Assembly (NCBI RefSeq): GCF_003076275.1
Contig: NZ_CP029064.1
Span: 3,296,501 to 3,360,500, forward strand
Reading direction: 5' to 3'
Source: Microbulbifer sp. A4B17
GTDB lineage: Bacteria > Pseudomonadota > Gammaproteobacteria > Pseudomonadales > Cellvibrionaceae
Length of the DNA: 64,000 nt
Positions 1 to 64,000 of this stretch are shown here, one piece after another. A model generated the notes under the pieces. That model was not told the origin of the DNA and ran no database searches. It saw only the letters and a list, made by a program, of their open reading frames with translations. Position 1 is the stretch's first letter. Each line of letters opens with the position of its first letter. A program made the translations under genes and the position numbers.

Positions 1-920
1 CTCACCCAGTAGCCCAGAGAAAATACGGCTGCTGTCGATAAAAAAGAGACTATCAACCAGAAAAAAGCACTTCCCTTCAGCAGGATAAAAGTGAAGGCCA
101 CTCTCCCTAAACAAAGCAATCCGAAAAAGATTGAAAGTAAAATATCCGCCTCAACGGCCCAGTGCCCTCCCCTAGCTTCAAGAAGTAGTACCATCCTACT
201 CGCCAATATATGTTCGGCGCCGTTGTAGGCAGAAACAATAAACCCACCACCAATTGCGATCCACCACTCTTTCGGTTCTTTATCTCGTTGGCTTGTCTCT
301 TTATAGGCGCCAGGGTTAAAAGAACTCCCATTTTTCCTCAGCTTTCCTTTTCTTCTTATTAATCCAGACAAGATAAAAAATAATATGCTTGCCGCTAGCC
401 CCCCAAACAAATAAAAGCCGCCCTCCCATCCAAAGTGAAATTTATACAACAATCCGGGTAACAAAGGAGACAATATGGAGGCCATCCCATAGGTACTATG
501 TAATCCACAATAACCTTGACGAGTTAAGTTTTCAGGCACAAAAAGAGGAATTGCCACATTAATCAAAACCATGCTCCCGCCGGCACCCAAACCAAAAAGG
601 AAGCTGCCCAGAATAAGCAGGGTAAACGAGTGCAGATATCCAGAGATACCTGAAAGTACCGACCCTACTCCCATAAAAACTACGAATAATGCTAATCCAG
701 AGATCACTCTTATTTTTTTCACCCAGAGAGACCCTGACAAAGTCATAAGTAAGGCAGAAAAAGTGGACAGGAAGAAAAAGGTGGAGCCCTTCGTTGGGGA
801 AACAGAAAAGAAATCTAAAATCTTGGGGTAAATTGGATCTTTATAGACCTCTATAAAGCCCAGTAAAAATAGAGCCCCATAGCATGACAACAATCCAAAC
901 CAGTAGATGTTGCGTTTCAC
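1..920 (-). CDS. MFS transporter, partial at window edge
   Basis: The minus strand is open from a GTG at 920-918 to the window edge with no stop (about 306 residues). The protein begins VKRNIYWFGLLSCYGALF and consists of alternating hydrophobic segments (roughly residues 5-20, 48-65, 72-95, 100-125, 165-185) with short basic loops, typical of a major facilitator half plus part of the second. A glycine-rich stretch GAGGSMVLINVAIPLF lies near residue 115. The GTG overlaps the stop of the upstream gene in a GTGA, so the two are almost certainly co-translated. Inference: it exports or imports the product of the adjacent fused cyclitol-type enzyme. The C-terminus is outside the window, and the substrate cannot be read from sequence. 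Confidence 0.82.
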   Translation of the reverse strand, partial: MKRNIYWFGLLSCYGALFLLGFIEVYKDPIYPKILDFFSVSPTKGSTFFFLSTFSALLMTLSGSLWVKKIRVISGLALFVVFMGVGSVLSGISGYLHSFTLLILGSFLFGLGAGGSMVLINVAIPLFVPENLTRQGYCGLHSTYGMASILSPLLPGLLYKFHFGWEGGFYLFGGLAASILFFILSGLIRRKGKLRKNGSSFNPGAYKETSQRDKEPKEWWIAIGGGFIVSAYNGAEHILASRMVLLLEARGGHWAVEADILLSIFFGLLCLGRVAFTFILLKGSAFFWLIVSFLSTAAVFSLGYWV

Positions 921-3900
921 GCAGCCCTTCTTTTGATATATTGATCACATTCTTCAATCATTCGGATTGCTTGTATAGAATCGGCAAGAGGAAGATCCGG
1001 TGATTCTCTTAAATTTTTTTCAATACATAACTGAACGGCCTGTGCCTCATAATAAAGTCCCTCAGAATTTGGATAATTAAACCTACCTCTTATTCTCGGC
1101 AACGGGAATTCGTACAACTTAGTCTCATTATCTGTCCTTCGATCACCGGTGATCCGCGTCACTGACACCTTAGTTGGACAATGTGCCGGGGCAAACACTT
1201 TTATCCGCCCTTCGGTACCATAGATCTCCAACTCTTCCGCACCTTCAACCAGATGACTCCAGGAAACTACAGCTGTTGATCCACTATCGAAGTGAGCATA
1301 AATGAGTCCGGCACCATCCTCCTGGAAACCGTAGTTATCCAGCACCCCAGAGAACTCCAGGTCTGATATCCCCCTACCCAATACCATCAGCGCCGTGTGA
1401 ACAGGATACACACCGGCATCCATACCAGCTCCCACCTTCCATTTCGGAGACTGCAGCCCTTCATCCTTGCGCAGGTCAAAGCTCAAATCTGCACGAAGCT
1501 GGCTTACCTTACCTATATTTCCAAGATTAATAATATCTCTACAGTATTTAATAGCAGGGAAGAACCTCATCCACATCCCTTCCATACAAAACAGCTGTTT
1601 TTTATTGGCAAGCTTTTTAATCCTTACAGCATCCTCAACCGTTAGCGCCAAAGGTTTTTCAATAAGAACAGGCTTACCTGCCATTAAAGCTAATTCAGCA
1701 TGTTGTCGGTGTAGCTCAGGGATAGTTGCAATATAGACAATGTCAATATCAGGATCAGAAACAAGTTCCAGGTAACTGCCATAAGCCCGAGTTGCTCCAT
1801 GTCTATTTGCAAACTCTCTCGCTCTATTAAAATCCCTGGAAGCTACAGCAAAGACTTCCGAGGAATCCAGGTAATCGAGGACTAGTGCAAAATCATTTGC
1901 TATTCTTCCACAGCCTATAAATCCCCAGCGAAGCCTTCTCAAAGGTAACTTTTTAGCACTTTGATGACTGGTCAAGTCTAATTGCTTAGGTAAATACCCC
2001 TCCTCTGCTATTTCATCAGGATCCAATATGAGCTCCGGATGACGAGTAAGCCTCTCTTGCAGGTCATACCAAGCGCTTTCCAGATGGTTCGCCTCTATCT
2101 TATTGACCCAAATACAGTTTCCTAGAGGGGCTGGGAGAGGCGCTCGCAAAGTACCGGAGCGATGAATCGAGATCTGTTTTATTGCCGTCTTGTATACATC
2201 CAGGCTCAGCCCTTTGACACTAGCTGCAAGTCCCAGCTGCACGTAAATTCCAAACAGTAACTCAATGTCTGCCTTGGATATCAATCCCATTTTTTCAGCT
2301 ACCAGCGAAGTAAACAGGCAATCAATACCCACAGCCTCACCATGCATCAACCTGAAAGCCTCATCACGCTCCAACCATCGGGATAACGTATGTCCAAAGT
2401 CCATTGGCCTGGATAAATTCTCTTCATTTAAGTCTCCCGCAATACTATCCAGCATGGCATCAATACAATTTATCAGCAGCTTATAGGATGCATCACCCGG
2501 TAGGCCATCAGGTTCCAAAAATTTATTTTCCAACAGAGTGGCGCCCTGAGCTGACAAGGTATCGAGCACATCCTTATTGAATACCACGCCTACCTTAATC
2601 ATTTCACCAATCGCACTTTTTAATACCCGTTGTGGATTAGTTTTCAAGAAAGAGGGATCAATGATGGTATGCAAGGGACAATGAAAAGCACCAATCCCAT
2701 TCTTAATATTGTGGTTCACACTGACTTTGATGCCGATAGAGGAGTCAATCATTCCCATTAGAGTCGTTGGGATACGTATCCAGGGTGTATTGCGTCGCCA
2801 CACCGCACTGACAAACCCAATCGTATCGGTTACCGCCCCTCCGCCCATAGCTAAGATTGGCTCCCTATAGCGAAGAGGATTTGCCTTCCATATCTCATCA
2901 ATCATACTGATAAGACTATTAATATTTTTTGACTGTTCGCCACCCTTCATAACTATCGGAATAAACTCAATCCCCATGGACTCTTGCCACTCGGTAATAC
3001 CCTTCCCATAGAGTTCCCATACCTTGTCATCAACACAACAAATAATTCTATTCTGCGGCGGTCTTAGGAGTTCTATAAGGAATTTATTACCAGAATTAAA
3101 GAGTCCATGGTGGTACCAGATTCTTTGGTTTGTTGGAGCCTGACAAATAGTATCTGAAATTTGTACGATAGAATGATGGCCTTCATCTTCTCTTAATTGA
3201 GCCTTAATACTGGGCTCTATCGCTGCGGCCAATTCAAGAACACCACATGCATGAAGCAGTCGCGGCAGGCTCAAGTATTTCTCATCATCGCTATCTAGAA
3301 TGGATTCAATAAACAGCCGCTTCAGATTGCGATAATCTCGCTCAAACAAGTAGCAATACCACATCCCTCCCTTTTCTTTTCTAGTAAGCTCAAGTGCCCG
3401 ATCGAGCACATCTTGTATGGCCTGGCGAATAAAAATAGGCCTACCTCTAAGGCCTTTTCGCATCACTATGCAATTTTCGACGCCTTCACAACGGGTAGCC
3501 AGAAAAGAGAAACTCACTCCCAGATTAGTTTTTAACGTAAAAGACAGCTTTTTGAAGTCCTCGATATCACCGAAACGCTTCTGCACGGTTTCATCTCGAT
3601 TCACCACTACATCAGTAATGTTGTGAGGAGCAAGGTTCCACTTTGCTATACAAAGTTCAAGTTCATGGCAACACTGGTTGAGCAGCATACCCTCGGAATT
3701 TTGCCTAAAAATGCTTTCCAGGTTGGCTTCCGGATGCGGATTGTGATGAATAAATCCGACGCTCCTGGACTTCAACTTCCATTGCTCATTAAGCCTCTCA
3801 GCTTTATCCACGTAGTTTGCGATATGCTTTTGATAGCCAACAACAACATTTACATTCTTTATGTCGGCGATCCTTTCCATTTCACGCAGTTTTTCCAACG

Positions 3901-4273
3901 AGTCGGCACCAGGTTTTTCAAGATATATATTCCTATATCCTTTATTAACTACCGATTCAAAAATTCCCTTCGTGAGTAGAGTCCTCACCGAGATAACAAC
4001 CAAATTTTTTAAGGAGGGATGCGCATCAGGTATTTGCTCCACCGAGGAATAAGCTTTGAAATCGCCATACTGAGCTTTTAGTCTTGCCATCTCCCCTCGG
4101 AAAATCACCCCTTTTTCAGAAGATGCGATATCACTTGAGAGCCAATACTCTTCAACAACCGCATCTACCACTACATTTGCCATATTCATTAGCTGAGACA
4201 AATGCAGCCATCCGATTGACTCCCCAGGCAGACCGACACCTACCACCGTGACATGCACCACATTCTGTTTCAT
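917..4273 (-). CDS. Three-domain fusion: Gfo/Idh/MocA oxidoreductase, EEVS-like sugar-phosphate cyclase, Gfo/Idh/MocA oxidoreductase
   Basis: About 1118 residues from the ATG at 4273; an in-frame start at 4306 adds 11 unconvincing residues. Domain 1 (about 1-365) has a Rossmann start VTVVGVGLPGESIG and the EKPG motif of Gfo/Idh/MocA proteins. Domain 2 (about 375-760) is a 3-dehydroquinate-synthase-fold sugar-phosphate cyclase: GGGAVTDTIGF, RIPTTLMGMIDSSIG, metal-ligand regions GEMIKVG, MDFGHTLSRWLE and HGEAVGID, and a late HRSGTLRAPLP. The RIPTTL and HRxGxLxxPLP forms resemble 2-epi-5-epi-valiolone synthase and desmethyl-4-deoxygadusol synthase more than AroB. Domain 3 (about 775-1118) is a second Gfo/Idh/MocA enzyme (GFIGCGRIAND, IEKPLALT, GAGMDAGVYPVH) close to dihydrodiol-dehydrogenase-like members. 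Family knowledge: such cyclases act on sedoheptulose 7-phosphate. Inference: the protein makes a cyclitol and oxidises or reduces it twice. Coupled to the downstream MFS gene by GTGA. Confidence 0.85.
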   Translation of the reverse strand: MKQNVVHVTVVGVGLPGESIGWLHLSQLMNMANVVVDAVVEEYWLSSDIASSEKGVIFRGEMARLKAQYGDFKAYSSVEQIPDAHPSLKNLVVISVRTLLTKGIFESVVNKGYRNIYLEKPGADSLEKLREMERIADIKNVNVVVGYQKHIANYVDKAERLNEQWKLKSRSVGFIHHNPHPEANLESIFRQNSEGMLLNQCCHELELCIAKWNLAPHNITDVVVNRDETVQKRFGDIEDFKKLSFTLKTNLGVSFSFLATRCEGVENCIVMRKGLRGRPIFIRQAIQDVLDRALELTRKEKGGMWYCYLFERDYRNLKRLFIESILDSDDEKYLSLPRLLHACGVLELAAAIEPSIKAQLREDEGHHSIVQISDTICQAPTNQRIWYHHGLFNSGNKFLIELLRPPQNRIICCVDDKVWELYGKGITEWQESMGIEFIPIVMKGGEQSKNINSLISMIDEIWKANPLRYREPILAMGGGAVTDTIGFVSAVWRRNTPWIRIPTTLMGMIDSSIGIKVSVNHNIKNGIGAFHCPLHTIIDPSFLKTNPQRVLKSAIGEMIKVGVVFNKDVLDTLSAQGATLLENKFLEPDGLPGDASYKLLINCIDAMLDSIAGDLNEENLSRPMDFGHTLSRWLERDEAFRLMHGEAVGIDCLFTSLVAEKMGLISKADIELLFGIYVQLGLAASVKGLSLDVYKTAIKQISIHRSGTLRAPLPAPLGNCIWVNKIEANHLESAWYDLQERLTRHPELILDPDEIAEEGYLPKQLDLTSHQSAKKLPLRRLRWGFIGCGRIANDFALVLDYLDSSEVFAVASRDFNRAREFANRHGATRAYGSYLELVSDPDIDIVYIATIPELHRQHAELALMAGKPVLIEKPLALTVEDAVRIKKLANKKQLFCMEGMWMRFFPAIKYCRDIINLGNIGKVSQLRADLSFDLRKDEGLQSPKWKVGAGMDAGVYPVHTALMVLGRGISDLEFSGVLDNYGFQEDGAGLIYAHFDSGSTAVVSWSHLVEGAEELEIYGTEGRIKVFAPAHCPTKVSVTRITGDRRTDNETKLYEFPLPRIRGRFNYPNSEGLYYEAQAVQLCIEKNLRESPDLPLADSIQAIRMIEECDQYIKRRAA

Positions 4274-4662
4274 AGCGGCAACATTTAACCTCGCACCCGC
4301 TGGCACTACCCAGATCGTCAGAACCGGGCTTGCACTTCTAACTTATTGCTAATGTGCGCCGATTTACGACTCAACTCTTTTTCGGTGCCTGAGGGTATAG
4401 ACCACGATCAACGCTTCTATCTGGCGTCTTTGCAGCTCAATAGACGTCAGGACGCGCCGATAATGCTTCACCTGACGGCTGTCGCTTTGCCAAAGCCATT
4501 AAATAGCGGCTGAACACTAAATCAATCAAATATCCAACAAAGATTGCCAAAAGCTATCACACGCATTTACATTAATAATTTTTATCAAATTTCATCGACC
4601 GATAGTATAGATCCCACTTCCAAACAACGACCGACAAGACAGTGATGAATAAGGAGCTATCC
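4274..4662 (+). promoter_or_regulatory. Intergenic region with probable ahpC promoter
   Basis: No gene is visible between the divergent fusion gene and ahpC. A plausible sigma70 promoter is TTGCCA near 4541, 18 bases, then TACATT near 4565; a second -10-like TATAGA lies near 4606. A clean OxyR site (four ATAG/CTAT elements at ten-base spacing) could not be assembled, although single ATAG and CTAT elements are present. AAGGAG at 4650-4655 is the ribosome binding site of ahpC. Confidence 0.4.
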
Positions 4663-5229
4663 ATGTCACGTTACATCGAATCCCAGCTGAAACCCTTTAA
4701 CGCCAAGGCTTATCAAAACGGCGACTTCTTCGATATCAGCGACGCCGACGTTAAAGGCAAGTGGGCCGTATTCTTCTTCTACCCCGCAGACTTCACCTTT
4801 GTCTGCCCCACTGAGCTGGGCGACCTGGCGGACAACTATGAAGAGTTCAAGAAGTTGGGCGTTGAGATCTACTCCGTATCTACCGATACCCACTTCACCC
4901 ACAAAGCCTGGCACGACTCTTCCGACACAATCGGCAAAATCCAATACCCGATGATCGGCGACCCCACCGGCACCATCACTCGCAACTTTGGTGTGATGAT
5001 CGAAGAGGAAGGCATCGCCGATCGCGGCACCTTTGTGATCGACCCGGAAGGCCGTATCCAAATTGTCGACATCACTGCCGGTGGAATCGGTCGCGATGCC
5101 AGTGAGCTGTTGCGCAAGATCAAGGCTGCCCAGTACATCGCCGCTCACCCCGGTGAAGTCTGCCCGGCCAAGTGGAAAGAAGGCGAAGAGACCTTAGCCC
5201 CCTCTCTCGATCTGGTAGGAAAGATTTAA
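4663..5229 (+). CDS. ahpC: Alkyl hydroperoxide reductase subunit C (2-Cys peroxiredoxin)
   Basis: 188 residues, the usual AhpC length. The peroxidatic cysteine lies in TFVCPTE (Cys48) and the resolving cysteine in PGEVCPAKW (Cys167), matching Cys46 and Cys165 of the enteric enzyme. It reduces H2O2, organic peroxides and peroxynitrite in the cytoplasm and is re-reduced by AhpF, encoded 76 bases downstream. The start at 4663 is chosen because AAGGAG precedes it at good spacing and the product then begins [12 protein letters not shown]; a GTG at 4642 would give a seven-residue extension that contains the Shine-Dalgarno sequence. Codon use and G+C look like core genome, unlike the AT-rich genes around 10 kb. 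Confidence 0.97.
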
Positions 5230-5305
5230 CCCAAATACCTCTGACCCGGCCAACCAAGAGGTGGGCCACAACCAAGCCTTAAATTGTTAGAGAAAGGACA
5301 CACCG

Positions 5306-6856
5306 ATGTTGGACGCAAACCTGAAAAAACAACTGGACACTTACCTGCAGAATATCGTCAAGCCGATCGAGATTCGTGTGTCCACAGATAACAGTGAAAA
5401 ATCCAAAGAGCTGGAAGCCCTGGTAGATGAAATCTCCGGGCTCTCCAACAAGATTACTGCGCAGCAGGGCCAGGCCAAGCGCACGCCGAGTATGGCCATC
5501 GCTCCTGCCGGAGAGGAACCCCGGATTAGCTTTGCCGGCATTCCCCTGGGACATGAATTTACCTCACTTGTACTGGCACTATTGCAAGCGGGAGGCCATC
5601 CCTCAAAAGCAGACCCGAAGCTACTGGAGCAGGTGCGAAACCTGAAAGGTGAATTCCACTTTGAAACCTATATCTCGCTCTCTTGCCAGAACTGCCCGGA
5701 TGTTGTCCAAGCGCTGAACCTAATGGCAACCCTCAACCCAAACATCACCCACGAAATGATCGACGGTGGCCTGTTCCAGGCGGAGGTTGAAAAGCGCAAT
5801 GTAATGGCGGTACCTGCGGTCTACCTCAATGGTGAGCACTTCGGCCAGGGCAGAATGTCCCTTGAGGAAATTGTCGGAAAACTGGATACCGGCGCAGCAG
5901 AACGCAAAGCTGAAGAGCTGAATGAAAAAGCACCCTACGATCTTTTAGTCGTAGGGGGTGGCCCAGCGGGCGCGGCAGCCGCTATTTATGCCGCACGCAA
6001 AGGCATTCGCACCGGCATAGTGGCAGAGCGCTTCGGCGGCCAGGTGATGGATACCGTAGGCATCGAAAACTTTATCTCTGTACCTTACACCGAAGGCCCC
6101 AAGCTCGCAGCCAGCCTTGAGCAACATGTTAAAGAGTATGGTGTCGATATTATTACCGACCAACTCGCAGCCAACTTGCGACGCAACGAAATGGTAGATA
6201 TCAAACTACAAAGCGGTGCGACCCTATCCAGTCGCTCTGTAGTATTGGCCACCGGTGCCCGCTGGAGAGAACTGGGGGTACCTGGAGAAGCGGAGTACCG
6301 CACCAAGGGCGTAGCCTACTGCCCCCACTGTGACGGCCCCTTCTTTAAAGGTAAGCGTGTAGCCGTGATTGGCGGCGGTAACTCGGGCATCGAAGCAGCG
6401 ATCGACCTCGCCGGAATCGTAGAGCACGTTACCGTACTGGAATTCGCCGATAAACTGCGTGCAGACGAGGTATTGGTACGCAAAGCTCAGCTGATGAACA
6501 ACATCGATATTATCGTCAATGCTCAAACCACCGAAGTCCTCGGCGACGGGAACAAAGTGAACGGCCTGGCCTATACCGATCGAGAGACCGGCGAAAATAA
6601 ACAGCTCGACCTGGCTGGTGTTTTCGTACAGATTGGCCTGGTACCTAATACGGAGTTCCTTAAAGAAACCGATGTGGAGATGAATCGCATAGGCGAAATT
6701 GTGATCGACGAGCGCGGCGCAACTTCAGTCCCCGGCGTTTACGCCGCCGGCGATGCGACTACAGTCCCCTACAAACAGATAGTGATCTCTATGGGTGCAG
6801 GTGCAACTGCGGCGCTGGGCGCATTTGACTACCTGATTCGATCTTCGGTTGAATAA
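5306..6856 (+). CDS. ahpF: Alkyl hydroperoxide reductase subunit F
   Basis: 516 residues, close to the 521 of E. coli AhpF. The N-terminal double thioredoxin-fold domain (about 1-195) carries the CQNC redox pair (Cys127, Cys130). The thioredoxin-reductase-like part has the FAD-binding [12 protein letters not shown] (about 215-226), the active-site CPHC (Cys339, Cys342), an NADH-binding [12 protein letters not shown] and a C-terminal FAD contact GVYAAGDAT. It moves electrons from NADH through FAD and two disulfides to AhpC. The start at 5306 has AAAGGA seven to eight bases upstream. It forms a bicistron with ahpC and is closed by a strong terminator hairpin at 6869-6897. Confidence 0.97.
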
Positions 6857-6868
6857 GCAATAGCCCAA

Positions 6869-6897
6869 GTAAAAGCCGGTCTTTGACCGGCTTTTAC
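6869..6897 (+). terminator. Rho-independent terminator after ahpF
   Basis: GTAAAAGCCGGTC, TTT loop, GACCGGCTTTTAC: a perfect 13-base-pair stem 12 bases after the ahpF stop. It ends the ahpCF operon. Confidence 0.85.
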
Positions 6898-7335
6898 AAA
6901 TCTTCAAGGCTAAGCTACTGAAAGCATATTTCCAACGCACATCTCTATATCCTAAAACCTGGCCCACATAGAAAAAAATATTTAATTATTCTCTTCCTAC
7001 ACCGCATTTCTCACTACCCTTCAATACCTCCTCCACACAAGCCTGCACAGTTACTATCCTCACTCCTATTGGCCTTCATTGGGCCAATAAATTGTGAGAT
7101 CACTCTCCATTATGCCCTTTCAATCGCTTCGTAAAATAATGTAAAAACCAAGAACATTCTTAAACCTTGGCATAATATAAGAAGAATAAAATACTGTAGC
7201 ATCACCTACTCTCTAAACTTCCAAGGAAAAGTCATAAAGAAAAATTTTTATCCCAGCTTTGTTCCTAATGAGAAAAAATGCTTAAAAGAGAAATGTTCCT
7301 GTTTTAATCTTACCAATACAGTTGAGAGTAACATC
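6898..7335 (+). other. AT-rich intergenic region, no gene seen
   Basis: 438 bases with stops in all frames. It must hold the promoter of the YHYH gene; several AT-rich hexamers (for example near 7175-7200) could be -10 boxes, but none stands out. Confidence 0.5.
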
Positions 7336-9021
7336 GTGACCCTATTAGCATTGAGAGTAGTTGTGCCCTTACTACTACACATTACCAGTGAAGCTTTAGC
7401 CCATACTATTTCTGAAAATCATTATAAAATTGATGTGTGGGCAGACAACTGGTTTTCAGCCTATATAGACGGAACCCCCCTACTGGAAGACTCCACACCA
7501 ATTACCACAGAGCGATCCTTCAATAAGGAAACAAAAAGCTTCTCCGCAGAGCCCCCTTTCGTATTATCCTTTAAAATTAAAGACTACAAAGAAAACAATA
7601 CCGGACTTGAGTACATAGGTACTCACCGCCAACAAATGGGCGATGGTGGCTTTATCACCCAGATAACCAATCAGGATACTGGCAAAGTCATCACAACTTC
7701 TGATTCAGCCATGCGTTGTATTGTGATTCACAAAGCCCCACTCAGCAGCAGCTGTACCCAGGAATCTAACCCGATAGCCGGCCAGGGGGGATGTCAGTTT
7801 AATACTTCACAAGAACCCAATGATTGGAAGACAGCATCATTTGATGACAGCTCCTGGCAACAAGCTACTGAATACTCCGCACATCAGGTAAGGCCTAAAG
7901 ACGGCTATGAACAAGTTGAATGGAATTCAAAGGCAAAACTGATTTGGACAAGTGACCTAGAGAAAGACAACACTATCCTCTGCCGAATGGTAGTTGGTAT
8001 TACTCCAGCGACAGTTCCAGTAACGCAGGAAAATACACAAAATGAATTACAATCCCAGTTTAGTCACTTCCCAAATGTAAAAACCCGAGTGGATTCAAAT
8101 TATTTATATATAGAATCCAACGGCATGCCCAACCACGATATGATGGAGGGAATTACCAGCTGGCAGCAACAAGTTCCATTACCCCAGGGCTATACCGGTA
8201 ACAATGCATGGCGAGTGCCACTTAAGCCAGTCCTTGCAAAAGAGCCAATCTTAACCAAAACCCATTTCTTCAAAGGTGCGATTGCTATTGCCGTCAATGG
8301 TGTTCCTATTTTTAATGCCATGAATAATCGTGGCGAATTCGCTGCCGACATCGGTGAGCTGGATAAATGGGGAGGTCATAGTGGCAGAGGTGATGACTAC
8401 CACTACCACCTGGCCCCCATTCATCTGGAACCCATCGTTGGCAAAGGAAACCCTATTGCCTATGCATTGGATGGATTCCCCCTGCTGGGGAAAACTGATA
8501 AACCTCTGGATCAGTATCTGGGAAGGTTCAACGAGGAAGGCTCTTACCAATATCATGCCGTTGATTACCCTCCCTACTTTATCGCTGGTCTGCGTGGAGA
8601 GGTGAACACAGACTCACCAGCGAATGCCCCTGAGGACCAAATTATTCCTCAGCCTAGTGCCTTGCCAGTTCGCAACGGGGAATATGGTCCTTTGCAAGGT
8701 GCAATAATTACTACTTTTACTAAAATTTCTGACAACAGCTACAAGCTTACTTACACTCTAAATGGGAGTGAAAATCAGGTAAATTATAGCTGGGATAAAA
8801 GCGGCACCTACCAGTTTGTTTTTATTGATAAAGATGACAAGAAAACTGTGGAAACTTTTCAGAAAAATAAAAGCCCTACACCTGAAGATGGTAAGCAGAG
8901 GCCCTCATTACGGGATCTCGGAAAGAAGAGTGCAGGAAGCCAACATAAGCCAAGAAAATATTGCGGGGATGGGCTATGTGACAAAACTGAAAATAGGCAG
9001 CAATGTCCAGCAGACTGCTAA
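7336..9021 (+). CDS. Secreted YHYH-domain protein with Cys-rich C-terminal tail
   Basis: 561 residues from a GTG start, the only credible start in frame; GAGAG lies about seven bases upstream. Residues 1-23 (TLLALRVVVPLLLHITSEALA) form a signal peptide, so the protein is exported. The middle contains GRGDDYHYHLAPIHLEP and, before it, FKGAIAIAVNGVPIFNAMN, the hallmark of the YHYH family (function unknown; the His/Tyr cluster suggests metal binding). A 19-residue tail CGDGLCDKTENRQQCPADC has six cysteines in the CGDGxC...ENxxxCPxDC pattern seen at the ends of other secreted bacterial proteins, probably a small disulfide- or calcium-stabilised module. Convergent with the curlin gene to its right, sharing one bidirectional terminator. 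Confidence 0.85.
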   Translation: MTLLALRVVVPLLLHITSEALAHTISENHYKIDVWADNWFSAYIDGTPLLEDSTPITTERSFNKETKSFSAEPPFVLSFKIKDYKENNTGLEYIGTHRQQMGDGGFITQITNQDTGKVITTSDSAMRCIVIHKAPLSSSCTQESNPIAGQGGCQFNTSQEPNDWKTASFDDSSWQQATEYSAHQVRPKDGYEQVEWNSKAKLIWTSDLEKDNTILCRMVVGITPATVPVTQENTQNELQSQFSHFPNVKTRVDSNYLYIESNGMPNHDMMEGITSWQQQVPLPQGYTGNNAWRVPLKPVLAKEPILTKTHFFKGAIAIAVNGVPIFNAMNNRGEFAADIGELDKWGGHSGRGDDYHYHLAPIHLEPIVGKGNPIAYALDGFPLLGKTDKPLDQYLGRFNEEGSYQYHAVDYPPYFIAGLRGEVNTDSPANAPEDQIIPQPSALPVRNGEYGPLQGAIITTFTKISDNSYKLTYTLNGSENQVNYSWDKSGTYQFVFIDKDDKKTVETFQKNKSPTPEDGKQRPSLRDLGKKSAGSQHKPRKYCGDGLCDKTENRQQCPADC

Positions 9022-9032
9022 ACAGCCATCAT

Positions 9033-9060
9033 GATTAACCCGGCTTGCACCGGGTTAATC
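9033..9060. terminator. Bidirectional terminator between convergent genes
   Basis: GATTAACCCGG, CTTGCA loop, CCGGGTTAATC: 11 perfect base pairs between the YHYH gene (plus) and the curlin-repeat gene (minus). Confidence 0.75.
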
Positions 9061-9078
9061 CACTCAAAGGCTATTTAA

Positions 9079-10028
9079 CTACTGATATATAATCCTTACA
9101 TGGGTAAAACCCGTTTGAATGGCCAATGCCGTTTGACCAGAACCACTCTGCATCGCAGTGATAGAGTTATCTACTCCAACCTGATTAGTGATAGCGGAAC
9201 TAAAGGGTGCATCGGATTGGAGTATATTGGCGTTATTCATCATCCCAAATTGCTCTGAAATCACATCACCAGCTCCAACGACTCCCTGTTCTATATCTGC
9301 GGTATTGTCCGCTCCAATTTGATTTATTAGCGATGAACTGACTTCAACATCTTCCTGAATCAGGGTAACACTATTCAACTCTACAGATTGATTCAAACTA
9401 GCATGACTGGATATAACGGACGCAAGATCGTCCTGTTGAAGTAAAGCATTATTCATTAGCCCCAGCTGATTAACTAGCACAACCGATGACCCCCCCCCTC
9501 TTCCTGAGTTATTCGCCTAATATTTAAAGATCCTGCTTGACTAAGCACTGATAAGCTAAAAGATGTATCTTCATCCTGGTCGTTTCTTGCCTCATTAAGC
9601 TCACCTAACTGGTTGATACCGGCAAAACTGGATACTACAACCTGGTGCTGATCTAGATCAGCAAAGTTACCATTTCCGGCTTGATTGATAACCGAAAGCC
9701 CAGCATCAACAATGGCACCCTGCCTCAATTCTGCTTGGTTTGCAGCTACATCAATATCCTGAATAATAAAAGCATCATTTCCGGTACCTAACTGAATAAT
9801 TGATAAAGCACTTGAAGATACATTACCCGCTTGAGTACTTGATGCAATGTTTAACGATCCAACCTGAAAGTGAAATGCTGCATTATTACCAGCGACAGGC
9901 TCTTGTAAAGCTGTTGAACTGTTTAAGGTACCTATTTGGGTTTGAGAAGCGGAATTGTTGTCAGCCAACAAATAGCTTGAGATTGCTAGAGAGAGTGCAG
10001 ACACTAACGAAACAATTGAAGATCTCAT
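9079..10028 (-). pseudogene. Curlin-repeat secreted protein, reading frame broken at a nine-G tract
   Basis: The gene starts at the ATG at 10028 with a signal peptide (MRSSIVSLVSALSLAISSYLLA) followed by repeats of the curlin type, Q-x-G-x2-N-x5-Q (for example TQIGTLNSSTALQ, FQVGSLNIASSTQ, IQLGTGNDAFIIQ). After 184 residues it runs into nine consecutive G (plus-strand C at 9490-9498) and stops. In the next frame the same repeats continue without a break to 9079, ending in the IIYQ expected of curlin-family C-termini. Gain of one G or loss of two restores a protein of about 316 residues. It may therefore be a phase-variable gene in the OFF state, a true pseudogene, or a homopolymer sequencing error. 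No csgG, csgE or csgF export genes are nearby. Curlin repeats form extracellular functional amyloid in known members. Confidence 0.8.
9490..9498 (-). repeat. Homopolymeric G9 tract inside the curlin-repeat gene
   Basis: Nine C on the plus strand, G on the coding strand, located exactly where the curlin reading frame switches. Homopolymeric G tracts of eight or more inside surface-protein genes are classical slipped-strand mutation sites. Confidence 0.9.
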
Positions 10029-10778
10029 GAGTAACGCCTTTAACCTCTACTCAATATCAAAAACTTGAGAATGATCTACTACATGCATCTTTAGCTGCAA
10101 TTAAGCCAATTACCCCATCACCGTCAATAACGGGTAAAGCAAACCCAGATTTCAATACCACTCATGAGAGAAAACAAAAGGAAACTTATACCAAATCATT
10201 CAATTATAGATTTATAGAGATAAAATCGACCATCTATAAGAAATAAATAGTGAAAGATTAATAATAGAGCATGGAATTATATAAAGAACACACATCCAAA
10301 GATGAGTTACATGAAATTTAACTCAAGATAAAATTCACAAAATAATACTACAAATGAAAAGGTATTTTTACAGCTCACAACGGAATATACAATGCTTTGC
10401 AAAACAACAAAGTGGTTAACTGCATCATATTCACATCATTCATATATTCTCACTAATTATAGACACATAAAAATATATTCACTTTTAACAACACTCTACT
10501 TCTACCCAATTCACCTCACACCAAAACCGAATCCCCTGACCACCCAAGCAACATAATAATTCACCAGGCATGAAGAGCCTCTGCGATCGCTTTGCCAAAG
10601 GCATATTAACATTCGAATTTAAACACCACTACATCATTAAAATTTATTATTACAAAAAAATCGGAAACTATTTAAAAATATATGGAAAACAATTAATAGC
10701 CATCTAGATTTTTACTTTTGTTCAACCCCCAAGGGGAGTTCTCTATAAGCAATAAACCTATTAACTCAGGAATAAACC
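10029..10778. other. 750-base AT-rich divergent intergenic region
   Basis: Lies between the divergent curlin and beta-helix genes. Stops occur in all frames and there are many A/T runs. It presumably carries promoters for both genes, perhaps with a regulator-binding upstream region. GGGGAG at 10734-10739 is too far from the ATG at 10779 to be its ribosome binding site; CAGGAA at about 10769 is better placed. Confidence 0.5.
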
Positions 10779-11720
10779 ATGAATAAGCATCAAACACCAT
10801 TTGGCCTTATTTTAGCATCATCTCTTGGACTAACAATTTCCCTTAACAGCTTTGCCGTTAGCTGTGGAGACACAATTACTACCCAGGAAACACTGACAGA
10901 GGACCTATTGTGCACCGACAACCCTGCCCTTACTATTTCCGGCCCAGGTGGCGGGCTTGATTTAGCTGGATTTACTGTAGAGTGTTCTGACTCATCTAAT
11001 GAAGGTATTTATTTAACAGGTCTCGCCGCAAGCGTGACTTCAGGTGAAGTGACAAATTGCTTCAACTCAATACTACTGGTGGATGATGGCGTTCATTCAG
11101 TTACTGACATTGAAATAACTGAACCTGATGAAGTAGGAGTTGTTATTGATAGTAACAGTAACTTTGTAACTGGAGTCCAGGTAATTGCTGGTTCAGGTGA
11201 CTTTGCCACTGGCATTAATATAGAAGATCCAGCAAGTTACAATCAGATTCTTGGAAACTTCGTAGAGGGTGCAGTGTTTGCTGGAATATATGTAGAAGGC
11301 CGAGGAAATAATATCACCAGCAATGAAATTGTAGGCTCAGACAACTTCGGAATAAGACTTGATCCCGATGGTTTCAGCAATCTAATTCTTCAAAATATCA
11401 TTGATGGAGGTGCAGGAATCGGAATAGCAGTAAACTCTGACTTTAACTTAATCTCCCAGAATTCAATAAATAACAACCAAACGGGAATCAGTATTGAGAG
11501 CGCTGACAATAACACAGTCAATATCAACACATCTGACAATAACAGTGTCTATGGGATAGCGATTCAGGGCACAGACGCTAACTTCAATAGTATTCTTTCA
11601 AATAGTGCAGACAATAATGGCGATTTTGATCTCTTCGCATCAGATGACCCAGACTGCACCTCAACAAATAATTGGATTGGCAATAGCTTCACCACTAGCG
11701 ACCCAGGCTGCCTGAATTAA
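10779..11720 (+). CDS. Secreted right-handed parallel beta-helix repeat protein (copy 1)
   Basis: 313 residues. The N-terminal signal peptide ends near SLNSFA/VSCGD. The mature protein starts CGDTITTQETLTEDLLC and continues as about ten short repeats with the N-x-I-x-x-N-x-I rhythm of NosD/pectate-lyase-like beta-helices (NQILGNFVEG, NNITSNEIVG, NLISQNSINN, NTVNINTSDN). It ends NNWIGNSFTTSDPGCLN. The same N-terminal CGDTI... and C-terminal DPxC...FTTSxPxCL caps occur in the paralogue at 36407-37387, which also sits beside a curlin-repeat gene. Probably a secreted or surface carbohydrate- or fibre-associated protein; no catalytic residues are evident. A hairpin at 11751-11789 may terminate it. 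Confidence 0.85.
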   Translation: MNKHQTPFGLILASSLGLTISLNSFAVSCGDTITTQETLTEDLLCTDNPALTISGPGGGLDLAGFTVECSDSSNEGIYLTGLAASVTSGEVTNCFNSILLVDDGVHSVTDIEITEPDEVGVVIDSNSNFVTGVQVIAGSGDFATGINIEDPASYNQILGNFVEGAVFAGIYVEGRGNNITSNEIVGSDNFGIRLDPDGFSNLILQNIIDGGAGIGIAVNSDFNLISQNSINNNQTGISIESADNNTVNINTSDNNSVYGIAIQGTDANFNSILSNSADNNGDFDLFASDDPDCTSTNNWIGNSFTTSDPGCLN

Positions 11721-11750
11721 AATACATACCTAAGTCTGACCTTTAAATAG

Positions 11751-11789
11751 CATTGAAAGCGATACCCAAACTGTATATCGCTCTCAATG
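11751..11789 (+). terminator. Hairpin downstream of beta-helix gene
   Basis: CATTGAAAGCGATA pairs with TATCGCTCTCAATG (one mismatch in 14) around an 11-base loop, 30 bases after the stop. There is no strong T run, so termination is only probable. From here to 12131 no gene is convincing; an 81-residue open frame starting in the hairpin (11753-11998) has no signal, domain or ribosome binding site. Confidence 0.5.
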
Positions 11790-12131
11790 CTGGCTATTGC
11801 TTTATAGACGAGGAAAAATGCACACTTAGAAACTTCCGTGTCATCGCTAAACGTTCAACTTCCAGTTTCACTCTATCCATACCTGGTTTGAGCTTATTAA
11901 TATCCTACATAAACACACCTTCATTACAGGCCTTCATGAGAGTCAAAAATATCAAGGATTTTCCCTTGGAATCATATATAAAAGATTCCATAAATTAAGG
12001 GGTAACTACTGCTATATAAAATAATCAATAAGCGACTAAATAAAGTAGCTCCATTTTAAACTTATATCTCATTAAATCAGCACTTACCTCTCATAGTACC
12101 CATCAACAGCTTCTATCACACTCATATCTGT

Positions 12132-12210
12132 ATCAATTGTCTTCTCACAAGGAGTATTAGTTTGAACGTCGGTAAAAATCCGACTGTCAAACTAATGGAA
12201 GACAATTGAT
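12132..12210. repeat. Long imperfect inverted repeat upstream of curlin gene
   Basis: Outer arms ATCAATTGTCTTC (12132-12144) and GAAGACAATTGAT (12198-12210) are perfect. Inner arms at 12156-12172 and 12180-12196 match in 15 of 17 positions around a TAAAAAT loop. The left side has an 11-base bulge containing AAGGAG. The structure ends 69 bases before the curlin start, so it could be a 5'-UTR structure, a terminator or attenuator, or the remains of a small palindromic element. Confidence 0.7.
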
Positions 12211-12278
12211 GCGACTTCAACCTCCGAAATGCAATTGAAAACGACATACGTCGCACAGTCTCATCACTAAAGGAGTTA

Positions 12279-12728
12279 ATGATGAAGAATATTGCACCTC
12301 TTTCCGCCGGTACTGCCCTCGCAATCATCAGTCATGGAGCTATCGCCGACTCTAATACCGCCACGGTGTATCAGGAAGGTATTAGTAACACAGCTACGGC
12401 CGTTCAAAGTGATCCGACCGCCACCAACAACACCATCGATCAAACTCAGATCGGTGATAACAACACCAGCTATGCAGAGCAATCTGCTAACAGTGATGGC
12501 GGCACCATTATTCATATCCAAACTGGTGATATGAATAATGCTGAGTCCTATCAGGACAATTCAGTTGGCGCCTATATAGAGATTAACCAGGGCGACAACA
12601 ATCAGTACGTATTCACAAACCAGTCATTTATTGATGGCAGCTCCATGTCTATTACTCAAGATGGAGATGGACAGACTGCTATCGCCAACCAGGTAGGTAC
12701 TGCGAATATAGGAAATATCTTCCAGTAG
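12279..12728 (+). CDS. Curlin-repeat secreted protein, short form
   Basis: 149 residues, about the size of CsgA/CsgB. The signal peptide ends at HGAIA/DSNTA. The mature part is five to six curlin repeats (YQEGISNTATAVQ, TQIGDNNTSYAEQ, IQTGDMNNAESYQ, NQGDNNQYVFTNQ, TQDGDGQTAIANQ) and ends IGNIFQ, the aromatic-Gln end typical of curlins. Rich in N, Q, S, T and D with no cysteine, consistent with an extracellular amyloid subunit. AGGAG at 12271-12275 serves either of two adjacent ATG codons. A strong terminator follows at 12744. Third curlin-like locus counted with 9-10 kb and 34-36 kb; which copy is the major subunit cannot be told. Confidence 0.87.
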   Translation: MMKNIAPLSAGTALAIISHGAIADSNTATVYQEGISNTATAVQSDPTATNNTIDQTQIGDNNTSYAEQSANSDGGTIIHIQTGDMNNAESYQDNSVGAYIEINQGDNNQYVFTNQSFIDGSSMSITQDGDGQTAIANQVGTANIGNIFQ

Positions 12729-12743
12729 CCAAAGCCAGCTCAT

Positions 12744-12772
12744 AATGCTGCCCAGCAACGGGCAGCATTCTC
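12744..12772 (+). terminator. Rho-independent terminator after curlin gene
   Basis: AATGCTGCCC, AGCAAC loop, GGGCAGCATT followed by CTCTTATT: ten perfect base pairs. Confidence 0.75.
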
Positions 12773-13231
12773 TTATTCAGGTATCAACCCTATTCCACAT
12801 TCAATGGGGCTATTGGCATATTATCTTCACTACTGTAATCAAGCCCCAACAATCATATATCTATACTAAGTAGTACTATGGATAACTCAAATACGGAACC
12901 TTTCCGCTATAGAAGTGGCAAGACGTCCACCCACTCGTTTACCAGAAGTATTGAGCTTATAGTCTGTTCGTGCATTCTACTGCCAAGCATACTCAGGCAG
13001 CAGAACCTCTATCAAACCTCCATCTACTAATCCTCAGCAGCAGAATAACTGGCGATTTTTTAGTCCAACCAAAAAATTTAAGAAGGACAACTTGCCAAAC
13101 TACCTGAATACCAATTCAGCTGCTCGTTTTGTGTCCATAATGTCAACTGACAAACTCATTTATACGCCTGCCATACCTTCAGCAGAAAAGTTGAAAGTAT
13201 CTGACTTATTTCATCAGAGAGGGATCTACAA
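12773..13231 (+). other. Intergenic region, nothing certain
   Basis: 459 bases without a supported gene. A 69-codon open frame (13092-13301) overlaps the following gene in another frame and shows no coding features. Probably contains the promoter of the SnoaL-like gene. Confidence 0.4.
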
Positions 13232-13741
13232 GTGCACAAACGACTTTCCTATATTGTACTCACATCGTTGCTATGTTTTTTCAGCTTTACATCTGCAGTG
13301 ATTGCTCAGTCAAACAATCTGCAAGAGAATAAGAAGCTTGCTATGCAAGCAATCGGGTTATGGATGAGCGGGAACAAGGTTGACCCGGACACGATTCTTT
13401 CACCTAATTACGTAAATAATCTGGATTCCGCAACTACCACTAGTGCTGCCCCACAGAAGCGCGATCTGCAAGAATTTAAAGCTGAAGTGGCAAAGTTCCA
13501 TAATGCTTTCAAAGACGTAAAAACTATCAACACAATGCAAGTTGCTGAAGGAGATTTAGTTTCAACCCATGTGACTGTCAGCGCTCAGCATGTCGGTTCA
13601 TTTATGGGCGAGCCTCCGACCAACAAAACTATTACTTGGGATAGCGTAGAATTCGTCAGGATTAAGGACGGAAAAATAGTTGAAGCCTGGGTTACCTGGG
13701 ATAAATATGGATTCCTAAAGCAGCTTGGCTTATTGAAATAG
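13232..13741 (+). CDS. Secreted SnoaL-like (ester cyclase-type) protein
   Basis: 169 residues from a GTG start. Signal peptide MHKRLSYIVLTSLLCFFSF...AVIA/QSNN. The mature domain (about 28-169) has the cone-shaped alpha+beta pattern of SnoaL/NTF2-like ester cyclases: an N-terminal helix with NKKLAMQAIGLWMSG, then LQEFKAEVAKFHNAFKDVKT, and strands LVSTHVTVSAQHVGSFMGEPPTNKTITWDS / EFVRIKDGKIVEAWVTWDKYGFLKQLG. The ending DGKIxEAWxxWDxxGxxxQLG is characteristic of this family. Members range from polyketide cyclases to proteins without known reaction; periplasmic export is less usual. No operon partner on this strand. Confidence 0.8.
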   Translation: MHKRLSYIVLTSLLCFFSFTSAVIAQSNNLQENKKLAMQAIGLWMSGNKVDPDTILSPNYVNNLDSATTTSAAPQKRDLQEFKAEVAKFHNAFKDVKTINTMQVAEGDLVSTHVTVSAQHVGSFMGEPPTNKTITWDSVEFVRIKDGKIVEAWVTWDKYGFLKQLGLLK

Positions 13742-13793
13742 ATTGACACAGAACTCTTTTCTTGACATTAACATTCAGAAAAATTCATTACTT

Positions 13794-13918
13794 TATAATT
13801 CCCGAATCTATCGAAACTAGATTTGACCGGTGTCTCTATGAGTGCAGAGACATTCTCTGAAGTAGCCAGTCTGCATATAGGGATGGCAAGGCCATCCTAA
13901 GGCGGGCAATAGCTGGTC
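13794..13918 (+). ncRNA. Candidate orphan structured RNA with its own promoter
   Basis: A consensus -10 box TATAAT at 13794-13799 is followed 25 bases later by a nested fold: closing stem GACCGG (13825-13830) with CTGGTC (13913-13918, one G-U), hairpin GTCTCT/AGAGAC (13832-13851) and hairpin GGATGG/CCATCC (13881-13897). The segment is richer in G+C than its surroundings and contains no open frame. The next plus-strand gene is almost 4 kb away, so it is not an obvious riboswitch. It matches no RNA family known to me. Confidence 0.35.
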
Positions 13919-14125
13919 CCAGGGGATGAATTTAGAGTTTATCAAAAATTTTCTGGGTAGTTAAAAGTATGAATATAAATTCAAAATCCATCTATACAAA
14001 AGGGTCTGGTGGAGTTGATTTTTGTTATCAATATTCATGTAACATTTGATAGTAGATCATTAATGATTATATTTTTCAGTTTGGGCAAACTTCTCTGATC
14101 AGGCATCAACATTAAAGAAGCGAAG

Positions 14126-14172
14126 AGGCACCTCTTAAAACCAAAAAATTTTAAGGTTTTTCTGAGGTGCCT
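14126..14172. terminator. Bidirectional terminator hairpin
   Basis: AGGCACCTC (14126-14134) pairs with GAGGTGCCT (14164-14172); within it AAACC/GGTTT pairs around an AT-rich loop. Placed 25 bases after the stop of the minus-strand SDR gene, with a T run on the correct side. Confidence 0.7.
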
Positions 14173-14196
14173 GGCAGTCAATTAAGTCGATCAGCT

Positions 14197-15066
14197 CTAT
14201 TTAATCTGAAATAGATTACTCATTCCATAAGCTGAATAAATCTCCTGCATGGCCTGCTCCGTAGCCTTGTTGATTCTCTCAATAGTGGGATTTAATCCGG
14301 CACCATCGACAGTTGTTCTAAATGGGCGTTTCTCTGGTTGACCTTGTAACAAATTTAGCACAGCATCTGCAACTAATTGCGGACTTGGTGCATCCTCTGA
14401 TTCATGGCCCTCTTCAGTTCCAGCCCACATTTGCTCCGGGGCACTGGCATAGTCACCATAACTTGCAGCTACGTCTTTATCACTTGCTCTTAATAGGTTT
14501 GATCCAAAATCAGTTCCAAATCCGCCTGGCTGGACAATTAAAGACTGAATGCCGAATTGCGCTAACTCGACACGATAGTTTTCTGCAATTCCCTCAACGG
14601 CGTGCTTTGTAGCATTGTAAGACCCCAGGAAAGGTAATACGAACTTTCCTAAGATACTCGATATCTGGATAATAGTTCCACTACCACGCTGTTTCATTTG
14701 CGGTAAGACTGCGCGAATTAATCGTTGAACCCCAAAAACATTGATGTCGAAAACTTTTTTAAAATCTTCAATAGTGAAGCTTTCTTGCCAGCCAAGCGTA
14801 CCTACACCGGCATTATTAATCAATATATCAATTGAGCCAACCTCATTAACCGCTTTGGCGACACCCTTGGCAACACTTTCATCATTGGTTACATCAATAT
14901 CAACGACTGTAATCCCCTTAGCAATTAACTCACTTGCTATTGAAGCATTGCGGCCATTAGAGTCTCTCATTGTACCAATTACTTTATAGCCATTACTTGC
15001 AAGAGTGTTAGCAATCAGATAGCCAAAACCGCTGTTTGAACCTGTAACTAAAGCTGTTTGAGTCAT
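14197..15066 (-). CDS. Short-chain dehydrogenase/reductase (classical SDR)
   Basis: 289 residues. Cofactor motif TGSNSGFG near the N-terminus, NNAG at about residue 88-91, catalytic Ser in IQISSILG and the Tyr-x3-Lys motif YNATK. This order defines a classical NAD(P)-dependent SDR. Asp or Arg cues for NADH versus NADPH are ambiguous (TMRDSNGRN). AAGGAG six bases before the ATG supports the start. The C-terminal part after PGGFGTDFGSNLL is about 100 residues and resembles SDRs annotated as oxidoreductases of unknown substrate. It lies in a run of minus-strand redox genes (second SDR, DJ-1 family) ending at the LysR regulator; they may share control but are separated by several hundred bases. 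Confidence 0.88.
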   Translation of the reverse strand: MTQTALVTGSNSGFGYLIANTLASNGYKVIGTMRDSNGRNASIASELIAKGITVVDIDVTNDESVAKGVAKAVNEVGSIDILINNAGVGTLGWQESFTIEDFKKVFDINVFGVQRLIRAVLPQMKQRGSGTIIQISSILGKFVLPFLGSYNATKHAVEGIAENYRVELAQFGIQSLIVQPGGFGTDFGSNLLRASDKDVAASYGDYASAPEQMWAGTEEGHESEDAPSPQLVADAVLNLLQGQPEKRPFRTTVDGAGLNPTIERINKATEQAMQEIYSAYGMSNLFQIK

Positions 15067-15662
15067 ATTTGTCTCCTTAAATTTACGAGCAACATCATTT
15101 GATAATTCGTGTACAGGTTATGTCTAATCAGCCCATTATTGAAATCAATTAACCTAATTTGGCGATGAATACAATTCATGACGCTCACACTTTAAAAGTA
15201 CTTAGGCTCTTAAATATGGCTGGAGAGGTATTTTATTTCCAAGAAAATGAACCTATCTAGAAATATAAACTCAGGCAAAAAAATATTTTAATGAAGCAAA
15301 AAATCATATTACTAAAGTTCGCCAAAAACTGCCTAAAGTCGCAATGGAAATACCATTGAAATTCAATGAGTAATTTTTCACTGCTCTATTTTCCATATGG
15401 GAATAAACCAAATGAACACGTAGCCCCAGATGCCTGACTAGCAGAGACCTGGGCCACCAAAACTCAGGAGGAATCGGGGGTTTACCAATAGAAAACACCA
15501 TTAATGTATGGTGTGGAGCCTTACCAGATTAACAAGTAAGACCCTTGAAACTTGAGGAAGGCACGGGATTTGAGTATGTAAAGTAATACTAATCAGCTAC
15601 TTATTCTGGAACACATATAAAATACGAATATAGTTTGCCTGTATATTATTATATAACTATTA
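15067..15662 (-). other. Intergenic region between two SDR genes
   Basis: 596 bases, AT-rich, with no supported gene; a 65-codon minus-strand frame at 15304-15501 has no features. Too long for the two SDR genes to be a tight operon. Confidence 0.45.
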
Positions 15663-16487
15663 TTATTTATTCATTTCCAAATCAAATGCTTCCCGGTAGT
15701 CGGGATGCCATCGAGACAATGGTGGGCGGTTGTGAATAATGTCTCCTGATGCCCAACTGATGCGTTTATTATCTATTGTACGATCTACATCGTTATCAGG
15801 ACAAAGAATATAGAAATCTCCACGCTCAATGCTTCTAAACATAAAATCAACGACCTGATCAGCAGTCCAGGCGCTGTCAGGTTTAGCAGGACTATCAATC
15901 ATACCAGTGTAAGTGAAGCCAGGTACTAGCAAATGAGATACTACTTGGCTTCCAGGATAATTTCGAAGGGAGTGCTGTAATGCCTCTGCAGTGGCTTTCA
16001 CTGCTGCTTTACTAACATTATAGGCAGGGTTTCCTGGGGGCGTGGTTATCCCCTGCTTGGAACCGGTTGTAACAATAATAGAAGGATCGCTTTGATTCAA
16101 CATTTCCGGAGCAAATGCGTGTATGCAGTTAATAACTCCCCATAGATTCGTATTAAGTATCTTTTTCCAGTTCTCCAGTTTTTCCCAACTTCCACTTTTA
16201 GCAGCAGTACCGGCATTAATAAAAAGAAAATCAATCCTACCGAACCTTTCCATTACTTGTTCTTTAAGCGCCAGAACCGCGTTGAAATTACCAACATCTG
16301 TTTCGACAATTAAAGCATTATTTTTCAAGCTGCTTCCAGCTTCCGACAATTTCTTTCGATTTAGATCAGCCAGACAAACCTTCATGCCTAGCTTGGAAAG
16401 TGCTTTTGCGGCTGCGAGGCCAATGCCGTCAGCACCGCCGGTAATGACTGCAACGTTATTCTTCCGAAATACAGTGGATGTATTCAT
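15663..16487 (-). CDS. Short-chain dehydrogenase/reductase
   Basis: 274 residues. TGGADGIG near residue 16-23, an Asp at the end of the second strand (VCLADLNRKK) that favours NAD(H), NAG in FLFINAGTA, catalytic Ser region VTTGSKQG and YNVSK. Classical SDR layout; the insert LLVPGFTYTGMIDSP after the active site is the usual substrate loop. Separate from the downstream SDR by about 600 bases, and only 171 bases from the DJ-1-type gene. Substrate unknown. Confidence 0.87.
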   Translation of the reverse strand: MNTSTVFRKNNVAVITGGADGIGLAAAKALSKLGMKVCLADLNRKKLSEAGSSLKNNALIVETDVGNFNAVLALKEQVMERFGRIDFLFINAGTAAKSGSWEKLENWKKILNTNLWGVINCIHAFAPEMLNQSDPSIIVTTGSKQGITTPPGNPAYNVSKAAVKATAEALQHSLRNYPGSQVVSHLLVPGFTYTGMIDSPAKPDSAWTADQVVDFMFRSIERGDFYILCPDNDVDRTIDNKRISWASGDIIHNRPPLSRWHPDYREAFDLEMNK

Positions 16488-16658
16488 ACTGAAACCTGAG
16501 TTTTATCAAAGTAAAGCAAAGAATAAATCAGCTTATTTAAATATCGGTATTGATACCCACCCCAACAGGCAGCGGCTCAAGCCGCTATCGCTCATTGAAA
16601 CTCATAATGTTTACTTGGACTAAGCCTGTAGAGGTTGGGCATAACTGCGTGAGACTAG

Positions 16659-17501
16659 CTATTTCATGAGTTTTAAAAGCTCTTGGGCAACGGCAGTAGA
16701 TGATTTATTGTTTTGACCGGTGACCAGTTCGCGATCAACTACAACATGTGGTTGCCAATCTTCTTTACCACGAGAGTAGTTGCCACCTGCAATAGTCATG
16801 GCATTTTGGGGCCAATAGAAAAGCTCATCACCGCCCAAGTAGTATTGAGTCGCAACAGTTTCTTCTGAATTACTAAAGACGGTCATTTTATAGCCATCAT
16901 AAACCCAGCCTTTAGCGGGTTTAGCCTTCTTGCCGGCTTTCATTTGAGCTTCAAACTCCTCGCTGTTAGGCAATGCCGACAGTAGTGCAACCGGGCCGTG
17001 ACACACTAACCCTGTTGGTTTGGATTCTGAGTTGAAATGCTGTAAGAATCCGCCCAAGCGCTTATTGGATACCAGATCGCCTAAAGGAGCGTGGCCACCG
17101 GGTACAAACATCGCATCAAAATTTTCTATGCCCAGCTGTTCAATACGAGCAAAACTGACCACTGGACTGTGCTCTTTATCGGTCAGCATGAGTTTATTGA
17201 AGAGAGCCTTGTGGGCATTGTAGTTTTCCTGGCTAACGTCCAGGAAGTGGTCAGGTGTATCAGAAACAGGATCCAACGTCGGCGCCAATCCAGTTGGGGT
17301 AGCAAATGTTAATGTGTGGCCAGCATCCATCAAGATTTTAACCGGCTCCATAAGCTCATTTAAATAGAAGCCAGTTTTGTAGTCATAGCCACCCTTCAGC
17401 TTCATTTCAGATACATCGGACATCACAACAAGGACGTTATCCGCCATCGCCAGTGGGCTTACGATCAATGTCGCCATAGCAAGGAGTTTCTTCAGACTCA
17501 T
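16659..17501 (-). CDS. Exported DJ-1/PfpI (ThiJ, Hsp31-like) family protein
   Basis: 280 residues from the ATG at 17501, chosen because AGGAA sits seven bases upstream and the product then starts with a clean signal peptide MSLKKLLAMATLIVSPLAMA/DN; a longer frame to 17597 lacks this. The nucleophile elbow is TGLVCHGPVALL (Cys167-His168) and a conserved Glu is in FYLNELMEP. MFVPGGHAPLGD is the family's oxyanion region. Related proteins are glyoxalases, chaperones or isocyanide hydratases. A signal peptide is unusual for Hsp31-like members. Divergent from a LysR-type gene with a possible operator between, so it is the likely target of that regulator. Confidence 0.87.
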   Translation of the reverse strand: MSLKKLLAMATLIVSPLAMADNVLVVMSDVSEMKLKGGYDYKTGFYLNELMEPVKILMDAGHTLTFATPTGLAPTLDPVSDTPDHFLDVSQENYNAHKALFNKLMLTDKEHSPVVSFARIEQLGIENFDAMFVPGGHAPLGDLVSNKRLGGFLQHFNSESKPTGLVCHGPVALLSALPNSEEFEAQMKAGKKAKPAKGWVYDGYKMTVFSNSEETVATQYYLGGDELFYWPQNAMTIAGGNYSRGKEDWQPHVVVDRELVTGQNNKSSTAVAQELLKLMK

Positions 17502-17591
17502 AATCAGTTCCTCTAGAACGGGGTTGATTGAATTGGAGTAGCTGCAGAATAGGCTCTTAGGCTTCATTACTGAAATTAATTGAACTAATAT

Positions 17592-17620
17592 AGTCATGAA
17601 CAGAGCTAATAGTTATGACT
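17592..17620. promoter_or_regulatory. Candidate LysR operator in divergent promoter
   Basis: Inverted repeat AGTCAT (17592-17597) / ATGACT (17615-17620) with a 17-base centre, just upstream of the LysR start at 17628 and between the two divergent genes. LysR-type sites are often imperfect dyads of this size in such positions. Confidence 0.4.
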
Positions 17621-17627
17621 GAACACC

Positions 17628-18539
17628 ATGAGCAATATTTCGGATGTAGAGCTAAATCAACTCAGGCTCCTACAGATCATCTTTGAAACCAAGAACCTGA
17701 CTAGAGCTGGAGAACGAGCGGGGCTGACACAGTCTGCGGTTAGCCATACACTAAAGAAACTCCGCCACAGCCTTAATGACTCACTGGTCATAAGGCAAGG
17801 CAATCAACTGGTGCTGACGCCAAGAGCTGAGTCGCTGCAAGCACCTCTGAATCGATGGCTGAATGATTTTGAGCGGAATATTTTAAATCAGGAAGAGTTC
17901 AGCCCAGAAAATACCCAACGTACTTTCTTTATCGCTACAAGTGACCTGGTGGAACAAAGTATCGCTCCCGCTTTGATTTCGTTACTCCAGAAAGAAGCTC
18001 CGAAAATCCAGATTATTTTTATTAAATTAGATAAACGCAGTATTGCCAGTCAGCTAGAGAGTGGGGAGGCGGATCTGTCCATCAGTGTTGCTGAATCAAC
18101 CCATCCCAGCTTAATGGTAAAAACTTTATATCGAGATGATTTTGTCTCTGTAGTAAGAAAAGAGCATCCCTTTCTAAAAACCAATAAAGATATTTATAAC
18201 TTTTGCAGATATCCGCATATTTTAGCAGGGACTGGGCGTGACAATAGAGGAATGGTAGATGAAGCATTAGAAAACATTGGCTTATCCAGAAATGTTCAAT
18301 TTAAAGTAGCCAATTTTTTAAGTGCGCCCTATATAGTGGAACGTAGTGATGCGATTCTTACCGCGCCAAAGAAGTTTATTAAATCTATCAACCCAAAATT
18401 TAATGTTGCATATTTTACTCCACCAATCGACCTTCCCCAGTACTCAATGAAAACTTATTGGAACCTAAAAAATAAAGATGACCAGGCAAACTGCTGGCTT
18501 CGGGAAAAAATTGTGGAAGTTACTAGGATTGAAGCTTAG
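17628..18539 (+). CDS. LysR-family transcriptional regulator
   Basis: 303 residues, standard size. N-terminal winged helix-turn-helix: NQLRLLQIIFETKNLTRAGERAGLTQSAVSHTLKKLR (about 10-46), then LTPRAESL. The C-terminal type-2 periplasmic-binding fold covers about 90-300. No conventional Shine-Dalgarno precedes the ATG. Divergently arranged with the DJ-1-type gene, a classical layout in which the regulator controls both promoters. The inducer is unknown; the two SDR genes beyond may belong to the regulon. Confidence 0.9.
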   Translation: MSNISDVELNQLRLLQIIFETKNLTRAGERAGLTQSAVSHTLKKLRHSLNDSLVIRQGNQLVLTPRAESLQAPLNRWLNDFERNILNQEEFSPENTQRTFFIATSDLVEQSIAPALISLLQKEAPKIQIIFIKLDKRSIASQLESGEADLSISVAESTHPSLMVKTLYRDDFVSVVRKEHPFLKTNKDIYNFCRYPHILAGTGRDNRGMVDEALENIGLSRNVQFKVANFLSAPYIVERSDAILTAPKKFIKSINPKFNVAYFTPPIDLPQYSMKTYWNLKNKDDQANCWLREKIVEVTRIEA

Positions 18540-18721
18540 CCTTACGCTAAGAAGCGCGCCTGTTTGATACTAAATGGTTGGTACGTATGAGGATAACGAT
18601 TAGAAGATATTCGATTACCTAGTAGCTAAGAAATGTACCCGCAATGCTATGGCCCCCAAAGTCAATTGAATATCTATAAAAGCCGACTACTGATTAGAAA
18701 TACGAGAGCCGCTTTTAATGG

Positions 18722-21061
18722 CTAACTACTCCAGCACCAGTTTCTTATTTCAGGGAGATCTTCTCCATACTTGTCAATGTAAGATAAATGTTGGTCAATT
18801 TTCATCTGGCACTTGGATATCAATTCACTGACACCATCGGTTGAAACAGGAGCTTGCTTCGCAACATCAATAGCCAGATGAAAGCGACTCATTTCATTAA
18901 AGACGACCATATCAAATGGAGTCGTAGTTCCGCCTTCCTCGATATATCCTCGCACAAGAAACCGACGAGGATTAGGTCTGCGGTAGATAAGTCCATGTAT
19001 CACTCGAGGATGTCCATGAAAAGCAAATACAACGGGGATATTGCGCCCAAAGAGTGACTCAAACTCTACATCGCTAATCCCTTGAGGGTGCTCATCGTCA
19101 GGCAGAAGAGTAAAAAGGTTGACCACATTTATTACCCTTATCTTTACAGCTGGGATTGTATTCCGAATCGAACTGATAGCAGCCAAAACTTCGAGAGTAG
19201 GTGTATCACCAGCACAAGCCATAATCACATCCGGGTCTCCATCTTCATTGGAAGCCCAATCCCAAATCGACACACCAATTTGACAATGCAGCCTAGCCTG
19301 CTCGAATGTCAACCACTGGGGCATTGGTTGTTTCCCAGCGATAATCAAGTTGATGTAATTCTTGCTTTGTAGACAGTCGGCAGTTATTTGTAGCAAACAG
19401 TTCTCATCCGGAGGCAGAAAAATTCTTGAAATTGACGACTTCTTCTGTATCACTGACTCGATAAATCCGGGAGCCTGATGAGAATAGCCATTATGATCCT
19501 GGCGCCAGACATAAGAGGTTAATAAATAATTGAGCGAACTGATGGGGTGTCTCCATGGAACTTCTCCACATGATTTAAGCCACTTCCCATGTTGATTAAG
19601 CATCGAGTCGACAATCAGCGAAAAGGCCTCATAACAGGGAAATATTCCATGCCGTCCTGTGAGCAGGTATCCTTCCAGCCAGCCTTCACACAAGTGCTCA
19701 CTAAGAACCTCCAACACTCTACCCTCAGGAGAAAGCCCTTCATCACTTTCAAGTATTTTTCCCAAATACATCCTTCCAGTAACCTCAAGTATATGACTGA
19801 GGCGATTAGAGCTAAGTTCATCCGGGCAGAAGACTCTGAAGTTGCTTTTATTGGCTTTGATAACATCGCGTAAGAAAGCACTTAATCCTCGGATACCTTC
19901 TAAAGTGACTTTACCGGGGAAAGTCAACTCCACCGCATAGTCTTCAATCTTAGGAAGTTGTAACTCTTTTAAAACCTTACCACCATTTGCGTGAGGATTT
20001 GCCCCTATTCTTAGATTACTTATTGGCAATACATTAAGCACTTCTTCCGACGGCTTGCCATTACTATCAAACAAGCCCTCTGGTTGGTAACTCTGGAGCC
20101 ACGTATTGAGAATATTCAGATGCTCACTATTACTTGCTACATCCGGCATCGGCACCTGGTGAGAGCGAAAGCTACCCTCACTCTTCTGCCCATCAATTAA
20201 CTTTGGGCCTGTCCACCCTTTTGGTGTCCTGAGGATAATTATTGGCCAATCCAACAGCGTTTCTGCTGGGGACTCACATTTCTTTAGGCGAATTAAATGA
20301 TAAGCCCAATCCAAAGCCTTCCAGAGTGACACATGCATTAGTTCGGGATTATCCCCCTCAACAAAACGAGGGGTATAGCCGCATCCTCTAAAGAAGTGTT
20401 CTAGCTTAGAGCGACTCATCCGCCCAAAGACTGTGGGACTTGAAATTTTATACCCATTCAAATGAAGAATAGGGAGAACAGCACCATCCCTCTGAGGGTG
20501 GATAAACCGATTGGAATGCCAGCTCGCAGCAAGAGGCCCGGTCTCAGCCTCGCCATCCCCAACAACACACACGGATATAAGTTCCGGGTTATCAAACACG
20601 GCACCATATGCATGAGATAAAGAATATCCAAGCTCCCCACCTTCATGAATGGCACCGGGAGTTGCCGCACACACATGACTCGGAGCCTCTCTCGGCCAAC
20701 AAAACCCTCTAAACAAATATCCTATTCCAGCCGTATTCAAAGCCAGCCTGCGGTCAACTTCACCCAAAGCACCTTCTAAGTATAAGTTTGCGCGTATTGC
20801 GGGAGCACCATGACCCGGCCCCACAACAAGTAATATCCTGGCGTCAGTATCTTTAATCAGTCGATTCAGGTGGGCGTAAATTAAGTTTAATCCTGGGGAA
20901 GTTCCCCAGTGACCGATTATTCTCTTCTTTATATGCTCAGGCCGAAGAGGCACTCTCAGCAACGGATTTGCGCCAAGATACAGCTGCCCTACAGACAAGT
21001 AGTTGCACGCACGAAAGTAGGCGTCAATTGCCACCACTCTTTTTTGGTCAATTTGACTCAT
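18722..21061 (-). CDS. xfp: Phosphoketolase (xylulose 5-phosphate / fructose 6-phosphate)
   Basis: 779 residues from the ATG at 21061, preceded by AGGAGG at ideal spacing; an in-frame extension to 21109 would place the Shine-Dalgarno inside the coding sequence. Thiamine-diphosphate enzyme: GHWGTSPGLNLIYAHLNRL, GPGHGAPA, GGELGYSLSHAYG, VVGDGEAETGP (ThDP-Mg motif), QDHNGYSHQAPGF and VFAFHGHPRVIHGLIYRR are all family signatures. It cleaves xylulose 5-phosphate (and often fructose or sedoheptulose phosphates) with phosphate to acetyl phosphate. It stands alone, with no acetate kinase or phosphotransacetylase beside it. A link to the sedoheptulose-using cyclase 17 kb away is speculation. Confidence 0.93.
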   Translation of the reverse strand: MSQIDQKRVVAIDAYFRACNYLSVGQLYLGANPLLRVPLRPEHIKKRIIGHWGTSPGLNLIYAHLNRLIKDTDARILLVVGPGHGAPAIRANLYLEGALGEVDRRLALNTAGIGYLFRGFCWPREAPSHVCAATPGAIHEGGELGYSLSHAYGAVFDNPELISVCVVGDGEAETGPLAASWHSNRFIHPQRDGAVLPILHLNGYKISSPTVFGRMSRSKLEHFFRGCGYTPRFVEGDNPELMHVSLWKALDWAYHLIRLKKCESPAETLLDWPIIILRTPKGWTGPKLIDGQKSEGSFRSHQVPMPDVASNSEHLNILNTWLQSYQPEGLFDSNGKPSEEVLNVLPISNLRIGANPHANGGKVLKELQLPKIEDYAVELTFPGKVTLEGIRGLSAFLRDVIKANKSNFRVFCPDELSSNRLSHILEVTGRMYLGKILESDEGLSPEGRVLEVLSEHLCEGWLEGYLLTGRHGIFPCYEAFSLIVDSMLNQHGKWLKSCGEVPWRHPISSLNYLLTSYVWRQDHNGYSHQAPGFIESVIQKKSSISRIFLPPDENCLLQITADCLQSKNYINLIIAGKQPMPQWLTFEQARLHCQIGVSIWDWASNEDGDPDVIMACAGDTPTLEVLAAISSIRNTIPAVKIRVINVVNLFTLLPDDEHPQGISDVEFESLFGRNIPVVFAFHGHPRVIHGLIYRRPNPRRFLVRGYIEEGGTTTPFDMVVFNEMSRFHLAIDVAKQAPVSTDGVSELISKCQMKIDQHLSYIDKYGEDLPEIRNWCWSS

Positions 21062-22147
21062 AGTACCCTCCTTTGCATTTTGTATAGAGGAGGACCAAGG
21101 ACTATGCAATTTTCAAACTGTAGGGTTTGGCTTGCTATTGATTCTTATGAGAATCATCAAATCCAGGTACGATTAACGCCAAAAGGCACAAGGAGAAATA
21201 TCAAAATATTTTAAAGGAGGTAATGGTTTTCAGATATTTTATCAGCGACAACCTAAATCAGTTATTCAGAGAAGCAAAATTTCCTTAGAAGCCCTCTGCC
21301 ATAGATATTGGCACTGCAATAGTCTTGGATGTATAAGCTATGCTTTAATATTTTCGAAAGGTACCGCTACCTATACTGCAATGAGCAACCGCTAGTATAT
21401 CGTACGCATATAACACGGAGGACAGGATTTAACTACGCCAGTGCCATAGGTCAATCGCTATTGATAATAACTTCTTAAAGATTCTATTTTAGCTCAGCAC
21501 CTCATTCAAAGAATCTCATTTAATTATATTGATACACAAAGTTAATGTACAGTTATGATAGATAAGAAGTTTGTTGGAGAATACCCCCTTATCAAATCTA
21601 CCTTTATCTGGCAAAGAAGCACGTTTAATTTTTCTTAATCTCGCCACACATTATTTAGAAAAAAGCTTATAACCAGTTGAAAAATGAGGAATTCTACAGC
21701 ATCACTATGAAACAAAATAAAAACCGCAGGGAACCCATTAAAACAGCAGGCCACCTGACCGCTAAAAAATTCTTTTCATCTGGTATTTGTGAAAAAAATA
21801 CAGGGAATATACAAGATTTTACCAGCCTGGTTTCATACCATGACCTAATCATGTCAATTCAAACTCATGAAGCCCATCCCATGGCGGTCATCACTTACCC
21901 GACAAATGGAGAAGAGAGTCTTTGCCGTCTGATATTTCCTCCCACTAACCCGTGAAAAGCGGGCATTGAGCTGCGTGAGAAATTATATAAAGATATCTAA
22001 ACGGACTAAATTTATGGCCATATAGCTTGTGAATATTTCTTTATCTCCAATAAGACTTTGAAGCTAGAAAAAAGTAGTTAGTATAAAAATTGGAGTTTTT
22101 CTTTAAAAAGATTAACTCAGGTAGACTGGCTGGTTTTTAGGCTCAAC
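21062..22147. other. 1.1-kb low-coding intergenic region
   Basis: Holds the divergent promoters of phosphoketolase and patatin. One open frame at 21707-21955 (82 residues from an ATG, MKQNKNRREPIKTAGHLTAK...) cannot be dismissed but has no recognisable domain, signal or good ribosome binding site. The rest is AT-rich with stops in all frames. Confidence 0.35.
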
Positions 22148-23389
22148 ATGGCAAGTAAGTTCAATACTTCTTTAAAGAAAAGCATTATTACCGTTGTATA
22201 CATAGCTATCGGATATGCTTTTTTCGCCTACATTTATAACAATTTTTTTACGCAAACAACCACATTCTCCCGAGAGCCAGTCACATACGATCTTACTCAC
22301 AATACCAATTACCTCCAACAAAAAGACACTATTAATATCCTTGTGGTAGCAGGAGGAGGAGTCAGGGGTTTAATTCCTCTACATGTACTGCAGTACATTG
22401 AGGATAAACTTGGGAAACCTATTGATCAAGTGTTCGACGTTTTTTCAGGAGTTTCCACTGGAGCAATTATCGCGACAGGCCTCAACATTCCTGACGAAGC
22501 CATTCCTACCAGAAACGGGCAAAAACTTTCTCATCTTGACTATCTGGTTGAGATATATGAAAACGAAGTAAATTATCTTTTTTCTCCCCCTTGGTATCAC
22601 AAGTTACTAACCGCAGGTGGTCTTTTTTCACCCTCTTACTTCGGCAGCCGATTACATGAAGTAATGGAGAGGCACTACACTAAAGACCTTAACTTTACTG
22701 AACTTGAAAACTACGTAATCATCCCCTCTTTAAACTTAAAGGACGGACAAATACATCTTTTCAAGAACAAAGGTCAAACGGTTAGTGATCTTCCTACAAA
22801 TAGACTTTATCAATTAATGACAGCTGCGGTAAGTGCAGAAACTGCTTTTCCACCTGTCGTATTCAGTTATCCAGAAGATGAACAAAATCAGTTTTGCGAG
22901 GCTGAATCTGCTAAATCGGAAAACGAACCCCAATGTGTGTTTGCAGATGCAGCTATAGCCATGAACAACCCGGCGAGTATAATTCTTCGAAATATTATCA
23001 ACGAATTCCCCAATAAAAATTACTATATACTGGTATTAGGTGCCGGAAGCCCTCGACTTCTTAGTTCAACTACAAACTATGACACACTGAAAAACTGGGG
23101 CCAAATAAACTGGTTCCGAGATGCGTTAACAAATATGCAGCGTTCAATGGACAATCACCAACTCCACACACTGGAAATTGCAAAATCCTTATCTGAAGAG
23201 GGGAGAATAGAATATGACTATCTAAATATCGAGATTCGAGAGCCCTTTATCGGGATATTTGAGCACAAAAAAATTCCACAATTAAAAGACTATTCAGACC
23301 AGCTGATCAAAGATAATCAGGCCCAAATTGATTTAATTGTCGACCACTTAAAAAGTGAGAATAATAAAAACTCAAGTAATAAATCTTAA
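22148..23389 (+). CDS. Membrane-anchored patatin-like phospholipase (copy 1)
   Basis: 413 residues. One N-terminal transmembrane segment (about 12-35, SIITVVYIAIGYAFFAYIY) places the catalytic domain outside the cytoplasm or on the membrane surface. Patatin features are complete: oxyanion motif GGGVRG (69-74), nucleophile elbow GVSTG (Ser103) and a catalytic Asp in FADAAIAMNNPAS (D-x-A instead of the usual D-G-G/A). Patatins are Ser-Asp dyad acyl hydrolases acting on phospholipids or other acyl esters. A paralogue with the same layout is at 39960-41120. The insert CEAESAKSENEPQC (about residues 252-265) is absent from that copy. Stands alone; no secretion genes nearby. Confidence 0.88.
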   Translation: MASKFNTSLKKSIITVVYIAIGYAFFAYIYNNFFTQTTTFSREPVTYDLTHNTNYLQQKDTINILVVAGGGVRGLIPLHVLQYIEDKLGKPIDQVFDVFSGVSTGAIIATGLNIPDEAIPTRNGQKLSHLDYLVEIYENEVNYLFSPPWYHKLLTAGGLFSPSYFGSRLHEVMERHYTKDLNFTELENYVIIPSLNLKDGQIHLFKNKGQTVSDLPTNRLYQLMTAAVSAETAFPPVVFSYPEDEQNQFCEAESAKSENEPQCVFADAAIAMNNPASIILRNIINEFPNKNYYILVLGAGSPRLLSSTTNYDTLKNWGQINWFRDALTNMQRSMDNHQLHTLEIAKSLSEEGRIEYDYLNIEIREPFIGIFEHKKIPQLKDYSDQLIKDNQAQIDLIVDHLKSENNKNSSNKS

Positions 23390-23440
23390 CAGATGACTCT
23401 TAAATAAACATAAGGATAACCAAGAAGTTTTTCGAGGCGC

Positions 23441-25174
23441 CTATAGATTTCCTCCCTGATCCACTTGTATATTTATAAAAGCCTGATACTGACTTAAAAA
23501 TACCTCGCCAGAAAGCTTCTGTAAAAAACTACTTTTCTCTAAACGATCCATCACCGGCCCTTTAACTTCAGACAAATGAAAACGAATTCCTTTACTTGCT
23601 AAGGTAGTGTTTATACTCCCCAACACTTCCAGGGCACTCCAATCAATTTCATTAACGGCACTACACATCAGAATGACATGCTTTACCTGGAAATTACCAA
23701 CAAGGCGGGTATAAATACGTTCTTCCAATATGCCTATATTGGAGAATATCAGGCGACCATCTACTCTAAAAGTAAGAATCTCAGAAGCAGTTTTAACTGG
23801 GTGTCGATCTATATTTCGGAAATGCTCAGTGCCCTCGACTAAGCCTACTTCAGCTATATGAGGCTTCGACGCTCGCCAAAAGAATAACATTAGCGATGCA
23901 GCCACCCCACAGAGCACACCCGACTCAACACCAAATAGTAAAGTTACTAAAATTGTCACCGATACTGCAAGAAAATCAGCTTTGGAAAATTTCCAGGTTT
24001 TACGCAATATAGAGAAATCTACCAATGAAAGCACGGCAACTATAATAGTGGCAGCGAGAGTAGCTTTCGGAAGGAAGTATAGTGGTGACGTAAAAAAAAG
24101 AGCCGTAAAACCAATGCCTAATGCAGTAAATAAGCTAGCAAACTGTGTTTGCGCTCCTGCATCAGCATTCACTACAGAACGTGAGAAGCCACCACTTACC
24201 GGAAATCCACCTGAGAAGCCTGCCCCCATATTCGCTAACCCTAGGGCCACCAGTTCCTGGTTGGAATCAATTCTTTGTCTACGTTTTGCGGCTAAAGTCT
24301 TTGCCACAGATATCGATTCTACATAACCTATGATGGCAATCATTAGCGCAGGTAACGCAAGTGACTCTAATAGGGAAACAGACAACTTTGGAAAGGTAAA
24401 TTGAGGCAGACCCGAAGGAACACTGCCAACAAGGGCTACTCCCCATGCTTCAAGGTTATAAGCATACGAAAAGTAGATGGTTATCAACACTGCTATTGCG
24501 GGGGACGACTTGGCCAGAAGATTGGCGGTAGCAGCTTCAATTCCCAAAGTTTTCAATAATTGCGCAGCACAGGCTCTAGATAAGTATAGAAATAACACCA
24601 CCCCCAACCCAACCAACAAAGTCAGCTGATTATAGCTACTCAAATTTTCAAATAAGTTAGGCAGTAGCTCTAGCAGTGTATCTCCACGGGCTGATAGTCC
24701 CAGTAGTTGAGCGATTTGGTTAAGTGCAATTAATAAAGCAGAGGCAGTTATAAAGCCGGAGATTACCGAGTGTGATAAAAAGTTAGCGAGAAAACCTAGC
24801 TTTAATACGCCTAATATTGTGAGAATTCCTCCTGATAACAACGCCAATATCGCTGCTGCAGTGAGGTGGTCCACCTCTCCGCTCGCTGTTACCTCGCCAA
24901 GGGCGGTGGCGCTCATTAGGGAGATCACTGCTACAGGTCCTACAGATAGGGTTTGACTGCTACCAAATAAGCCATAGACGACCAGCGGAACAATACTCGC
25001 ATAGAAACCCACCTCAGCAGGCAACCCGGCAAGCAAGGCATAAGCAAGGGACTGAGGGATCAGGAGCACGGTAACAATCAAGGCCGCCAGCAGGTCCTGG
25101 GTTAGCAGCTGCCGGTTATAGGAATGAATAGTAGCCAGAATAGGAAACCATCTGGTGAAATGCTGCATCGCCAT
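23441..25174 (-). CDS. SulP-family anion permease with STAS domain (copy 1)
   Basis: 577 residues. Hydrophobic domain with about 12-14 membrane helices (QDLLAALIVTVLLIPQSLAYALLAGLP is the SulP signature near the N-terminus; also SVGPVAVISLM and GFSGGFPVSGGFSRS). The C-terminal STAS domain (about 445-565) includes VDGRLIFSNIGILEERI and IDWSALEVLGSI. SulP proteins carry sulfate, bicarbonate or related anions. It is the last gene of a minus-strand run with the Blh and persulfide-dioxygenase-like genes, suggesting sulfate or sulfite movement after sulfide oxidation. The gene at 28010-29740 on the other arm is a clear paralogue. Confidence 0.92.
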   Translation of the reverse strand: MAMQHFTRWFPILATIHSYNRQLLTQDLLAALIVTVLLIPQSLAYALLAGLPAEVGFYASIVPLVVYGLFGSSQTLSVGPVAVISLMSATALGEVTASGEVDHLTAAAILALLSGGILTILGVLKLGFLANFLSHSVISGFITASALLIALNQIAQLLGLSARGDTLLELLPNLFENLSSYNQLTLLVGLGVVLFLYLSRACAAQLLKTLGIEAATANLLAKSSPAIAVLITIYFSYAYNLEAWGVALVGSVPSGLPQFTFPKLSVSLLESLALPALMIAIIGYVESISVAKTLAAKRRQRIDSNQELVALGLANMGAGFSGGFPVSGGFSRSVVNADAGAQTQFASLFTALGIGFTALFFTSPLYFLPKATLAATIIVAVLSLVDFSILRKTWKFSKADFLAVSVTILVTLLFGVESGVLCGVAASLMLFFWRASKPHIAEVGLVEGTEHFRNIDRHPVKTASEILTFRVDGRLIFSNIGILEERIYTRLVGNFQVKHVILMCSAVNEIDWSALEVLGSINTTLASKGIRFHLSEVKGPVMDRLEKSSFLQKLSGEVFLSQYQAFINIQVDQGGNL

Positions 25175-25265
25175 GATCTGTTTTCCACTCTGGCGTCACA
25201 GCCCGAGTTCTATCGCCTTAGAAGGAGGGGTTGAGTTGCAGCACCGAAAATGCTGCGCTTTAGTG

Positions 25266-25679
25266 CTAGGGTTCAATCGATATCAGCACAGCGCCAATAT
25301 CAAATCCTGCTGCCTGGGCCTGGGAATTGAGCTGCTTTTTATCTGCCCCCATCAGGATTTTGGCTCCAGCCCATACCTGGCTGGAGCGATTACCCGTCCG
25401 GCAAAACGCGTGTACTTTCTCTCCTTCCTGCAAGACATCACGAAATGCCTCGCAGTGATTTCGCATCATGCGTCCACGTGTAAAAGGAATAGCCACAAAT
25501 TTAATTCCCACCGCTAGTGCGGCCTGCTCCATTTCCACATAGGATGGGTGAGCTTCACTCTCACCTTCCGGGCAATTACACACTACAACTTGCACACCGC
25601 TCTCAGCCAAAGACGCCATAGCTTCACAGGCAATATGCTCAGAAATACTCACCTGTCCATCTAATTGTTTAATATTCAT
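25266..25679 (-). CDS. Blh/TIGR01244-family phosphatase-like protein
   Basis: 137 residues from the ATG at 25679, with GAGG five bases before it. The family's P-loop HAFCRTGNRSSQVW (cysteine, then RTGxRS) is present, as is the N-terminal ISEHIACEAMASLAESGVQVVVCNCPEGE. This dual-specificity-phosphatase-like fold is commonly fused or adjacent to persulfide dioxygenase-like metallo-hydrolases under BigR control, where it acts in sulfane-sulfur handling. Here it lies 55 bases from such a gene. Whether it is a phosphatase or a sulfurtransferase is not settled by sequence. Confidence 0.87.
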   Translation of the reverse strand: MNIKQLDGQVSISEHIACEAMASLAESGVQVVVCNCPEGESEAHPSYVEMEQAALAVGIKFVAIPFTRGRMMRNHCEAFRDVLQEGEKVHAFCRTGNRSSQVWAGAKILMGADKKQLNSQAQAAGFDIGAVLISIEP

Positions 25680-25734
25680 TATCACCTCGATTTTCTGCGC
25701 TCATGTAAACGAATGCTTCAATCTACACATTCAT

Positions 25735-26613
25735 TTAGAGCTGGTTCAGCGGCACTTTTAAGTAAATCGTACCATTGGATTCTGCCGGTGGCATTTGCCC
25801 TGCCCGAATATTTACCTGTACGGAAGGAACAATCAGTCTTGGCACCGATAGAGTTGCATCACGCTTTCGACGTACCGCAACGAAATCCTCCTCGGCAACA
25901 CCATCGCGCAAGTGGATATTTTCTCTACGCTGTTCACCAACACTGGTTTCGCACTGATAGCCCCGCCTACCTTTAGGCGGGTAGTCATGACACATAAACA
26001 TACGGGTTTGATCGGGAAGGGATAAGATCTTACGCACCGAACGATACAATTCCGATGCATCCCCACCGGGAAAGTCACATCGCGCACTACCAACATCCGG
26101 CATAAATAAAGTATCGCCAACAAAAAGCGCATCGCCGATTAGCCAGGCCATATCTGCGGGGGTGTGGCCGGGGCTGTAAATCACTTTCGCTGTCAACTTC
26201 CCCACTTGGAAAGTTTCACCATCCTTAAAAAGATGATCAAACTGACTACCATCTGCCAGGAACTCCCTCTCAAGGTTAAATACATCGCGAAAGATTTTCT
26301 GCACCTGGCAAATCTGTTCACCGATCCCAATACGCCCACCAAGTTGCTGCCGTAAAAATGGTGCCGCCGATAAGTGGTCAGCATGAGCATGGGTCTCCAG
26401 TATCCACTCTAGAGTCAGGTCTTTCTCTTGAATAAATGAAACCAGCTCCTCAGCACCTCGGCTACTGGTACGGCCTGAGGCTGCATCAAAATTCAGCACA
26501 GAATCCACAATAGCGGCTGAGCCCCCTTCCCTGTCGTACACCACATAGCTCCAGGTTTCTGTATCCCGATCCAGGAACGGCTGCACCCGGGCACAGTGTT
26601 CTTCTTGAGCCAC
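25735..26613 (-). CDS. MBL-fold persulfide dioxygenase-like hydrolase (Blh/ETHE1 type)
   Basis: 292 residues from the GTG at 26613; GGAG lies seven bases upstream and the product then begins MAQEEHCARVQPFLDRDTETWSYVVYD, the normal family start. An upstream TTG frame is less likely because it runs through the operator. Metal-binding THAHADH (about 95-101), SPGHTPADMAW, FVGDTLFMPDVG and the final MCHDY complete the metallo-beta-lactamase ligand set with the single-iron ETHE1 pattern. It oxidises glutathione persulfide to sulfite in characterised relatives. First gene of the minus arm of the sulfur cluster; the palindrome at 26669 sits in its promoter. Confidence 0.9.
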   Translation of the reverse strand: MAQEEHCARVQPFLDRDTETWSYVVYDREGGSAAIVDSVLNFDAASGRTSSRGAEELVSFIQEKDLTLEWILETHAHADHLSAAPFLRQQLGGRIGIGEQICQVQKIFRDVFNLEREFLADGSQFDHLFKDGETFQVGKLTAKVIYSPGHTPADMAWLIGDALFVGDTLFMPDVGSARCDFPGGDASELYRSVRKILSLPDQTRMFMCHDYPPKGRRGYQCETSVGEQRRENIHLRDGVAEEDFVAVRRKRDATLSVPRLIVPSVQVNIRAGQMPPAESNGTIYLKVPLNQL

Positions 26614-26640
26614 CTTCTGCTCTCCCGTATTCACTACACC

Positions 26641-26685
26641 AACAATATACAATGTGATATTATATAAAACAATATATTGTAATTG
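26641..26685. promoter_or_regulatory. BigR-type operator in divergent promoter
   Basis: ACAATATATTGT (26669-26680) is a perfect 12-base palindrome; ACAATATACAATGTGATAT upstream is a partial second copy. The region is almost pure A/T and lies between the divergent persulfide dioxygenase-like and ArsR/BigR genes, where the regulator is expected to bind and repress both. Confidence 0.6.
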
Positions 26686-26705
26686 TGTAAATTGATTTAG
26701 TTCCC

Positions 26706-27020
26706 ATGCCCGATACTGAACATCTCGATCTCAATAAAATGCGTGATTCTGCCGGCCAGGCTGCAGCAATGCTCCGCTCCCTGGCCAATCAGGACCGCTT
26801 GCTACTTCTATGCCAGCTCAGCCAGGAAGAGCTAAATGTAGGCGAATTGGAAGAGCGCCTGGGTATTCATCAGCCAAGCCTGTCCCAGCAACTGGGAGTC
26901 CTCCGCCGCGAAGGCTTGGTCGAAACACGCCGAGAGGGAAAAAATGTCTACTACCGGGTTGCGGACCCGCGGGTACTCGCCCTGTTGCAAACCCTTTACC
27001 AACTCTACTGTGCGGAGTAA
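26706..27020 (+). CDS. bigR: ArsR-family sulfide/persulfide-responsive repressor (BigR/SqrR type)
   Basis: 104 residues. Winged helix with LANQDRLLLLCQL, NVGELEERLGIHQPSLSQQLGVLRREGLVETRREGKNVYYRV. Two cysteines, Cys36 and Cys102, correspond in spacing to the redox pair of BigR/SqrR that forms a disulfide or polysulfide bridge; the metal-binding ELCVCDL box of ArsR/SmtB is absent. It should repress the divergent persulfide dioxygenase operon and its own operon in the absence of persulfide. The palindrome at 26669 is 26 bases upstream. Confidence 0.88.
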   Translation: MPDTEHLDLNKMRDSAGQAAAMLRSLANQDRLLLLCQLSQEELNVGELEERLGIHQPSLSQQLGVLRREGLVETRREGKNVYYRVADPRVLALLQTLYQLYCAE

Positions 27021-27024
27021 TCCC

Positions 27025-27465
27025 ATGACCATCGATTGGACAGCTTTCACTCCAGGCTCCGCACTCGCAGGGGGACTGCTAATTGGCCTCGCCAGTGCCG
27101 CTTTACTCGCCTTCAACGGCCGTATCGCAGGCATTTCCGGCATCATCGGCGGACTGCTTGACCAAACCCAAGGTTCCCTGTGGCGCCTGGCCTTTATCGG
27201 GGGACTATTGATAAGCCCTCTTGCATGGAAAATCTTTGCAGTTGTACCCGACATTGATATCCAGGCAGCTTATCCCACCTTAATTGCAGCGGGATTACTG
27301 GTGGGCCTGGGCACGCGAATGGCATCCGGTTGCACCAGTGGCCATGGTGTTTGCGGCCTGTCCCGACTCTCCACTCGCTCGCTAATCGCCACCCTGATAT
27401 TTATGGCTGCGGGCTTCGCGACCGTGTTTCTAATGCGGCACCTCTTGATCGGCCAGCTGGGGTAA
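27025..27465 (+). CDS. YeeE/YedE-family sulfur transporter, first half
   Basis: 146 residues, starting five bases after the bigR stop. Four or five hydrophobic segments; contains GLASAALLAFNGRIAGISGIIGG and GTRMASGCTSGHGVCGLSRLS, whose conserved cysteines mark the thiosulfate/sulfur-conducting pore of TsuA-like YeeE/YedE proteins. The stop overlaps the start of the next gene (TAATG), so the two halves are co-translated and probably form one transporter. Confidence 0.9.
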   Translation: MTIDWTAFTPGSALAGGLLIGLASAALLAFNGRIAGISGIIGGLLDQTQGSLWRLAFIGGLLISPLAWKIFAVVPDIDIQAAYPTLIAAGLLVGLGTRMASGCTSGHGVCGLSRLSTRSLIATLIFMAAGFATVFLMRHLLIGQLG

Positions 27466-27902
27466 TGATGATGAAAACCAATTTCAGTGCATTTCTGGCT
27501 GGGCTGACTTTTGGCCTGGGATTATTGCTCTCCGGTATGGCCAACCCGGAAAAAGTCCTGGGCTTCCTTGACCTTGCCGGCGCCTGGGACCCATCTCTGG
27601 GGCTGGTAATGTTTGGCGCCATCGCTGTAGGACTACCTCTATTCCAGCTCATCAAGCGCCGGGGACAATCTGTTTGGAACCAACCGCTACACCTGCCTGC
27701 AGGCAATCGAATTGATCGCCGCTTGATTCTAGGCAGCCTTCTCTTTGGCGCAGGCTGGGGATTGGCGGGTTTTTGCCCCGGACCGGCAATTGTCGCTTCC
27801 GGGACCGGGCAGCTTAAAGCTTTGATATTTGTCCTCGCTATGCTCGCAGGTATGGCGCTGTTCCGGCGCCTTGGGGTCAATCGCATCGTCGTCGCTGGGT
27901 AA
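27465..27902 (+). CDS. YeeE/YedE-family (DUF6691) sulfur transporter, second half
   Basis: 145 residues if the first of three consecutive ATG codons is used; this ATG overlaps the stop of the previous gene by one base. Motifs FGLGLLLSGMANPEKVLGFLDLAG and FGAGWGLAGFCPGPAIV (with the conserved Cys) are the second-half signature of split YeeE/YedE transporters. Expected partner of the preceding gene in moving thiosulfate or sulfane sulfur across the inner membrane, under BigR control. Confidence 0.9.
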   Translation: MMMKTNFSAFLAGLTFGLGLLLSGMANPEKVLGFLDLAGAWDPSLGLVMFGAIAVGLPLFQLIKRRGQSVWNQPLHLPAGNRIDRRLILGSLLFGAGWGLAGFCPGPAIVASGTGQLKALIFVLAMLAGMALFRRLGVNRIVVAG

Positions 27903-28009
27903 GCTGTGGGATAAATTGTGCACAGGACCAACTATAGGGCGGCCGCCGTCTATCTTGTTTGTGCAGTTCACACAATTGCGCCTGGAATAAAGCAGAAACA
28001 AGAGTAAGG

Positions 28010-29740
28010 ATGCGGCTACCCCACCTTATCCCCCCATGGCTTAGACACTACCAGTCACGATGGCTGGTCGGTGACGGTGTTGCCGCCCTTCTGGCCAGTA
28101 TGATGCTCATCCCACAGGCCCTGGCCTACGCAGCACTAGCCGGCCTCCCCCCCTATTTAGGTCTCTATGCAGGACTGCTTCCCCTGGTCGGATATGCACT
28201 GTTTGGCTCGAGCTCGGTGCTGTCAGTAGGCCCTGTAGCCGTTCTCGCGCTAATGACCGCTTCAGCACTCACCCCCTTAGCCACACCGGGAAGTCCCGAG
28301 TACATTTCGGGCGCCATACTGCTGGCGCTCTTAAGTGGAATACTCCTGTTATTAATGGGGTTTCTTGGACTTGGCAGCCTAGCAAATCTATTGAGCCTTC
28401 CGGTTGTTGAGGGCTTTGTCTCTGGAGCTGCCCTGCTGATTATTGCCGGTCAGATTGCCCCCTTGCTGGGAATATCAAGTAATGGAGATACGGTCCTCGA
28501 AATATTAATCAGCACCTTTAACCACCTGCCTGAAACCGATCGAGAAGCTGCCCTGCTGGGATTAATTGCACTCGCCAGCTTGATTGCCGCTCGTTTAGGT
28601 TTGCCGTTCTTGCTCAGGAAAATCGGGGTCGGCCCGGCACGATCCAAATTGCTCTCACGATTGGCGCCCATGCTTATCGTGGTAATTGCCATTGTGCTCA
28701 CCACTATTTTTCACTGGGAGAAAGAGTTACCCGTTGTAGGGGTTATTCCCGATGGGCTACCGCACCTCACGGTTCCCTCTTTTAACCTGGGACTGATTTA
28801 TAAACTTCTGTTACCCGCCCTGATTATTGCCCTGCTCGGCTTTGTCGAAAGTTTGTCTATTGCTCACTCTATCGCCCAGCGGCGGGGCGAGAAGCTCAAC
28901 ACTAATGCGGAGCTGCGAGGGCTGGGCGCTTCCAATATTCTCAGTGCATTTTCAGGGGGATTCCCAGTAACCGGTAGTTTTGCGCGAACAGCAGTCAATG
29001 ATGAGAGTGGGGCAAAAACACCCCTCAGCGGCGTGATAGCAGCGGTGCTAATCGCCCTGCTCCTTCTCTATGCCACTAAAGTCTTTACCGAACTGCCAAT
29101 CTGCGTGCTAGCGGCCACTATCATTGTTGCAGCCGCAAACCTGATCAACTTCCAGGGTATCACCCACCACTGGCGCTACGACCGCACCGATGGATTAGCC
29201 ATGGCTGGTACATTTCTAGGGGTAGTATTTTTTGGAGTGGAAACCGGGATTGCCTTGGGTGTCGGGCTCTCATTCACCACATTGATCTGGAGAGCCAGCC
29301 GGCCGCATATCGCAGTAGTGGGACGCGTGCCCGGTACGGAGCAATTCCGCAATGTGCTTCGCCATACAGTGAAAACCGATTCCGAGATTTTGTTCCTGCG
29401 TATTGATGAGAACCTGTTCTTTAGCAATATCAATGCGATTGAGGAGCGTCTTTTTGTAGAGATAAAGCGGCACCGCAATACCCGCCACATGGTTCTTATT
29501 TTGTCGTCCGTTAATCGTATCGACAGCACTGCCATTGAGCGTCTGCTACAGGTAAACAGGGATTTACAGAGTCGAGATATCCAGCTACACCTGGCAGAGG
29601 TGAAGGGTGCGGTATTGGATCGGCTGGGCCACTCCAAGCTGTTGCAGGAATTGAGCGGGCGAGTGTTTCTCTCCCCCTATATTGCTGAGCTTGCACTGCG
29701 CCACCACCAGATTTCTGATAGTGACAAGCCGTCTAAATAA
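28010..29740 (+). CDS. SulP-family anion permease with STAS domain (copy 2)
   Basis: 576 residues from the ATG at 28010; an in-frame TTG at 27961 would add 17 hydrophilic residues. SulP signature GDGVAALLASMMLIPQALAYAALAGLP, SVGPVAVLALMTASAL and FSGGFPVTGSFARTAVN; STAS domain about 440-560 with IDENLFFSNINAIEERLF. Paralogue of the SulP gene at 23441-25174: the STAS entry HTVKTDSEILFLRID parallels HPVKTASEILTFRVD there. It closes the plus arm of the BigR cluster 107 bases after the YedE gene. Two SulP permeases on opposite arms of one sulfide cluster is notable. Confidence 0.92.
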   Translation: MRLPHLIPPWLRHYQSRWLVGDGVAALLASMMLIPQALAYAALAGLPPYLGLYAGLLPLVGYALFGSSSVLSVGPVAVLALMTASALTPLATPGSPEYISGAILLALLSGILLLLMGFLGLGSLANLLSLPVVEGFVSGAALLIIAGQIAPLLGISSNGDTVLEILISTFNHLPETDREAALLGLIALASLIAARLGLPFLLRKIGVGPARSKLLSRLAPMLIVVIAIVLTTIFHWEKELPVVGVIPDGLPHLTVPSFNLGLIYKLLLPALIIALLGFVESLSIAHSIAQRRGEKLNTNAELRGLGASNILSAFSGGFPVTGSFARTAVNDESGAKTPLSGVIAAVLIALLLLYATKVFTELPICVLAATIIVAAANLINFQGITHHWRYDRTDGLAMAGTFLGVVFFGVETGIALGVGLSFTTLIWRASRPHIAVVGRVPGTEQFRNVLRHTVKTDSEILFLRIDENLFFSNINAIEERLFVEIKRHRNTRHMVLILSSVNRIDSTAIERLLQVNRDLQSRDIQLHLAEVKGAVLDRLGHSKLLQELSGRVFLSPYIAELALRHHQISDSDKPSK

Positions 29741-29808
29741 GATATATCGCGACTTGTAACCTAATGCCAAATACTGGCAAAATATCCAGTATTTGAGTAA
29801 AGAGCGCG

Positions 29809-32028
29809 ATGGGCGGGAATAATCTTACCTCTGAACAACAGGCAATTGCAGGCCACACCGGTGGTCACGCCAAGATCATCGCCGTTGCCGGCTCCGGCAA
29901 AACTACCGCCCTGCTGCATTATATAAAGAATCGTCTGGATGTAGGTATCGCCCCCGAGCGACTGCTGGTATTGATGTACAACCGCAGTGCGCGAGAGGAC
30001 TTCGATCGCCGCATCCGGCAACTGGCCGAGGGCCCAATACCAGCAGTACATACCTTTCACAGTGTCGGATATCGTTTGTACCAGCGCATGATCGCCAATG
30101 ATCATATCGCCGCTGCCAACCTCACCCCCCTGCCTCAGTCCACAATCCAGTTACAAATCTGGAAGGCTATCGAGGAATGCGCCCCTACTCACGAGCTTGA
30201 AGAGATTAGAGCGCGTAAGCAATCTGAGATTGAGGCCGCTGAATTCTTTATCGACTACACCAAAACCATTTTGTCAGGAGACCTCAGCGCATTTCAGGAA
30301 CTGAAACTCGGTGATGAATACATGTATTTTTTACAGGTATTCCGCACTTTTGAGGCTTGGCGACGCAGCCAGAATGCGGTCACCTATGCCGACCTGATTT
30401 ACGACCCCGCCATGCTGCTCAGCATGGATGAGGAAATAGCCGAGCAGTACGGCAGCTATTACGAAGATATCCTGGTGGACGAATACCAGGATATCAATGA
30501 GATACAACACTTTTTATTGCGAGTTCTCTACGGAAAATCTGGCAACGTAATCGCGATTGGCGACCCAGACCAGACAATTTACGAGTGGCGCGGCTCCAAA
30601 CCTGATTTCCTGCTCACATTTTTCGATGGGGATTTCCCCCCCTCAAATGTCTACCAGCTAAGCCGCACTTTCCGCTACGGCCACCAGTTATCCCTCGCCG
30701 CCAACCACTTTATTGAGAACAATCGCGATCGCGCCGATATATTCTGTGTTTCCGCCAATGAAGATCAGCAAACAGAAATCGAGCTGGTAAAAACCGATAA
30801 AGAGGGGCGCTGGCTTGTAGAGCACCTGCGCCGATGCCAGAAGCAAGGCCAATCTCTCAGGAATATCGCCGTATTGGTGCGCCTGTGGTCAATAGCAGCC
30901 CCTATTGAACTGGCGCTGCTGGCCAATAATATTCCGTACCGGTCGGCAAGCCGCAACACCGTCCTTTCGCGCCGGGAGCTGCGCCCCTTGTTTTGGAGCC
31001 TAAATATTGCCTCCGGTCGGTTCACTGAACTCCCATCCAAGCGTCGACAGCAGGGCCTTTATGAATGGCTGACAGCTCCTCATGTACGTATTCCCCGTAA
31101 AGTATTGGAGCCTATTTGCTCTACCCTGGCAGCCCTGGACAAGGGGTGGGGCAAGCAGCTGATTGCCCTGCTACCTGAAAACCTGAGCAAACCCCAGACT
31201 AAACGCCTGCGCCAGCGGGCAGACCTTCTTACCCAGATCGAGAACTGGCGTGGCCATGCCGGAGAGTTGCTGCGTCGCCATATCGGTGAGCTGGAACTTC
31301 TCAGCGGAATCGCCGACGACGCCTTTACCCGCCAACAAGGAGAGGAGAGGCAACAAACCATCCTCGCTTTCTGTAAATACCTGGACACACTGAAGCAGCC
31401 TCCCACCGAAGCCCTGGCACATCTACAAGAGCTGCAACGCCAACACCGGGAGGGTGAACAAACCGAATCGGATGCTATACAAATAACAACTATGCACCAG
31501 GCTAAAGGTTTGGAGTGGGAACAAGTGATTATCCCCACACTCACCCAGCACAATATGCCCTATCAACCCCAACGTGACTTCAACACACCCGCGTCACTGG
31601 AGAGCGAACGCCGCTTGATGTACGTGGCGATGACCCGAGCCAAGTCAAAACTCTTCTTGTTGGCCCCTGTAGAAAACTCCAAAAAGAATGATCCAGAGGC
31701 TTCACAACCTTCATTATTTATTAATGAAATGCAGCTTCCTTTAAGTAAATTGATGGCAGACTCCCTAAGGGAGCGCCCGGAAAAAATCGACACCGATGTA
31801 CCGGTATCGCGCCAAGCGCTCCACTATTTAGAAGCTTGCAATTACAACCCCAATATCAGTGCACCCCGGGCGCCAATGCGAAAACCCGAACCTGGTGAGG
31901 GGCTGCGCCATAGAAAACTTGGTTATGGAAGGGTTTTGGGATGGGAAGACAAGCGTATCGAGGTTTTATTTAGTGACGGTAAGACTCGACGCTTTGATTG
32001 GGAGACTTTGTCACAATATCTGATGTAG
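29809..32028 (+). CDS. UvrD/Rep/PcrA-type superfamily 1 DNA helicase
   Basis: 739 residues. Helicase motifs in order: Q-motif LTSEQQAIA (6-14), Walker A AGSGKTT (27-33), motif II VDEYQD, motif III GDPDQTIYEWRG, motif IV/V region TTMHQAKGLEWEQV and motif VI RLMYVAMTRAKSKLFLL. It would be a 3'-5' ATP-dependent helicase in DNA repair or replication restart. Motif II is DEYQD rather than DExx(D/E)QD of E. coli UvrD. It is longer at the C-terminus by a domain RHRKLGYGRVLGWEDKRIEVLFSDGKTRRFDW resembling the PcrA/UvrD Tudor-like tail that contacts RNA polymerase. Not part of the sulfur operon; its own promoter is in the 68-base gap. Confidence 0.9.
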   Translation: MGGNNLTSEQQAIAGHTGGHAKIIAVAGSGKTTALLHYIKNRLDVGIAPERLLVLMYNRSAREDFDRRIRQLAEGPIPAVHTFHSVGYRLYQRMIANDHIAAANLTPLPQSTIQLQIWKAIEECAPTHELEEIRARKQSEIEAAEFFIDYTKTILSGDLSAFQELKLGDEYMYFLQVFRTFEAWRRSQNAVTYADLIYDPAMLLSMDEEIAEQYGSYYEDILVDEYQDINEIQHFLLRVLYGKSGNVIAIGDPDQTIYEWRGSKPDFLLTFFDGDFPPSNVYQLSRTFRYGHQLSLAANHFIENNRDRADIFCVSANEDQQTEIELVKTDKEGRWLVEHLRRCQKQGQSLRNIAVLVRLWSIAAPIELALLANNIPYRSASRNTVLSRRELRPLFWSLNIASGRFTELPSKRRQQGLYEWLTAPHVRIPRKVLEPICSTLAALDKGWGKQLIALLPENLSKPQTKRLRQRADLLTQIENWRGHAGELLRRHIGELELLSGIADDAFTRQQGEERQQTILAFCKYLDTLKQPPTEALAHLQELQRQHREGEQTESDAIQITTMHQAKGLEWEQVIIPTLTQHNMPYQPQRDFNTPASLESERRLMYVAMTRAKSKLFLLAPVENSKKNDPEASQPSLFINEMQLPLSKLMADSLRERPEKIDTDVPVSRQALHYLEACNYNPNISAPRAPMRKPEPGEGLRHRKLGYGRVLGWEDKRIEVLFSDGKTRRFDWETLSQYLM

Positions 32029-32088
32029 TAACACCCAGAAACTTGTGTACCAACAAAATTAATTCACTCCGCTATTATCAGGTTACCT

Positions 32089-32576
32089 AATGCAAATATC
32101 TATCAAGCGCCTTCTTCAGAATCATCTTTCCTAACTGCTTTCAATTGCGACTAAAGTTCTGCATGAAATATTTCACAAGCAGCTGGCACCTGACATGTTC
32201 AGTCTGGCCGAGAATGTAAAAATCGCAGCCAACTTTTTTCTTCGCGGACACTGCCCACTCGTTGATAAGAAAATTGTGACTTTTGAAGAAAATGGGAATA
32301 CAAAGGAGGGTATTCTGAGATCTATCCAAAAAACACTAAATTATTTAGCTTCTTTACCCGAAGCAACCGACCTGGACAGTAGTAGAAGAATCAATGATAA
32401 AGCGGGTTTTACAACCGTGGATCTCCCACAGCCACAATATCCATCAATATAGACTTCCAAACTTACTATTTCATATAAGCATGTTTTATGCAATCGCACG
32501 CCACTGCGGTGTAACCCTTAGCAAAGGTGATTTTGATGGGTTCCACAGTTATCCGGCTGAATTTAATTTTACGTAA
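32089..32576 (+). pseudogene. DUF1993 family pseudogene
   Basis: The plus strand encodes, in pieces, a DUF1993-like protein. After a start-like MQISIKRLL near 32089 a stop interrupts; then KVLHEIFHKQLAPDMFSLAENVKIAANF runs in one frame to about 32450 (ending PQPQYPSI), and RLPNLLFHISMFYAIARHCGVTLSKGDF continues in another frame to 32576. The LAPDMF...L..V.IA motif and the final LPN..FH...Y.I.RH.GV.L.K.DF match the family's conserved ends. At least one nonsense and one frameshift, so it is non-functional unless sequencing errors are involved. Bases 32577-32826 hold no gene. Confidence 0.7.
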
Positions 32577-32826
32577 AACTCACCAAAATACTTCAGCGCC
32601 ACATTCTACCAGTCCTTTACTATTAAAAATACTTCGCCAAACATTACTCCTCACAGCATTGACCAGTATTTCAATACAAGCCGCAACTATTACTATAGTG
32701 CTAAAAATTCAGGCTCAGAAAATTTCACCTCATTTAAAATAACTTGACCAATTTCATCAAAAAAAATATAAACGCGATATAATTCGACATCTACACCAAA
32801 CTTTTCATGGAATAGAAGTAACCGGT

Positions 32827-33468
32827 ATGAAAATCTCTAAACTATTATTAGTTCCCTTAGCTCTAACAATCTCTAATGCCTCTTTAGCAGAAAAAAACCC
32901 GTTCTATATCGGGTTTGGCCTAGGCTACTATGACCTCGATGGCCAGAAAGCCCGATCCGGCCACTACCTTGACGGACAGCGCTTCGGCGATCAAACAAAT
33001 TCTTTAAATATTTATCTCGGCTATAATTTTAACCCTTACTTCTCTGTAGAAGCTGCATACAGCAACTTTGGCAGTGCCCAGGATGAGTATCTCTCCCCGG
33101 TCACCTATTATGACGAGTGGGAAGAAAAATACATAAACACCTATGTCGAGGATGACGAAACCCTTGAAGTCAGCAGTTTTCAGCTGAACGGTGTGGCTCA
33201 CTACCCAGTTCTCGAAAAACTGACCTTGAGTGCGAACCTTGGTATTTCCTATACCAGAGTCGATAGTGAGTTCAGACCTGTATCTACTTGGTGGTCACTT
33301 ATATCCCCAGTTGAGAGGTACAGCGAAAAAGATGTGGATCTAACTTACGGCCTTGGTGCTAAATATGACTTTACCGATAAATTCTCAGGAAAGCTTCAGT
33401 GGAAGACAATCGATAACGACATCGTAGCCGTTAACGGGTTTGACCTATCACTGGAAGCCCGCTTCTAA
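32827..33468 (+). CDS. OmpA-like outer membrane beta-barrel protein
   Basis: 213 residues. Signal peptide MKISKLLLVPLALTISNASLA/EKNPF. The mature part alternates aromatic/hydrophobic residues in about eight strands (FYIGFGLGYYDL, NSLNIYLGYNFNPYFSVEAAYSNFG, LTLSANLGISYTRVD, LTYGLGAKYDF, FSGKLQWKTI) and ends in ARF, the terminal Phe required for BAM recognition. Fits the eight-stranded OmpA/OmpW-like barrel family with no periplasmic domain. The acidic and tyrosine-rich loops are the variable surface loops. Monocistronic. Confidence 0.85.
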   Translation: MKISKLLLVPLALTISNASLAEKNPFYIGFGLGYYDLDGQKARSGHYLDGQRFGDQTNSLNIYLGYNFNPYFSVEAAYSNFGSAQDEYLSPVTYYDEWEEKYINTYVEDDETLEVSSFQLNGVAHYPVLEKLTLSANLGISYTRVDSEFRPVSTWWSLISPVERYSEKDVDLTYGLGAKYDFTDKFSGKLQWKTIDNDIVAVNGFDLSLEARF

Positions 33469-33718
33469 TCCATCTTGCAAGCAGGAGGGGCTACAGAGAA
33501 AAAAGCTTCAACTTCCCTCGCTTGCCGATTCTACAGACAGTCAATTGCCTCTTGGCTGTCTGGCATTGGACGGGAGCCAGTCAGCCGCCGCGGCAATCTC
33601 AGTCAGCTCAAACACCCCCCAAAGTGCCCAATCTTTAGCCAACATAATGATTTTTAAAGGTTTTTTACGCTTTAGGTTGACTTGCGCCAAGAGCATCTAT
33701 AATATCCGCACCCGTAAC

Positions 33719-33795
33719 GCGCTCGTAGCTCAGCTGGATAGAGTACCTGGCTACGAACCAGGCGGTCGGAGGTTCGAATCCTCCCGAGCGCGCCA
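33719..33795 (+). tRNA. tRNA-Arg (ACG), copy 1
   Basis: 77 bases with encoded CCA. Acceptor GCGCTCG/CGAGCGC, anticodon stem CCTGG/CCAGG with loop CTACGAA (anticodon ACG), T arm GGAGGTTCGAATCCTCC. Followed by a strong terminator. Identical to the copy at 36133-36209. Confidence 0.97.
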
Positions 33796-33801
33796 CACAC
33801 G

Positions 33802-33835
33802 AAAAGCCCGCACCGAAAGGTTCGGGCTTTTTTAT
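33802..33835 (+). terminator. Rho-independent terminator after tRNA-Arg copy 1
   Basis: AAAAGCCCG/CGGGCTTTT stem with inner ACC/GGT pairs and a run of T. Confidence 0.85.
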
Positions 33836-34215
33836 TCTCCAGCCACACCAGAACCTCACCGGTATTTACGCCAGATACCAACTTTACTCCACTGAATTCC
33901 CATAGCGATAGCAGCAGACACCACCAACACTTTCCCTGCACCGATTGACCTGATCAAGATGTCGCGATAAGGATGACTGCAAGGAGGTCACCTAAAGGGC
34001 TCCCGTGAGACAAGTGACAAAGTAAGTTGAGGTCAATCGACGCACACCCTACCGCCAGCGACTTCCGGCCTTTTTTGAGCACCACCTCTTCAGCATTCAG
34101 CTACAACTGTCTTTAGTATCACTTACGCCCCCAAAAACATTTCCACTCGTGATTATTTGCATCTGTCGATATCAATCAAAATCTAAATAACCCAATGTAA
34201 GAGAGAGAGTAACTT
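33836..34215 (+). other. Intergenic region, no gene seen
   Basis: 380 bases. No supported coding sequence; presumably the promoter region of the broken curlin gene. Confidence 0.45.
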
Positions 34216-34436
34216 ATGAGATCGCAGATCTTAATCGCTGCCATTGTACTTACCACTGGTAGTATTTCGGCGCTGGCAAACAATAACACTTGGGTTTAAC
34301 CCGGAATGGTGCAGGCAATACTGCAATTTTTCAAAGTGGCACACTGATTACAGCAAACACTTTTCAGAGTGGAATCCCCCAGACAACCACTATTAGGCAG
34401 GTTGACACAGGTAATTCAGACACCTTTAACCTTTAG
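34216..34436 (+). pseudogene. Truncated/frameshifted curlin-repeat gene
   Basis: ATG at 34216, preceded by GAGAGAGAG, opens a signal peptide MRSQILIAAIVLTTGSISALA/NNNT that closely resembles the start of the intact gene at 34902 (MRAHFFVTAVALTTFSVHVLA/NNNT). The frame then stops; in the next frame curlin-like text continues (TRNGAGNTAIFQSGTLITAN, then TIRQVDTGNSDTFNL) and ends at 34436. Only about two repeats are left. Probably a decayed tandem copy of the downstream gene. Confidence 0.7.
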
Positions 34437-34901
34437 TGAAACCAGTACCGCATGGTTATGCTCTTCAAACACTCGGGAGAATTTAAAAAAACTCCCCCAA
34501 AGTTATTATTCACTTCCTATTGCTTGAGCATATAAAACCTTAGCTTCTACACTTTATTACTATTATTTTCCAACTTAATTCCCATAGTAAATCAATTCAA
34601 AATCTACAACACTTTTAGTGAATCATTTGACCTCATCAGGAAACTGCAATAATGATGACTATCCAGGAACACCTGTAGATACCTCGTTAGATAATTGTCA
34701 GAATAATCATGAAATATAGTCATTTGCAATCTATTAGTATCCAGATCGAACTTGCAGCTGAACAGCTCCTAAATATCCAGCCTCAATTCTGACATTATCA
34801 TTCATACAGAATCTCTCTTTTCTTGGTAACAAGACTGAATATGCCCACCCTGCTGATGTCAATCAAATTACTGTTGTCACTTATACCCAAGAGATCGCAT
34901 T
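34437..34901 (+). other. Intergenic region between curlin copies
   Basis: 465 AT-rich bases without a supported gene. Contains the promoter for the intact curlin gene. Confidence 0.45.
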
Positions 34902-35927
34902 ATGAGAGCACATTTTTTTGTTACGGCAGTTGCACTTACTACTTTCAGTGTGCATGTACTGGCAAACAACAATACTTCCATTGTTCTGCAGACCGGTATG
35001 GGCAATATGGCTATGACCGATCAATCTGACTTCAGCACCCAAGACAGCACCATTCTACAAGTGCAAAATGGCACTAATAATTTCTCTGGCGCAACTCAAT
35101 TTGGAACTACCCTAAACAGCACCATCAACCATACACAAATAGGTAGTGCCCATAGCAGCCTTGATTTGGAACAAGAGAATGCAACCTCTTCCAGCATTAC
35201 TATTTTACAGAGTGGGAACGGACACTTGCTCGCAGACTTTCAGATCGACACCATAGGAACTACATTATTACAGACTCAAATTGGAACTAATAATGGTGTT
35301 TCCGGAACCCAGATCCGTTCGACCAACGACCAAGCAACCTTACTACAGCAGGGCGATTCCAACCTTTCTTCTCAAACTCAAATAGATAGTGAAAATAACA
35401 TTATTAATATTACTCAGAATGGCAATACTAATAGTGCGCCATCCATACAGATTGAAAGCTCCCTTGGCACCATTTTGATAGACCAGACCGGAGATCAAAA
35501 TGAAAGTGGGATATCTCACAACTTAAGCACTTCCGACTTTGCTAGCTCTACACAATTTGGCACAGCAAATATGATAAGCCTTGGTCAAGGTGGGGGTAGC
35601 AACAACCTTGCCACTGTTGACCAGGTTGGCGAGCAGAATTCTATTCAGGCTAATCAATTTAGCACTTCCTTCACGCAGTTAATTGTTGACCAGCAAAGAA
35701 TGCTAAATACACAAATTATCTTTCAGACGGGTTCATTAATCAGCTCATTAACCATCCAAAGCGGTATGGAAAATTCTGTAGTATCTAATCAGAATGGTAT
35801 GAACCAGACTTTAACATCCCTTCAAAATGGAACCCTGAACAGCCTCACAGCCAACCAGAGTGGGGCCTCACAACTTGCCAATGTAACCCGGCTGGGGACA
35901 AGCAATAGAGGAACGATCAATCAATAG
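34902..35927 (+). CDS. Curlin-repeat secreted protein, long form (341 residues)
   Basis: Signal peptide MRAHFFVTAVALTTFSVHVLA/NNN, then about 13-14 tandem units of 22-25 residues with Q-x-G-x2-N and I-x-Q positions (for example LQTGMGNMAMTDQ, TQIGTNNGVSGTQ, DQVGEQNSIQANQ, NQNGMNQTLTSLQ), ending GTSNRGTINQ. Extremely rich in S, T, N, Q, I and G, without cysteine: the composition of CsgA-like functional amyloid, but more than twice as long as E. coli CsgA. AAGAG lies nine bases upstream. It is bracketed by two identical tRNA-Arg genes. Export would need CsgG-type secretion or another route; none is in the window. Confidence 0.88.
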   Translation: MRAHFFVTAVALTTFSVHVLANNNTSIVLQTGMGNMAMTDQSDFSTQDSTILQVQNGTNNFSGATQFGTTLNSTINHTQIGSAHSSLDLEQENATSSSITILQSGNGHLLADFQIDTIGTTLLQTQIGTNNGVSGTQIRSTNDQATLLQQGDSNLSSQTQIDSENNIINITQNGNTNSAPSIQIESSLGTILIDQTGDQNESGISHNLSTSDFASSTQFGTANMISLGQGGGSNNLATVDQVGEQNSIQANQFSTSFTQLIVDQQRMLNTQIIFQTGSLISSLTIQSGMENSVVSNQNGMNQTLTSLQNGTLNSLTANQSGASQLANVTRLGTSNRGTINQ

Positions 35928-36132
35928 TCACCATATCACCTCTCAAGCCTCTCGTAATCTTTAGGAAGCTCTACACACGGGCTTCCTACCTATGCTCCCT
36001 AAGCCGAGCCCCTTTGGAAGACAGCAAAAACAGGCAAACAGATCTTACAGTCGCCAAACAACAAAAAAGCACCGTAGATGAAGAAAGTGCTTGACTCTGA
36101 CTATGCTTATCTATATTGTGCGCCTCCTCGAC

Positions 36133-36209
36133 GCGCTCGTAGCTCAGCTGGATAGAGTACCTGGCTACGAACCAGGCGGTCGGAGGTTCGAATCCTCCCG
36201 AGCGCGCCA
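36133..36209 (+). tRNA. tRNA-Arg (ACG), copy 2
   Basis: Identical in all 77 bases to 33719-33795, with two further identical bases before and one after. Anticodon ACG, encoded CCA, own terminator. The flanking sequences and terminators of the two copies differ. Confidence 0.97.
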
Positions 36210-36214
36210 CTTTC

Positions 36215-36250
36215 AAGGGGCTTACGTTTTTTGACGTGAGCCCCTTTTTT
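36215..36250 (+). terminator. Rho-independent terminator after tRNA-Arg copy 2
   Basis: AAGGGGCT-ACGT / ACGT-AGCCCCTT hairpin followed by T6. Confidence 0.85.
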
Positions 36251-36406
36251 ATTTCGGCAAAAAGCTCTTCCCAAAAAGACTCCCTGACTTCAGTCTCATA
36301 TAACCACATTGCCGCTCGGCAAAGTAGATTTTTGGACAACCCCAATACCAATACGCAGCTACGCTTTGAATTGTGGAAACATGGAAAGTTTGCCTGGGTA
36401 ATTCCT

Positions 36407-37387
36407 ATGGGTATCACCAATCAAGACATATACAAACAGTTGGCATTGGTCCTGGCGCTAAGCGCATCCACAGAAGTCCTGGCGGTGGAGTGCGGTGACA
36501 CAATATCCAAGCCCACCACTTTAACCCAGGACCTCAGCTGCGAGTTGAGCACTGCGAATCCAGTTGCGCTCACGATTGTTGGCCCGTTAGGCAGCTTGAA
36601 TATGGCAGGATTTGAACTTGGCTGCGTATCCCTTGACCCCACGCAGACGGAATTCTATGCAGTAGAGTTTCAGGGGACCTCTGCAATACTAAGTAACGGC
36701 CAATTGACCAACTGCACAAACGGAATCATCACTTCTAGTTCCGGCTTTCACTCTATATCTAATATCGTAATAGATAACGCTCAGAGAAATGCTATTTTGC
36801 TTTTTGGCGATGGTAACACCATCATCAATGTCGATATTACAGGCCCAGCGACCTCTACAATATTTGACGGTATTGAAGTTTTTGGCGATTACAACGTGAT
36901 TAGCCGCAGCTCGGTACTGGGTGGCGGGGATGAAGGGATTGAAATCCTGGGAGACTACAACAATATATCATTTACTACCGTCTCAGGATTTAGTGAAGAT
37001 GGCTTCGAAGTTGACGGCAACTTCACCTTCATATCCAACAGTATTATTGAAAATAATGTTGAGACTGGAGCTATATTAAACGGTAACTTTACCCACATGT
37101 CTCAAAACAGTGTGACGGGAAATGGGCAGGCTGGTATTAACCTGAGTGGAGCTTCGAACAGCACAATTGCAGACAACATCGTGGCAAATAATGGACTCTT
37201 AGCGCTATCGGACAATGGCGGTATCATCGTTACCGATCCGGACAGTATGGACAATCGGATTATCGGCAATACACTAACCGGAAACCAACAGTTCGATCTC
37301 GCTGACCCCTTTGACCCAACCTGTAGCGGGACGAACCTCTGGAAAGGCAACCAGTTCACAACTTCAAATCCAACGTGCTTGGAGTAG
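36407..37387 (+). CDS. Secreted right-handed parallel beta-helix repeat protein (copy 2)
   Basis: 326 residues from the ATG at 36407, which gives the signal peptide MGITNQDIYKQLALVLALSA...VLA/VECGD; the frame is open further upstream but into the tRNA terminator. Repeats of the NxI type follow (NTIINVDITGP, NVISRSSVLGG, NNISFTTVSGF, NSTIADNIVANN). The N-terminal cap CGDTISKPTTLTQDLSC and C-terminal cap DPTC...LWKGNQFTTSNPTCL match copy 1 at 10779. Four cysteines at the same ends suggest the caps are disulfide-stapled. As with copy 1, the neighbour is a curlin-repeat gene. Possibly a surface adhesin or amyloid-associated protein; no enzyme motif seen. Confidence 0.84.
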   Translation: MGITNQDIYKQLALVLALSASTEVLAVECGDTISKPTTLTQDLSCELSTANPVALTIVGPLGSLNMAGFELGCVSLDPTQTEFYAVEFQGTSAILSNGQLTNCTNGIITSSSGFHSISNIVIDNAQRNAILLFGDGNTIINVDITGPATSTIFDGIEVFGDYNVISRSSVLGGGDEGIEILGDYNNISFTTVSGFSEDGFEVDGNFTFISNSIIENNVETGAILNGNFTHMSQNSVTGNGQAGINLSGASNSTIADNIVANNGLLALSDNGGIIVTDPDSMDNRIIGNTLTGNQQFDLADPFDPTCSGTNLWKGNQFTTSNPTCLE

Positions 37388-37549
37388 CAACACAGTCTAG
37401 CCTCATTGGAGCCACTAACTAAGATCTAAACTGACATAAACAAGACAAAAGTACCAAAAACCGTTGAACAAAGATAAACCAAGTTGAATCGAGAGTCTCA
37501 ATAGTTAAAAATGCATGAGGATCTGTCAAAAATAGAAGTAAGGGACTAC

Positions 37550-37825
37550 ATGACTGATATCCTCAAAGATATACTCGCGTTTGTGCAGGATATGGGGCTG
37601 AAGAACGGCCTCTTTGTCATATTTTTCATCTTTGCGCATTATCTGCTTTTTTGGATGTACAGCGGACGTCTGAAAGACCGTCAAGTTGAAATTGATCGGC
37701 TTGCAGCAGATAATAAGGAATATAGAGACAGGTTTTTGAAGCTTATGGATAATGCCTTCTCTTATTCTCCACCCACTAGAAAAGCGACACCGAAAAAGCC
37801 GGTTAATGAAAAGGAGTTTGAGTAG
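37550..37825 (+). CDS. Small membrane protein with coiled coil (BhlA/UviB holin-like?)
   Basis: 91 residues from the ATG at 37550, supported by TAAGGG five bases upstream; a longer start at 37511 has no ribosome binding site. One transmembrane helix (about 18-37, KNGLFVIFFIFAHYLLFWMY) followed by a charged heptad-like segment (SGRLKDRQVEIDRLAADNKEYRDRF) and a basic Pro/Lys-rich tail. Layout and size recall BhlA/UviB holin-like proteins, but no sequence signature proves it. Stop overlaps the start of the next gene by one base, so the pair is translationally coupled. Confidence 0.6.
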   Translation: MTDILKDILAFVQDMGLKNGLFVIFFIFAHYLLFWMYSGRLKDRQVEIDRLAADNKEYRDRFLKLMDNAFSYSPPTRKATPKKPVNEKEFE

Positions 37826-38367
37826 TGCTTTACATATTGCCAGCAATTGCTCTTTTCTTCATTTCCATACAGATATATCGGCTTTTAGAGATGAAAAAGC
37901 ATGATCAGCACTTATATGAGTTTTGTCAGCTTCGGAGAGATACGATCAGCTATCTCTCCAATTCGTATGACAACCTATCAAGAACTGATTATATTGCCTT
38001 AAGAAAGATTAATGATGCCCTTAGCACTATTATTGCTGGTTATAAAGAGCACCGGACAGTCGTATTTAACCTGAGACTATTTTCTGAATATGTTAATGAA
38101 CTAAAAGCCTTTGAGAAGAAGGCAGAAAAAATATCAACTAACAATAAAGATATACAAGACCTACTAAATAGAATTCACCAATCTACCTTTAAAGCATTTC
38201 TGGCATTTACACCCTACTTAAAGTCAGAGCTGGCGTTCTCAGTGGTAATGAAGCTTATCTCACTTGGAGTAAATGCCGGTGTCAATTCCATGAAAGTGCA
38301 CTTACGAAACCTCAAGGAAGCGAAATCAATGCTCAACACATTTAAGAGGCTCTCCTCTCCCTGCTAG
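37825..38367 (+). CDS. Membrane-anchored helical protein of unknown function
   Basis: 180 residues from a GTG that shares its first G with the previous stop (TAGTG). The N-terminal hydrophobic helix (2-19, LYILPAIALFFISIQIYRLL) is a signal anchor. The remainder is predicted almost all-helical (ALRKINDALSTIIAGYK, VNELKAFEKKAEKIS, LLNRIHQSTFKAFLAF) with a final Cys. Not recognised. Its coupling to the small coiled-coil membrane protein suggests a two-component membrane complex. Confidence 0.6.
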   Translation: MLYILPAIALFFISIQIYRLLEMKKHDQHLYEFCQLRRDTISYLSNSYDNLSRTDYIALRKINDALSTIIAGYKEHRTVVFNLRLFSEYVNELKAFEKKAEKISTNNKDIQDLLNRIHQSTFKAFLAFTPYLKSELAFSVVMKLISLGVNAGVNSMKVHLRNLKEAKSMLNTFKRLSSPC

Positions 38368-38570
38368 ACGCCTATCCAAGTATCATCAAACATTAATAGA
38401 GGCTGTATTCCCTCTGGTATTTAGTGCCGCCACTCCCTATACCCTACTTTAACTTGATCACCTCAAATACAGCAACTTTGGTCAAGTTCACTCCCTCCTC
38501 TAGGTGTACTATTAGCAAATGCACATAGAGGCAGTACAGTGCCAATCAAAGAAAACAGTTCATCAAGATA

Positions 38571-39404
38571 TTGAGTTATATCGAATCTAATCTTGATGAC
38601 GATCTCGATACAAGTACTCTTTGCCAGGTCGCAAACCTGTCCAAGTATCAATTTCATCGTCAATGCTCACTATTTTTTGGCCTACCCGTTATGAACCTGG
38701 TACGAATCCTAAGACTAAAACGAGCTGTACACCAACTTGTCTATCGAGATAATCTCCAGATATTAGAGATCGCACTGAGCAATGGCTTTGAAAGCCATGA
38801 AGATTTTTCACCATCATTCAAGAAATACTTTGGATTAACCCCATCAAACTTCAGGCAAAATCCAGATTGGGGAAAATGGCACTCTAACTACCGGAAAGTA
38901 AAGGAGCTTAGAGATAATACCATGACAACGAGGACAGACCTCCAAGTGACCCTTAAGGAGTTTCACAGGACAACAATTACTGTCCCGGAGCATCGCGGGT
39001 GCCCATCTCGAATAGGTTCCAGTATCAAGCGATTTATCAACTGGCGAAAGCGGATCGAGCTCTCCCCACCAGAAAGTAGAACATTCAACATTATTTACAA
39101 TGATCCAGAATCTGTGCCCCCTGATCAATACAAAATGGACATAGGCTGTATTATTGATCCCTCCATCGAAATTGAAGATAAAGAGATCAAAAAGAAAATG
39201 ATCCCCCAAGGAGCTTGTGCAGTGATAAGGCACCTGGGTAGTGATGACTACCTGGGCAGCGCGGTTAATTTTCTGTACCAAGAGTGGCTGGAAATATCTG
39301 GCTATACCCTCAGAGACTTCCCACTATTCTTCGAACGCATTAAGTTTTTTCCTGATTCCTATGAGAGCAAGGCTATCACAGACGTTTACCTTCCCATTGA
39401 ATAG
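38571..39404 (+). CDS. AraC-type regulator with GyrI-like effector domain
   Basis: 277 residues from a TTG; a stop at 38526 limits the frame and no ATG or GTG lies between, so the TTG is the best start. N-terminal AraC double helix-turn-helix (about 1-105: DLDTSTLCQVANLSKYQFHRQ..., QILEIALSNGFESHEDFSPSFKKYFGLTPSNFR). C-terminal GyrI/SOUL-like small-molecule domain (about 118-277) with VTLKEFHRTTITVPEHRG and IPQGACAVIRHLGSDDYLGSAVNFLYQEWL. This Rob/SoxS-GyrI type senses hydrophobic compounds in relatives. A divergent target is not evident; the nearby patatin at 39960 is possible. Confidence 0.87.
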   Translation: MSYIESNLDDDLDTSTLCQVANLSKYQFHRQCSLFFGLPVMNLVRILRLKRAVHQLVYRDNLQILEIALSNGFESHEDFSPSFKKYFGLTPSNFRQNPDWGKWHSNYRKVKELRDNTMTTRTDLQVTLKEFHRTTITVPEHRGCPSRIGSSIKRFINWRKRIELSPPESRTFNIIYNDPESVPPDQYKMDIGCIIDPSIEIEDKEIKKKMIPQGACAVIRHLGSDDYLGSAVNFLYQEWLEISGYTLRDFPLFFERIKFFPDSYESKAITDVYLPIE

Positions 39405-39959
39405 CTGCACATTGAATATGCAACACTTGATTAATGCCTGATGGGCTCAAACAGGTAATATTCTTGACTTTATATTCAAGAAATTAAACCGGCCAAAATG
39501 CTGAAAATACTGGCCTGACAGTCAATATAAATTGACTAAAAAAACAATTAGTTGATACAACCAGGCTTATAATTTTATACGGCTTAATTTTTATAAATTA
39601 GGATACTGTAACTTACCTTTACTTCCTTTGGATGGGTAACACGCAACATCCCTCCTAGAGGATTTAAGGCCAATTGGTCAAACTTCGATATCTCTACAAT
39701 TTTAGAATATTCGATATACGATAAAATCATTAATTAAAAACCAAAAATGAGTCACCGAAATATAAGAACTACACTTCCATACTATTTAAAAATCAAGATG
39801 AAAAAAACATCCTAGGGGAGCGAAAATTATTAACAAAAATTATGTATTCTCATTTTCGCTGAATCTATCCTCAAAACCACCTACCCATCCATCGACCGGA
39901 AAACATCTCAGGCGTGATGTCTATATCTGTGCAAGGTAATTGCGATCATAGGTGTAGAC
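39405..39959 (+). other. Intergenic region, no gene seen
   Basis: 555 AT-rich bases with stops in all frames, upstream of the second patatin gene. AAGGT near 39935 is too far upstream for a good ribosome binding site. Confidence 0.45.
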
Positions 39960-41120
39960 ATGATTCTCGAATATATCATCATCGTTTCCATATTAGTTAC
40001 CATGACTATCATTACTTATGCCTATCTGTATAACTACTTCCTGACAGTAAGTATGACTTTTGATAAGTCCCCAGTAGACGATGCGAAAGCCACCGAACGC
40101 GATAATATAGATGAGAAAGATACGATTAATATCCTTGTAGTCGACGGTGGTGGTATTAGGGGCTTGATTCCCCTCTACGTCATCAAACATCTGGAAAAGC
40201 AACTCGGCCAGCCCATTGACAAATTTTTCGATGTGTTCAGTGGTGTATCAACAGGTGCTGTGATTGTAACAGCCTTGAATGTTCCATCCAGCCATATTTT
40301 GAAAAGTCACGGCGTTATCAATTCAAAAGCAGACTTGCTTATTGACCTCTACAAATCCGAGAGTGACTATCTATTTTCCACTCCTTGGTATCACAAGCTT
40401 TTAACTGGATGCGGCCTTTTTTCTCCTAAGTACCTTGGGCATAGACTGCATTCTGTCATGGAGAAACACTTCTCTCGAGAGCTTAACTTCACTGATCTGA
40501 AGAAATACGTGATTATTCCTTCTCTCAACATGCATACCGGTGAACTACACCTCTTTAAAAACCGTGGTGAAGATGTCAATGAACTTCCGACTAACAGCCT
40601 CTACCAGTTAGTTACGGCCGCTGTTAGCGGGGTTACCTTATTCCCGCCAGTAGACTTTATGGCACAAGGTAAAGGTGAGCGCAGTGGATACTTTGTTGAT
40701 GCTGGTATCTCAGCGAATAATCCCGCCAGTATTGCCTTGCTGGATATCATTAGAGAGTATCCGGATAAGAACTACTATGTACTTATTCTTGGTTCAGGAA
40801 CCCCACCTCTGGAAAGTTCAAGGACTAGCTATAAAAAATTGAAAAACTGGGGAAAGCTCCGTTGGGCCTCAGATGCCATCAAAAGTGTTCAGCGATCAAT
40901 GGACAGTCAGCAATTGAATACTCTTGAAATCGCTAAATTAGTTGGTGGAGATGTAAAGGTTACATATAACTACTTGAATGTAGAGGTTTCCGATCCACAT
41001 ATTGGACTATTCGAGTACAAGGAAATTAATGATCTGCAAATTCACTCCGACAGACTTATTAAGAAAAATGAGGACGCGATTAAGCAAGTTATTGATCATC
41101 TTTGTACAGCACAAGCATAA
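39960..41120 (+). CDS. Membrane-anchored patatin-like phospholipase (copy 2)
   Basis: 386 residues. N-terminal membrane helix (about 4-29), then VDGGGIRGLIP (oxyanion GGGIRG 63-68), GVSTG (Ser97) and FVDAGISANNPAS (catalytic Asp in D-A-G). Similar along its whole length to the 22148-23389 protein (shared FSPPWYHKLLT-like, LYQL.TAAVS, PPLESS/PRLLSS and IEIREPFIG/VEVSDPHIG segments), so the two are paralogues. It has a more canonical DGGG start and lacks the acidic Cys insert. Monocistronic; ends in a long hairpin. Confidence 0.9.
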   Translation: MILEYIIIVSILVTMTIITYAYLYNYFLTVSMTFDKSPVDDAKATERDNIDEKDTINILVVDGGGIRGLIPLYVIKHLEKQLGQPIDKFFDVFSGVSTGAVIVTALNVPSSHILKSHGVINSKADLLIDLYKSESDYLFSTPWYHKLLTGCGLFSPKYLGHRLHSVMEKHFSRELNFTDLKKYVIIPSLNMHTGELHLFKNRGEDVNELPTNSLYQLVTAAVSGVTLFPPVDFMAQGKGERSGYFVDAGISANNPASIALLDIIREYPDKNYYVLILGSGTPPLESSRTSYKKLKNWGKLRWASDAIKSVQRSMDSQQLNTLEIAKLVGGDVKVTYNYLNVEVSDPHIGLFEYKEINDLQIHSDRLIKKNEDAIKQVIDHLCTAQA

Positions 41121-41133
41121 TTAAACCTGGCTG

Positions 41134-41182
41134 ATATTGTAATTACTGGGTAACGGGAAGAGTCGCCCAATAATTACAATAT
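41134..41182 (+). terminator. Long hairpin after patatin copy 2
   Basis: ATATTGTAATTACTGGG (41134-41150) pairs with CCCAATAATTACAATAT (41166-41182), one mismatch in 17, around a 15-base loop. Strong structure, though the loop-distal end is AT-rich rather than a pure T run. Confidence 0.6.
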
Positions 41183-41346
41183 TTACACCCTTCATTTTTC
41201 TCGCCTCACAAAATAGATAACCTCAACTATAACTGAACACCACCAGATTTATTCACAGTTTGATATTCCAAAAAAATATACCTAATCTTCGTACTTCGAG
41301 AAAAAGCACATTACCGTTTAAAAATATTTTTGCTTATCCTCCTTGT

Positions 41347-41607
41347 ATGCAGACTAAAAGCCCTTTCTTGATAACGATATCCATACTTGCAGTTACAGCA
41401 ACCGCTTGGGCTAAAGGAGGTGAGCTACATGAGCGGGAGGCCAGAAACCGCTGCATAAAAACTTGCAAACAAGCCTATTACGACTGTATTAGCGATAATC
41501 AAAACCAAGACTGGTGTGTAGAAAAGAAAATTCACTGCGACAATATTTGCTATGAATATGAAGAAGATCGGTGGCGTTGGTATAGAGACAAGTCATCCCG
41601 CCATTGA
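41347..41607 (+). CDS. Small secreted protein with symmetric six-cysteine pattern
   Basis: 86 residues from the ATG at 41347, which gives the signal peptide MQTKSPFLITISILAVTATAWA/KGG. The mature ~64 residues carry Cys36, 40, 47, 57, 64 and 68: spacing x3-x6-x9-x6-x3, a palindrome. This fits a two-helix hairpin clamped by three disulfides. The rest is charged and aromatic (YEYEEDRWRWYRDK). No family recognised. Its own gap upstream is about 160 bases; no operon partner. Confidence 0.65.
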   Translation: MQTKSPFLITISILAVTATAWAKGGELHEREARNRCIKTCKQAYYDCISDNQNQDWCVEKKIHCDNICYEYEEDRWRWYRDKSSRH

Positions 41608-41853
41608 AACTTACCCTGATGCAAAGTAAGTCCGGCTTCAATAATTGATTACAGACAATATCCAGATAACCTAAAGGTAAAAGCAGACTATGCCTTCACA
41701 GGTCACCCGAGTACACAACAAAATACTTTAAGTTACAGCCCCTTAAATCTGTAATCCATTGACATTGATCAATTGAACAGCCTGATTTAACGTTACTCTA
41801 GTGCCGACTAACCGGTCACATACTTGATAAATTTCCAATAAGGAGTAAACCCC

Positions 41854-42453
41854 ATGGCCGTTCGACTGGGAGGTAACTATGCACAATACCGTTTTCGACC
41901 TGAGTGTACCTGGGTAACTGGTAACAACGCAGGAGTGCTGAGATCTGATGGGTATGGCTCTTGTGTGGGACTGGTGCTTTACAGTGGTGCTCCCAGAAGA
42001 ATTGGGGTAGTAGCCCACTTTTCGGGATCAATGCAAGCTCCTCAGGTAAGGGCTGACGCTCTCGAGATCATGGCCGCAGTTTGTCCTATTGCACCAGGTC
42101 GTAATTGGAGAGGCTGGGTATTCGGTGGTGTCTCGCTCAATGGCAGCTCATCTTTCCAGACCTTGAGCAGCAATGGCTCAAGCTTCCACCGTACAAAAAC
42201 CCTAATCGACCAGGTACGTGCCGTCCTAAATTTTAATCGAATGTTTGATGTTAATTACAATATTCCAGGTCCTGAAAAATATACTCTCAGCACACAGGGC
42301 GTACTCCGGGAAATGTACTTACAACCAGGTAACAATTATATTGGCCACCAGGGTGTAAATCTCAACCTGGCTAATGGAAGGGTAACCTGGGATGATGGCG
42401 ATCATAGCACCAAGAACTCTAATAGTAAAAAATTGATTAACTCCATGATTTAG
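41854..42453 (+). CDS. CheD-like (deamidase-fold) protein of unknown role
   Basis: 199 residues; AAGGAGTAAACCCC precedes the ATG. The segment VLRSDGYGSCVGLVLYSGAPRRIGVVAHFSG resembles the CheD chemoreceptor-deamidase core (GSCV...GG.AH): Cys37 as nucleophile, His55 18 residues later, and Ser31 where CheD has Thr six before the Cys. The C-terminal half (TLIDQVRAVLNF, YLQPGNNYIGHQGVNLNL) is not familiar. No chemotaxis gene is nearby. It could be a stand-alone deamidase, or merely share the fold. Terminal hairpin at 42475. Confidence 0.5.
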   Translation: MAVRLGGNYAQYRFRPECTWVTGNNAGVLRSDGYGSCVGLVLYSGAPRRIGVVAHFSGSMQAPQVRADALEIMAAVCPIAPGRNWRGWVFGGVSLNGSSSFQTLSSNGSSFHRTKTLIDQVRAVLNFNRMFDVNYNIPGPEKYTLSTQGVLREMYLQPGNNYIGHQGVNLNLANGRVTWDDGDHSTKNSNSKKLINSMI

Positions 42454-42474
42454 GTCGTACCACTGTGAATTTGT

Positions 42475-42509
42475 GCAACGCTCTTACTGTATTAAATTCG
42501 GGGCGTTGC
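42475..42509 (+). terminator. Weak hairpin after CheD-like gene
   Basis: GCAACGC / GCGTTGC with a 21-base loop, no T run. Possible terminator. Confidence 0.35.
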
Positions 42510-42706
42510 TTCATAGTCAACTTTAGAAGCTATGAATTCCTGCTTAACCAGAAGGCTGCTTCTATTAGAACATCTTACCGATTCTTATATCTCCTGTAAT
42601 TACTCCCAGCAACTACATCAGATGATTATTGGTTGCAGTTACTTTTTAGAAACCTGGCTTGGTATCTAACCCACCCCAGGTTTGCTATCATGTTTTCTAA
42701 AGCGTA

Positions 42707-43381
42707 ATGCAGAAAATAAATAACTCATTTATGAAGCTAGTTTCCATAAACGTATCCAAGAAACAAATAGCCGAGTACAAAGGAAAGCCTGTCTCAACGG
42801 GTATCTTTAAAAAGCCTTTACAGGGGAAAGTTTATGTAGGCAAAAGAAATATTAATGGGGATGAACAGGCAGACCTAAAGCATCATGGCGGCATAGATAT
42901 GGCCGTATACGCTTTCTCCTATGACCACTACCCTTACTGGGAAAAGCTTTTAGGCAGAAATGATCTCAAATATGGCATCTTTGGTGAAAACCTGACAGTG
43001 AAAGGCCTAGTAGAAGAGAAAACTTTTATTGGCGATCAATTCCGAATAGGTAGCAGTATTTTAGAGGTCAGCCAGCCCAGAATTCCCTGCTTCAAACTCG
43101 CTATGGCTCTTGATGACGATTCTGCCCCAAAGCTGTTTACGAGTAGTTTCAATACCGGCGTATATTTCAGAGTTATTGAAGAGGGACACATTACAAAGGA
43201 TGATTTATTCAAAAAAATCATGCAACCTCCCAACTCTGTCAGCGTTCGTTCCCTATTTCGGGCCATGTACGATAAAGCATATATTGAAGCGGGACAGGTA
43301 CTTGAAGTGGCAAGCCAGTTAACAACTCTTTCGCAAGAGTGGAGAGAGAAAGCTAAGAGTCGACTTATAAGGCTCAAGTAA
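42707..43381 (+). CDS. MOSC-domain protein (YiiM-like)
   Basis: 224 residues from the ATG at 42707; an alternative ATG at 42731 (MKLVSINVSK) is equally plausible since neither has a clear ribosome binding site. MOSC features: KKPLQGKVYVGKRNINGDEQADLKHHGG (DLxxHGG), YGIFGENLT, FIGDQFRIGSSILEVSQPRIPCFKLA with the conserved Cys that ligates molybdenum cofactor sulfur in relatives. The C-terminal three-helix extension with NSVSVRSLFRAMY is that of YiiM, which reduces N-hydroxylated compounds. Monocistronic. Confidence 0.9.
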   Translation: MQKINNSFMKLVSINVSKKQIAEYKGKPVSTGIFKKPLQGKVYVGKRNINGDEQADLKHHGGIDMAVYAFSYDHYPYWEKLLGRNDLKYGIFGENLTVKGLVEEKTFIGDQFRIGSSILEVSQPRIPCFKLAMALDDDSAPKLFTSSFNTGVYFRVIEEGHITKDDLFKKIMQPPNSVSVRSLFRAMYDKAYIEAGQVLEVASQLTTLSQEWREKAKSRLIRLK

Positions 43382-43493
43382 AAAAACAAAACAGTATAAG
43401 CGAAGAAAAAATATCATACAGGGAAACTTATCAGCCTATAATAACTTTTCACTAAAAAGCTTTTTCCCTATAAGGAACCCAACAACCGTAATC

Positions 43494-44978
43494 TTACCCT
43501 TCATTATAAATTTTACAAAATCTCACAAACCAGCGAGATGATATCAACAAATAAAATACAGCAGATAAAACCATAATTAACCATGTATAAGGAACAAAAT
43601 ATAAAAGCCACAAATAGACAATAAATGGCAATACTAGTACAGCCAGCTTTTTCAGGCCGATACTGGAGATATGTAAAGTTGCATATATACAAATTAAAAA
43701 AGTGAGAGATGCGCAAACCAGAAGCAGTGAGGATGGTGTAATAGTGATCATTAAGACGCCCAGCAGGACAAAAACTACTACGCCAAAGTAACGAGAGTCC
43801 GGTTCAAGGGCCCCCATACTGATTGGGGCAGCCATATAGCCAACAATGTGATAACCGGTAACAATTACCATAAGGGCAGCCCAGCTATCAGCATTAGCAA
43901 GAACAATCGCTGCAATAATCCAATTAGTGAGAATGGATCGCCTGGACAAATTATGAATTGGGTCCAAAACTGCTAACCAGCGCGGCATCTGTCCAACGGA
44001 TGCCATCGCAAATAATATCCTCGACGAAGCCCCCAAGTACGTAAAACCGGATGCCGAAGGACTAATGACACTATCAGCGAGTAAGACCATTCCAAGGAAA
44101 TGAAGACCCAGGATAGTAGCGAGGTCCAACAGAGGGGAGTCAAAGTTTATTCCCTGCCAGCCGCCATTTTTTACCAACAGTTCATTGGGGACTGCTGCCA
44201 TAAAAGCATACTGCAGCGCCAGATAGACCAGCGTCATAATAGCTATCGAAAAAGTAACTGCCAGAGGAATGTTACGCTTTGGATTCCTCACTTCGCTGGC
44301 AAAGGCAACACTAATCTGAAAACCATTGAACGAATAAATTAGCCCCGCACCTATGATAGCGGAGAAAGCGCTGCCAAACCCAAACTCCTGATTCGAGTCA
44401 ACCGAAAAATTAGATGTACCGCTATCACCACTAAAAACTACAATAAGTAACACCGTTATAGCAAATGTCGGTGTGAAAATTTTTAATATAGTAATAACGT
44501 TATTTATTTTTGCTAACAGTTGAATCCCATAAAAGTTGATAATCAGATAGACAGCCAAAATGCTTAGGGCCAGTACTTTTCCCCATAGTGTTAGCGTATG
44601 ATCATCGATTAATACGGTAGATCCAATCGCTGATGAGAGATATTGGGTAGTAGCTTGCGCTTCTGTTGCGACCACCATCAAAGTGCCAAACCAATTGGCA
44701 AAAGCGAAAGGCATGCCGAAGATACTATTGTGGGAAAGAGCGCTGGATTGGGCCAAAGCTCCGCGAACAGGGTAATAAGCCACCACCCGAGCAAGGCACA
44801 AACCTACCATCAAGACTAAAAGAGCTGCAAGTATCCAGGCGGCAAAAGCCCAGTTCCCCGCATAATTTGCCGTTAACTGGGCGCTGAACAGCCAGCCCGA
44901 CCCAATCATACAGGTCGCACTAAGCAGTGTTGCACTAATCAGGGAAACATGTGTTTTGCCGCCCTTGGCGTAATCCAT
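43494..44978 (-). CDS. APC-superfamily amino acid permease
   Basis: 494 residues with about 12 hydrophobic helices. Starts THVSLISATLLSATCMIGSGWLFSAQL, the APC TM1 with the GSGW/F helix break that binds amino acids, and contains FNGFQISVAFASEVRNPKRNIPLAV, the TM6-loop signature. Closest in layout to the AspT/ArcD-independent permeases annotated as APC family; substrate unassigned. No clear Shine-Dalgarno. Neighbours give no clue to its substrate. Confidence 0.88.
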   Translation of the reverse strand: MDYAKGGKTHVSLISATLLSATCMIGSGWLFSAQLTANYAGNWAFAAWILAALLVLMVGLCLARVVAYYPVRGALAQSSALSHNSIFGMPFAFANWFGTLMVVATEAQATTQYLSSAIGSTVLIDDHTLTLWGKVLALSILAVYLIINFYGIQLLAKINNVITILKIFTPTFAITVLLIVVFSGDSGTSNFSVDSNQEFGFGSAFSAIIGAGLIYSFNGFQISVAFASEVRNPKRNIPLAVTFSIAIMTLVYLALQYAFMAAVPNELLVKNGGWQGINFDSPLLDLATILGLHFLGMVLLADSVISPSASGFTYLGASSRILFAMASVGQMPRWLAVLDPIHNLSRRSILTNWIIAAIVLANADSWAALMVIVTGYHIVGYMAAPISMGALEPDSRYFGVVVFVLLGVLMITITPSSLLLVCASLTFLICIYATLHISSIGLKKLAVLVLPFIVYLWLLYFVPYTWLIMVLSAVFYLLISSRWFVRFCKIYNEG

Positions 44979-45311
44979 ATTTACCGTTTTCTCGGATGTA
45001 ACGCAGGCGTAGCCAAAAGTTACTCTTATAATTCCTGCTTGTAACTTTTATAGTTTAGACATCACAATCCATTTAGCCCAGACATTGGCCATCAGCTCCT
45101 GATCTAATTCTTAGTCACATCTGCGCCTCCGAAATAGGAAACAACCAAGTAATTCAGATATCTTACGATATTGGGCAGCGTATTTTATCCCGCTAAACAA
45201 ACCACCCATATTCCTCCCTCTGTATCCGAACCTGACATAATTTCGAGACCATCAAGGAAGAGAGACAAATGTATGCGCCAAAAACTAAATCCTGCCATTA
45301 GGTGGCGTAAG
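44979..45311 (-). other. Intergenic region, no gene seen
   Basis: 333 bases upstream of the permease and beyond the stop of the broken serine-hydrolase gene. No supported coding sequence. Confidence 0.45.
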
Positions 45312-46462
45312 CTAACCTGAAAACCTATTACATTGGGTGCCATCAATAAAACTTTTAAGAACAGATGCCATACGTCCACGTATCTTCCAAAACCTCTCAG
45401 GGACATAGTTAGTAGCAAATGCAATTGAGGCCTCGCATTCAGGGACAACCAGAAGATAAGAGGTAGCTGCATTATCAGTTACCCCACCATGATGGAGTGC
45501 TATCCAAGGTTCCTTAACATCACCTAATTGAACCCTTCCTACTCGCCAACCTAGAGAGTACTTCTCTTTATTAACCTCGCCATTCCTTAGTTTTACTGGA
45601 GTCATAATCAAATTGAGTGACTTACCTGAAGGTATCCAATACCATAAGTAGATCGAGCCATTTTCACCAAATCAGTAGGAGTTGAGATAAAGCCACCTCC
45701 ACCAAACAGGAAGCTTCTATCTCGCTTGGTTGTAGATCTCATATACAGACCGTTATCATTCCTTGTTGTAAAGTAGCTTGCCTCATTCTCTTTTCCTGCA
45801 GCCGAGGTATCTAACTCCGTCGCTGACATATCTAATTTATCCCAGAGATCGGAGCGCAAATACTCTACATATGCGTGCCCAGAAGCTTTCTTAACAACGG
45901 CAGATAACAAGATATATCCATTTGATGAATAGTGATACTCAGTCCCAGATTCAAACAACAAGGAATGAGTATCAAATACGTAGAATGCATCAAGTGGGCT
46001 TTTGTGATCTCTTACATTAGTAAACTCCGCAAGGTCTCTCTCTGGTGTATCATGTGGGACCCCAGCAATATGTGCAGCGAGTTCAGCCACACTAAATAAA
46101 GCAGTGTATTCAGCTTTCTCGACATAGGTACTTACAGGAGCTTGTATTGTCACTTTTCCCGAATCAACCAACCTGGCAATAGCCAGGCCTGTCATGGGTT
46201 TAGCCAGACTGCCAATCGAGTATTGTGTGTGGCTATTTGCCGGTCTATTTTGACCGATATCTGCCAAACCGTTGGCTTCAGAAAAGACCACTTCATTCTT
46301 GATCCCTACTGCAACCGATAAAGATGGCAGACCATACTCCTCTTTAACATCCTCCATTACTTGTAAAACTGAGGCATGTTTAGCCTCTTTAGCAAAAACA
46401 CTGTGGCAAGTGATCATAGCAATAGCCACTAACTCCCACTGCAGACACTTATTTACTAACAT
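45312..46462 (-). pseudogene. Class C beta-lactamase-family serine hydrolase, frameshifted
   Basis: Starts at 46462 with a signal peptide (MLVNKCLQWELVAIAMITCHSVFA) and carries the nucleophile motif SIGSLAK (S-x-x-K) and YSSNGY (Y-x-N). At about 45610-45650 the frame runs into STYGIGYLQVSHSI and a stop, while the expected continuation (MTPVKLRNGEVNKEKYSLGWRVG ... ALHHGGVTD with the third H-x-G motif) is in another frame and ends at 45312. Together about 380 residues, the normal length of an EstB/AmpH-like esterase or peptidase. Non-functional unless the shift is a sequencing error. Confidence 0.78.
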
Positions 46463-46705
46463 CGTTATATCTCAACATTCAATCAATACACACTTCACTA
46501 AATTTATAAGAGAAAGTACTACTCACTCCAGTAAGATCCGCACTATATACTTGCAATAAGTATAAGGTATATGCTGGAATACGATTGGTTAGATGCAACT
46601 AATCCTAATTTTGGATGCACAATATTATTTTTTATATCCTCAAGCTCCAATACTCTAAGCAAGAGTTGACTATCTAAACAGTCACTACTCTCTTAGTTAC
46701 TGAAT

Positions 46706-47812
46706 CTACTTTTTTTTACACTCACGGTAAGTTCCAAAATTGAACGGCCCAGGCACAAGTACAGGTTCACAAAAAACACCATCCTCCTTAAACCAATAAG
46801 GCGTCCCTGCTACAATTTTTGTATCAATAGATGGTTGATACTTCAATCCACCATCAATACTCAAGGATTCAGGAGAAGGATTAACTGGGAGCGAATTAAA
46901 GAAAACATCAGCTTCTCCGTCCCTAATAGCCTCATAACATTCTTTAATATCGAATTCTCGTTTTGTTAAAACGACATTCCCAGAAAAGTAACGGTTGACT
47001 GTCTGGGTTGAAAGATTTCCCGTGCAGATCTTTATTTCCGGGTTCTCAATTAAATCATCTATAGATCGAACTGTAAAAGGTGATCCAATGGGTAAATGGA
47101 TATACTGACCAGAGCTAATTACTGTACAGGTTTCCCGCCTCCCCTTCAGTCGGCGTAACCCTTCAGATTCGCCGCCTTTTGCATTGATCTGGTCTATAAA
47201 ATCAACCGTAACACCTGGCATGCTTACAAATTCAAATAGCTCATAACTTTCACTAAATGGGTTTAGATTGGTACCAAAAATCCCATCCTGCAGTGCTGAA
47301 GTTGTATTGAACGGGAATGGGATTTCAATTGAAAAAATTTCAATGGGTTCGACATTATAATGTACCGAAATTTCCAGCAAAATAGCTTCAAGCAGATTAC
47401 CAAGTATATTGGAACCACCCATACCACTATTGAACCAGTCTGATGTATTCCTTCCAGAACTAATATACCAAGGGGCTCCACCAACATAACCGCGACGAAT
47501 CTGGCCGGACTTAAGGATTTGGGCAAACCTACCTCTTGGCTTAGCTGGAAATGGCGTTACCTCCGGATTCGGCAGGCAATCTGCTTGATTCACTATGTAT
47601 TCCTTTGCATCAACGACACCTGAAACAGGCTCATCGAATCCAAGTATTATTTCCCTGTATTTACCACTCTCAACTACCCTAACCCATGCAGCATCAAATG
47701 CATCCACCAGCTGATCATAGCCAGAATTCTTATATCTCTGATCAGCTTTAACTTGACTAATAGATAGTAATGCAACTATAAAAACAGACTTTACTAAAGT
47801 AATTTTTTTCAT
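46706..47812 (-). CDS. Periplasmic substrate-binding-like protein (type 2 fold)
   Basis: 368 residues. Signal peptide MKKITLVKSVFIVALLSISQVKA/DQR. The mature protein has the order of an ABC-type amino acid binding protein: ILKSGQIRRGYVGGAPWY, ALQDGIFG, IDDLIENPEIKICTGNLSTQT, AIRDGEADVFFNSLP, and KIVAGTPYWFKEDG. Lobe-specific Gly/Asp motifs agree with the family-3 fold, but it is longer (inserts around 50-90 and 190-230), and six cysteines suggest disulfides. No permease or ATPase is adjacent, so it may be an orphan receptor or enzyme-related binding protein. Confidence 0.65.
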   Translation of the reverse strand: MKKITLVKSVFIVALLSISQVKADQRYKNSGYDQLVDAFDAAWVRVVESGKYREIILGFDEPVSGVVDAKEYIVNQADCLPNPEVTPFPAKPRGRFAQILKSGQIRRGYVGGAPWYISSGRNTSDWFNSGMGGSNILGNLLEAILLEISVHYNVEPIEIFSIEIPFPFNTTSALQDGIFGTNLNPFSESYELFEFVSMPGVTVDFIDQINAKGGESEGLRRLKGRRETCTVISSGQYIHLPIGSPFTVRSIDDLIENPEIKICTGNLSTQTVNRYFSGNVVLTKREFDIKECYEAIRDGEADVFFNSLPVNPSPESLSIDGGLKYQPSIDTKIVAGTPYWFKEDGVFCEPVLVPGPFNFGTYRECKKK

Positions 47813-48024
47813 ATCTACCCCATTAAACTTTTCTTTAAGAAATTATTATTGAGTTGACTTATCAAGTTTAAAGCAAACTTTACATCGCCAATATCTCAAA
47901 TACTCTATAGGGAAACACAACCAAGGATTCAATAATCAACAAAAAGACGACAACTACTATCACCAACCTCCGAAGGCTCTATTACGAAGAGCCAGGAAAG
48001 CTCACTTGAAGGAATATAAAATGA

Positions 48025-48729
48025 TCATATTAAAGAAATTAAAATTTTCGCCAAATCCTTAGGCATATCTATCATCACATCATGTCCACATGGTAAAGAA
48101 AATACCCGCCAACTCTTTTCCTCATGAAAGCACTTAAAAAATGGCTTCCCAATACCGGGGCTCCAACCAGTAGCGTAAATATATATGTATCGATGAATCA
48201 ACTTCCAATTATCTTTCAATGAAACTGGCTGTTCAAAGCTTCTAAATGGATGATCAACACATCGTCTATCCACCCATGTTTGATTTTCAATACTGACCCC
48301 AAACGCCTCTGCCGACCCCGGTGGTACTCGACTCCCACCCTCACCTTGAGCGCTTTTTCGTAATCCAGTTGCAATCTTTGTAGGTAATAGGTCTAGCGCA
48401 CTCTGGCCATTAGCTGGCACTAAGGCATCAAGATAAACAAGTGAGTGGATCTGGTCTGGCACCTTATCTGCAACACCTGTAATCACCACTCCGCCATAAC
48501 TATGGCCACACAAGATGATATCGCTGAGTTCTTCACAATAGATAACCCCCAGAACGTCTTGGATATGCGTATCCAGATCGATCTTTTCGTCAAATAAATG
48601 TGCCCTCTCCCCCAACCCTGTTAAGGTGGGAGTAAAAACCTCATGGCCAGCCCGTCGCAATACCGCTGCAACCCGCTTCCAGCACCAACCTCCCTGCCAG
48701 GCTCCGTGAACCAGAACAAATGTAGTCAT
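48025..48729 (-). CDS. Alpha/beta hydrolase (EstC/salicylate-esterase-like)
   Basis: 234 residues. Oxyanion HGAWQGGWCW near residues 8-17, nucleophile elbow GHSYGG (Ser about 76), VYLDALVPANGQSAL and the terminal catalytic His in LPCGHDVMIDMPKDLA. These are typical of the small EstC-like and plant methyl-esterase-like hydrolases acting on esters or hydroxynitriles. The strand-helix segment after the elbow (VVITGVADKVPDQIHSLVYLDA) is complete, so the enzyme should be active. The gene ends 213 bases from the start of the binding-protein gene, with no evident terminator. Confidence 0.88.
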   Translation of the reverse strand: MTTFVLVHGAWQGGWCWKRVAAVLRRAGHEVFTPTLTGLGERAHLFDEKIDLDTHIQDVLGVIYCEELSDIILCGHSYGGVVITGVADKVPDQIHSLVYLDALVPANGQSALDLLPTKIATGLRKSAQGEGGSRVPPGSAEAFGVSIENQTWVDRRCVDHPFRSFEQPVSLKDNWKLIHRYIYIYATGWSPGIGKPFFKCFHEEKSWRVFSLPCGHDVMIDMPKDLAKILISLI

Positions 48730-49800
48730 ATTGCTATCACCTATAAGCCAGACTCCTAATTGTATAAATTATCGCCTATTTTGATTTCCTCAAGTATATA
48801 AATTGGTAAACTGTTTCCACCAATGGGACCATTGACTTGGAGTTACAGCAACCAGGCCAATTATCCCAACCCCAAAAATTCCATTAAAAAGTGAGTCAAG
48901 CATGGGGGATTTACTCCCCCCCTTCAATTTAATGGGTCTTCTATTTTCCAATCCCATCATTATGGTACTGATGATACGTAATCCAACTGTTAAAGTAGGA
49001 TAGTGACGCCAATATAGTTACTAACTACCAGCAACAGGCAAGTACAGACCTGATCATCACTTAGTCACCCCCTATCTTCACCACGGTATTGGATATCCTG
49101 GATACCGGATATCTACATCATAGAGTTGTTACAGCCTGCAGGAAGTGCAATATTTACGATGTAGATGAGAAATGCCAGGCCTGCTTGTCCACCCGCCCCA
49201 GCCCAAATAAAAACCATAAAAGGTCTTTTTCGAAGACGGCATAAACCAGATATGTTTCCAGATTGACACATACAAAATGAAAGAATATATAGCTACTTAC
49301 AAGGAATGGTCAGCATAGTTCATGTTTCTAAGAGCGGCATAATGTTATTTTCCAGAGAGCGCTGGAATAAGCTGACGGTGATATGTTGAGGTATTTGCAG
49401 ATTATACAACTTCAACTTCGAAAGTAAGGAATCGAACAGGAGCTTTTTCAGTAAAGAGTAAATTAATGCTTCAATATCTAGGTCCACTATATAGGATATT
49501 CGAGTTGTTCCATTATTATTGATGGGCTCTTATAAAAATAATCTCTCTAGAACACCCTCCCGTTTCATACTTAAAGTAAATAAACACTTAGTCCTTCTCC
49601 AAACATTATCTGTATAATTAAGTTTACCTACCCAATAACAACCAGCACAGGTATCTAACCTCACTTTAGCCTTATATTATGAAGTCCGCAGATACCATAT
49701 AAGGCTATAAAATATACGATTAAACCATTTATAAACCCTTTATTTTTTGGTATTTTTTTGTAAATATCCATATTGATCCTTATCCACATAGAGAATAATA
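48730..49800. other. 1.07-kb intergenic region, no gene seen
   Basis: No supported coding sequence on either strand. Includes a short repeat GGATATCCTGGATACCGGATATC near 49090. Contains the promoter for the FAD enzyme, possibly the AT-rich stretch 49690-49790. Confidence 0.4.
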
Positions 49801-51378
49801 ATGAAGGATTTTTTGATTATTGGTGGTGGCCATAACGGCCTGGTCTGTGCTTGCTATTTGGCAAAAGCTGGAAAGAAAGTAACGATCCTTGAACGCCGGT
49901 CTATCGTTGGTGGCGCTGCGGTTACTGAAGAGTTCCACCCCGGCTTCCGAAACTCCGTCGCAAGCTATACTGTGAGCCTGCTCAACCCGAAAATCATCGA
50001 AGAGCTTCACCTTCGTGAGCATGGCCTGGAAATCAAGTTACGACCACAATCTAACTTTTTCCCACTTTCCGGTAGTGAAAGCCTCTCCTTCCATAAGAAT
50101 CTCGTAAATACACAAGCTGAAGTCGCCCGCTTTTCCGAAAGGGATGCAGCAACCTTGCCTGACTTTTATGCCATGCTGGAAACTGTAGCGGATATTTTAC
50201 GCGAGGAGCTGCTGCGCTCTCCACCTAATGTGGGTGGTGGCTTAGTGGACCTGGTTCGCGCTGGCGGCTTTGGCTTAAGGGCTAAAAAGCTGAGTATGGC
50301 ATCGCGCCGTGATGCATTGGATTTGTTCTCTAAGAGTGCTACCAACGTGCTGGATGCCTGGTTTGAAAATGATCATGTCAAAGCTGCTTTTGCCTTCGAT
50401 TCTATTGTCGGCAACTATGCCTCTCCAAACACCCCCGGCTCCGCCTATGTATTATTACACCATGTATTTGGCGAAGTTAATGGCGAGAAAGGCGCTTGGG
50501 GCCATGCTATGGGCGGTATGGGTGCTATCACCCAAGCCATGCGTAAAGAGGCGGAGCATCTCGGGGTCACTATTCACACAGATGCAGAGGTTATAGAGAT
50601 CTTGGTGGATAGCGGTCGTGCTAGCGGAGTGCAGCTCAGTGACGGGAGAACAATTGCCACTGACAAAGTAATTGCCAATATCGGCCCCAAACTACTCTAT
50701 TCGCGAATGATAGATGAGCAACATCTAGAGCCGGAGTTCCGTCGCCGTGTACGTGGCTTCAGGGTGGGCTCCGGTACTTTCCGTATGAATGTGGCACTAT
50801 CTGAACTGCCAGATTTCATCTGCAAACCAGGAACTCACTTACAGCCGCATCACCAGTCCGGAATAGTCATTGGCCCCACAATGAAATACCTGGAGCAAGC
50901 CTATGTGGATGCGACACAACGCGGCTGGTCAAAGAATCCCATTGTGGAGATATTGATTCCCTCCACCATCGACTCTTCTCTTGCCCCCGAAGGCCAACAT
51001 GTCGCCAGCCTATTCTGTCAGCAATTTTCCCCAGAACTGCCAGAAAATAAGTGTTGGGACGACTATCGTGAGCAAGCAGCGCAAACCATCATTGAGACAG
51101 TCACCGACTATGCCCCCAATTTTCGTGACTCCATCATCGCCCAACAAATTCATTCGCCGTTAGATTTAGAGCGCAAGTTTGGCTTAATAGGGGGCGATAT
51201 CTTTCATGGTGCTCTAGGACTGGACCAACTGTGGAGTAACCGCCCCTTTATGGGCTTTGCGGATTATCGTACACCGATTAAGGATTTATATCTTTGTGGT
51301 TCCGGTAGTCATCCAGGAGGTGGAGTAACTGGAGTGCCTGGGCATAATGCTGCAATGGAAATTCTGAGAGATAAATAA
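49801..51378 (+). CDS. FAD-dependent phytoene-desaturase-like oxidoreductase (PYROXD2-like)
   Basis: 525 residues, start MKDFLIIGGGHNGLVCACYLAKAG: the dinucleotide-binding GGGHNG (8-13) and ERRSIVGGAA belong to the phytoene desaturase/NAD(P)/FAD-dependent oxidoreductase family. MGGMGAITQAMRKEA and a C-terminal FAD contact GSGSHPGGGVTGVPGHNAA complete the fold. The family includes carotenoid desaturases and vertebrate PYROXD2; this form is not part of a carotenoid cluster here. No clear Shine-Dalgarno (AGAATAATA). A decayed partial copy lies at 55555-56409. Confidence 0.9.
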   Translation: MKDFLIIGGGHNGLVCACYLAKAGKKVTILERRSIVGGAAVTEEFHPGFRNSVASYTVSLLNPKIIEELHLREHGLEIKLRPQSNFFPLSGSESLSFHKNLVNTQAEVARFSERDAATLPDFYAMLETVADILREELLRSPPNVGGGLVDLVRAGGFGLRAKKLSMASRRDALDLFSKSATNVLDAWFENDHVKAAFAFDSIVGNYASPNTPGSAYVLLHHVFGEVNGEKGAWGHAMGGMGAITQAMRKEAEHLGVTIHTDAEVIEILVDSGRASGVQLSDGRTIATDKVIANIGPKLLYSRMIDEQHLEPEFRRRVRGFRVGSGTFRMNVALSELPDFICKPGTHLQPHHQSGIVIGPTMKYLEQAYVDATQRGWSKNPIVEILIPSTIDSSLAPEGQHVASLFCQQFSPELPENKCWDDYREQAAQTIIETVTDYAPNFRDSIIAQQIHSPLDLERKFGLIGGDIFHGALGLDQLWSNRPFMGFADYRTPIKDLYLCGSGSHPGGGVTGVPGHNAAMEILRDK

Positions 51379-52189
51379 GACTAGCCGCTAAAATACAGGA
51401 TCTTATTAACCCTATGCTCAGCTTTTTCTCACCTTCAGATAGAGGACCGAGATAAAAGTAGAACCGGAAGTGATCCTCTAATACAAGTAGGATCAATGTC
51501 CCCCAAATTTGAGAACCTGACTTACTATATGTTGACAATATCGGTCCACAATCTAAAGAAATTGTAGAGGTTCATGCTCGCATAATTATTGGAATAAATT
51601 GTTCATAGATCGCATGGTATAAAAAGGTAGGTGCTCGGAGCGAACCAGAATTAACCACTGATAATTGAGTTCTTAATATAGTCCATACAAAAACTCAATT
51701 TATAGAATTTAAGCCCTTTTAAAAGTAGCGCACATATCCACAATACCAAAACTGAAAAGTGTGGCAAAATTGCATATACAAACAGGAAAAATTATATGGT
51801 TACTGTGATCTTCGGGGGCTCAGCTTTTCAGTGAATAAAATCAGGTCACGTGGAGAACTGCCGTCCAACAGCCACTTTGAAAGCAGCTTCATCAGTTATC
51901 TTATCTACATTTGGGGTTAAACCTGCGGCATTAAAGCAGAGCTGGCACCGTACAAACGCCATATAGTCTAGGCCAGCGCCAGTAACTACCGTACACCTGT
52001 GGGTATCACCTCTCTAACTTTGTGGGTTTCCTTACCAAGCCACTAATTAGCTCAACAACCTCGGCCATAATGGCAGCATCATAGCCGAGGTATTATAAAT
52101 GACTAGTTAACTACCAGGGCGAATGATGCCTCTACTATTGCTTCCATGTAAAGTGAATCACTCCAACTCCATCAAGCTTTGTTATAGAT
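51379..52189. other. Non-coding or decayed region, 0.8 kb
   Basis: No intact gene. On the minus strand, around 52030-52110, YLGYDAAIMAEVVELISG is open but ends in stops on both sides, possibly the remains of an unknown gene. The rest is AT-rich. Lies between the FAD gene and the IS remnant. Confidence 0.35.
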
Positions 52190-53060
<871 letters not shown>

Positions 53061-53513
53061 TGAACATCTCTATTTTTAATGGCAACTTTACCACCTAAAT
53101 TGGTATCCGAGTTTAGTAGACCACTACAGCCTATATCAAAAGCACTTTTAAAACATAGATAAGGGAGGGTGGCATACTCAGCGGCAATGGATCTATTGAT
53201 ATTCTACAGGATGAAGTAAATCTCTTAATAGAGTAATTAAGGAAACCACCGACAGACCCACTTTTTAAAAGCCTATTAAATTCTTCAAAATGTTCTAAAT
53301 TCTATGAGCACAGTGAAGTTATAGATTTAATTATATGATTAGAAAATAATTATGAGAGCCAAACCAAGGGTTAAAAACTATATAATTTGATGTAAGAGAT
53401 GGGGCCGCCATATGAACAACAGCCCCACGTAAATATAGTAACCCAGCAAAGGGATATATAAATACCTATCAAATATATACGATTTAATTATTTTAATTTA
53501 CTAAATCCAAGAG
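53061..53513. other. Intergenic region, no gene seen
   Basis: 453 AT-rich bases with stops in all frames; possibly the remainder of the IS and its target. Confidence 0.4.
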
Positions 53514-55055
53514 TCAAAGAGTACTCCAGACAAGCTCTCCATTTATAAATTTAAAGTGCTGCCCCCCATTAGGGTTAAACTCAGGAATAGTATACTCTGT
53601 AGGCGAATTCTTAGGACATCCATACTCTTCCAATTCGTCAGAATCTACACCAAAACCCGAAATAAGATCACAGGCAGAAAAGAAAGCATTTAACATTGAC
53701 CACTGAGTATACGGCTTCTGTCCACCAAAAACTGGCAGCAAAGTACTATCACCCTCCGATAGCCCATAGATACCACCTAACCCCACTGAAAATTCATAAG
53801 GAGATAAGTTCTCGTATGTAACAGCAGCTACGACAGCACAAGAATTATTAGCTTCAATCCTCATTTCATTTTCACCAATAAATGAACCATCGTACACATG
53901 TGAAAATGAACCGGTTACCTCACCTTGAAATCTCCATTTATACTCAAACCCGCTCCACCCTTTGTCATAAAGCTCAACTGTAGCAGGTCTTCCATTAAGG
54001 CCAAGAACAATACCGGACGTTTCATTAACTACATTTTCTGCGATAAAATACCCAGAACCATACTCCTCGCCTTTCCTATAGTTAAGAATATCAACAGATT
54101 TGTCTATTTCTAAAGCGTCCATGATTGTATTTTCTTGCAAGCTGCTCTTTAAGCGATCAGTATCAATCGGGCTAATCGCAACTTCACCATCCGAAAAAAC
54201 ATATCCCTCTTCAGTGGAGTACACTATATGGTCATTCTCAATCGAGATAAAAAAAGTTATATCTGAACTTGAAATGGGAATGTAAGTAGATTCCTCTGAA
54301 ACAACAACTACCTGTGAAATCTTTCCATTGCTTTCAGAGTATAAATTTTCGACTTCAGATCCTGTTAGCAAGTAATCTGTATCGGGGGAATAGTATAACT
54401 CCCCATCAGCCATGGTTAACAACCCACCATTATATGAGCTAACCGCCTCTACAGTCTTAGAGGAAGTCTCAATAAACTCTGCTCCAGACCAGCTTATTAT
54501 ATCTGCTATAGATTCAAATGAATAAATATCTCCTTCAGTTGTTTGGGAAATAACTTTACCATTAACAGAACCGATAAAAATCAACCCACCGTGATTAAAA
54601 GAAAATACAATGCCTGATGAATCAAAAACATCAATACTAGTACCACCAAAAGAACTTCTTTTCTGAACTATTACCTTTTCCTCATCCTCAACCTCTACAA
54701 CATATGGTTTTTCAGAAAAGTCATCGAAGCTTCCTACATTACCTAATGATACAGTACTACCGCCACCAGCCATATTTAATCCATCAGGACTATAATATAC
54801 ATCACCATTTTTTAGTACTGAAACGATCCCAGTCTCACCCAAAGAAGACATTCCATATAAATATTCGCCTGGCCCCAACATCTGTACAGAACCCGCCCCA
54901 CGCAAATATTGAGGGGCAGCGGAGAAGTTAACGCCGCAATTATTTACACTACCAAGAACGCCGCCATTATACTCAGCCAATACTTGATCGTAAGTTGTAG
55001 CCTTAACTCCAGACGCTAAGAAAGGGAGCAAAATAGTGAGGAGTGATTTTTTCAT
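53514..55055 (-). CDS. Secreted protein of unknown function, repeat-containing
   Basis: 513 residues. Signal peptide MKKSLLTILLPFLASGVKA/TTYD. The first two-thirds repeats a beta-rich unit of about 40 residues with YNGGVL/YNGGLL, GDVYYSPDG/GELYYSPDT, GDIYSFES and GYVFSDG, like the blades of a beta-propeller or RCC1-like repeats. The last third has CAVVAAVTYENLSPYEFSVG, six cysteines overall and ends in FKFINGELVWSTL. No family recognised. Its codon use is AT-rich and it sits between an IS remnant and a pseudogene, so it may have been acquired. It ends near 53514 with no obvious terminator. Confidence 0.6.
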   Translation of the reverse strand: MKKSLLTILLPFLASGVKATTYDQVLAEYNGGVLGSVNNCGVNFSAAPQYLRGAGSVQMLGPGEYLYGMSSLGETGIVSVLKNGDVYYSPDGLNMAGGGSTVSLGNVGSFDDFSEKPYVVEVEDEEKVIVQKRSSFGGTSIDVFDSSGIVFSFNHGGLIFIGSVNGKVISQTTEGDIYSFESIADIISWSGAEFIETSSKTVEAVSSYNGGLLTMADGELYYSPDTDYLLTGSEVENLYSESNGKISQVVVVSEESTYIPISSSDITFFISIENDHIVYSTEEGYVFSDGEVAISPIDTDRLKSSLQENTIMDALEIDKSVDILNYRKGEEYGSGYFIAENVVNETSGIVLGLNGRPATVELYDKGWSGFEYKWRFQGEVTGSFSHVYDGSFIGENEMRIEANNSCAVVAAVTYENLSPYEFSVGLGGIYGLSEGDSTLLPVFGGQKPYTQWSMLNAFFSACDLISGFGVDSDELEEYGCPKNSPTEYTIPEFNPNGGQHFKFINGELVWSTL

Positions 55056-55554
55056 ATTAAATTATATTTACCATTTTGACTTAGGATATCCTTACCTAAG
55101 GGTAAGAGTCGTAAAGAAGTAAAATAACTGGTGTAAAAACCGACAGGTTAAATGAATGTAGCTATTTTTATTTCTACTTTTAGTATAACCTTATACTGAT
55201 AGATTAAGGAAGCAAAATTTTAACTTGAATTTTCTTCCCTCAAATAGACACTCCAACAAATACGTCATCAACTATATTACGAATGTTAGATACATCAGGG
55301 TGGACCGTGTAAAAAGTCCAAGGAAGAATCATAAAACCAAAAAAACTGAATGGTACAGAGATGTTGCATCCAAGACTTAGCTTGAATGATCGAACAAAAA
55401 GAGAGAATTCCTCTATGGCTATATCAGCCTGATATCAGTAATAGTAAATGTAATCAGGGACACCTATCAGCAATACCGCTTCTCGCTCCACCTCCATTCA
55501 GCATTTACATAGCCAATACAGCCTGTAAAAATATCTTGTAATAGAAAATATGCT
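55056..55554. other. Intergenic region, no gene seen
   Basis: 499 AT-rich bases between the secreted-protein gene and the decayed oxidoreductase copy. No supported coding sequence. Confidence 0.4.
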
Positions 55555-56409
55555 GAATTTGTTATGCTCTCCGCCCAATGTCAGCGATTACTTCGTGGAC
55601 TTGGTTCACGCTGGTGGCTTTGGCTTAGGGCTAAAAAGCTGAGAATGGCATCGCACAGTGATGCACTGGACCTACTCACCGAGAGTGCTAGCAACGTGTT
55701 GGATGTCTGCTTTAAAGAGGTTATAGAAATCATGGTGGACGGCGGATGTGCTAGCGGAGTACAGCTAAGTGACGGGAGGACAATTGCCACTAACAAAGTA
55801 ATTGCCAATATCAGCCCCAAACTATTCTACTCGAGGATGATTGATGAACATCTAGAGCCAGTGTTCCGTCGCCGCGTACGCGGATTCAGGGTGGGTCCCG
55901 GTACTTTCTCTATGAATGTGGCACTATCTGAACTGCCAGACTTCACCTGCAAACCAGGAACTCACTTACAGTCGCATCACCAGTCTGGAATAGTCACTGG
56001 TCCCACAATGAAATACCTGGAGCAAGTCTATGTGGATGCGACACAACACGGCTGGTCATGGAATCCCATTGTGGAGATATTGATCCCCTGCACCATCGAC
56101 CCTTCTCTTGCCCCCGACGGCCAACATGTCACCAGCCTATTCTGTCAGCAGTTTTCGTAACGCCATCATCGCCCAACAAATTCATTCACCGTTAGATTTA
56201 AAGCGTAAGTTTGGCTTAATGGGGGGCGATATCTTTCATGGTGCCCTAGGACTGGACTAACTGTGGAGTAACCGCCCCTTTTTGGGATTTGCGGATTATC
56301 GTACACCGATTAAGGATTTATATCTTTGTGGTTTCGGTAGTCATCCAGGAGGTGGAGTAACTGGCGTGCCTGGGCATAAAACTGCAATGGAAATTCTGAG
56401 AGACAAATA
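55555..56409 (+). pseudogene. Decayed partial copy of the FAD-dependent oxidoreductase gene
   Basis: The DNA and protein (RAKKLRMASHSDALDLLTES, VQLSDGRTIATNKVIANISP, RRRVRGFRVGPGTFSMNVAL, SGIVTGPTMKYLEQVYVDAT) are near-identical to residues from about 140 to the end of the gene at 49801. It lacks the FAD-binding N-terminus and has two internal deletions: the stretch corresponding to residues about 196-263, and the stretch between QQFS and IIAQQ, where a stop falls at 56158. Past that stop the homologous sequence continues to a matching end at about 56409, with a further stop. A duplicated, inactive fragment. Confidence 0.88.
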
Positions 56410-57516
56410 AAAGTGGCCTGTGGAGTGCAGGCTCCTTTTCGCTCTACTACCAATCATTCTAACTTCCGACGAAGTCACTTATCCCAAAGAAGCCGCTAAT
56501 TTAGAACATCCTATTGAAAAATAGTTAATTTACTTGTGAAGGCTCAAAATTTTTAAATATGTCTATGAAGAAGTAAACTTAATGGTTTGGAGTGAGCTTG
56601 AAGTGTCTATTGGACTCAGTAGAAATAACGGAAAGGCTTTCGTACAGAAAAATAAGTGCCAGGCATACGCACTGCAGGATTTCCAAGACACTCTCAGCCT
56701 CACGTCAAACCAAATTTCAAGTATTTTCTCAATAAGCTAATCTAAATATCAGAGCACCTATCCCGAACACTTCATCAGCCCCTTCGACGCTACTGATATT
56801 TAAGCGCCAAACAATTATTTCCCTTGAGGAAGGTTATCTATCTAGTGTGCAGCGGCATAAAAACCTTCATCTAGATTACAATTTCTTTACTTTTATACTC
56901 ATCAAGGTCTTTCACGATCTTAAGGAGCACCTACCCTGCTGCTAATTTAGAAAACAATATCTCCATGAATGTTTATTTAGCTTGTTGCTATGGACACTGT
57001 ATTTATTACACAATCATTCTTCCTTTAAGCAATCAATGAAATCGCATGCAACAATAAAACGAATAATAAATAGCATTCATCCGCGGGGCGAATTAGATAG
57101 GTGAAATAATTTCTCCTACAAATCGATTGATTTCACATTTATATCTAAACAGAAATGACTTACATAAATTTGATGTAAAATTTTCACCATAAATGCTTTA
57201 GATTACGTATAAAAGTGCATTAAAAAAGAGTTACTTACAAATTTATTCGAAAAAATATCTTTATTTATCCACTTGATATTTTAACAAATATTGTTAGGAG
57301 AGAAACATTCAACACTTAAAGCGCTAAATTTAAATGTTCAGGAAAATACTCAGCTTTTCCCTCACATGAAAACTGGCGCTGGTTAGCTTCTAATTTACAA
57401 TTATCGAGTTGTAAACATGCACGGCAGTACTATATTATGCGCCCGCACAAAAATTAAGTGCAAAAACAAAAATGGTCGTACCACTACTTAAACCTATTAA
57501 TTTAGAGGGATCAGAT
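56410..57516 (+). other. 1.1-kb intergenic region, no gene seen
   Basis: No supported gene on either strand. The last 150 bases, with TTAGGAGAG near 57293 and AT-rich hexamers, may contain the protease promoter. Confidence 0.4.
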
Positions 57517-58494
57517 ATGAACAAAAGTCATATTTTTCTTTCATTGGTAGTGCTCTCAGGGGCATCCCATGCAGCCCCCCTTTACAACTTTGTTGAGATA
57601 GACCAAACCGCAAGTTTTATAAGCGGTCATAATGTTGCAAAACAACCGGTAGTCAATGATGCTGCAGTAAGAAAAGAATATACGTTAATGGAACGCACCG
57701 CTTCTTTAAGTGCTGTTTCGGTTACTCCAGACGGTAGGCAATATATTGCAGAAGTAGATCAAGAATCCTTATCGCTATTGGAGCAAGCTATAGCAATTAT
57801 TGAATCTCATGGTTTGGATTCAAGGATTTTTTCATCAAAAGGACAGGCGCCCACCATGATTCGTGGTGAGGAACAACTGCTCCCCACAGTTGTAATTGGT
57901 ACCGACGATAGAGTTCAAATTACTAATACCGTGCAAAATCCTCACTGGTACAATGGCCGCATTGATGTAGGCTGTACCGGTACATTGATTACCGCAAAGC
58001 ATGTGCTAACGGCAGGACATTGTGTTTCTGATGGCTCCGGCAACTGGTATAGTTCTCTTGATTTTACAGTGGCTCAATCTGGTAATTATGAGCCCTGGGG
58101 GAGTGAATCCTGGACAAATGCTGTGACTACCAGTGCTTGGCATAATAATTCAGATACGAACTATGACTATGCAATTATTGTGTTAGCGGAACCACCACAC
58201 AATGGATATTCCGGATGGGGTGTCTATTCTGGCGGCACTCATAGTGTTACTGGATATCCAGGAGATAAGCCATTTGCTACTATGTGGACAGATTCCGGTA
58301 GCACGTCTTCAAGTACATACAGAGTGTGTTACACATTAGATACAGCTGGCGGTCAGAGTGGCAGTGGGATTAAAGACACGTCCAACAGTGTTCGCGGAAT
58401 CCACACAACTGGATCATCCTCGCAAAACTGTGGAACGCGTATAACCAGCTCCGTCTATAACACTTTGCAGGATTGGATTGAGAATTACCCATAA
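57517..58494 (+). CDS. Secreted V8/glutamyl-endopeptidase-like serine protease
   Basis: 325 residues from the ATG at 57517, with GAGGGA eight bases upstream; an in-frame start at 57472 would add 15 residues that contain the ribosome binding site. Signal peptide MNKSHIFLSLVVLSGASHA/AP, a propeptide of about 110 residues, then a trypsin-like domain: GCTGTLITAKHVLTAGHCVS (catalytic His), NYDYAIIVL (Asp) and GGQSGSGI (Ser). GYPGDKP and the WHNNSD region fit the bacterial S1B glutamyl endopeptidase/V8 group. Strong terminator downstream. Probably a secreted digestive or defence protease made as a zymogen. Confidence 0.9.
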   Translation: MNKSHIFLSLVVLSGASHAAPLYNFVEIDQTASFISGHNVAKQPVVNDAAVRKEYTLMERTASLSAVSVTPDGRQYIAEVDQESLSLLEQAIAIIESHGLDSRIFSSKGQAPTMIRGEEQLLPTVVIGTDDRVQITNTVQNPHWYNGRIDVGCTGTLITAKHVLTAGHCVSDGSGNWYSSLDFTVAQSGNYEPWGSESWTNAVTTSAWHNNSDTNYDYAIIVLAEPPHNGYSGWGVYSGGTHSVTGYPGDKPFATMWTDSGSTSSSTYRVCYTLDTAGGQSGSGIKDTSNSVRGIHTTGSSSQNCGTRITSSVYNTLQDWIENYP

Positions 58495-58523
58495 AGTAAA
58501 ATTACTTCACCCAAGCTTAGGAT

Positions 58524-58549
58524 AAGGCGCCCTTGGGCGCCTTTTTTTA
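58524..58549 (+). terminator. Rho-independent terminator after protease gene
   Basis: GGCGCCC TT GGGCGCC followed by seven T. Confidence 0.9.
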
Positions 58550-58554
58550 AAAGT

Positions 58555-58821
58555 ATGAGAATGCTAATTTCTTTAATATTTTTTCTAAGTGCATGTGGAA
58601 TGATGGCAGATGATGAACCCGAATGGCAGCGAATAATGGTGAGAGGCAGCCTAAATACACCTGATCCAGTTTTACAGGAAGTACAGCGTCTGGAAGAATT
58701 AGGAAAGGTAAAAGATGTGGTTATTCTTGAGTCCTATCCATTACAGATATGGTTTAGTTCCGATTTTGAGACAGCCCAGAAGCTGAAGTCCCTGTCAAAT
58801 AAATATAGTTCATCTCGCTAG
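58555..58821 (+). CDS. Small predicted lipoprotein
   Basis: 88 residues, starting six bases after the protease terminator (MRMLISLIFFLSACGMMADDE). The hydrophobic start followed by LSAC is a lipobox, so Cys14 is probably lipidated. The mature part is short and charged (VLQEVQRLEELGKVKDVVILES). No domain recognised. The ATG lies within a T/A-rich stretch immediately after the terminator, so it needs a separate promoter or readthrough. Downstream (58822-59031) contains no gene. Confidence 0.55.
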   Translation: MRMLISLIFFLSACGMMADDEPEWQRIMVRGSLNTPDPVLQEVQRLEELGKVKDVVILESYPLQIWFSSDFETAQKLKSLSNKYSSSR

Positions 58822-59031
58822 TTTTCTCTTTACCTACGCGCGAATGATAATTTTTTATAGGTTCGTGTTAATAGTAAAAGCCCGCCACAGCAGGTTATAG
58901 TTCCAAAACACCGAAATTAATCTAACGACCTTTCCTCCTTGTTATTCTAGCTCAGATTTTTTCCGACCATAGCAGTGCTCCACCAATCAAGGAATAATGA
59001 GCCTTGGTTTCAAGTAATAACTGCAATCCCC

Positions 59032-59997
59032 TTATGCCGCAAGCAGATCATCTTGCAGCCCCATAAATAACTCATTCGGCGACCTTCCACCCCGACTCGC
59101 TCTTGGCCTACTATTCAGGCGATCCATTACAAATTGAACTTGCTCATCTGTCACTTTATTAAAGTCGGTATCCTTTGGGAAATACTGTCGAATGAGGCCG
59201 TTAGTATTCTCATTGATTCCTCTCTCCCAGGATGAATATGGGTGAGCAAAATAAATATCAGCTTCTAAGCCTTCTGCAATCTGTTCATGACCAGCGAATT
59301 CAAGACCATTATCGAAGGTAATTGTTTTAATTTTATCTTTGAAGCTCATCATATGACTAACCGCTGCTTCAGTCAGCAAGTCTGATCGTTTACCTGTTAA
59401 TCTAACAATAACAGTAAATAACGTCTTGCGTTCAACCATAGTCAGCAAAGCTCCGCCATGTCCCTTGCCTATAACGGTATCACCTTCCCAGTCACCTATC
59501 CGATTCATCCGGTCAACAACAGTTGGTCGATCATCTATGCTCACTCTGTTTTTGATCTTTCCGCGTCGATCATACTTACCGTAGCGCTTGCGATAGGGCT
59601 TTGATGCAATTCTAAGATGCTTGAATAAGTCTCCACCATTTGCCTGGTCTAAATAAATTAGTTGGTAGATCGTCTCATGATGTAACGATACACCCGTATG
59701 TCTCTTTAAATAGCTTGCAGCCTGCTGAGGACTTAATTCTTTCCGAGTTAGAGTGTCTATTTGTTGCCACACGCCATCAGTCACTTTCTGTGCTTTATAC
59801 GCTTGCTGGCGTCTTAGTTCAGCAAGCTTATGTGCTTGCCCTGGGCGATATCCTCGCAAGCTTGCATTGCGCCGCAGCTCTCGGCTGATCGTCGAGGGAT
59901 GCCTCTCTAACAATTTAGCTATTGCTTTCTGAGAATGTCCGGCTTTTCTTAGGCTGCTTCTTTCACAATGACTTTTAATACTTTTAAAATCTCCCAT
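59032..59997 (-). mobile_element. IS30-family transposase, intact
   Basis: 321 residues. N-terminal HTH (SLRKAGHSQKAIAKLLERHPSTISRELRRN, about 15-44), then the DDE catalytic domain: GDWEGDTVIGKGHGG, ITFDNGLEF and ERGINENTNGLIRQYFPK, the highly conserved IS30 signature with all three acidic residues. The frame is intact. Flanking terminal inverted repeats could not be identified by eye, so element ends are not defined. This is the only complete transposase in the window and could still be active. Confidence 0.93.
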
Positions 59998-60189
59998 TTA
60001 ATTCTATTCAAATACCATTCAAGGTAATGCTATTTTGTGATATCGGCATAGTGGGACAAGAATTACTTTCAACCCTCAATAGACCAGCTATAAAAATCTA
60101 GACATTAATACAACTCCCACAAGTACAATTAGCTAAACTAATAGGAGTCACCAGAACCAGTTACAAGCCTCGCTCGGCAGTCGAAATAC

Positions 60190-61512
60190 CTATCTGCGAT
60201 CAATAATTTTTTTTACTTTACCAGCTTTGTTACTTATTTCCCCAGGTTGCAAAATTTCTATATTGATTCTTGAGGCCGCTTCGAGCCCAAGGAAAATCAT
60301 ACGAAGGGTTACATCTGAACTGGTGAGATTGTTATAAAATTGTCGAGATAAATGATCTTTATCTCGCTTATCGACAGATTCTCTTGCTTCAATTTCAAAT
60401 GCCAAATGATCATGTCCATCAACTTTTTCGATAATACAGTGGTAAAAGGAGCTAAGACCCGTGACGGCAGTGATAGCGTTTTCCAGCGCAATTGGATAGA
60501 CATTGCCGCCATTGATTGTGAACATATTATCAATACGCCCCTTGATGGGACCCAAATAGGTTCCGGGGCGGCCGCATTCGCAAGGGCCTTTGTGCATTTC
60601 CACCAAATCATGTGTGTTATAGCGAATCAGTGGAAGGGCTTCACGCTGCAGAGCGGTTATAACTAACTCCCCAGCGACGCCATCTTCACATAGTTCTCCT
60701 GTATCGGGATCAATAACTTCTACATGAAAGAAATCTTCCCAAACATGTAAGTTATGGTGCTGGCATTCACTTGCTATTAGCCCAAGCTCAGTGTTTGCAT
60801 ACATATTAATCAACCTGGAGTTGAATAGCTTCTCATAGTGATCCCGAAAGTCTTCAGAGAATAGTTCACCTACCATAAATATATTGCGTATGTTTAAGGA
60901 CGCTGGAGATATATCTTTTTCCACGCAGTGGCGTTCGAGCCTAGGTAATAAAGAGGGAAGGCAGACCATATAATCCAGCTGATACTTTTGCAGGCTCTGT
61001 AGCTGATGGTCTACCCCAAGAAATGAATCTGCAGGAATAGTGAGGCCAAATATTTCAGCGGCAGCATGACAAATCATACCACTGGGCCAAGGACCATAAG
61101 TCATTGCGCACAAACACTTATGGGACGGCTCGACACCTGTAAATAGGAAACTGCGTGCTTGTGAGATTATAGCATTATTAATATCTTTGCGGGTATAAGG
61201 TACGTGTTTGGGAGTACCAGTGCTACCCGATGTGTGGCAGTAGCGTATGATATCGTCAAAAGCCATACTCACTGTCGGCATAGGCTTTAAAAATATTTCT
61301 GAGCTTATAATCGGCAGTTGTTGTAAATCTTTATAGCTTTGAATTGCCTCTATATCAACTTTGTTTTGTTCAAGTAATTCACGATAGTAGTTAGACTTTG
61401 CAAAAGCCTCACTGAGAAGCCACCTGAGTTGATTATTTTTAAATGCCTGCTGTTCAGTTCTAGACTGACTATTTTGGTGCAAAAAATCTGCCAGTAGTTC
61501 ACTATAGTTCAT
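60190..61512 (-). CDS. PaaK-like adenylate-forming acyl/aryl-CoA ligase
   Basis: 440 residues, the size of phenylacetate-CoA ligases. ATP-binding P-loop HTSGSTGTPKHVPYT (93-107), YANTELGLIASE (A5-like), LIRYNTHDLVEMH with the conserved Asp, and GRIDNMFTINGGNVYPIALE, the hinge and C-terminal signature of PaaK. The expected reaction is ATP-dependent activation of a carboxylic acid, often aromatic. It is the last gene in a minus-strand operon with TauD-like and ammonia-lyase-like genes, 19 bases downstream of the former. Inference: it activates the aromatic acid released by, or a product modified after, the lyase. Confidence 0.88.
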   Translation of the reverse strand: MNYSELLADFLHQNSQSRTEQQAFKNNQLRWLLSEAFAKSNYYRELLEQNKVDIEAIQSYKDLQQLPIISSEIFLKPMPTVSMAFDDIIRYCHTSGSTGTPKHVPYTRKDINNAIISQARSFLFTGVEPSHKCLCAMTYGPWPSGMICHAAAEIFGLTIPADSFLGVDHQLQSLQKYQLDYMVCLPSLLPRLERHCVEKDISPASLNIRNIFMVGELFSEDFRDHYEKLFNSRLINMYANTELGLIASECQHHNLHVWEDFFHVEVIDPDTGELCEDGVAGELVITALQREALPLIRYNTHDLVEMHKGPCECGRPGTYLGPIKGRIDNMFTINGGNVYPIALENAITAVTGLSSFYHCIIEKVDGHDHLAFEIEARESVDKRDKDHLSRQFYNNLTSSDVTLRMIFLGLEAASRINIEILQPGEISNKAGKVKKIIDRR

Positions 61513-61531
61513 AAATACACTAGTAATCTAT

Positions 61532-62389
61532 TTATAGATATTTAATTGGTCGTTCTGCAGAAAAATGCACACGGTGTAATTCCCGTCGTTGATTGTAGTC
61601 ATTTACTGCATAGTGTAAGACTTGGTGATTATTCCAAAGCACTAGGGTGCCAGGGCGCCATTGCACTCGGCAATTAAACTCAGGTTTTTCGATGTGTTTA
61701 AATAGATAATCTAGCAGCCCCGAACTTTCATCAAGTGTCATACCCTCAAAATGCGAGGTGGTAGTCCGATTCAAGTAGAGAAAAGGCTTACCAGTTACAG
61801 GGTTTCTACAAACTGCCGGGTGTACTGCAGATTCCAGTGGCATTAATTTTAGTGCCCGCTCTATACCAGAGCTACTCTCACCTGAACTTTCCATTAACTT
61901 TGATATTGGTTGTTTCTTGAGCATTAGCTCTGTGGTATGTATCACATTGAGGGATTTAACTACTTGCTGCATTGCAGTTGAAAGGCTCTCATAAGCAAGT
62001 GTTGAACTTGTAAAAAGGGTATCGCCTCCTCTGTTGGGAATATCAATACCATACAAAGCTATACCTTTTACCGGCTTCGAATAATATCCCTGATCATGAT
62101 GCCAGATCCCACCAGTATTTTTCTTTTCACCGATCTCTTTGATAATTCTAGCAACTTGTGGGTACTCCTCAGAGTGACCTTGAAAAAAGAAATAATTTTT
62201 TTGAAGTTCTCCAAATAAGCTGCAGAAGTTGACAAATGCTTGTGTATCCAGGTCCATATCCCTGATAACCAATAGCTCATGCTCATGCCATAGGTTTTGC
62301 AATGTTAGTCCTGTACCTTGATCTACATCCGCTAGCTCTTTTGCTTGAATCTCAATACCGAAATTACCAGTTAAATAGTTAAAATTCAT
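61532..62389 (-). CDS. TauD/TfdA-family Fe(II)/2-oxoglutarate dioxygenase
   Basis: 285 residues. Iron facial triad HHDQ (His97-x-Asp99) and a distal His in WNNHQVLHYAVND, followed by RRELHR (2-oxoglutarate Arg). Overall layout matches taurine dioxygenase and related hydroxylases. The start overlaps the stop of the ammonia-lyase-like gene (ATGA) with GAGAG upstream, so it is translationally coupled. In this operon it probably hydroxylates or desaturates an amino-acid-derived intermediate; the substrate is not predictable from sequence. Confidence 0.9.
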   Translation of the reverse strand: MNFNYLTGNFGIEIQAKELADVDQGTGLTLQNLWHEHELLVIRDMDLDTQAFVNFCSLFGELQKNYFFFQGHSEEYPQVARIIKEIGEKKNTGGIWHHDQGYYSKPVKGIALYGIDIPNRGGDTLFTSSTLAYESLSTAMQQVVKSLNVIHTTELMLKKQPISKLMESSGESSSGIERALKLMPLESAVHPAVCRNPVTGKPFLYLNRTTTSHFEGMTLDESSGLLDYLFKHIEKPEFNCRVQWRPGTLVLWNNHQVLHYAVNDYNQRRELHRVHFSAERPIKYL

Positions 62390-63855
62390 AAAATGCTCTC
62401 GATCTCGGTTGTTGTAAATTGTGACCAGTTCGACAATTTTAATGCTTCGGGTAAACCACCCGTTGAGCGCATCATTGCGGCTCTAGCTGAACAAAAAGTT
62501 GCTGCGCGAACAATTTCTTTTAACGTATCCAGCTGATCGTTAACATTGTTAAGAGCGGCCATTCCACAGGGCACGAGGTCCTGATTATTGCCTTCACATG
62601 AGAAACTCATCTGACGCACCGGTGTCGACCTGGCCTTTATTTCCTGGAACAAAGCCGACGTTAACTGGTGAATTCCTTTACAGTGATTGAAAGATTCAAC
62701 ATTTAAATTATCTGGCAAACCTCCGTTAAGGCGATAATCCATTAAAATCAATATTTGTCGATCAAGCATTTCAGATAGACGATGGATGATTTCCAGCATA
62801 AATTCAGCGGAAGCTGCCAGTCCAATCGCATAAAAGAGTCCGCCATGCCAGGGACCAGACTCAAGAATTAGGGGGTTGTCAGCGACGGCTAGAGCTTCGG
62901 AACGAATTTTAGCTTCAGAGTAATCCAATAAATCAAGGCAGTGCCCAAGTATCTGAGGAGCACAGCGAACAGAATAACGAGCTTGTAACAAAGTTTTCTT
63001 GCCTTCGACAATCTTCGGCGATTTTAAATAGTCACGTCGTAGTTGTGTCAGCAGGTTACCTGCCCGAGCGTAGCTGGTGTGTACCTCCCCATAATGCAAA
63101 CCTTCCGAGAAATGCTCATCTCCGGTGCCTATCGCCAGGGACATAAGCGCAACAGATTTAAAACAGTCCCTTAATACCTTTCTTAATTGATAATCATGTT
63201 CGATAGCCCATGAAGCCATCATGGCATTGGTATTTACCAGACCAATTACGTCGCGAGGGCCCTTTGGTCCATCCTCGAATAGAGGAGATATGGCATGGGC
63301 CATAGAAATTAAGTCACCACTGGCTCCCAAGCTACCTTTTCGGGGAACTCTGGGAAGAGCTTCACTGTTTGCCAGGTTAAGAAGTGCTTGATAAGTGGAA
63401 GGATGGATACCAGATAAGCCATGGGCCGTTTTCCGAGCTTGTAGTTTCAACGCGCGTCTGACGACAGACTTCGGCAGAGGAGTACCGATACCAACTTGTA
63501 AATATTCCAATAGGTTGACTTGGGTATTTTTCCATTGATTTGGATCTAGGGCATTTCGCTCATTCTCACCATAGCTAGTGTGTAGGCCATAAATGGGGTT
63601 ATCAGTATCGTCGATCTGATCTTGAAGTAATGCATATGAGCGTTTAACTCTGGAAATATCTTTGTCACTTGCGAGAACTGGGTTGTGTAGATATCCCCAC
63701 TCATACCAAGTCTGCAAAGGAAAAGTTAAAGCTAAACTAAAATTAGCTTCAGAGGATACTGCATTACTATTCGCTGCTACGGGATAGCTGAGAGATGGCG
63801 TAGACACTCTAACTCCAAAACTTTTTGAATAAATAGGGAGTAAAGAAATTAACAT
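62386..63855 (-). CDS. MIO-type aromatic amino acid ammonia-lyase or aminomutase (HAL/PAL family)
   Basis: 489 residues from the first ATG; a GTG at 63807 (codon 17) has GGAG six bases upstream and is a strong alternative, whereas the ATG has no ribosome binding site. The MIO-forming triad Ala178-Ser179-Gly180 is in KGSLGASGDLISMAHAISPL. The catalytic Tyr (Tyr89) lies in PIYGLHTSYGENERN, where most HAL/PAL enzymes have YGVxTGFG. QARYSVRCAPQ, VADNPLI and EGNNQDLVPCGM are the other active-site loops, each slightly altered from the usual RYSLRC.PQ, S.NP and EG.ED. It deaminates, or moves the amino group of, His/Phe/Tyr. First gene of a three-gene operon with dioxygenase and ligase. Confidence 0.88.
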   Translation of the reverse strand: MLISLLPIYSKSFGVRVSTPSLSYPVAANSNAVSSEANFSLALTFPLQTWYEWGYLHNPVLASDKDISRVKRSYALLQDQIDDTDNPIYGLHTSYGENERNALDPNQWKNTQVNLLEYLQVGIGTPLPKSVVRRALKLQARKTAHGLSGIHPSTYQALLNLANSEALPRVPRKGSLGASGDLISMAHAISPLFEDGPKGPRDVIGLVNTNAMMASWAIEHDYQLRKVLRDCFKSVALMSLAIGTGDEHFSEGLHYGEVHTSYARAGNLLTQLRRDYLKSPKIVEGKKTLLQARYSVRCAPQILGHCLDLLDYSEAKIRSEALAVADNPLILESGPWHGGLFYAIGLAASAEFMLEIIHRLSEMLDRQILILMDYRLNGGLPDNLNVESFNHCKGIHQLTSALFQEIKARSTPVRQMSFSCEGNNQDLVPCGMAALNNVNDQLDTLKEIVRAATFCSARAAMMRSTGGLPEALKLSNWSQFTTTEIESIL

Positions 63856-63889
63856 GAGTATAAAAACATGAAAAATAGAAGTCGGCGCT

Positions 63890-63918
63890 GGTTGCCATAG
63901 GCAATATCTATGGCAACC
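63890..63918. terminator. Hairpin upstream of the ammonia-lyase operon
   Basis: GGTTGCCATA, 9-base loop, TATGGCAACC: ten perfect base pairs. It may terminate a gene outside the window or be part of the operon leader. Bases 63856-64000 otherwise show no gene. Confidence 0.5.
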
Positions 63919-64000
63919 AAGAGTATGTCGATGTAGACTCGATAGCTGCTTTTAAATTAAGTCGCTAAATAAGTTAGGCTCTATGTTCCCACACGCTGAT

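Follow-up and report, generated by a model that had tools for sequence, protein, structure and literature searches.

How should a bacterial gene be read in which a sugar-phosphate cyclase stands between two oxidoreductases, and what would such a protein make? The question is raised by the left end of a stretch of Microbulbifer DNA of 64,000 nucleotides, which was analysed whole and is called the window here; its source genome is 5.04 Mb in one contig. Cyclases of the EEVS type act on sedoheptulose 7-phosphate, and acarbose, validamycin and gadusol go back to valiolone-type cyclitols. To our knowledge, C7-cyclitol pathways use separate cyclases, dehydrogenases and kinases. A preliminary description of the window had proposed that one chain unites an EEVS-like cyclase with two unlike oxidoreductases of the GFO/IDH/MocA type (GFO) and is coupled to a transporter gene of the MFS type.

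Reading frame, domain layout and distribution

The fusion gene and its parts are laid out as follows, with residues numbered from the ATG at 4273.

917..4273, minus strand: three-domain fusion CDS, 1118 aa plus stop, an intact ORF with ATG at 4273
3125..4273, minus strand: N-terminal divergent GFO domain (N-domain), residues 1-383, with GVGLPG at 12-17, EKPG at 119-122 (K120) and NQCCHELE at 199-206 (N199, H203)
2003..3124, minus strand: sugar-phosphate cyclase domain, residues about 384-757, with metal ligands E557, H628 and H644 and the EEVS-type pair D625 and H704
1937..2002, minus strand: variable linker, residues 758-779
920..1936, minus strand: C-terminal GFO domain (C-domain), residues 780-1118, with GCGRIA at 787-792, K873, D952 and Y956

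The four aligned orthologues share the ATG at 4273 as their start; a GTG-initiated version of the frame reaches 4306, and 917-4306 on the minus strand is free of stops. Pfam recognises DHQ_synthase (102.7 bits, cut-off 24.2) and DHQS_C (63.3 bits, cut-off 27.6) in the middle of the protein, and GFO_IDH_MocA together with its C-terminal domain at the end, both above cut-off. The same three-domain ORF is found in 4 of 48 Microbulbifer genomes, namely the source genome, G045, G030 and G021 (M. okhotskensis), and thus both chance and an assembly join are excluded. A frame artefact is likewise ruled out, as the ORF recurs in independent assemblies of 1, 1, 3 and about 620 contigs. The proposed single polypeptide with three enzyme-like domains is therefore real. 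Over the first two domains, identity to the window protein is 84% for G045 and 74% for both G030 and G021; over the full length, the three orthologues are 81, 75 and 73% identical to it.

The three domains appear to be kept, each with a low dN/dS: 0.063 for the N-domain (one computable pair of six), 0.058 and 0.081 for the cyclase (two of six) and 0.060 and 0.076 for the C-domain (two of six). These 5 of 18 domain pairs span 0.058-0.081 and the remaining ones are saturated at synonymous sites, so that all three parts are shown to be under purifying selection where dS is unsaturated. The linker between the cyclase and the C-domain is only 8-23% identical between orthologues (counting gaps as differences over 26 alignment columns), and this final junction thus resembles a flexible tether. 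Structure prediction of the full-length fusion gave a mean pLDDT of 36.7.

A search for the same domain order in other genomes returned the three further Microbulbifer genomes and, among the genomes sampled, none outside the genus. The other genomes in the 48-genome search matched the cyclase part alone. Matches spanning the N-domain were found in 4 of 144 family genomes (cyclase part only in 6 more), in 1 of 369 class genomes (the source genome; cyclase part only in 10 more) and in 2 of 390 order genomes (the source genome and G030; cyclase part only in 3 more), and an N-domain profile matched 1 of 398 phylum genomes, again the source genome, at E ≤ 1e-8. These family, class, order and phylum draws are overlapping samples searched with strict E limits, and in none of them was an N-domain-spanning match seen outside Microbulbifer. 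Scanning genome contigs with the patterns DIEDFKK and FCMEG[ML]W, which reach close relatives only, recovered one fusion (that of M. okhotskensis) among 26 loci. No relative was found among viral contigs with exact peptide patterns drawn from one protein, which likewise reach no further than close relatives; among plasmid and phage records none covered 80% of the fusion query, and no plasmid matched the N-domain. Phage or plasmid origin was rejected on these results. The literature yielded no report of such a cyclase-GFO fusion, a weak negative given that most subscription journals were beyond reach.

The two oxidoreductase domains

The C-domain has the features of a GFO enzyme, including Rossmann and C-terminal domains above cut-off, the EKP lysine and an Asp..Tyr motif. 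Its best match is the dimeric dihydrodiol dehydrogenase 2o48, with which it aligns almost end to end: K97, D176, Y180 and W125 of 2o48, which we take to be active-site residues, correspond to K873, D952, Y956 and W901. Cofactor choice between NAD(H) and NADP(H) can be read from the residue at the end of the second strand. In the C-domain this strand ends in SR, and the arginine (R813) is R in at least 90% of 14 aligned rows, which suggests NADP(H) use. The N-domain has at the corresponding place a glutamate, E41, invariant in all four orthologues and suggestive of NAD(H) use.

Free genes related to the C-domain lie near the fusion locus in 2 of the 48 genomes, each near a GST-like gene.

L036 1051-2178 (G021, M. 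okhotskensis): free GFO paralogue of the C-domain
L102 715-1980 (G045): free GFO paralogue of the C-domain

With the M. okhotskensis copy as query, identity of the free paralogue to the fused C-domains is 58-60% for three of them and 56% for the G045 one, and the other relatives compared share 28-36% with the window C-domain. The fused and free copies thus share a more recent origin. In the G045 locus, an ABC-F gene (L102 3104-4759) separates the MFS gene from the GST and GFO genes; its score of 312 bits does not reach the ribosomal-protection cut-off of 380.

The N-domain is harder to classify. Taken alone, that of the window protein scores 22.1 bits with PF01408 against a cut-off of 24 (E 2.7e-4), and the same model matches the N-domain in all four orthologues at a loose E ≤ 5 (best 9.1e-7). 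All four are also matched by the inositol 2-dehydrogenase model TIGR04380 at E ≤ 1, the best with 4.6e-8; the match in the window protein spans residues 62-254 (E 9.2e-7) and scores 28 bits against a cut-off of 355. A weak alignment (E 0.13) with PDB 4hkt, an inositol 2-dehydrogenase, places NQCCHELE over DMTIHDFD, so that the His is kept and the Asp is replaced by Asn (N199). All four proteins retain the Rossmann motif, the EKPG lysine and H203 unchanged. The predicted structure of the N-domain has a mean pLDDT of 50.2, with 55-89 per block of ten over the first 150 residues (the Rossmann half) and mostly below 50 in the rest. Its best Foldseek matches are biliverdin reductases (E from 4.8e-6, TM about 0.3), which support the Rossmann half only, and profile comparison with C-type GFOs gave a probability of 29% (E 0.0006, 79 columns). 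From these similarities, the N-domain would be a divergent GFO of inositol-dehydrogenase-like type. The flanking oxidoreductases do differ as proposed, one being inositol-dehydrogenase-like and the other near dihydrodiol dehydrogenase.

Could the N-domain instead be a non-catalytic scaffold or regulatory domain, with only the C-terminal GFO domain acting on the ring ketone? We consider this unlikely. It would fit the Pfam score below cut-off in the window protein, the Asn at the place of the 4hkt Asp and the profile that matches the source genome only among the phylum genomes, but a domain without catalytic work sits less well with a Rossmann motif, lysine and histidine retained in four of four proteins and with the dN/dS of 0.063 from the one computable pair.

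The cyclase domain and its relatives

The motifs claimed for the cyclase are present, with RIPTTL at residues 500-505 and HRSGTLRAPLP at 704-714, and the metal ligands E557, H628 and H644 are found in all four fusions; a loss of ligands, which would have spoken against a working cyclase, is not seen. The identities of the residues that discriminate EEVS from DDGS, and their numbers D281 and H360 in ValA, are our assumption, and 5tpr (deposited as 3-dehydroquinate synthase; Nostoc HK-01 relative) is presumably desmethyl-4-deoxygadusol synthase (DDGS). At the discriminating sites all four fusions have D625 and H704, as in ValA. DDGS rows read in frame (5tpr, Nostoc and L082) instead have Ala/Thr, and most AroB rows have Asn/Val, a pair absent from the fusion. 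EboD rows share the D/H pair, but the H360 site is followed by HL in EboD and by HR in EEVS and the fusion. The underlying residue table has 60 rows, with L074, L081 and L084 (wrong frame) and 3qbd (gap at the H360 site) left out. That two positions separate EEVS from DDGS is described in PMC4426668.

Among solved structures, the nearest by phmmer are 5tpr (206 bits) and ValA, 4p53 (199 bits), with the best AroB, 3okf, at 117 bits. The 5tpr segment shares 33.1% identity with the cyclase and the ValA segment 33.8%, the latter over 337 aligned positions, and the highest value among 43 non-fusion rows is 34.9% (L081, a DDGS-group row). The cyclase misses the cut-offs of both TIGR01357 (AroB; 190.6 bits against 305) and PRK06203 (166.7 against 333), the latter being the model that recognises, with 594 bits, the Gloeothece row labelled EboD in this analysis. 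No ebo genes were seen among the neighbouring ORFs, as judged by eye. A separate aroB-type gene is present in the same genome; with the missed AroB cut-off, this led us to reject the cyclase as an AroB duplicate.

Trees were computed without nine AroB-type rows (L010, L012-L016, L018, L019 and L033), and one of their rows, L080, comes from a stretch with one TGA. In the 51-row tree the cyclase falls within the EEVS and DDGS group (96/93), apart from the AroB and DOIS rows (99/95) and from EboD, on a branch of 2.2. The 40-row tree, from which 11 further long or odd rows were left out, again has it within EEVS and DDGS (97/90) and outside AroB (100/99), on a branch of 2.5. However, trees in which the fusion is made to group with AroB are not rejected by AU tests (p 0.137, and 0.0905 in the 40-row set), nor are those in which it is made to group with EboD (p 0.126 and 0.0944). 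Within the larger group, fusion plus DDGS is a weak best grouping (79/94), and fusion plus EEVS is also not rejected (p 0.257 in the 40-row set). With ligands and a D/H pair as in ValA, but a lone branch and AU tests that leave these groupings standing, the cyclase is classed here as of EEVS type by its active site and, by descent, as probably a separate lineage. The preliminary description of an EEVS-like cyclase thus stands as regards the active site and is qualified as regards ancestry: the best trees place the domain away from AroB, but a grouping with AroB or EboD is not rejected (p 0.09-0.14).

The long lone branch, the AU results and the D/H pair common to EboD would also suit a cyclase that takes another sugar phosphate, as its AroB, EboD and DOIS relatives do, so that the product would not be a valiolone-type C7 cyclitol. 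Scores under the AroB and PRK06203 cut-offs, the absence of the N/V of most AroB rows, HR rather than HL after the H360 site and nearest PDB chains that are 5tpr and ValA all argue against this, and we regard such a substrate as quite improbable.

The operon, its proposed product and known systems

The fusion gene is followed by a single partner, and the two are bordered by peroxiredoxin genes.

1..920, continuing left of the window (L004 3838-4920), minus strand: MFS transporter gene, 360 aa, with a 4-bp overlap with the fusion gene
4642..5229, plus strand: peroxiredoxin gene of the AhpC family, right-hand border of the operon
L004 3076-3642, left of the window: second AhpC-family gene, on the other flank of the operon

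The proposed coupling of the MFS gene to the fusion was borne out: the 4-bp overlap occurs in all four loci (the window, L036, L102 and L103), and this MFS gene was found in 4 of 144 family genomes, the same four that have the fusion. In the window genome the MFS protein is 360 aa, about 40 residues shorter than its orthologues (398, 398 and 401), owing to a frame change near its end; the conserved tail is still encoded in another frame, and the last segment is lost. This frame change is either a real mutation or a sequencing error.

In all four fusion genomes the operon lies between two ahpC-type genes, one of them adjoined by an ahpF-type gene. The two ahpC copies are 85% identical over a 300-nt direct repeat (L004 3061-3360 and 8648-8947), and GC content in 1-kb windows is 42.5-45.4% wholly inside the operon vs 48.5-54.4% wholly outside. 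An ahpC match (E ≤ 1e-70) is found in 47 of 48 genus genomes, with two or more in nine, and five of these nine are without the fusion (L119-L123). Three of them (G034, G044 and G040) have the two ahpC genes adjacent, with no ORF of at least 90 aa wholly between, and the other two (G043 and G029) have a 2OG-Fe(II) oxygenase gene between the copies. With the gap empty or differently filled in relatives, it is a small insertion site whose cargo varies, and the ahpC neighbours thus say little about function. The two-gene operon was probably acquired horizontally.

Other features were noted nearby. Next to the M. okhotskensis locus is a third ahpC, an incomplete remnant (L036 2377-2775). To the right of the operon, the window encodes a YHYH-domain protein (7336-9021), a right-handed beta-helix protein (10779-11720) and short proteins with curlin-type repeats (9079-9480 and 9474-10028, minus strand; 12279-12728, plus strand), suggesting amyloid fibre subunits. 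Two tRNA-Arg(acg) genes with equal Rfam scores lie about 2.4 kb apart (33719-33795 and 36133-36209).

We give a rough probability of 0.6 to the reading that this probably acquired operon, with its EEVS-type cyclase, two GFO domains and MFS transporter, makes a small free C7 cyclitol that is exported. The cyclase domain would convert sedoheptulose 7-phosphate, with its own bound NAD+, to a 2-epi-5-epi-valiolone-like ring ketone and phosphate, and the two flanking GFO domains would next act on ring positions, altering their oxidation state or stereochemistry. The N-domain would probably use NAD(H) and the C-domain NADP(H); an NAD+-dependent oxidation paired with an NADPH-dependent reduction could, in a single pass, leave the cyclitol reduced or inverted. 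No kinase, phosphatase, transferase, aminotransferase or methyltransferase gene is present in the two-gene operon, and since kinase, transferase and aminotransferase are lacking, the product is probably a free polyol. The MFS protein is a probable exporter of this cyclitol. Substrate, product, cofactors, order of steps and direction of transport are what we infer; the sequences themselves show the fusion and its recurrence, the conserved motifs, the selection where it could be measured and the coupling to the MFS gene. More tentatively, and with some doubt, we suggest a trifunctional single chain in which the EEVS-type ring product passes to NAD-linked and NADP-linked domains, giving, by net reduction or stereo-inversion, a C7 polyol outside the cyclitol pathways known to us and with dedicated MFS export.

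We consider it very improbable that the operon makes an antioxidant of gadusol or deoxygadusol type next to ahpC and ahpF, which serve peroxide defence. The ahpC and ahpF neighbours are there in four of four genomes, and gadusol does arise from EEV via a methyltransferase-oxidoreductase (PMC4426668), but the operon is without a methyltransferase, the DDGS A/T pair is absent, and since the gap contains nothing or unrelated genes in relatives, position need not imply shared function.

A natural cyclase enclosed by two oxidoreductases within a single chain and accompanied by a transporter would amount to a minimal pathway, the cyclase would represent a sedoheptulose-7-phosphate cyclase lineage distinct from the EEVS and DDGS rows of this comparison, and marine Microbulbifer would be the possible source of a new natural product.

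Do the same parts occur together as free genes? We scanned 25 cyclase loci (ORFs of at least 120 aa, E ≤ 1e-5, flanks of 1.5 to about 9 kb) and found a GFO gene in two of them and the N-domain in none. Both are from genomes of the class of Thermocrispum. In L112 the cyclase has the EEVS fingerprint, and SDR, GMC oxidoreductase, GFO, sugar MFS and HAD genes come after it on that strand. In L117 a cyclase gene begins about 90 bp past the end of a GFO gene on the same strand. That cyclase, GFO and MFS occur side by side as free genes supports the view that the fused parts serve one pathway, though 23 of the 25 loci are without this arrangement. In the actinomycete locus L117 (8947-11409), the cyclase row L083 has N/L at the D/H sites and is possibly another cyclase type.

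Among known enzymes, ValA (4p53) resembles the fusion cyclase in its E/H/H metal ligands, its D281/H360 pair and its HR.G motif followed by PLP, but is a 420-aa chain as solved, without fused oxidoreductases and 33.8% identical, and the fusion stands on a separate tree branch. The DDGS 5tpr is closest by phmmer score (33.1% identity) and in the weak sister grouping (79/94), but has A/T at the discriminating sites; the Nostoc DDGS gene is accompanied by O-methyltransferase and D-Ala-D-Ala-ligase-type genes, both of which the fusion operon lacks. The dihydrodiol dehydrogenase 2o48 is like the C-domain in K97, D176, Y180 and W125, whereas the C-domain is fused behind a cyclase. The N-domain recalls IolG (TIGR04380; 4hkt) in its weak match over residues 62-254, its EKP lysine and its His motif, but lies far under the model cut-off, has Asn for Asp and is fused. 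Finally, the vertebrate gadusol pathway (EEVS plus MT-Ox) shares with the fusion the order of EEVS and then oxidoreductase, and its MT-Ox is itself a two-domain protein. It differs in comprising two proteins, with a methyltransferase present (PMC4426668).
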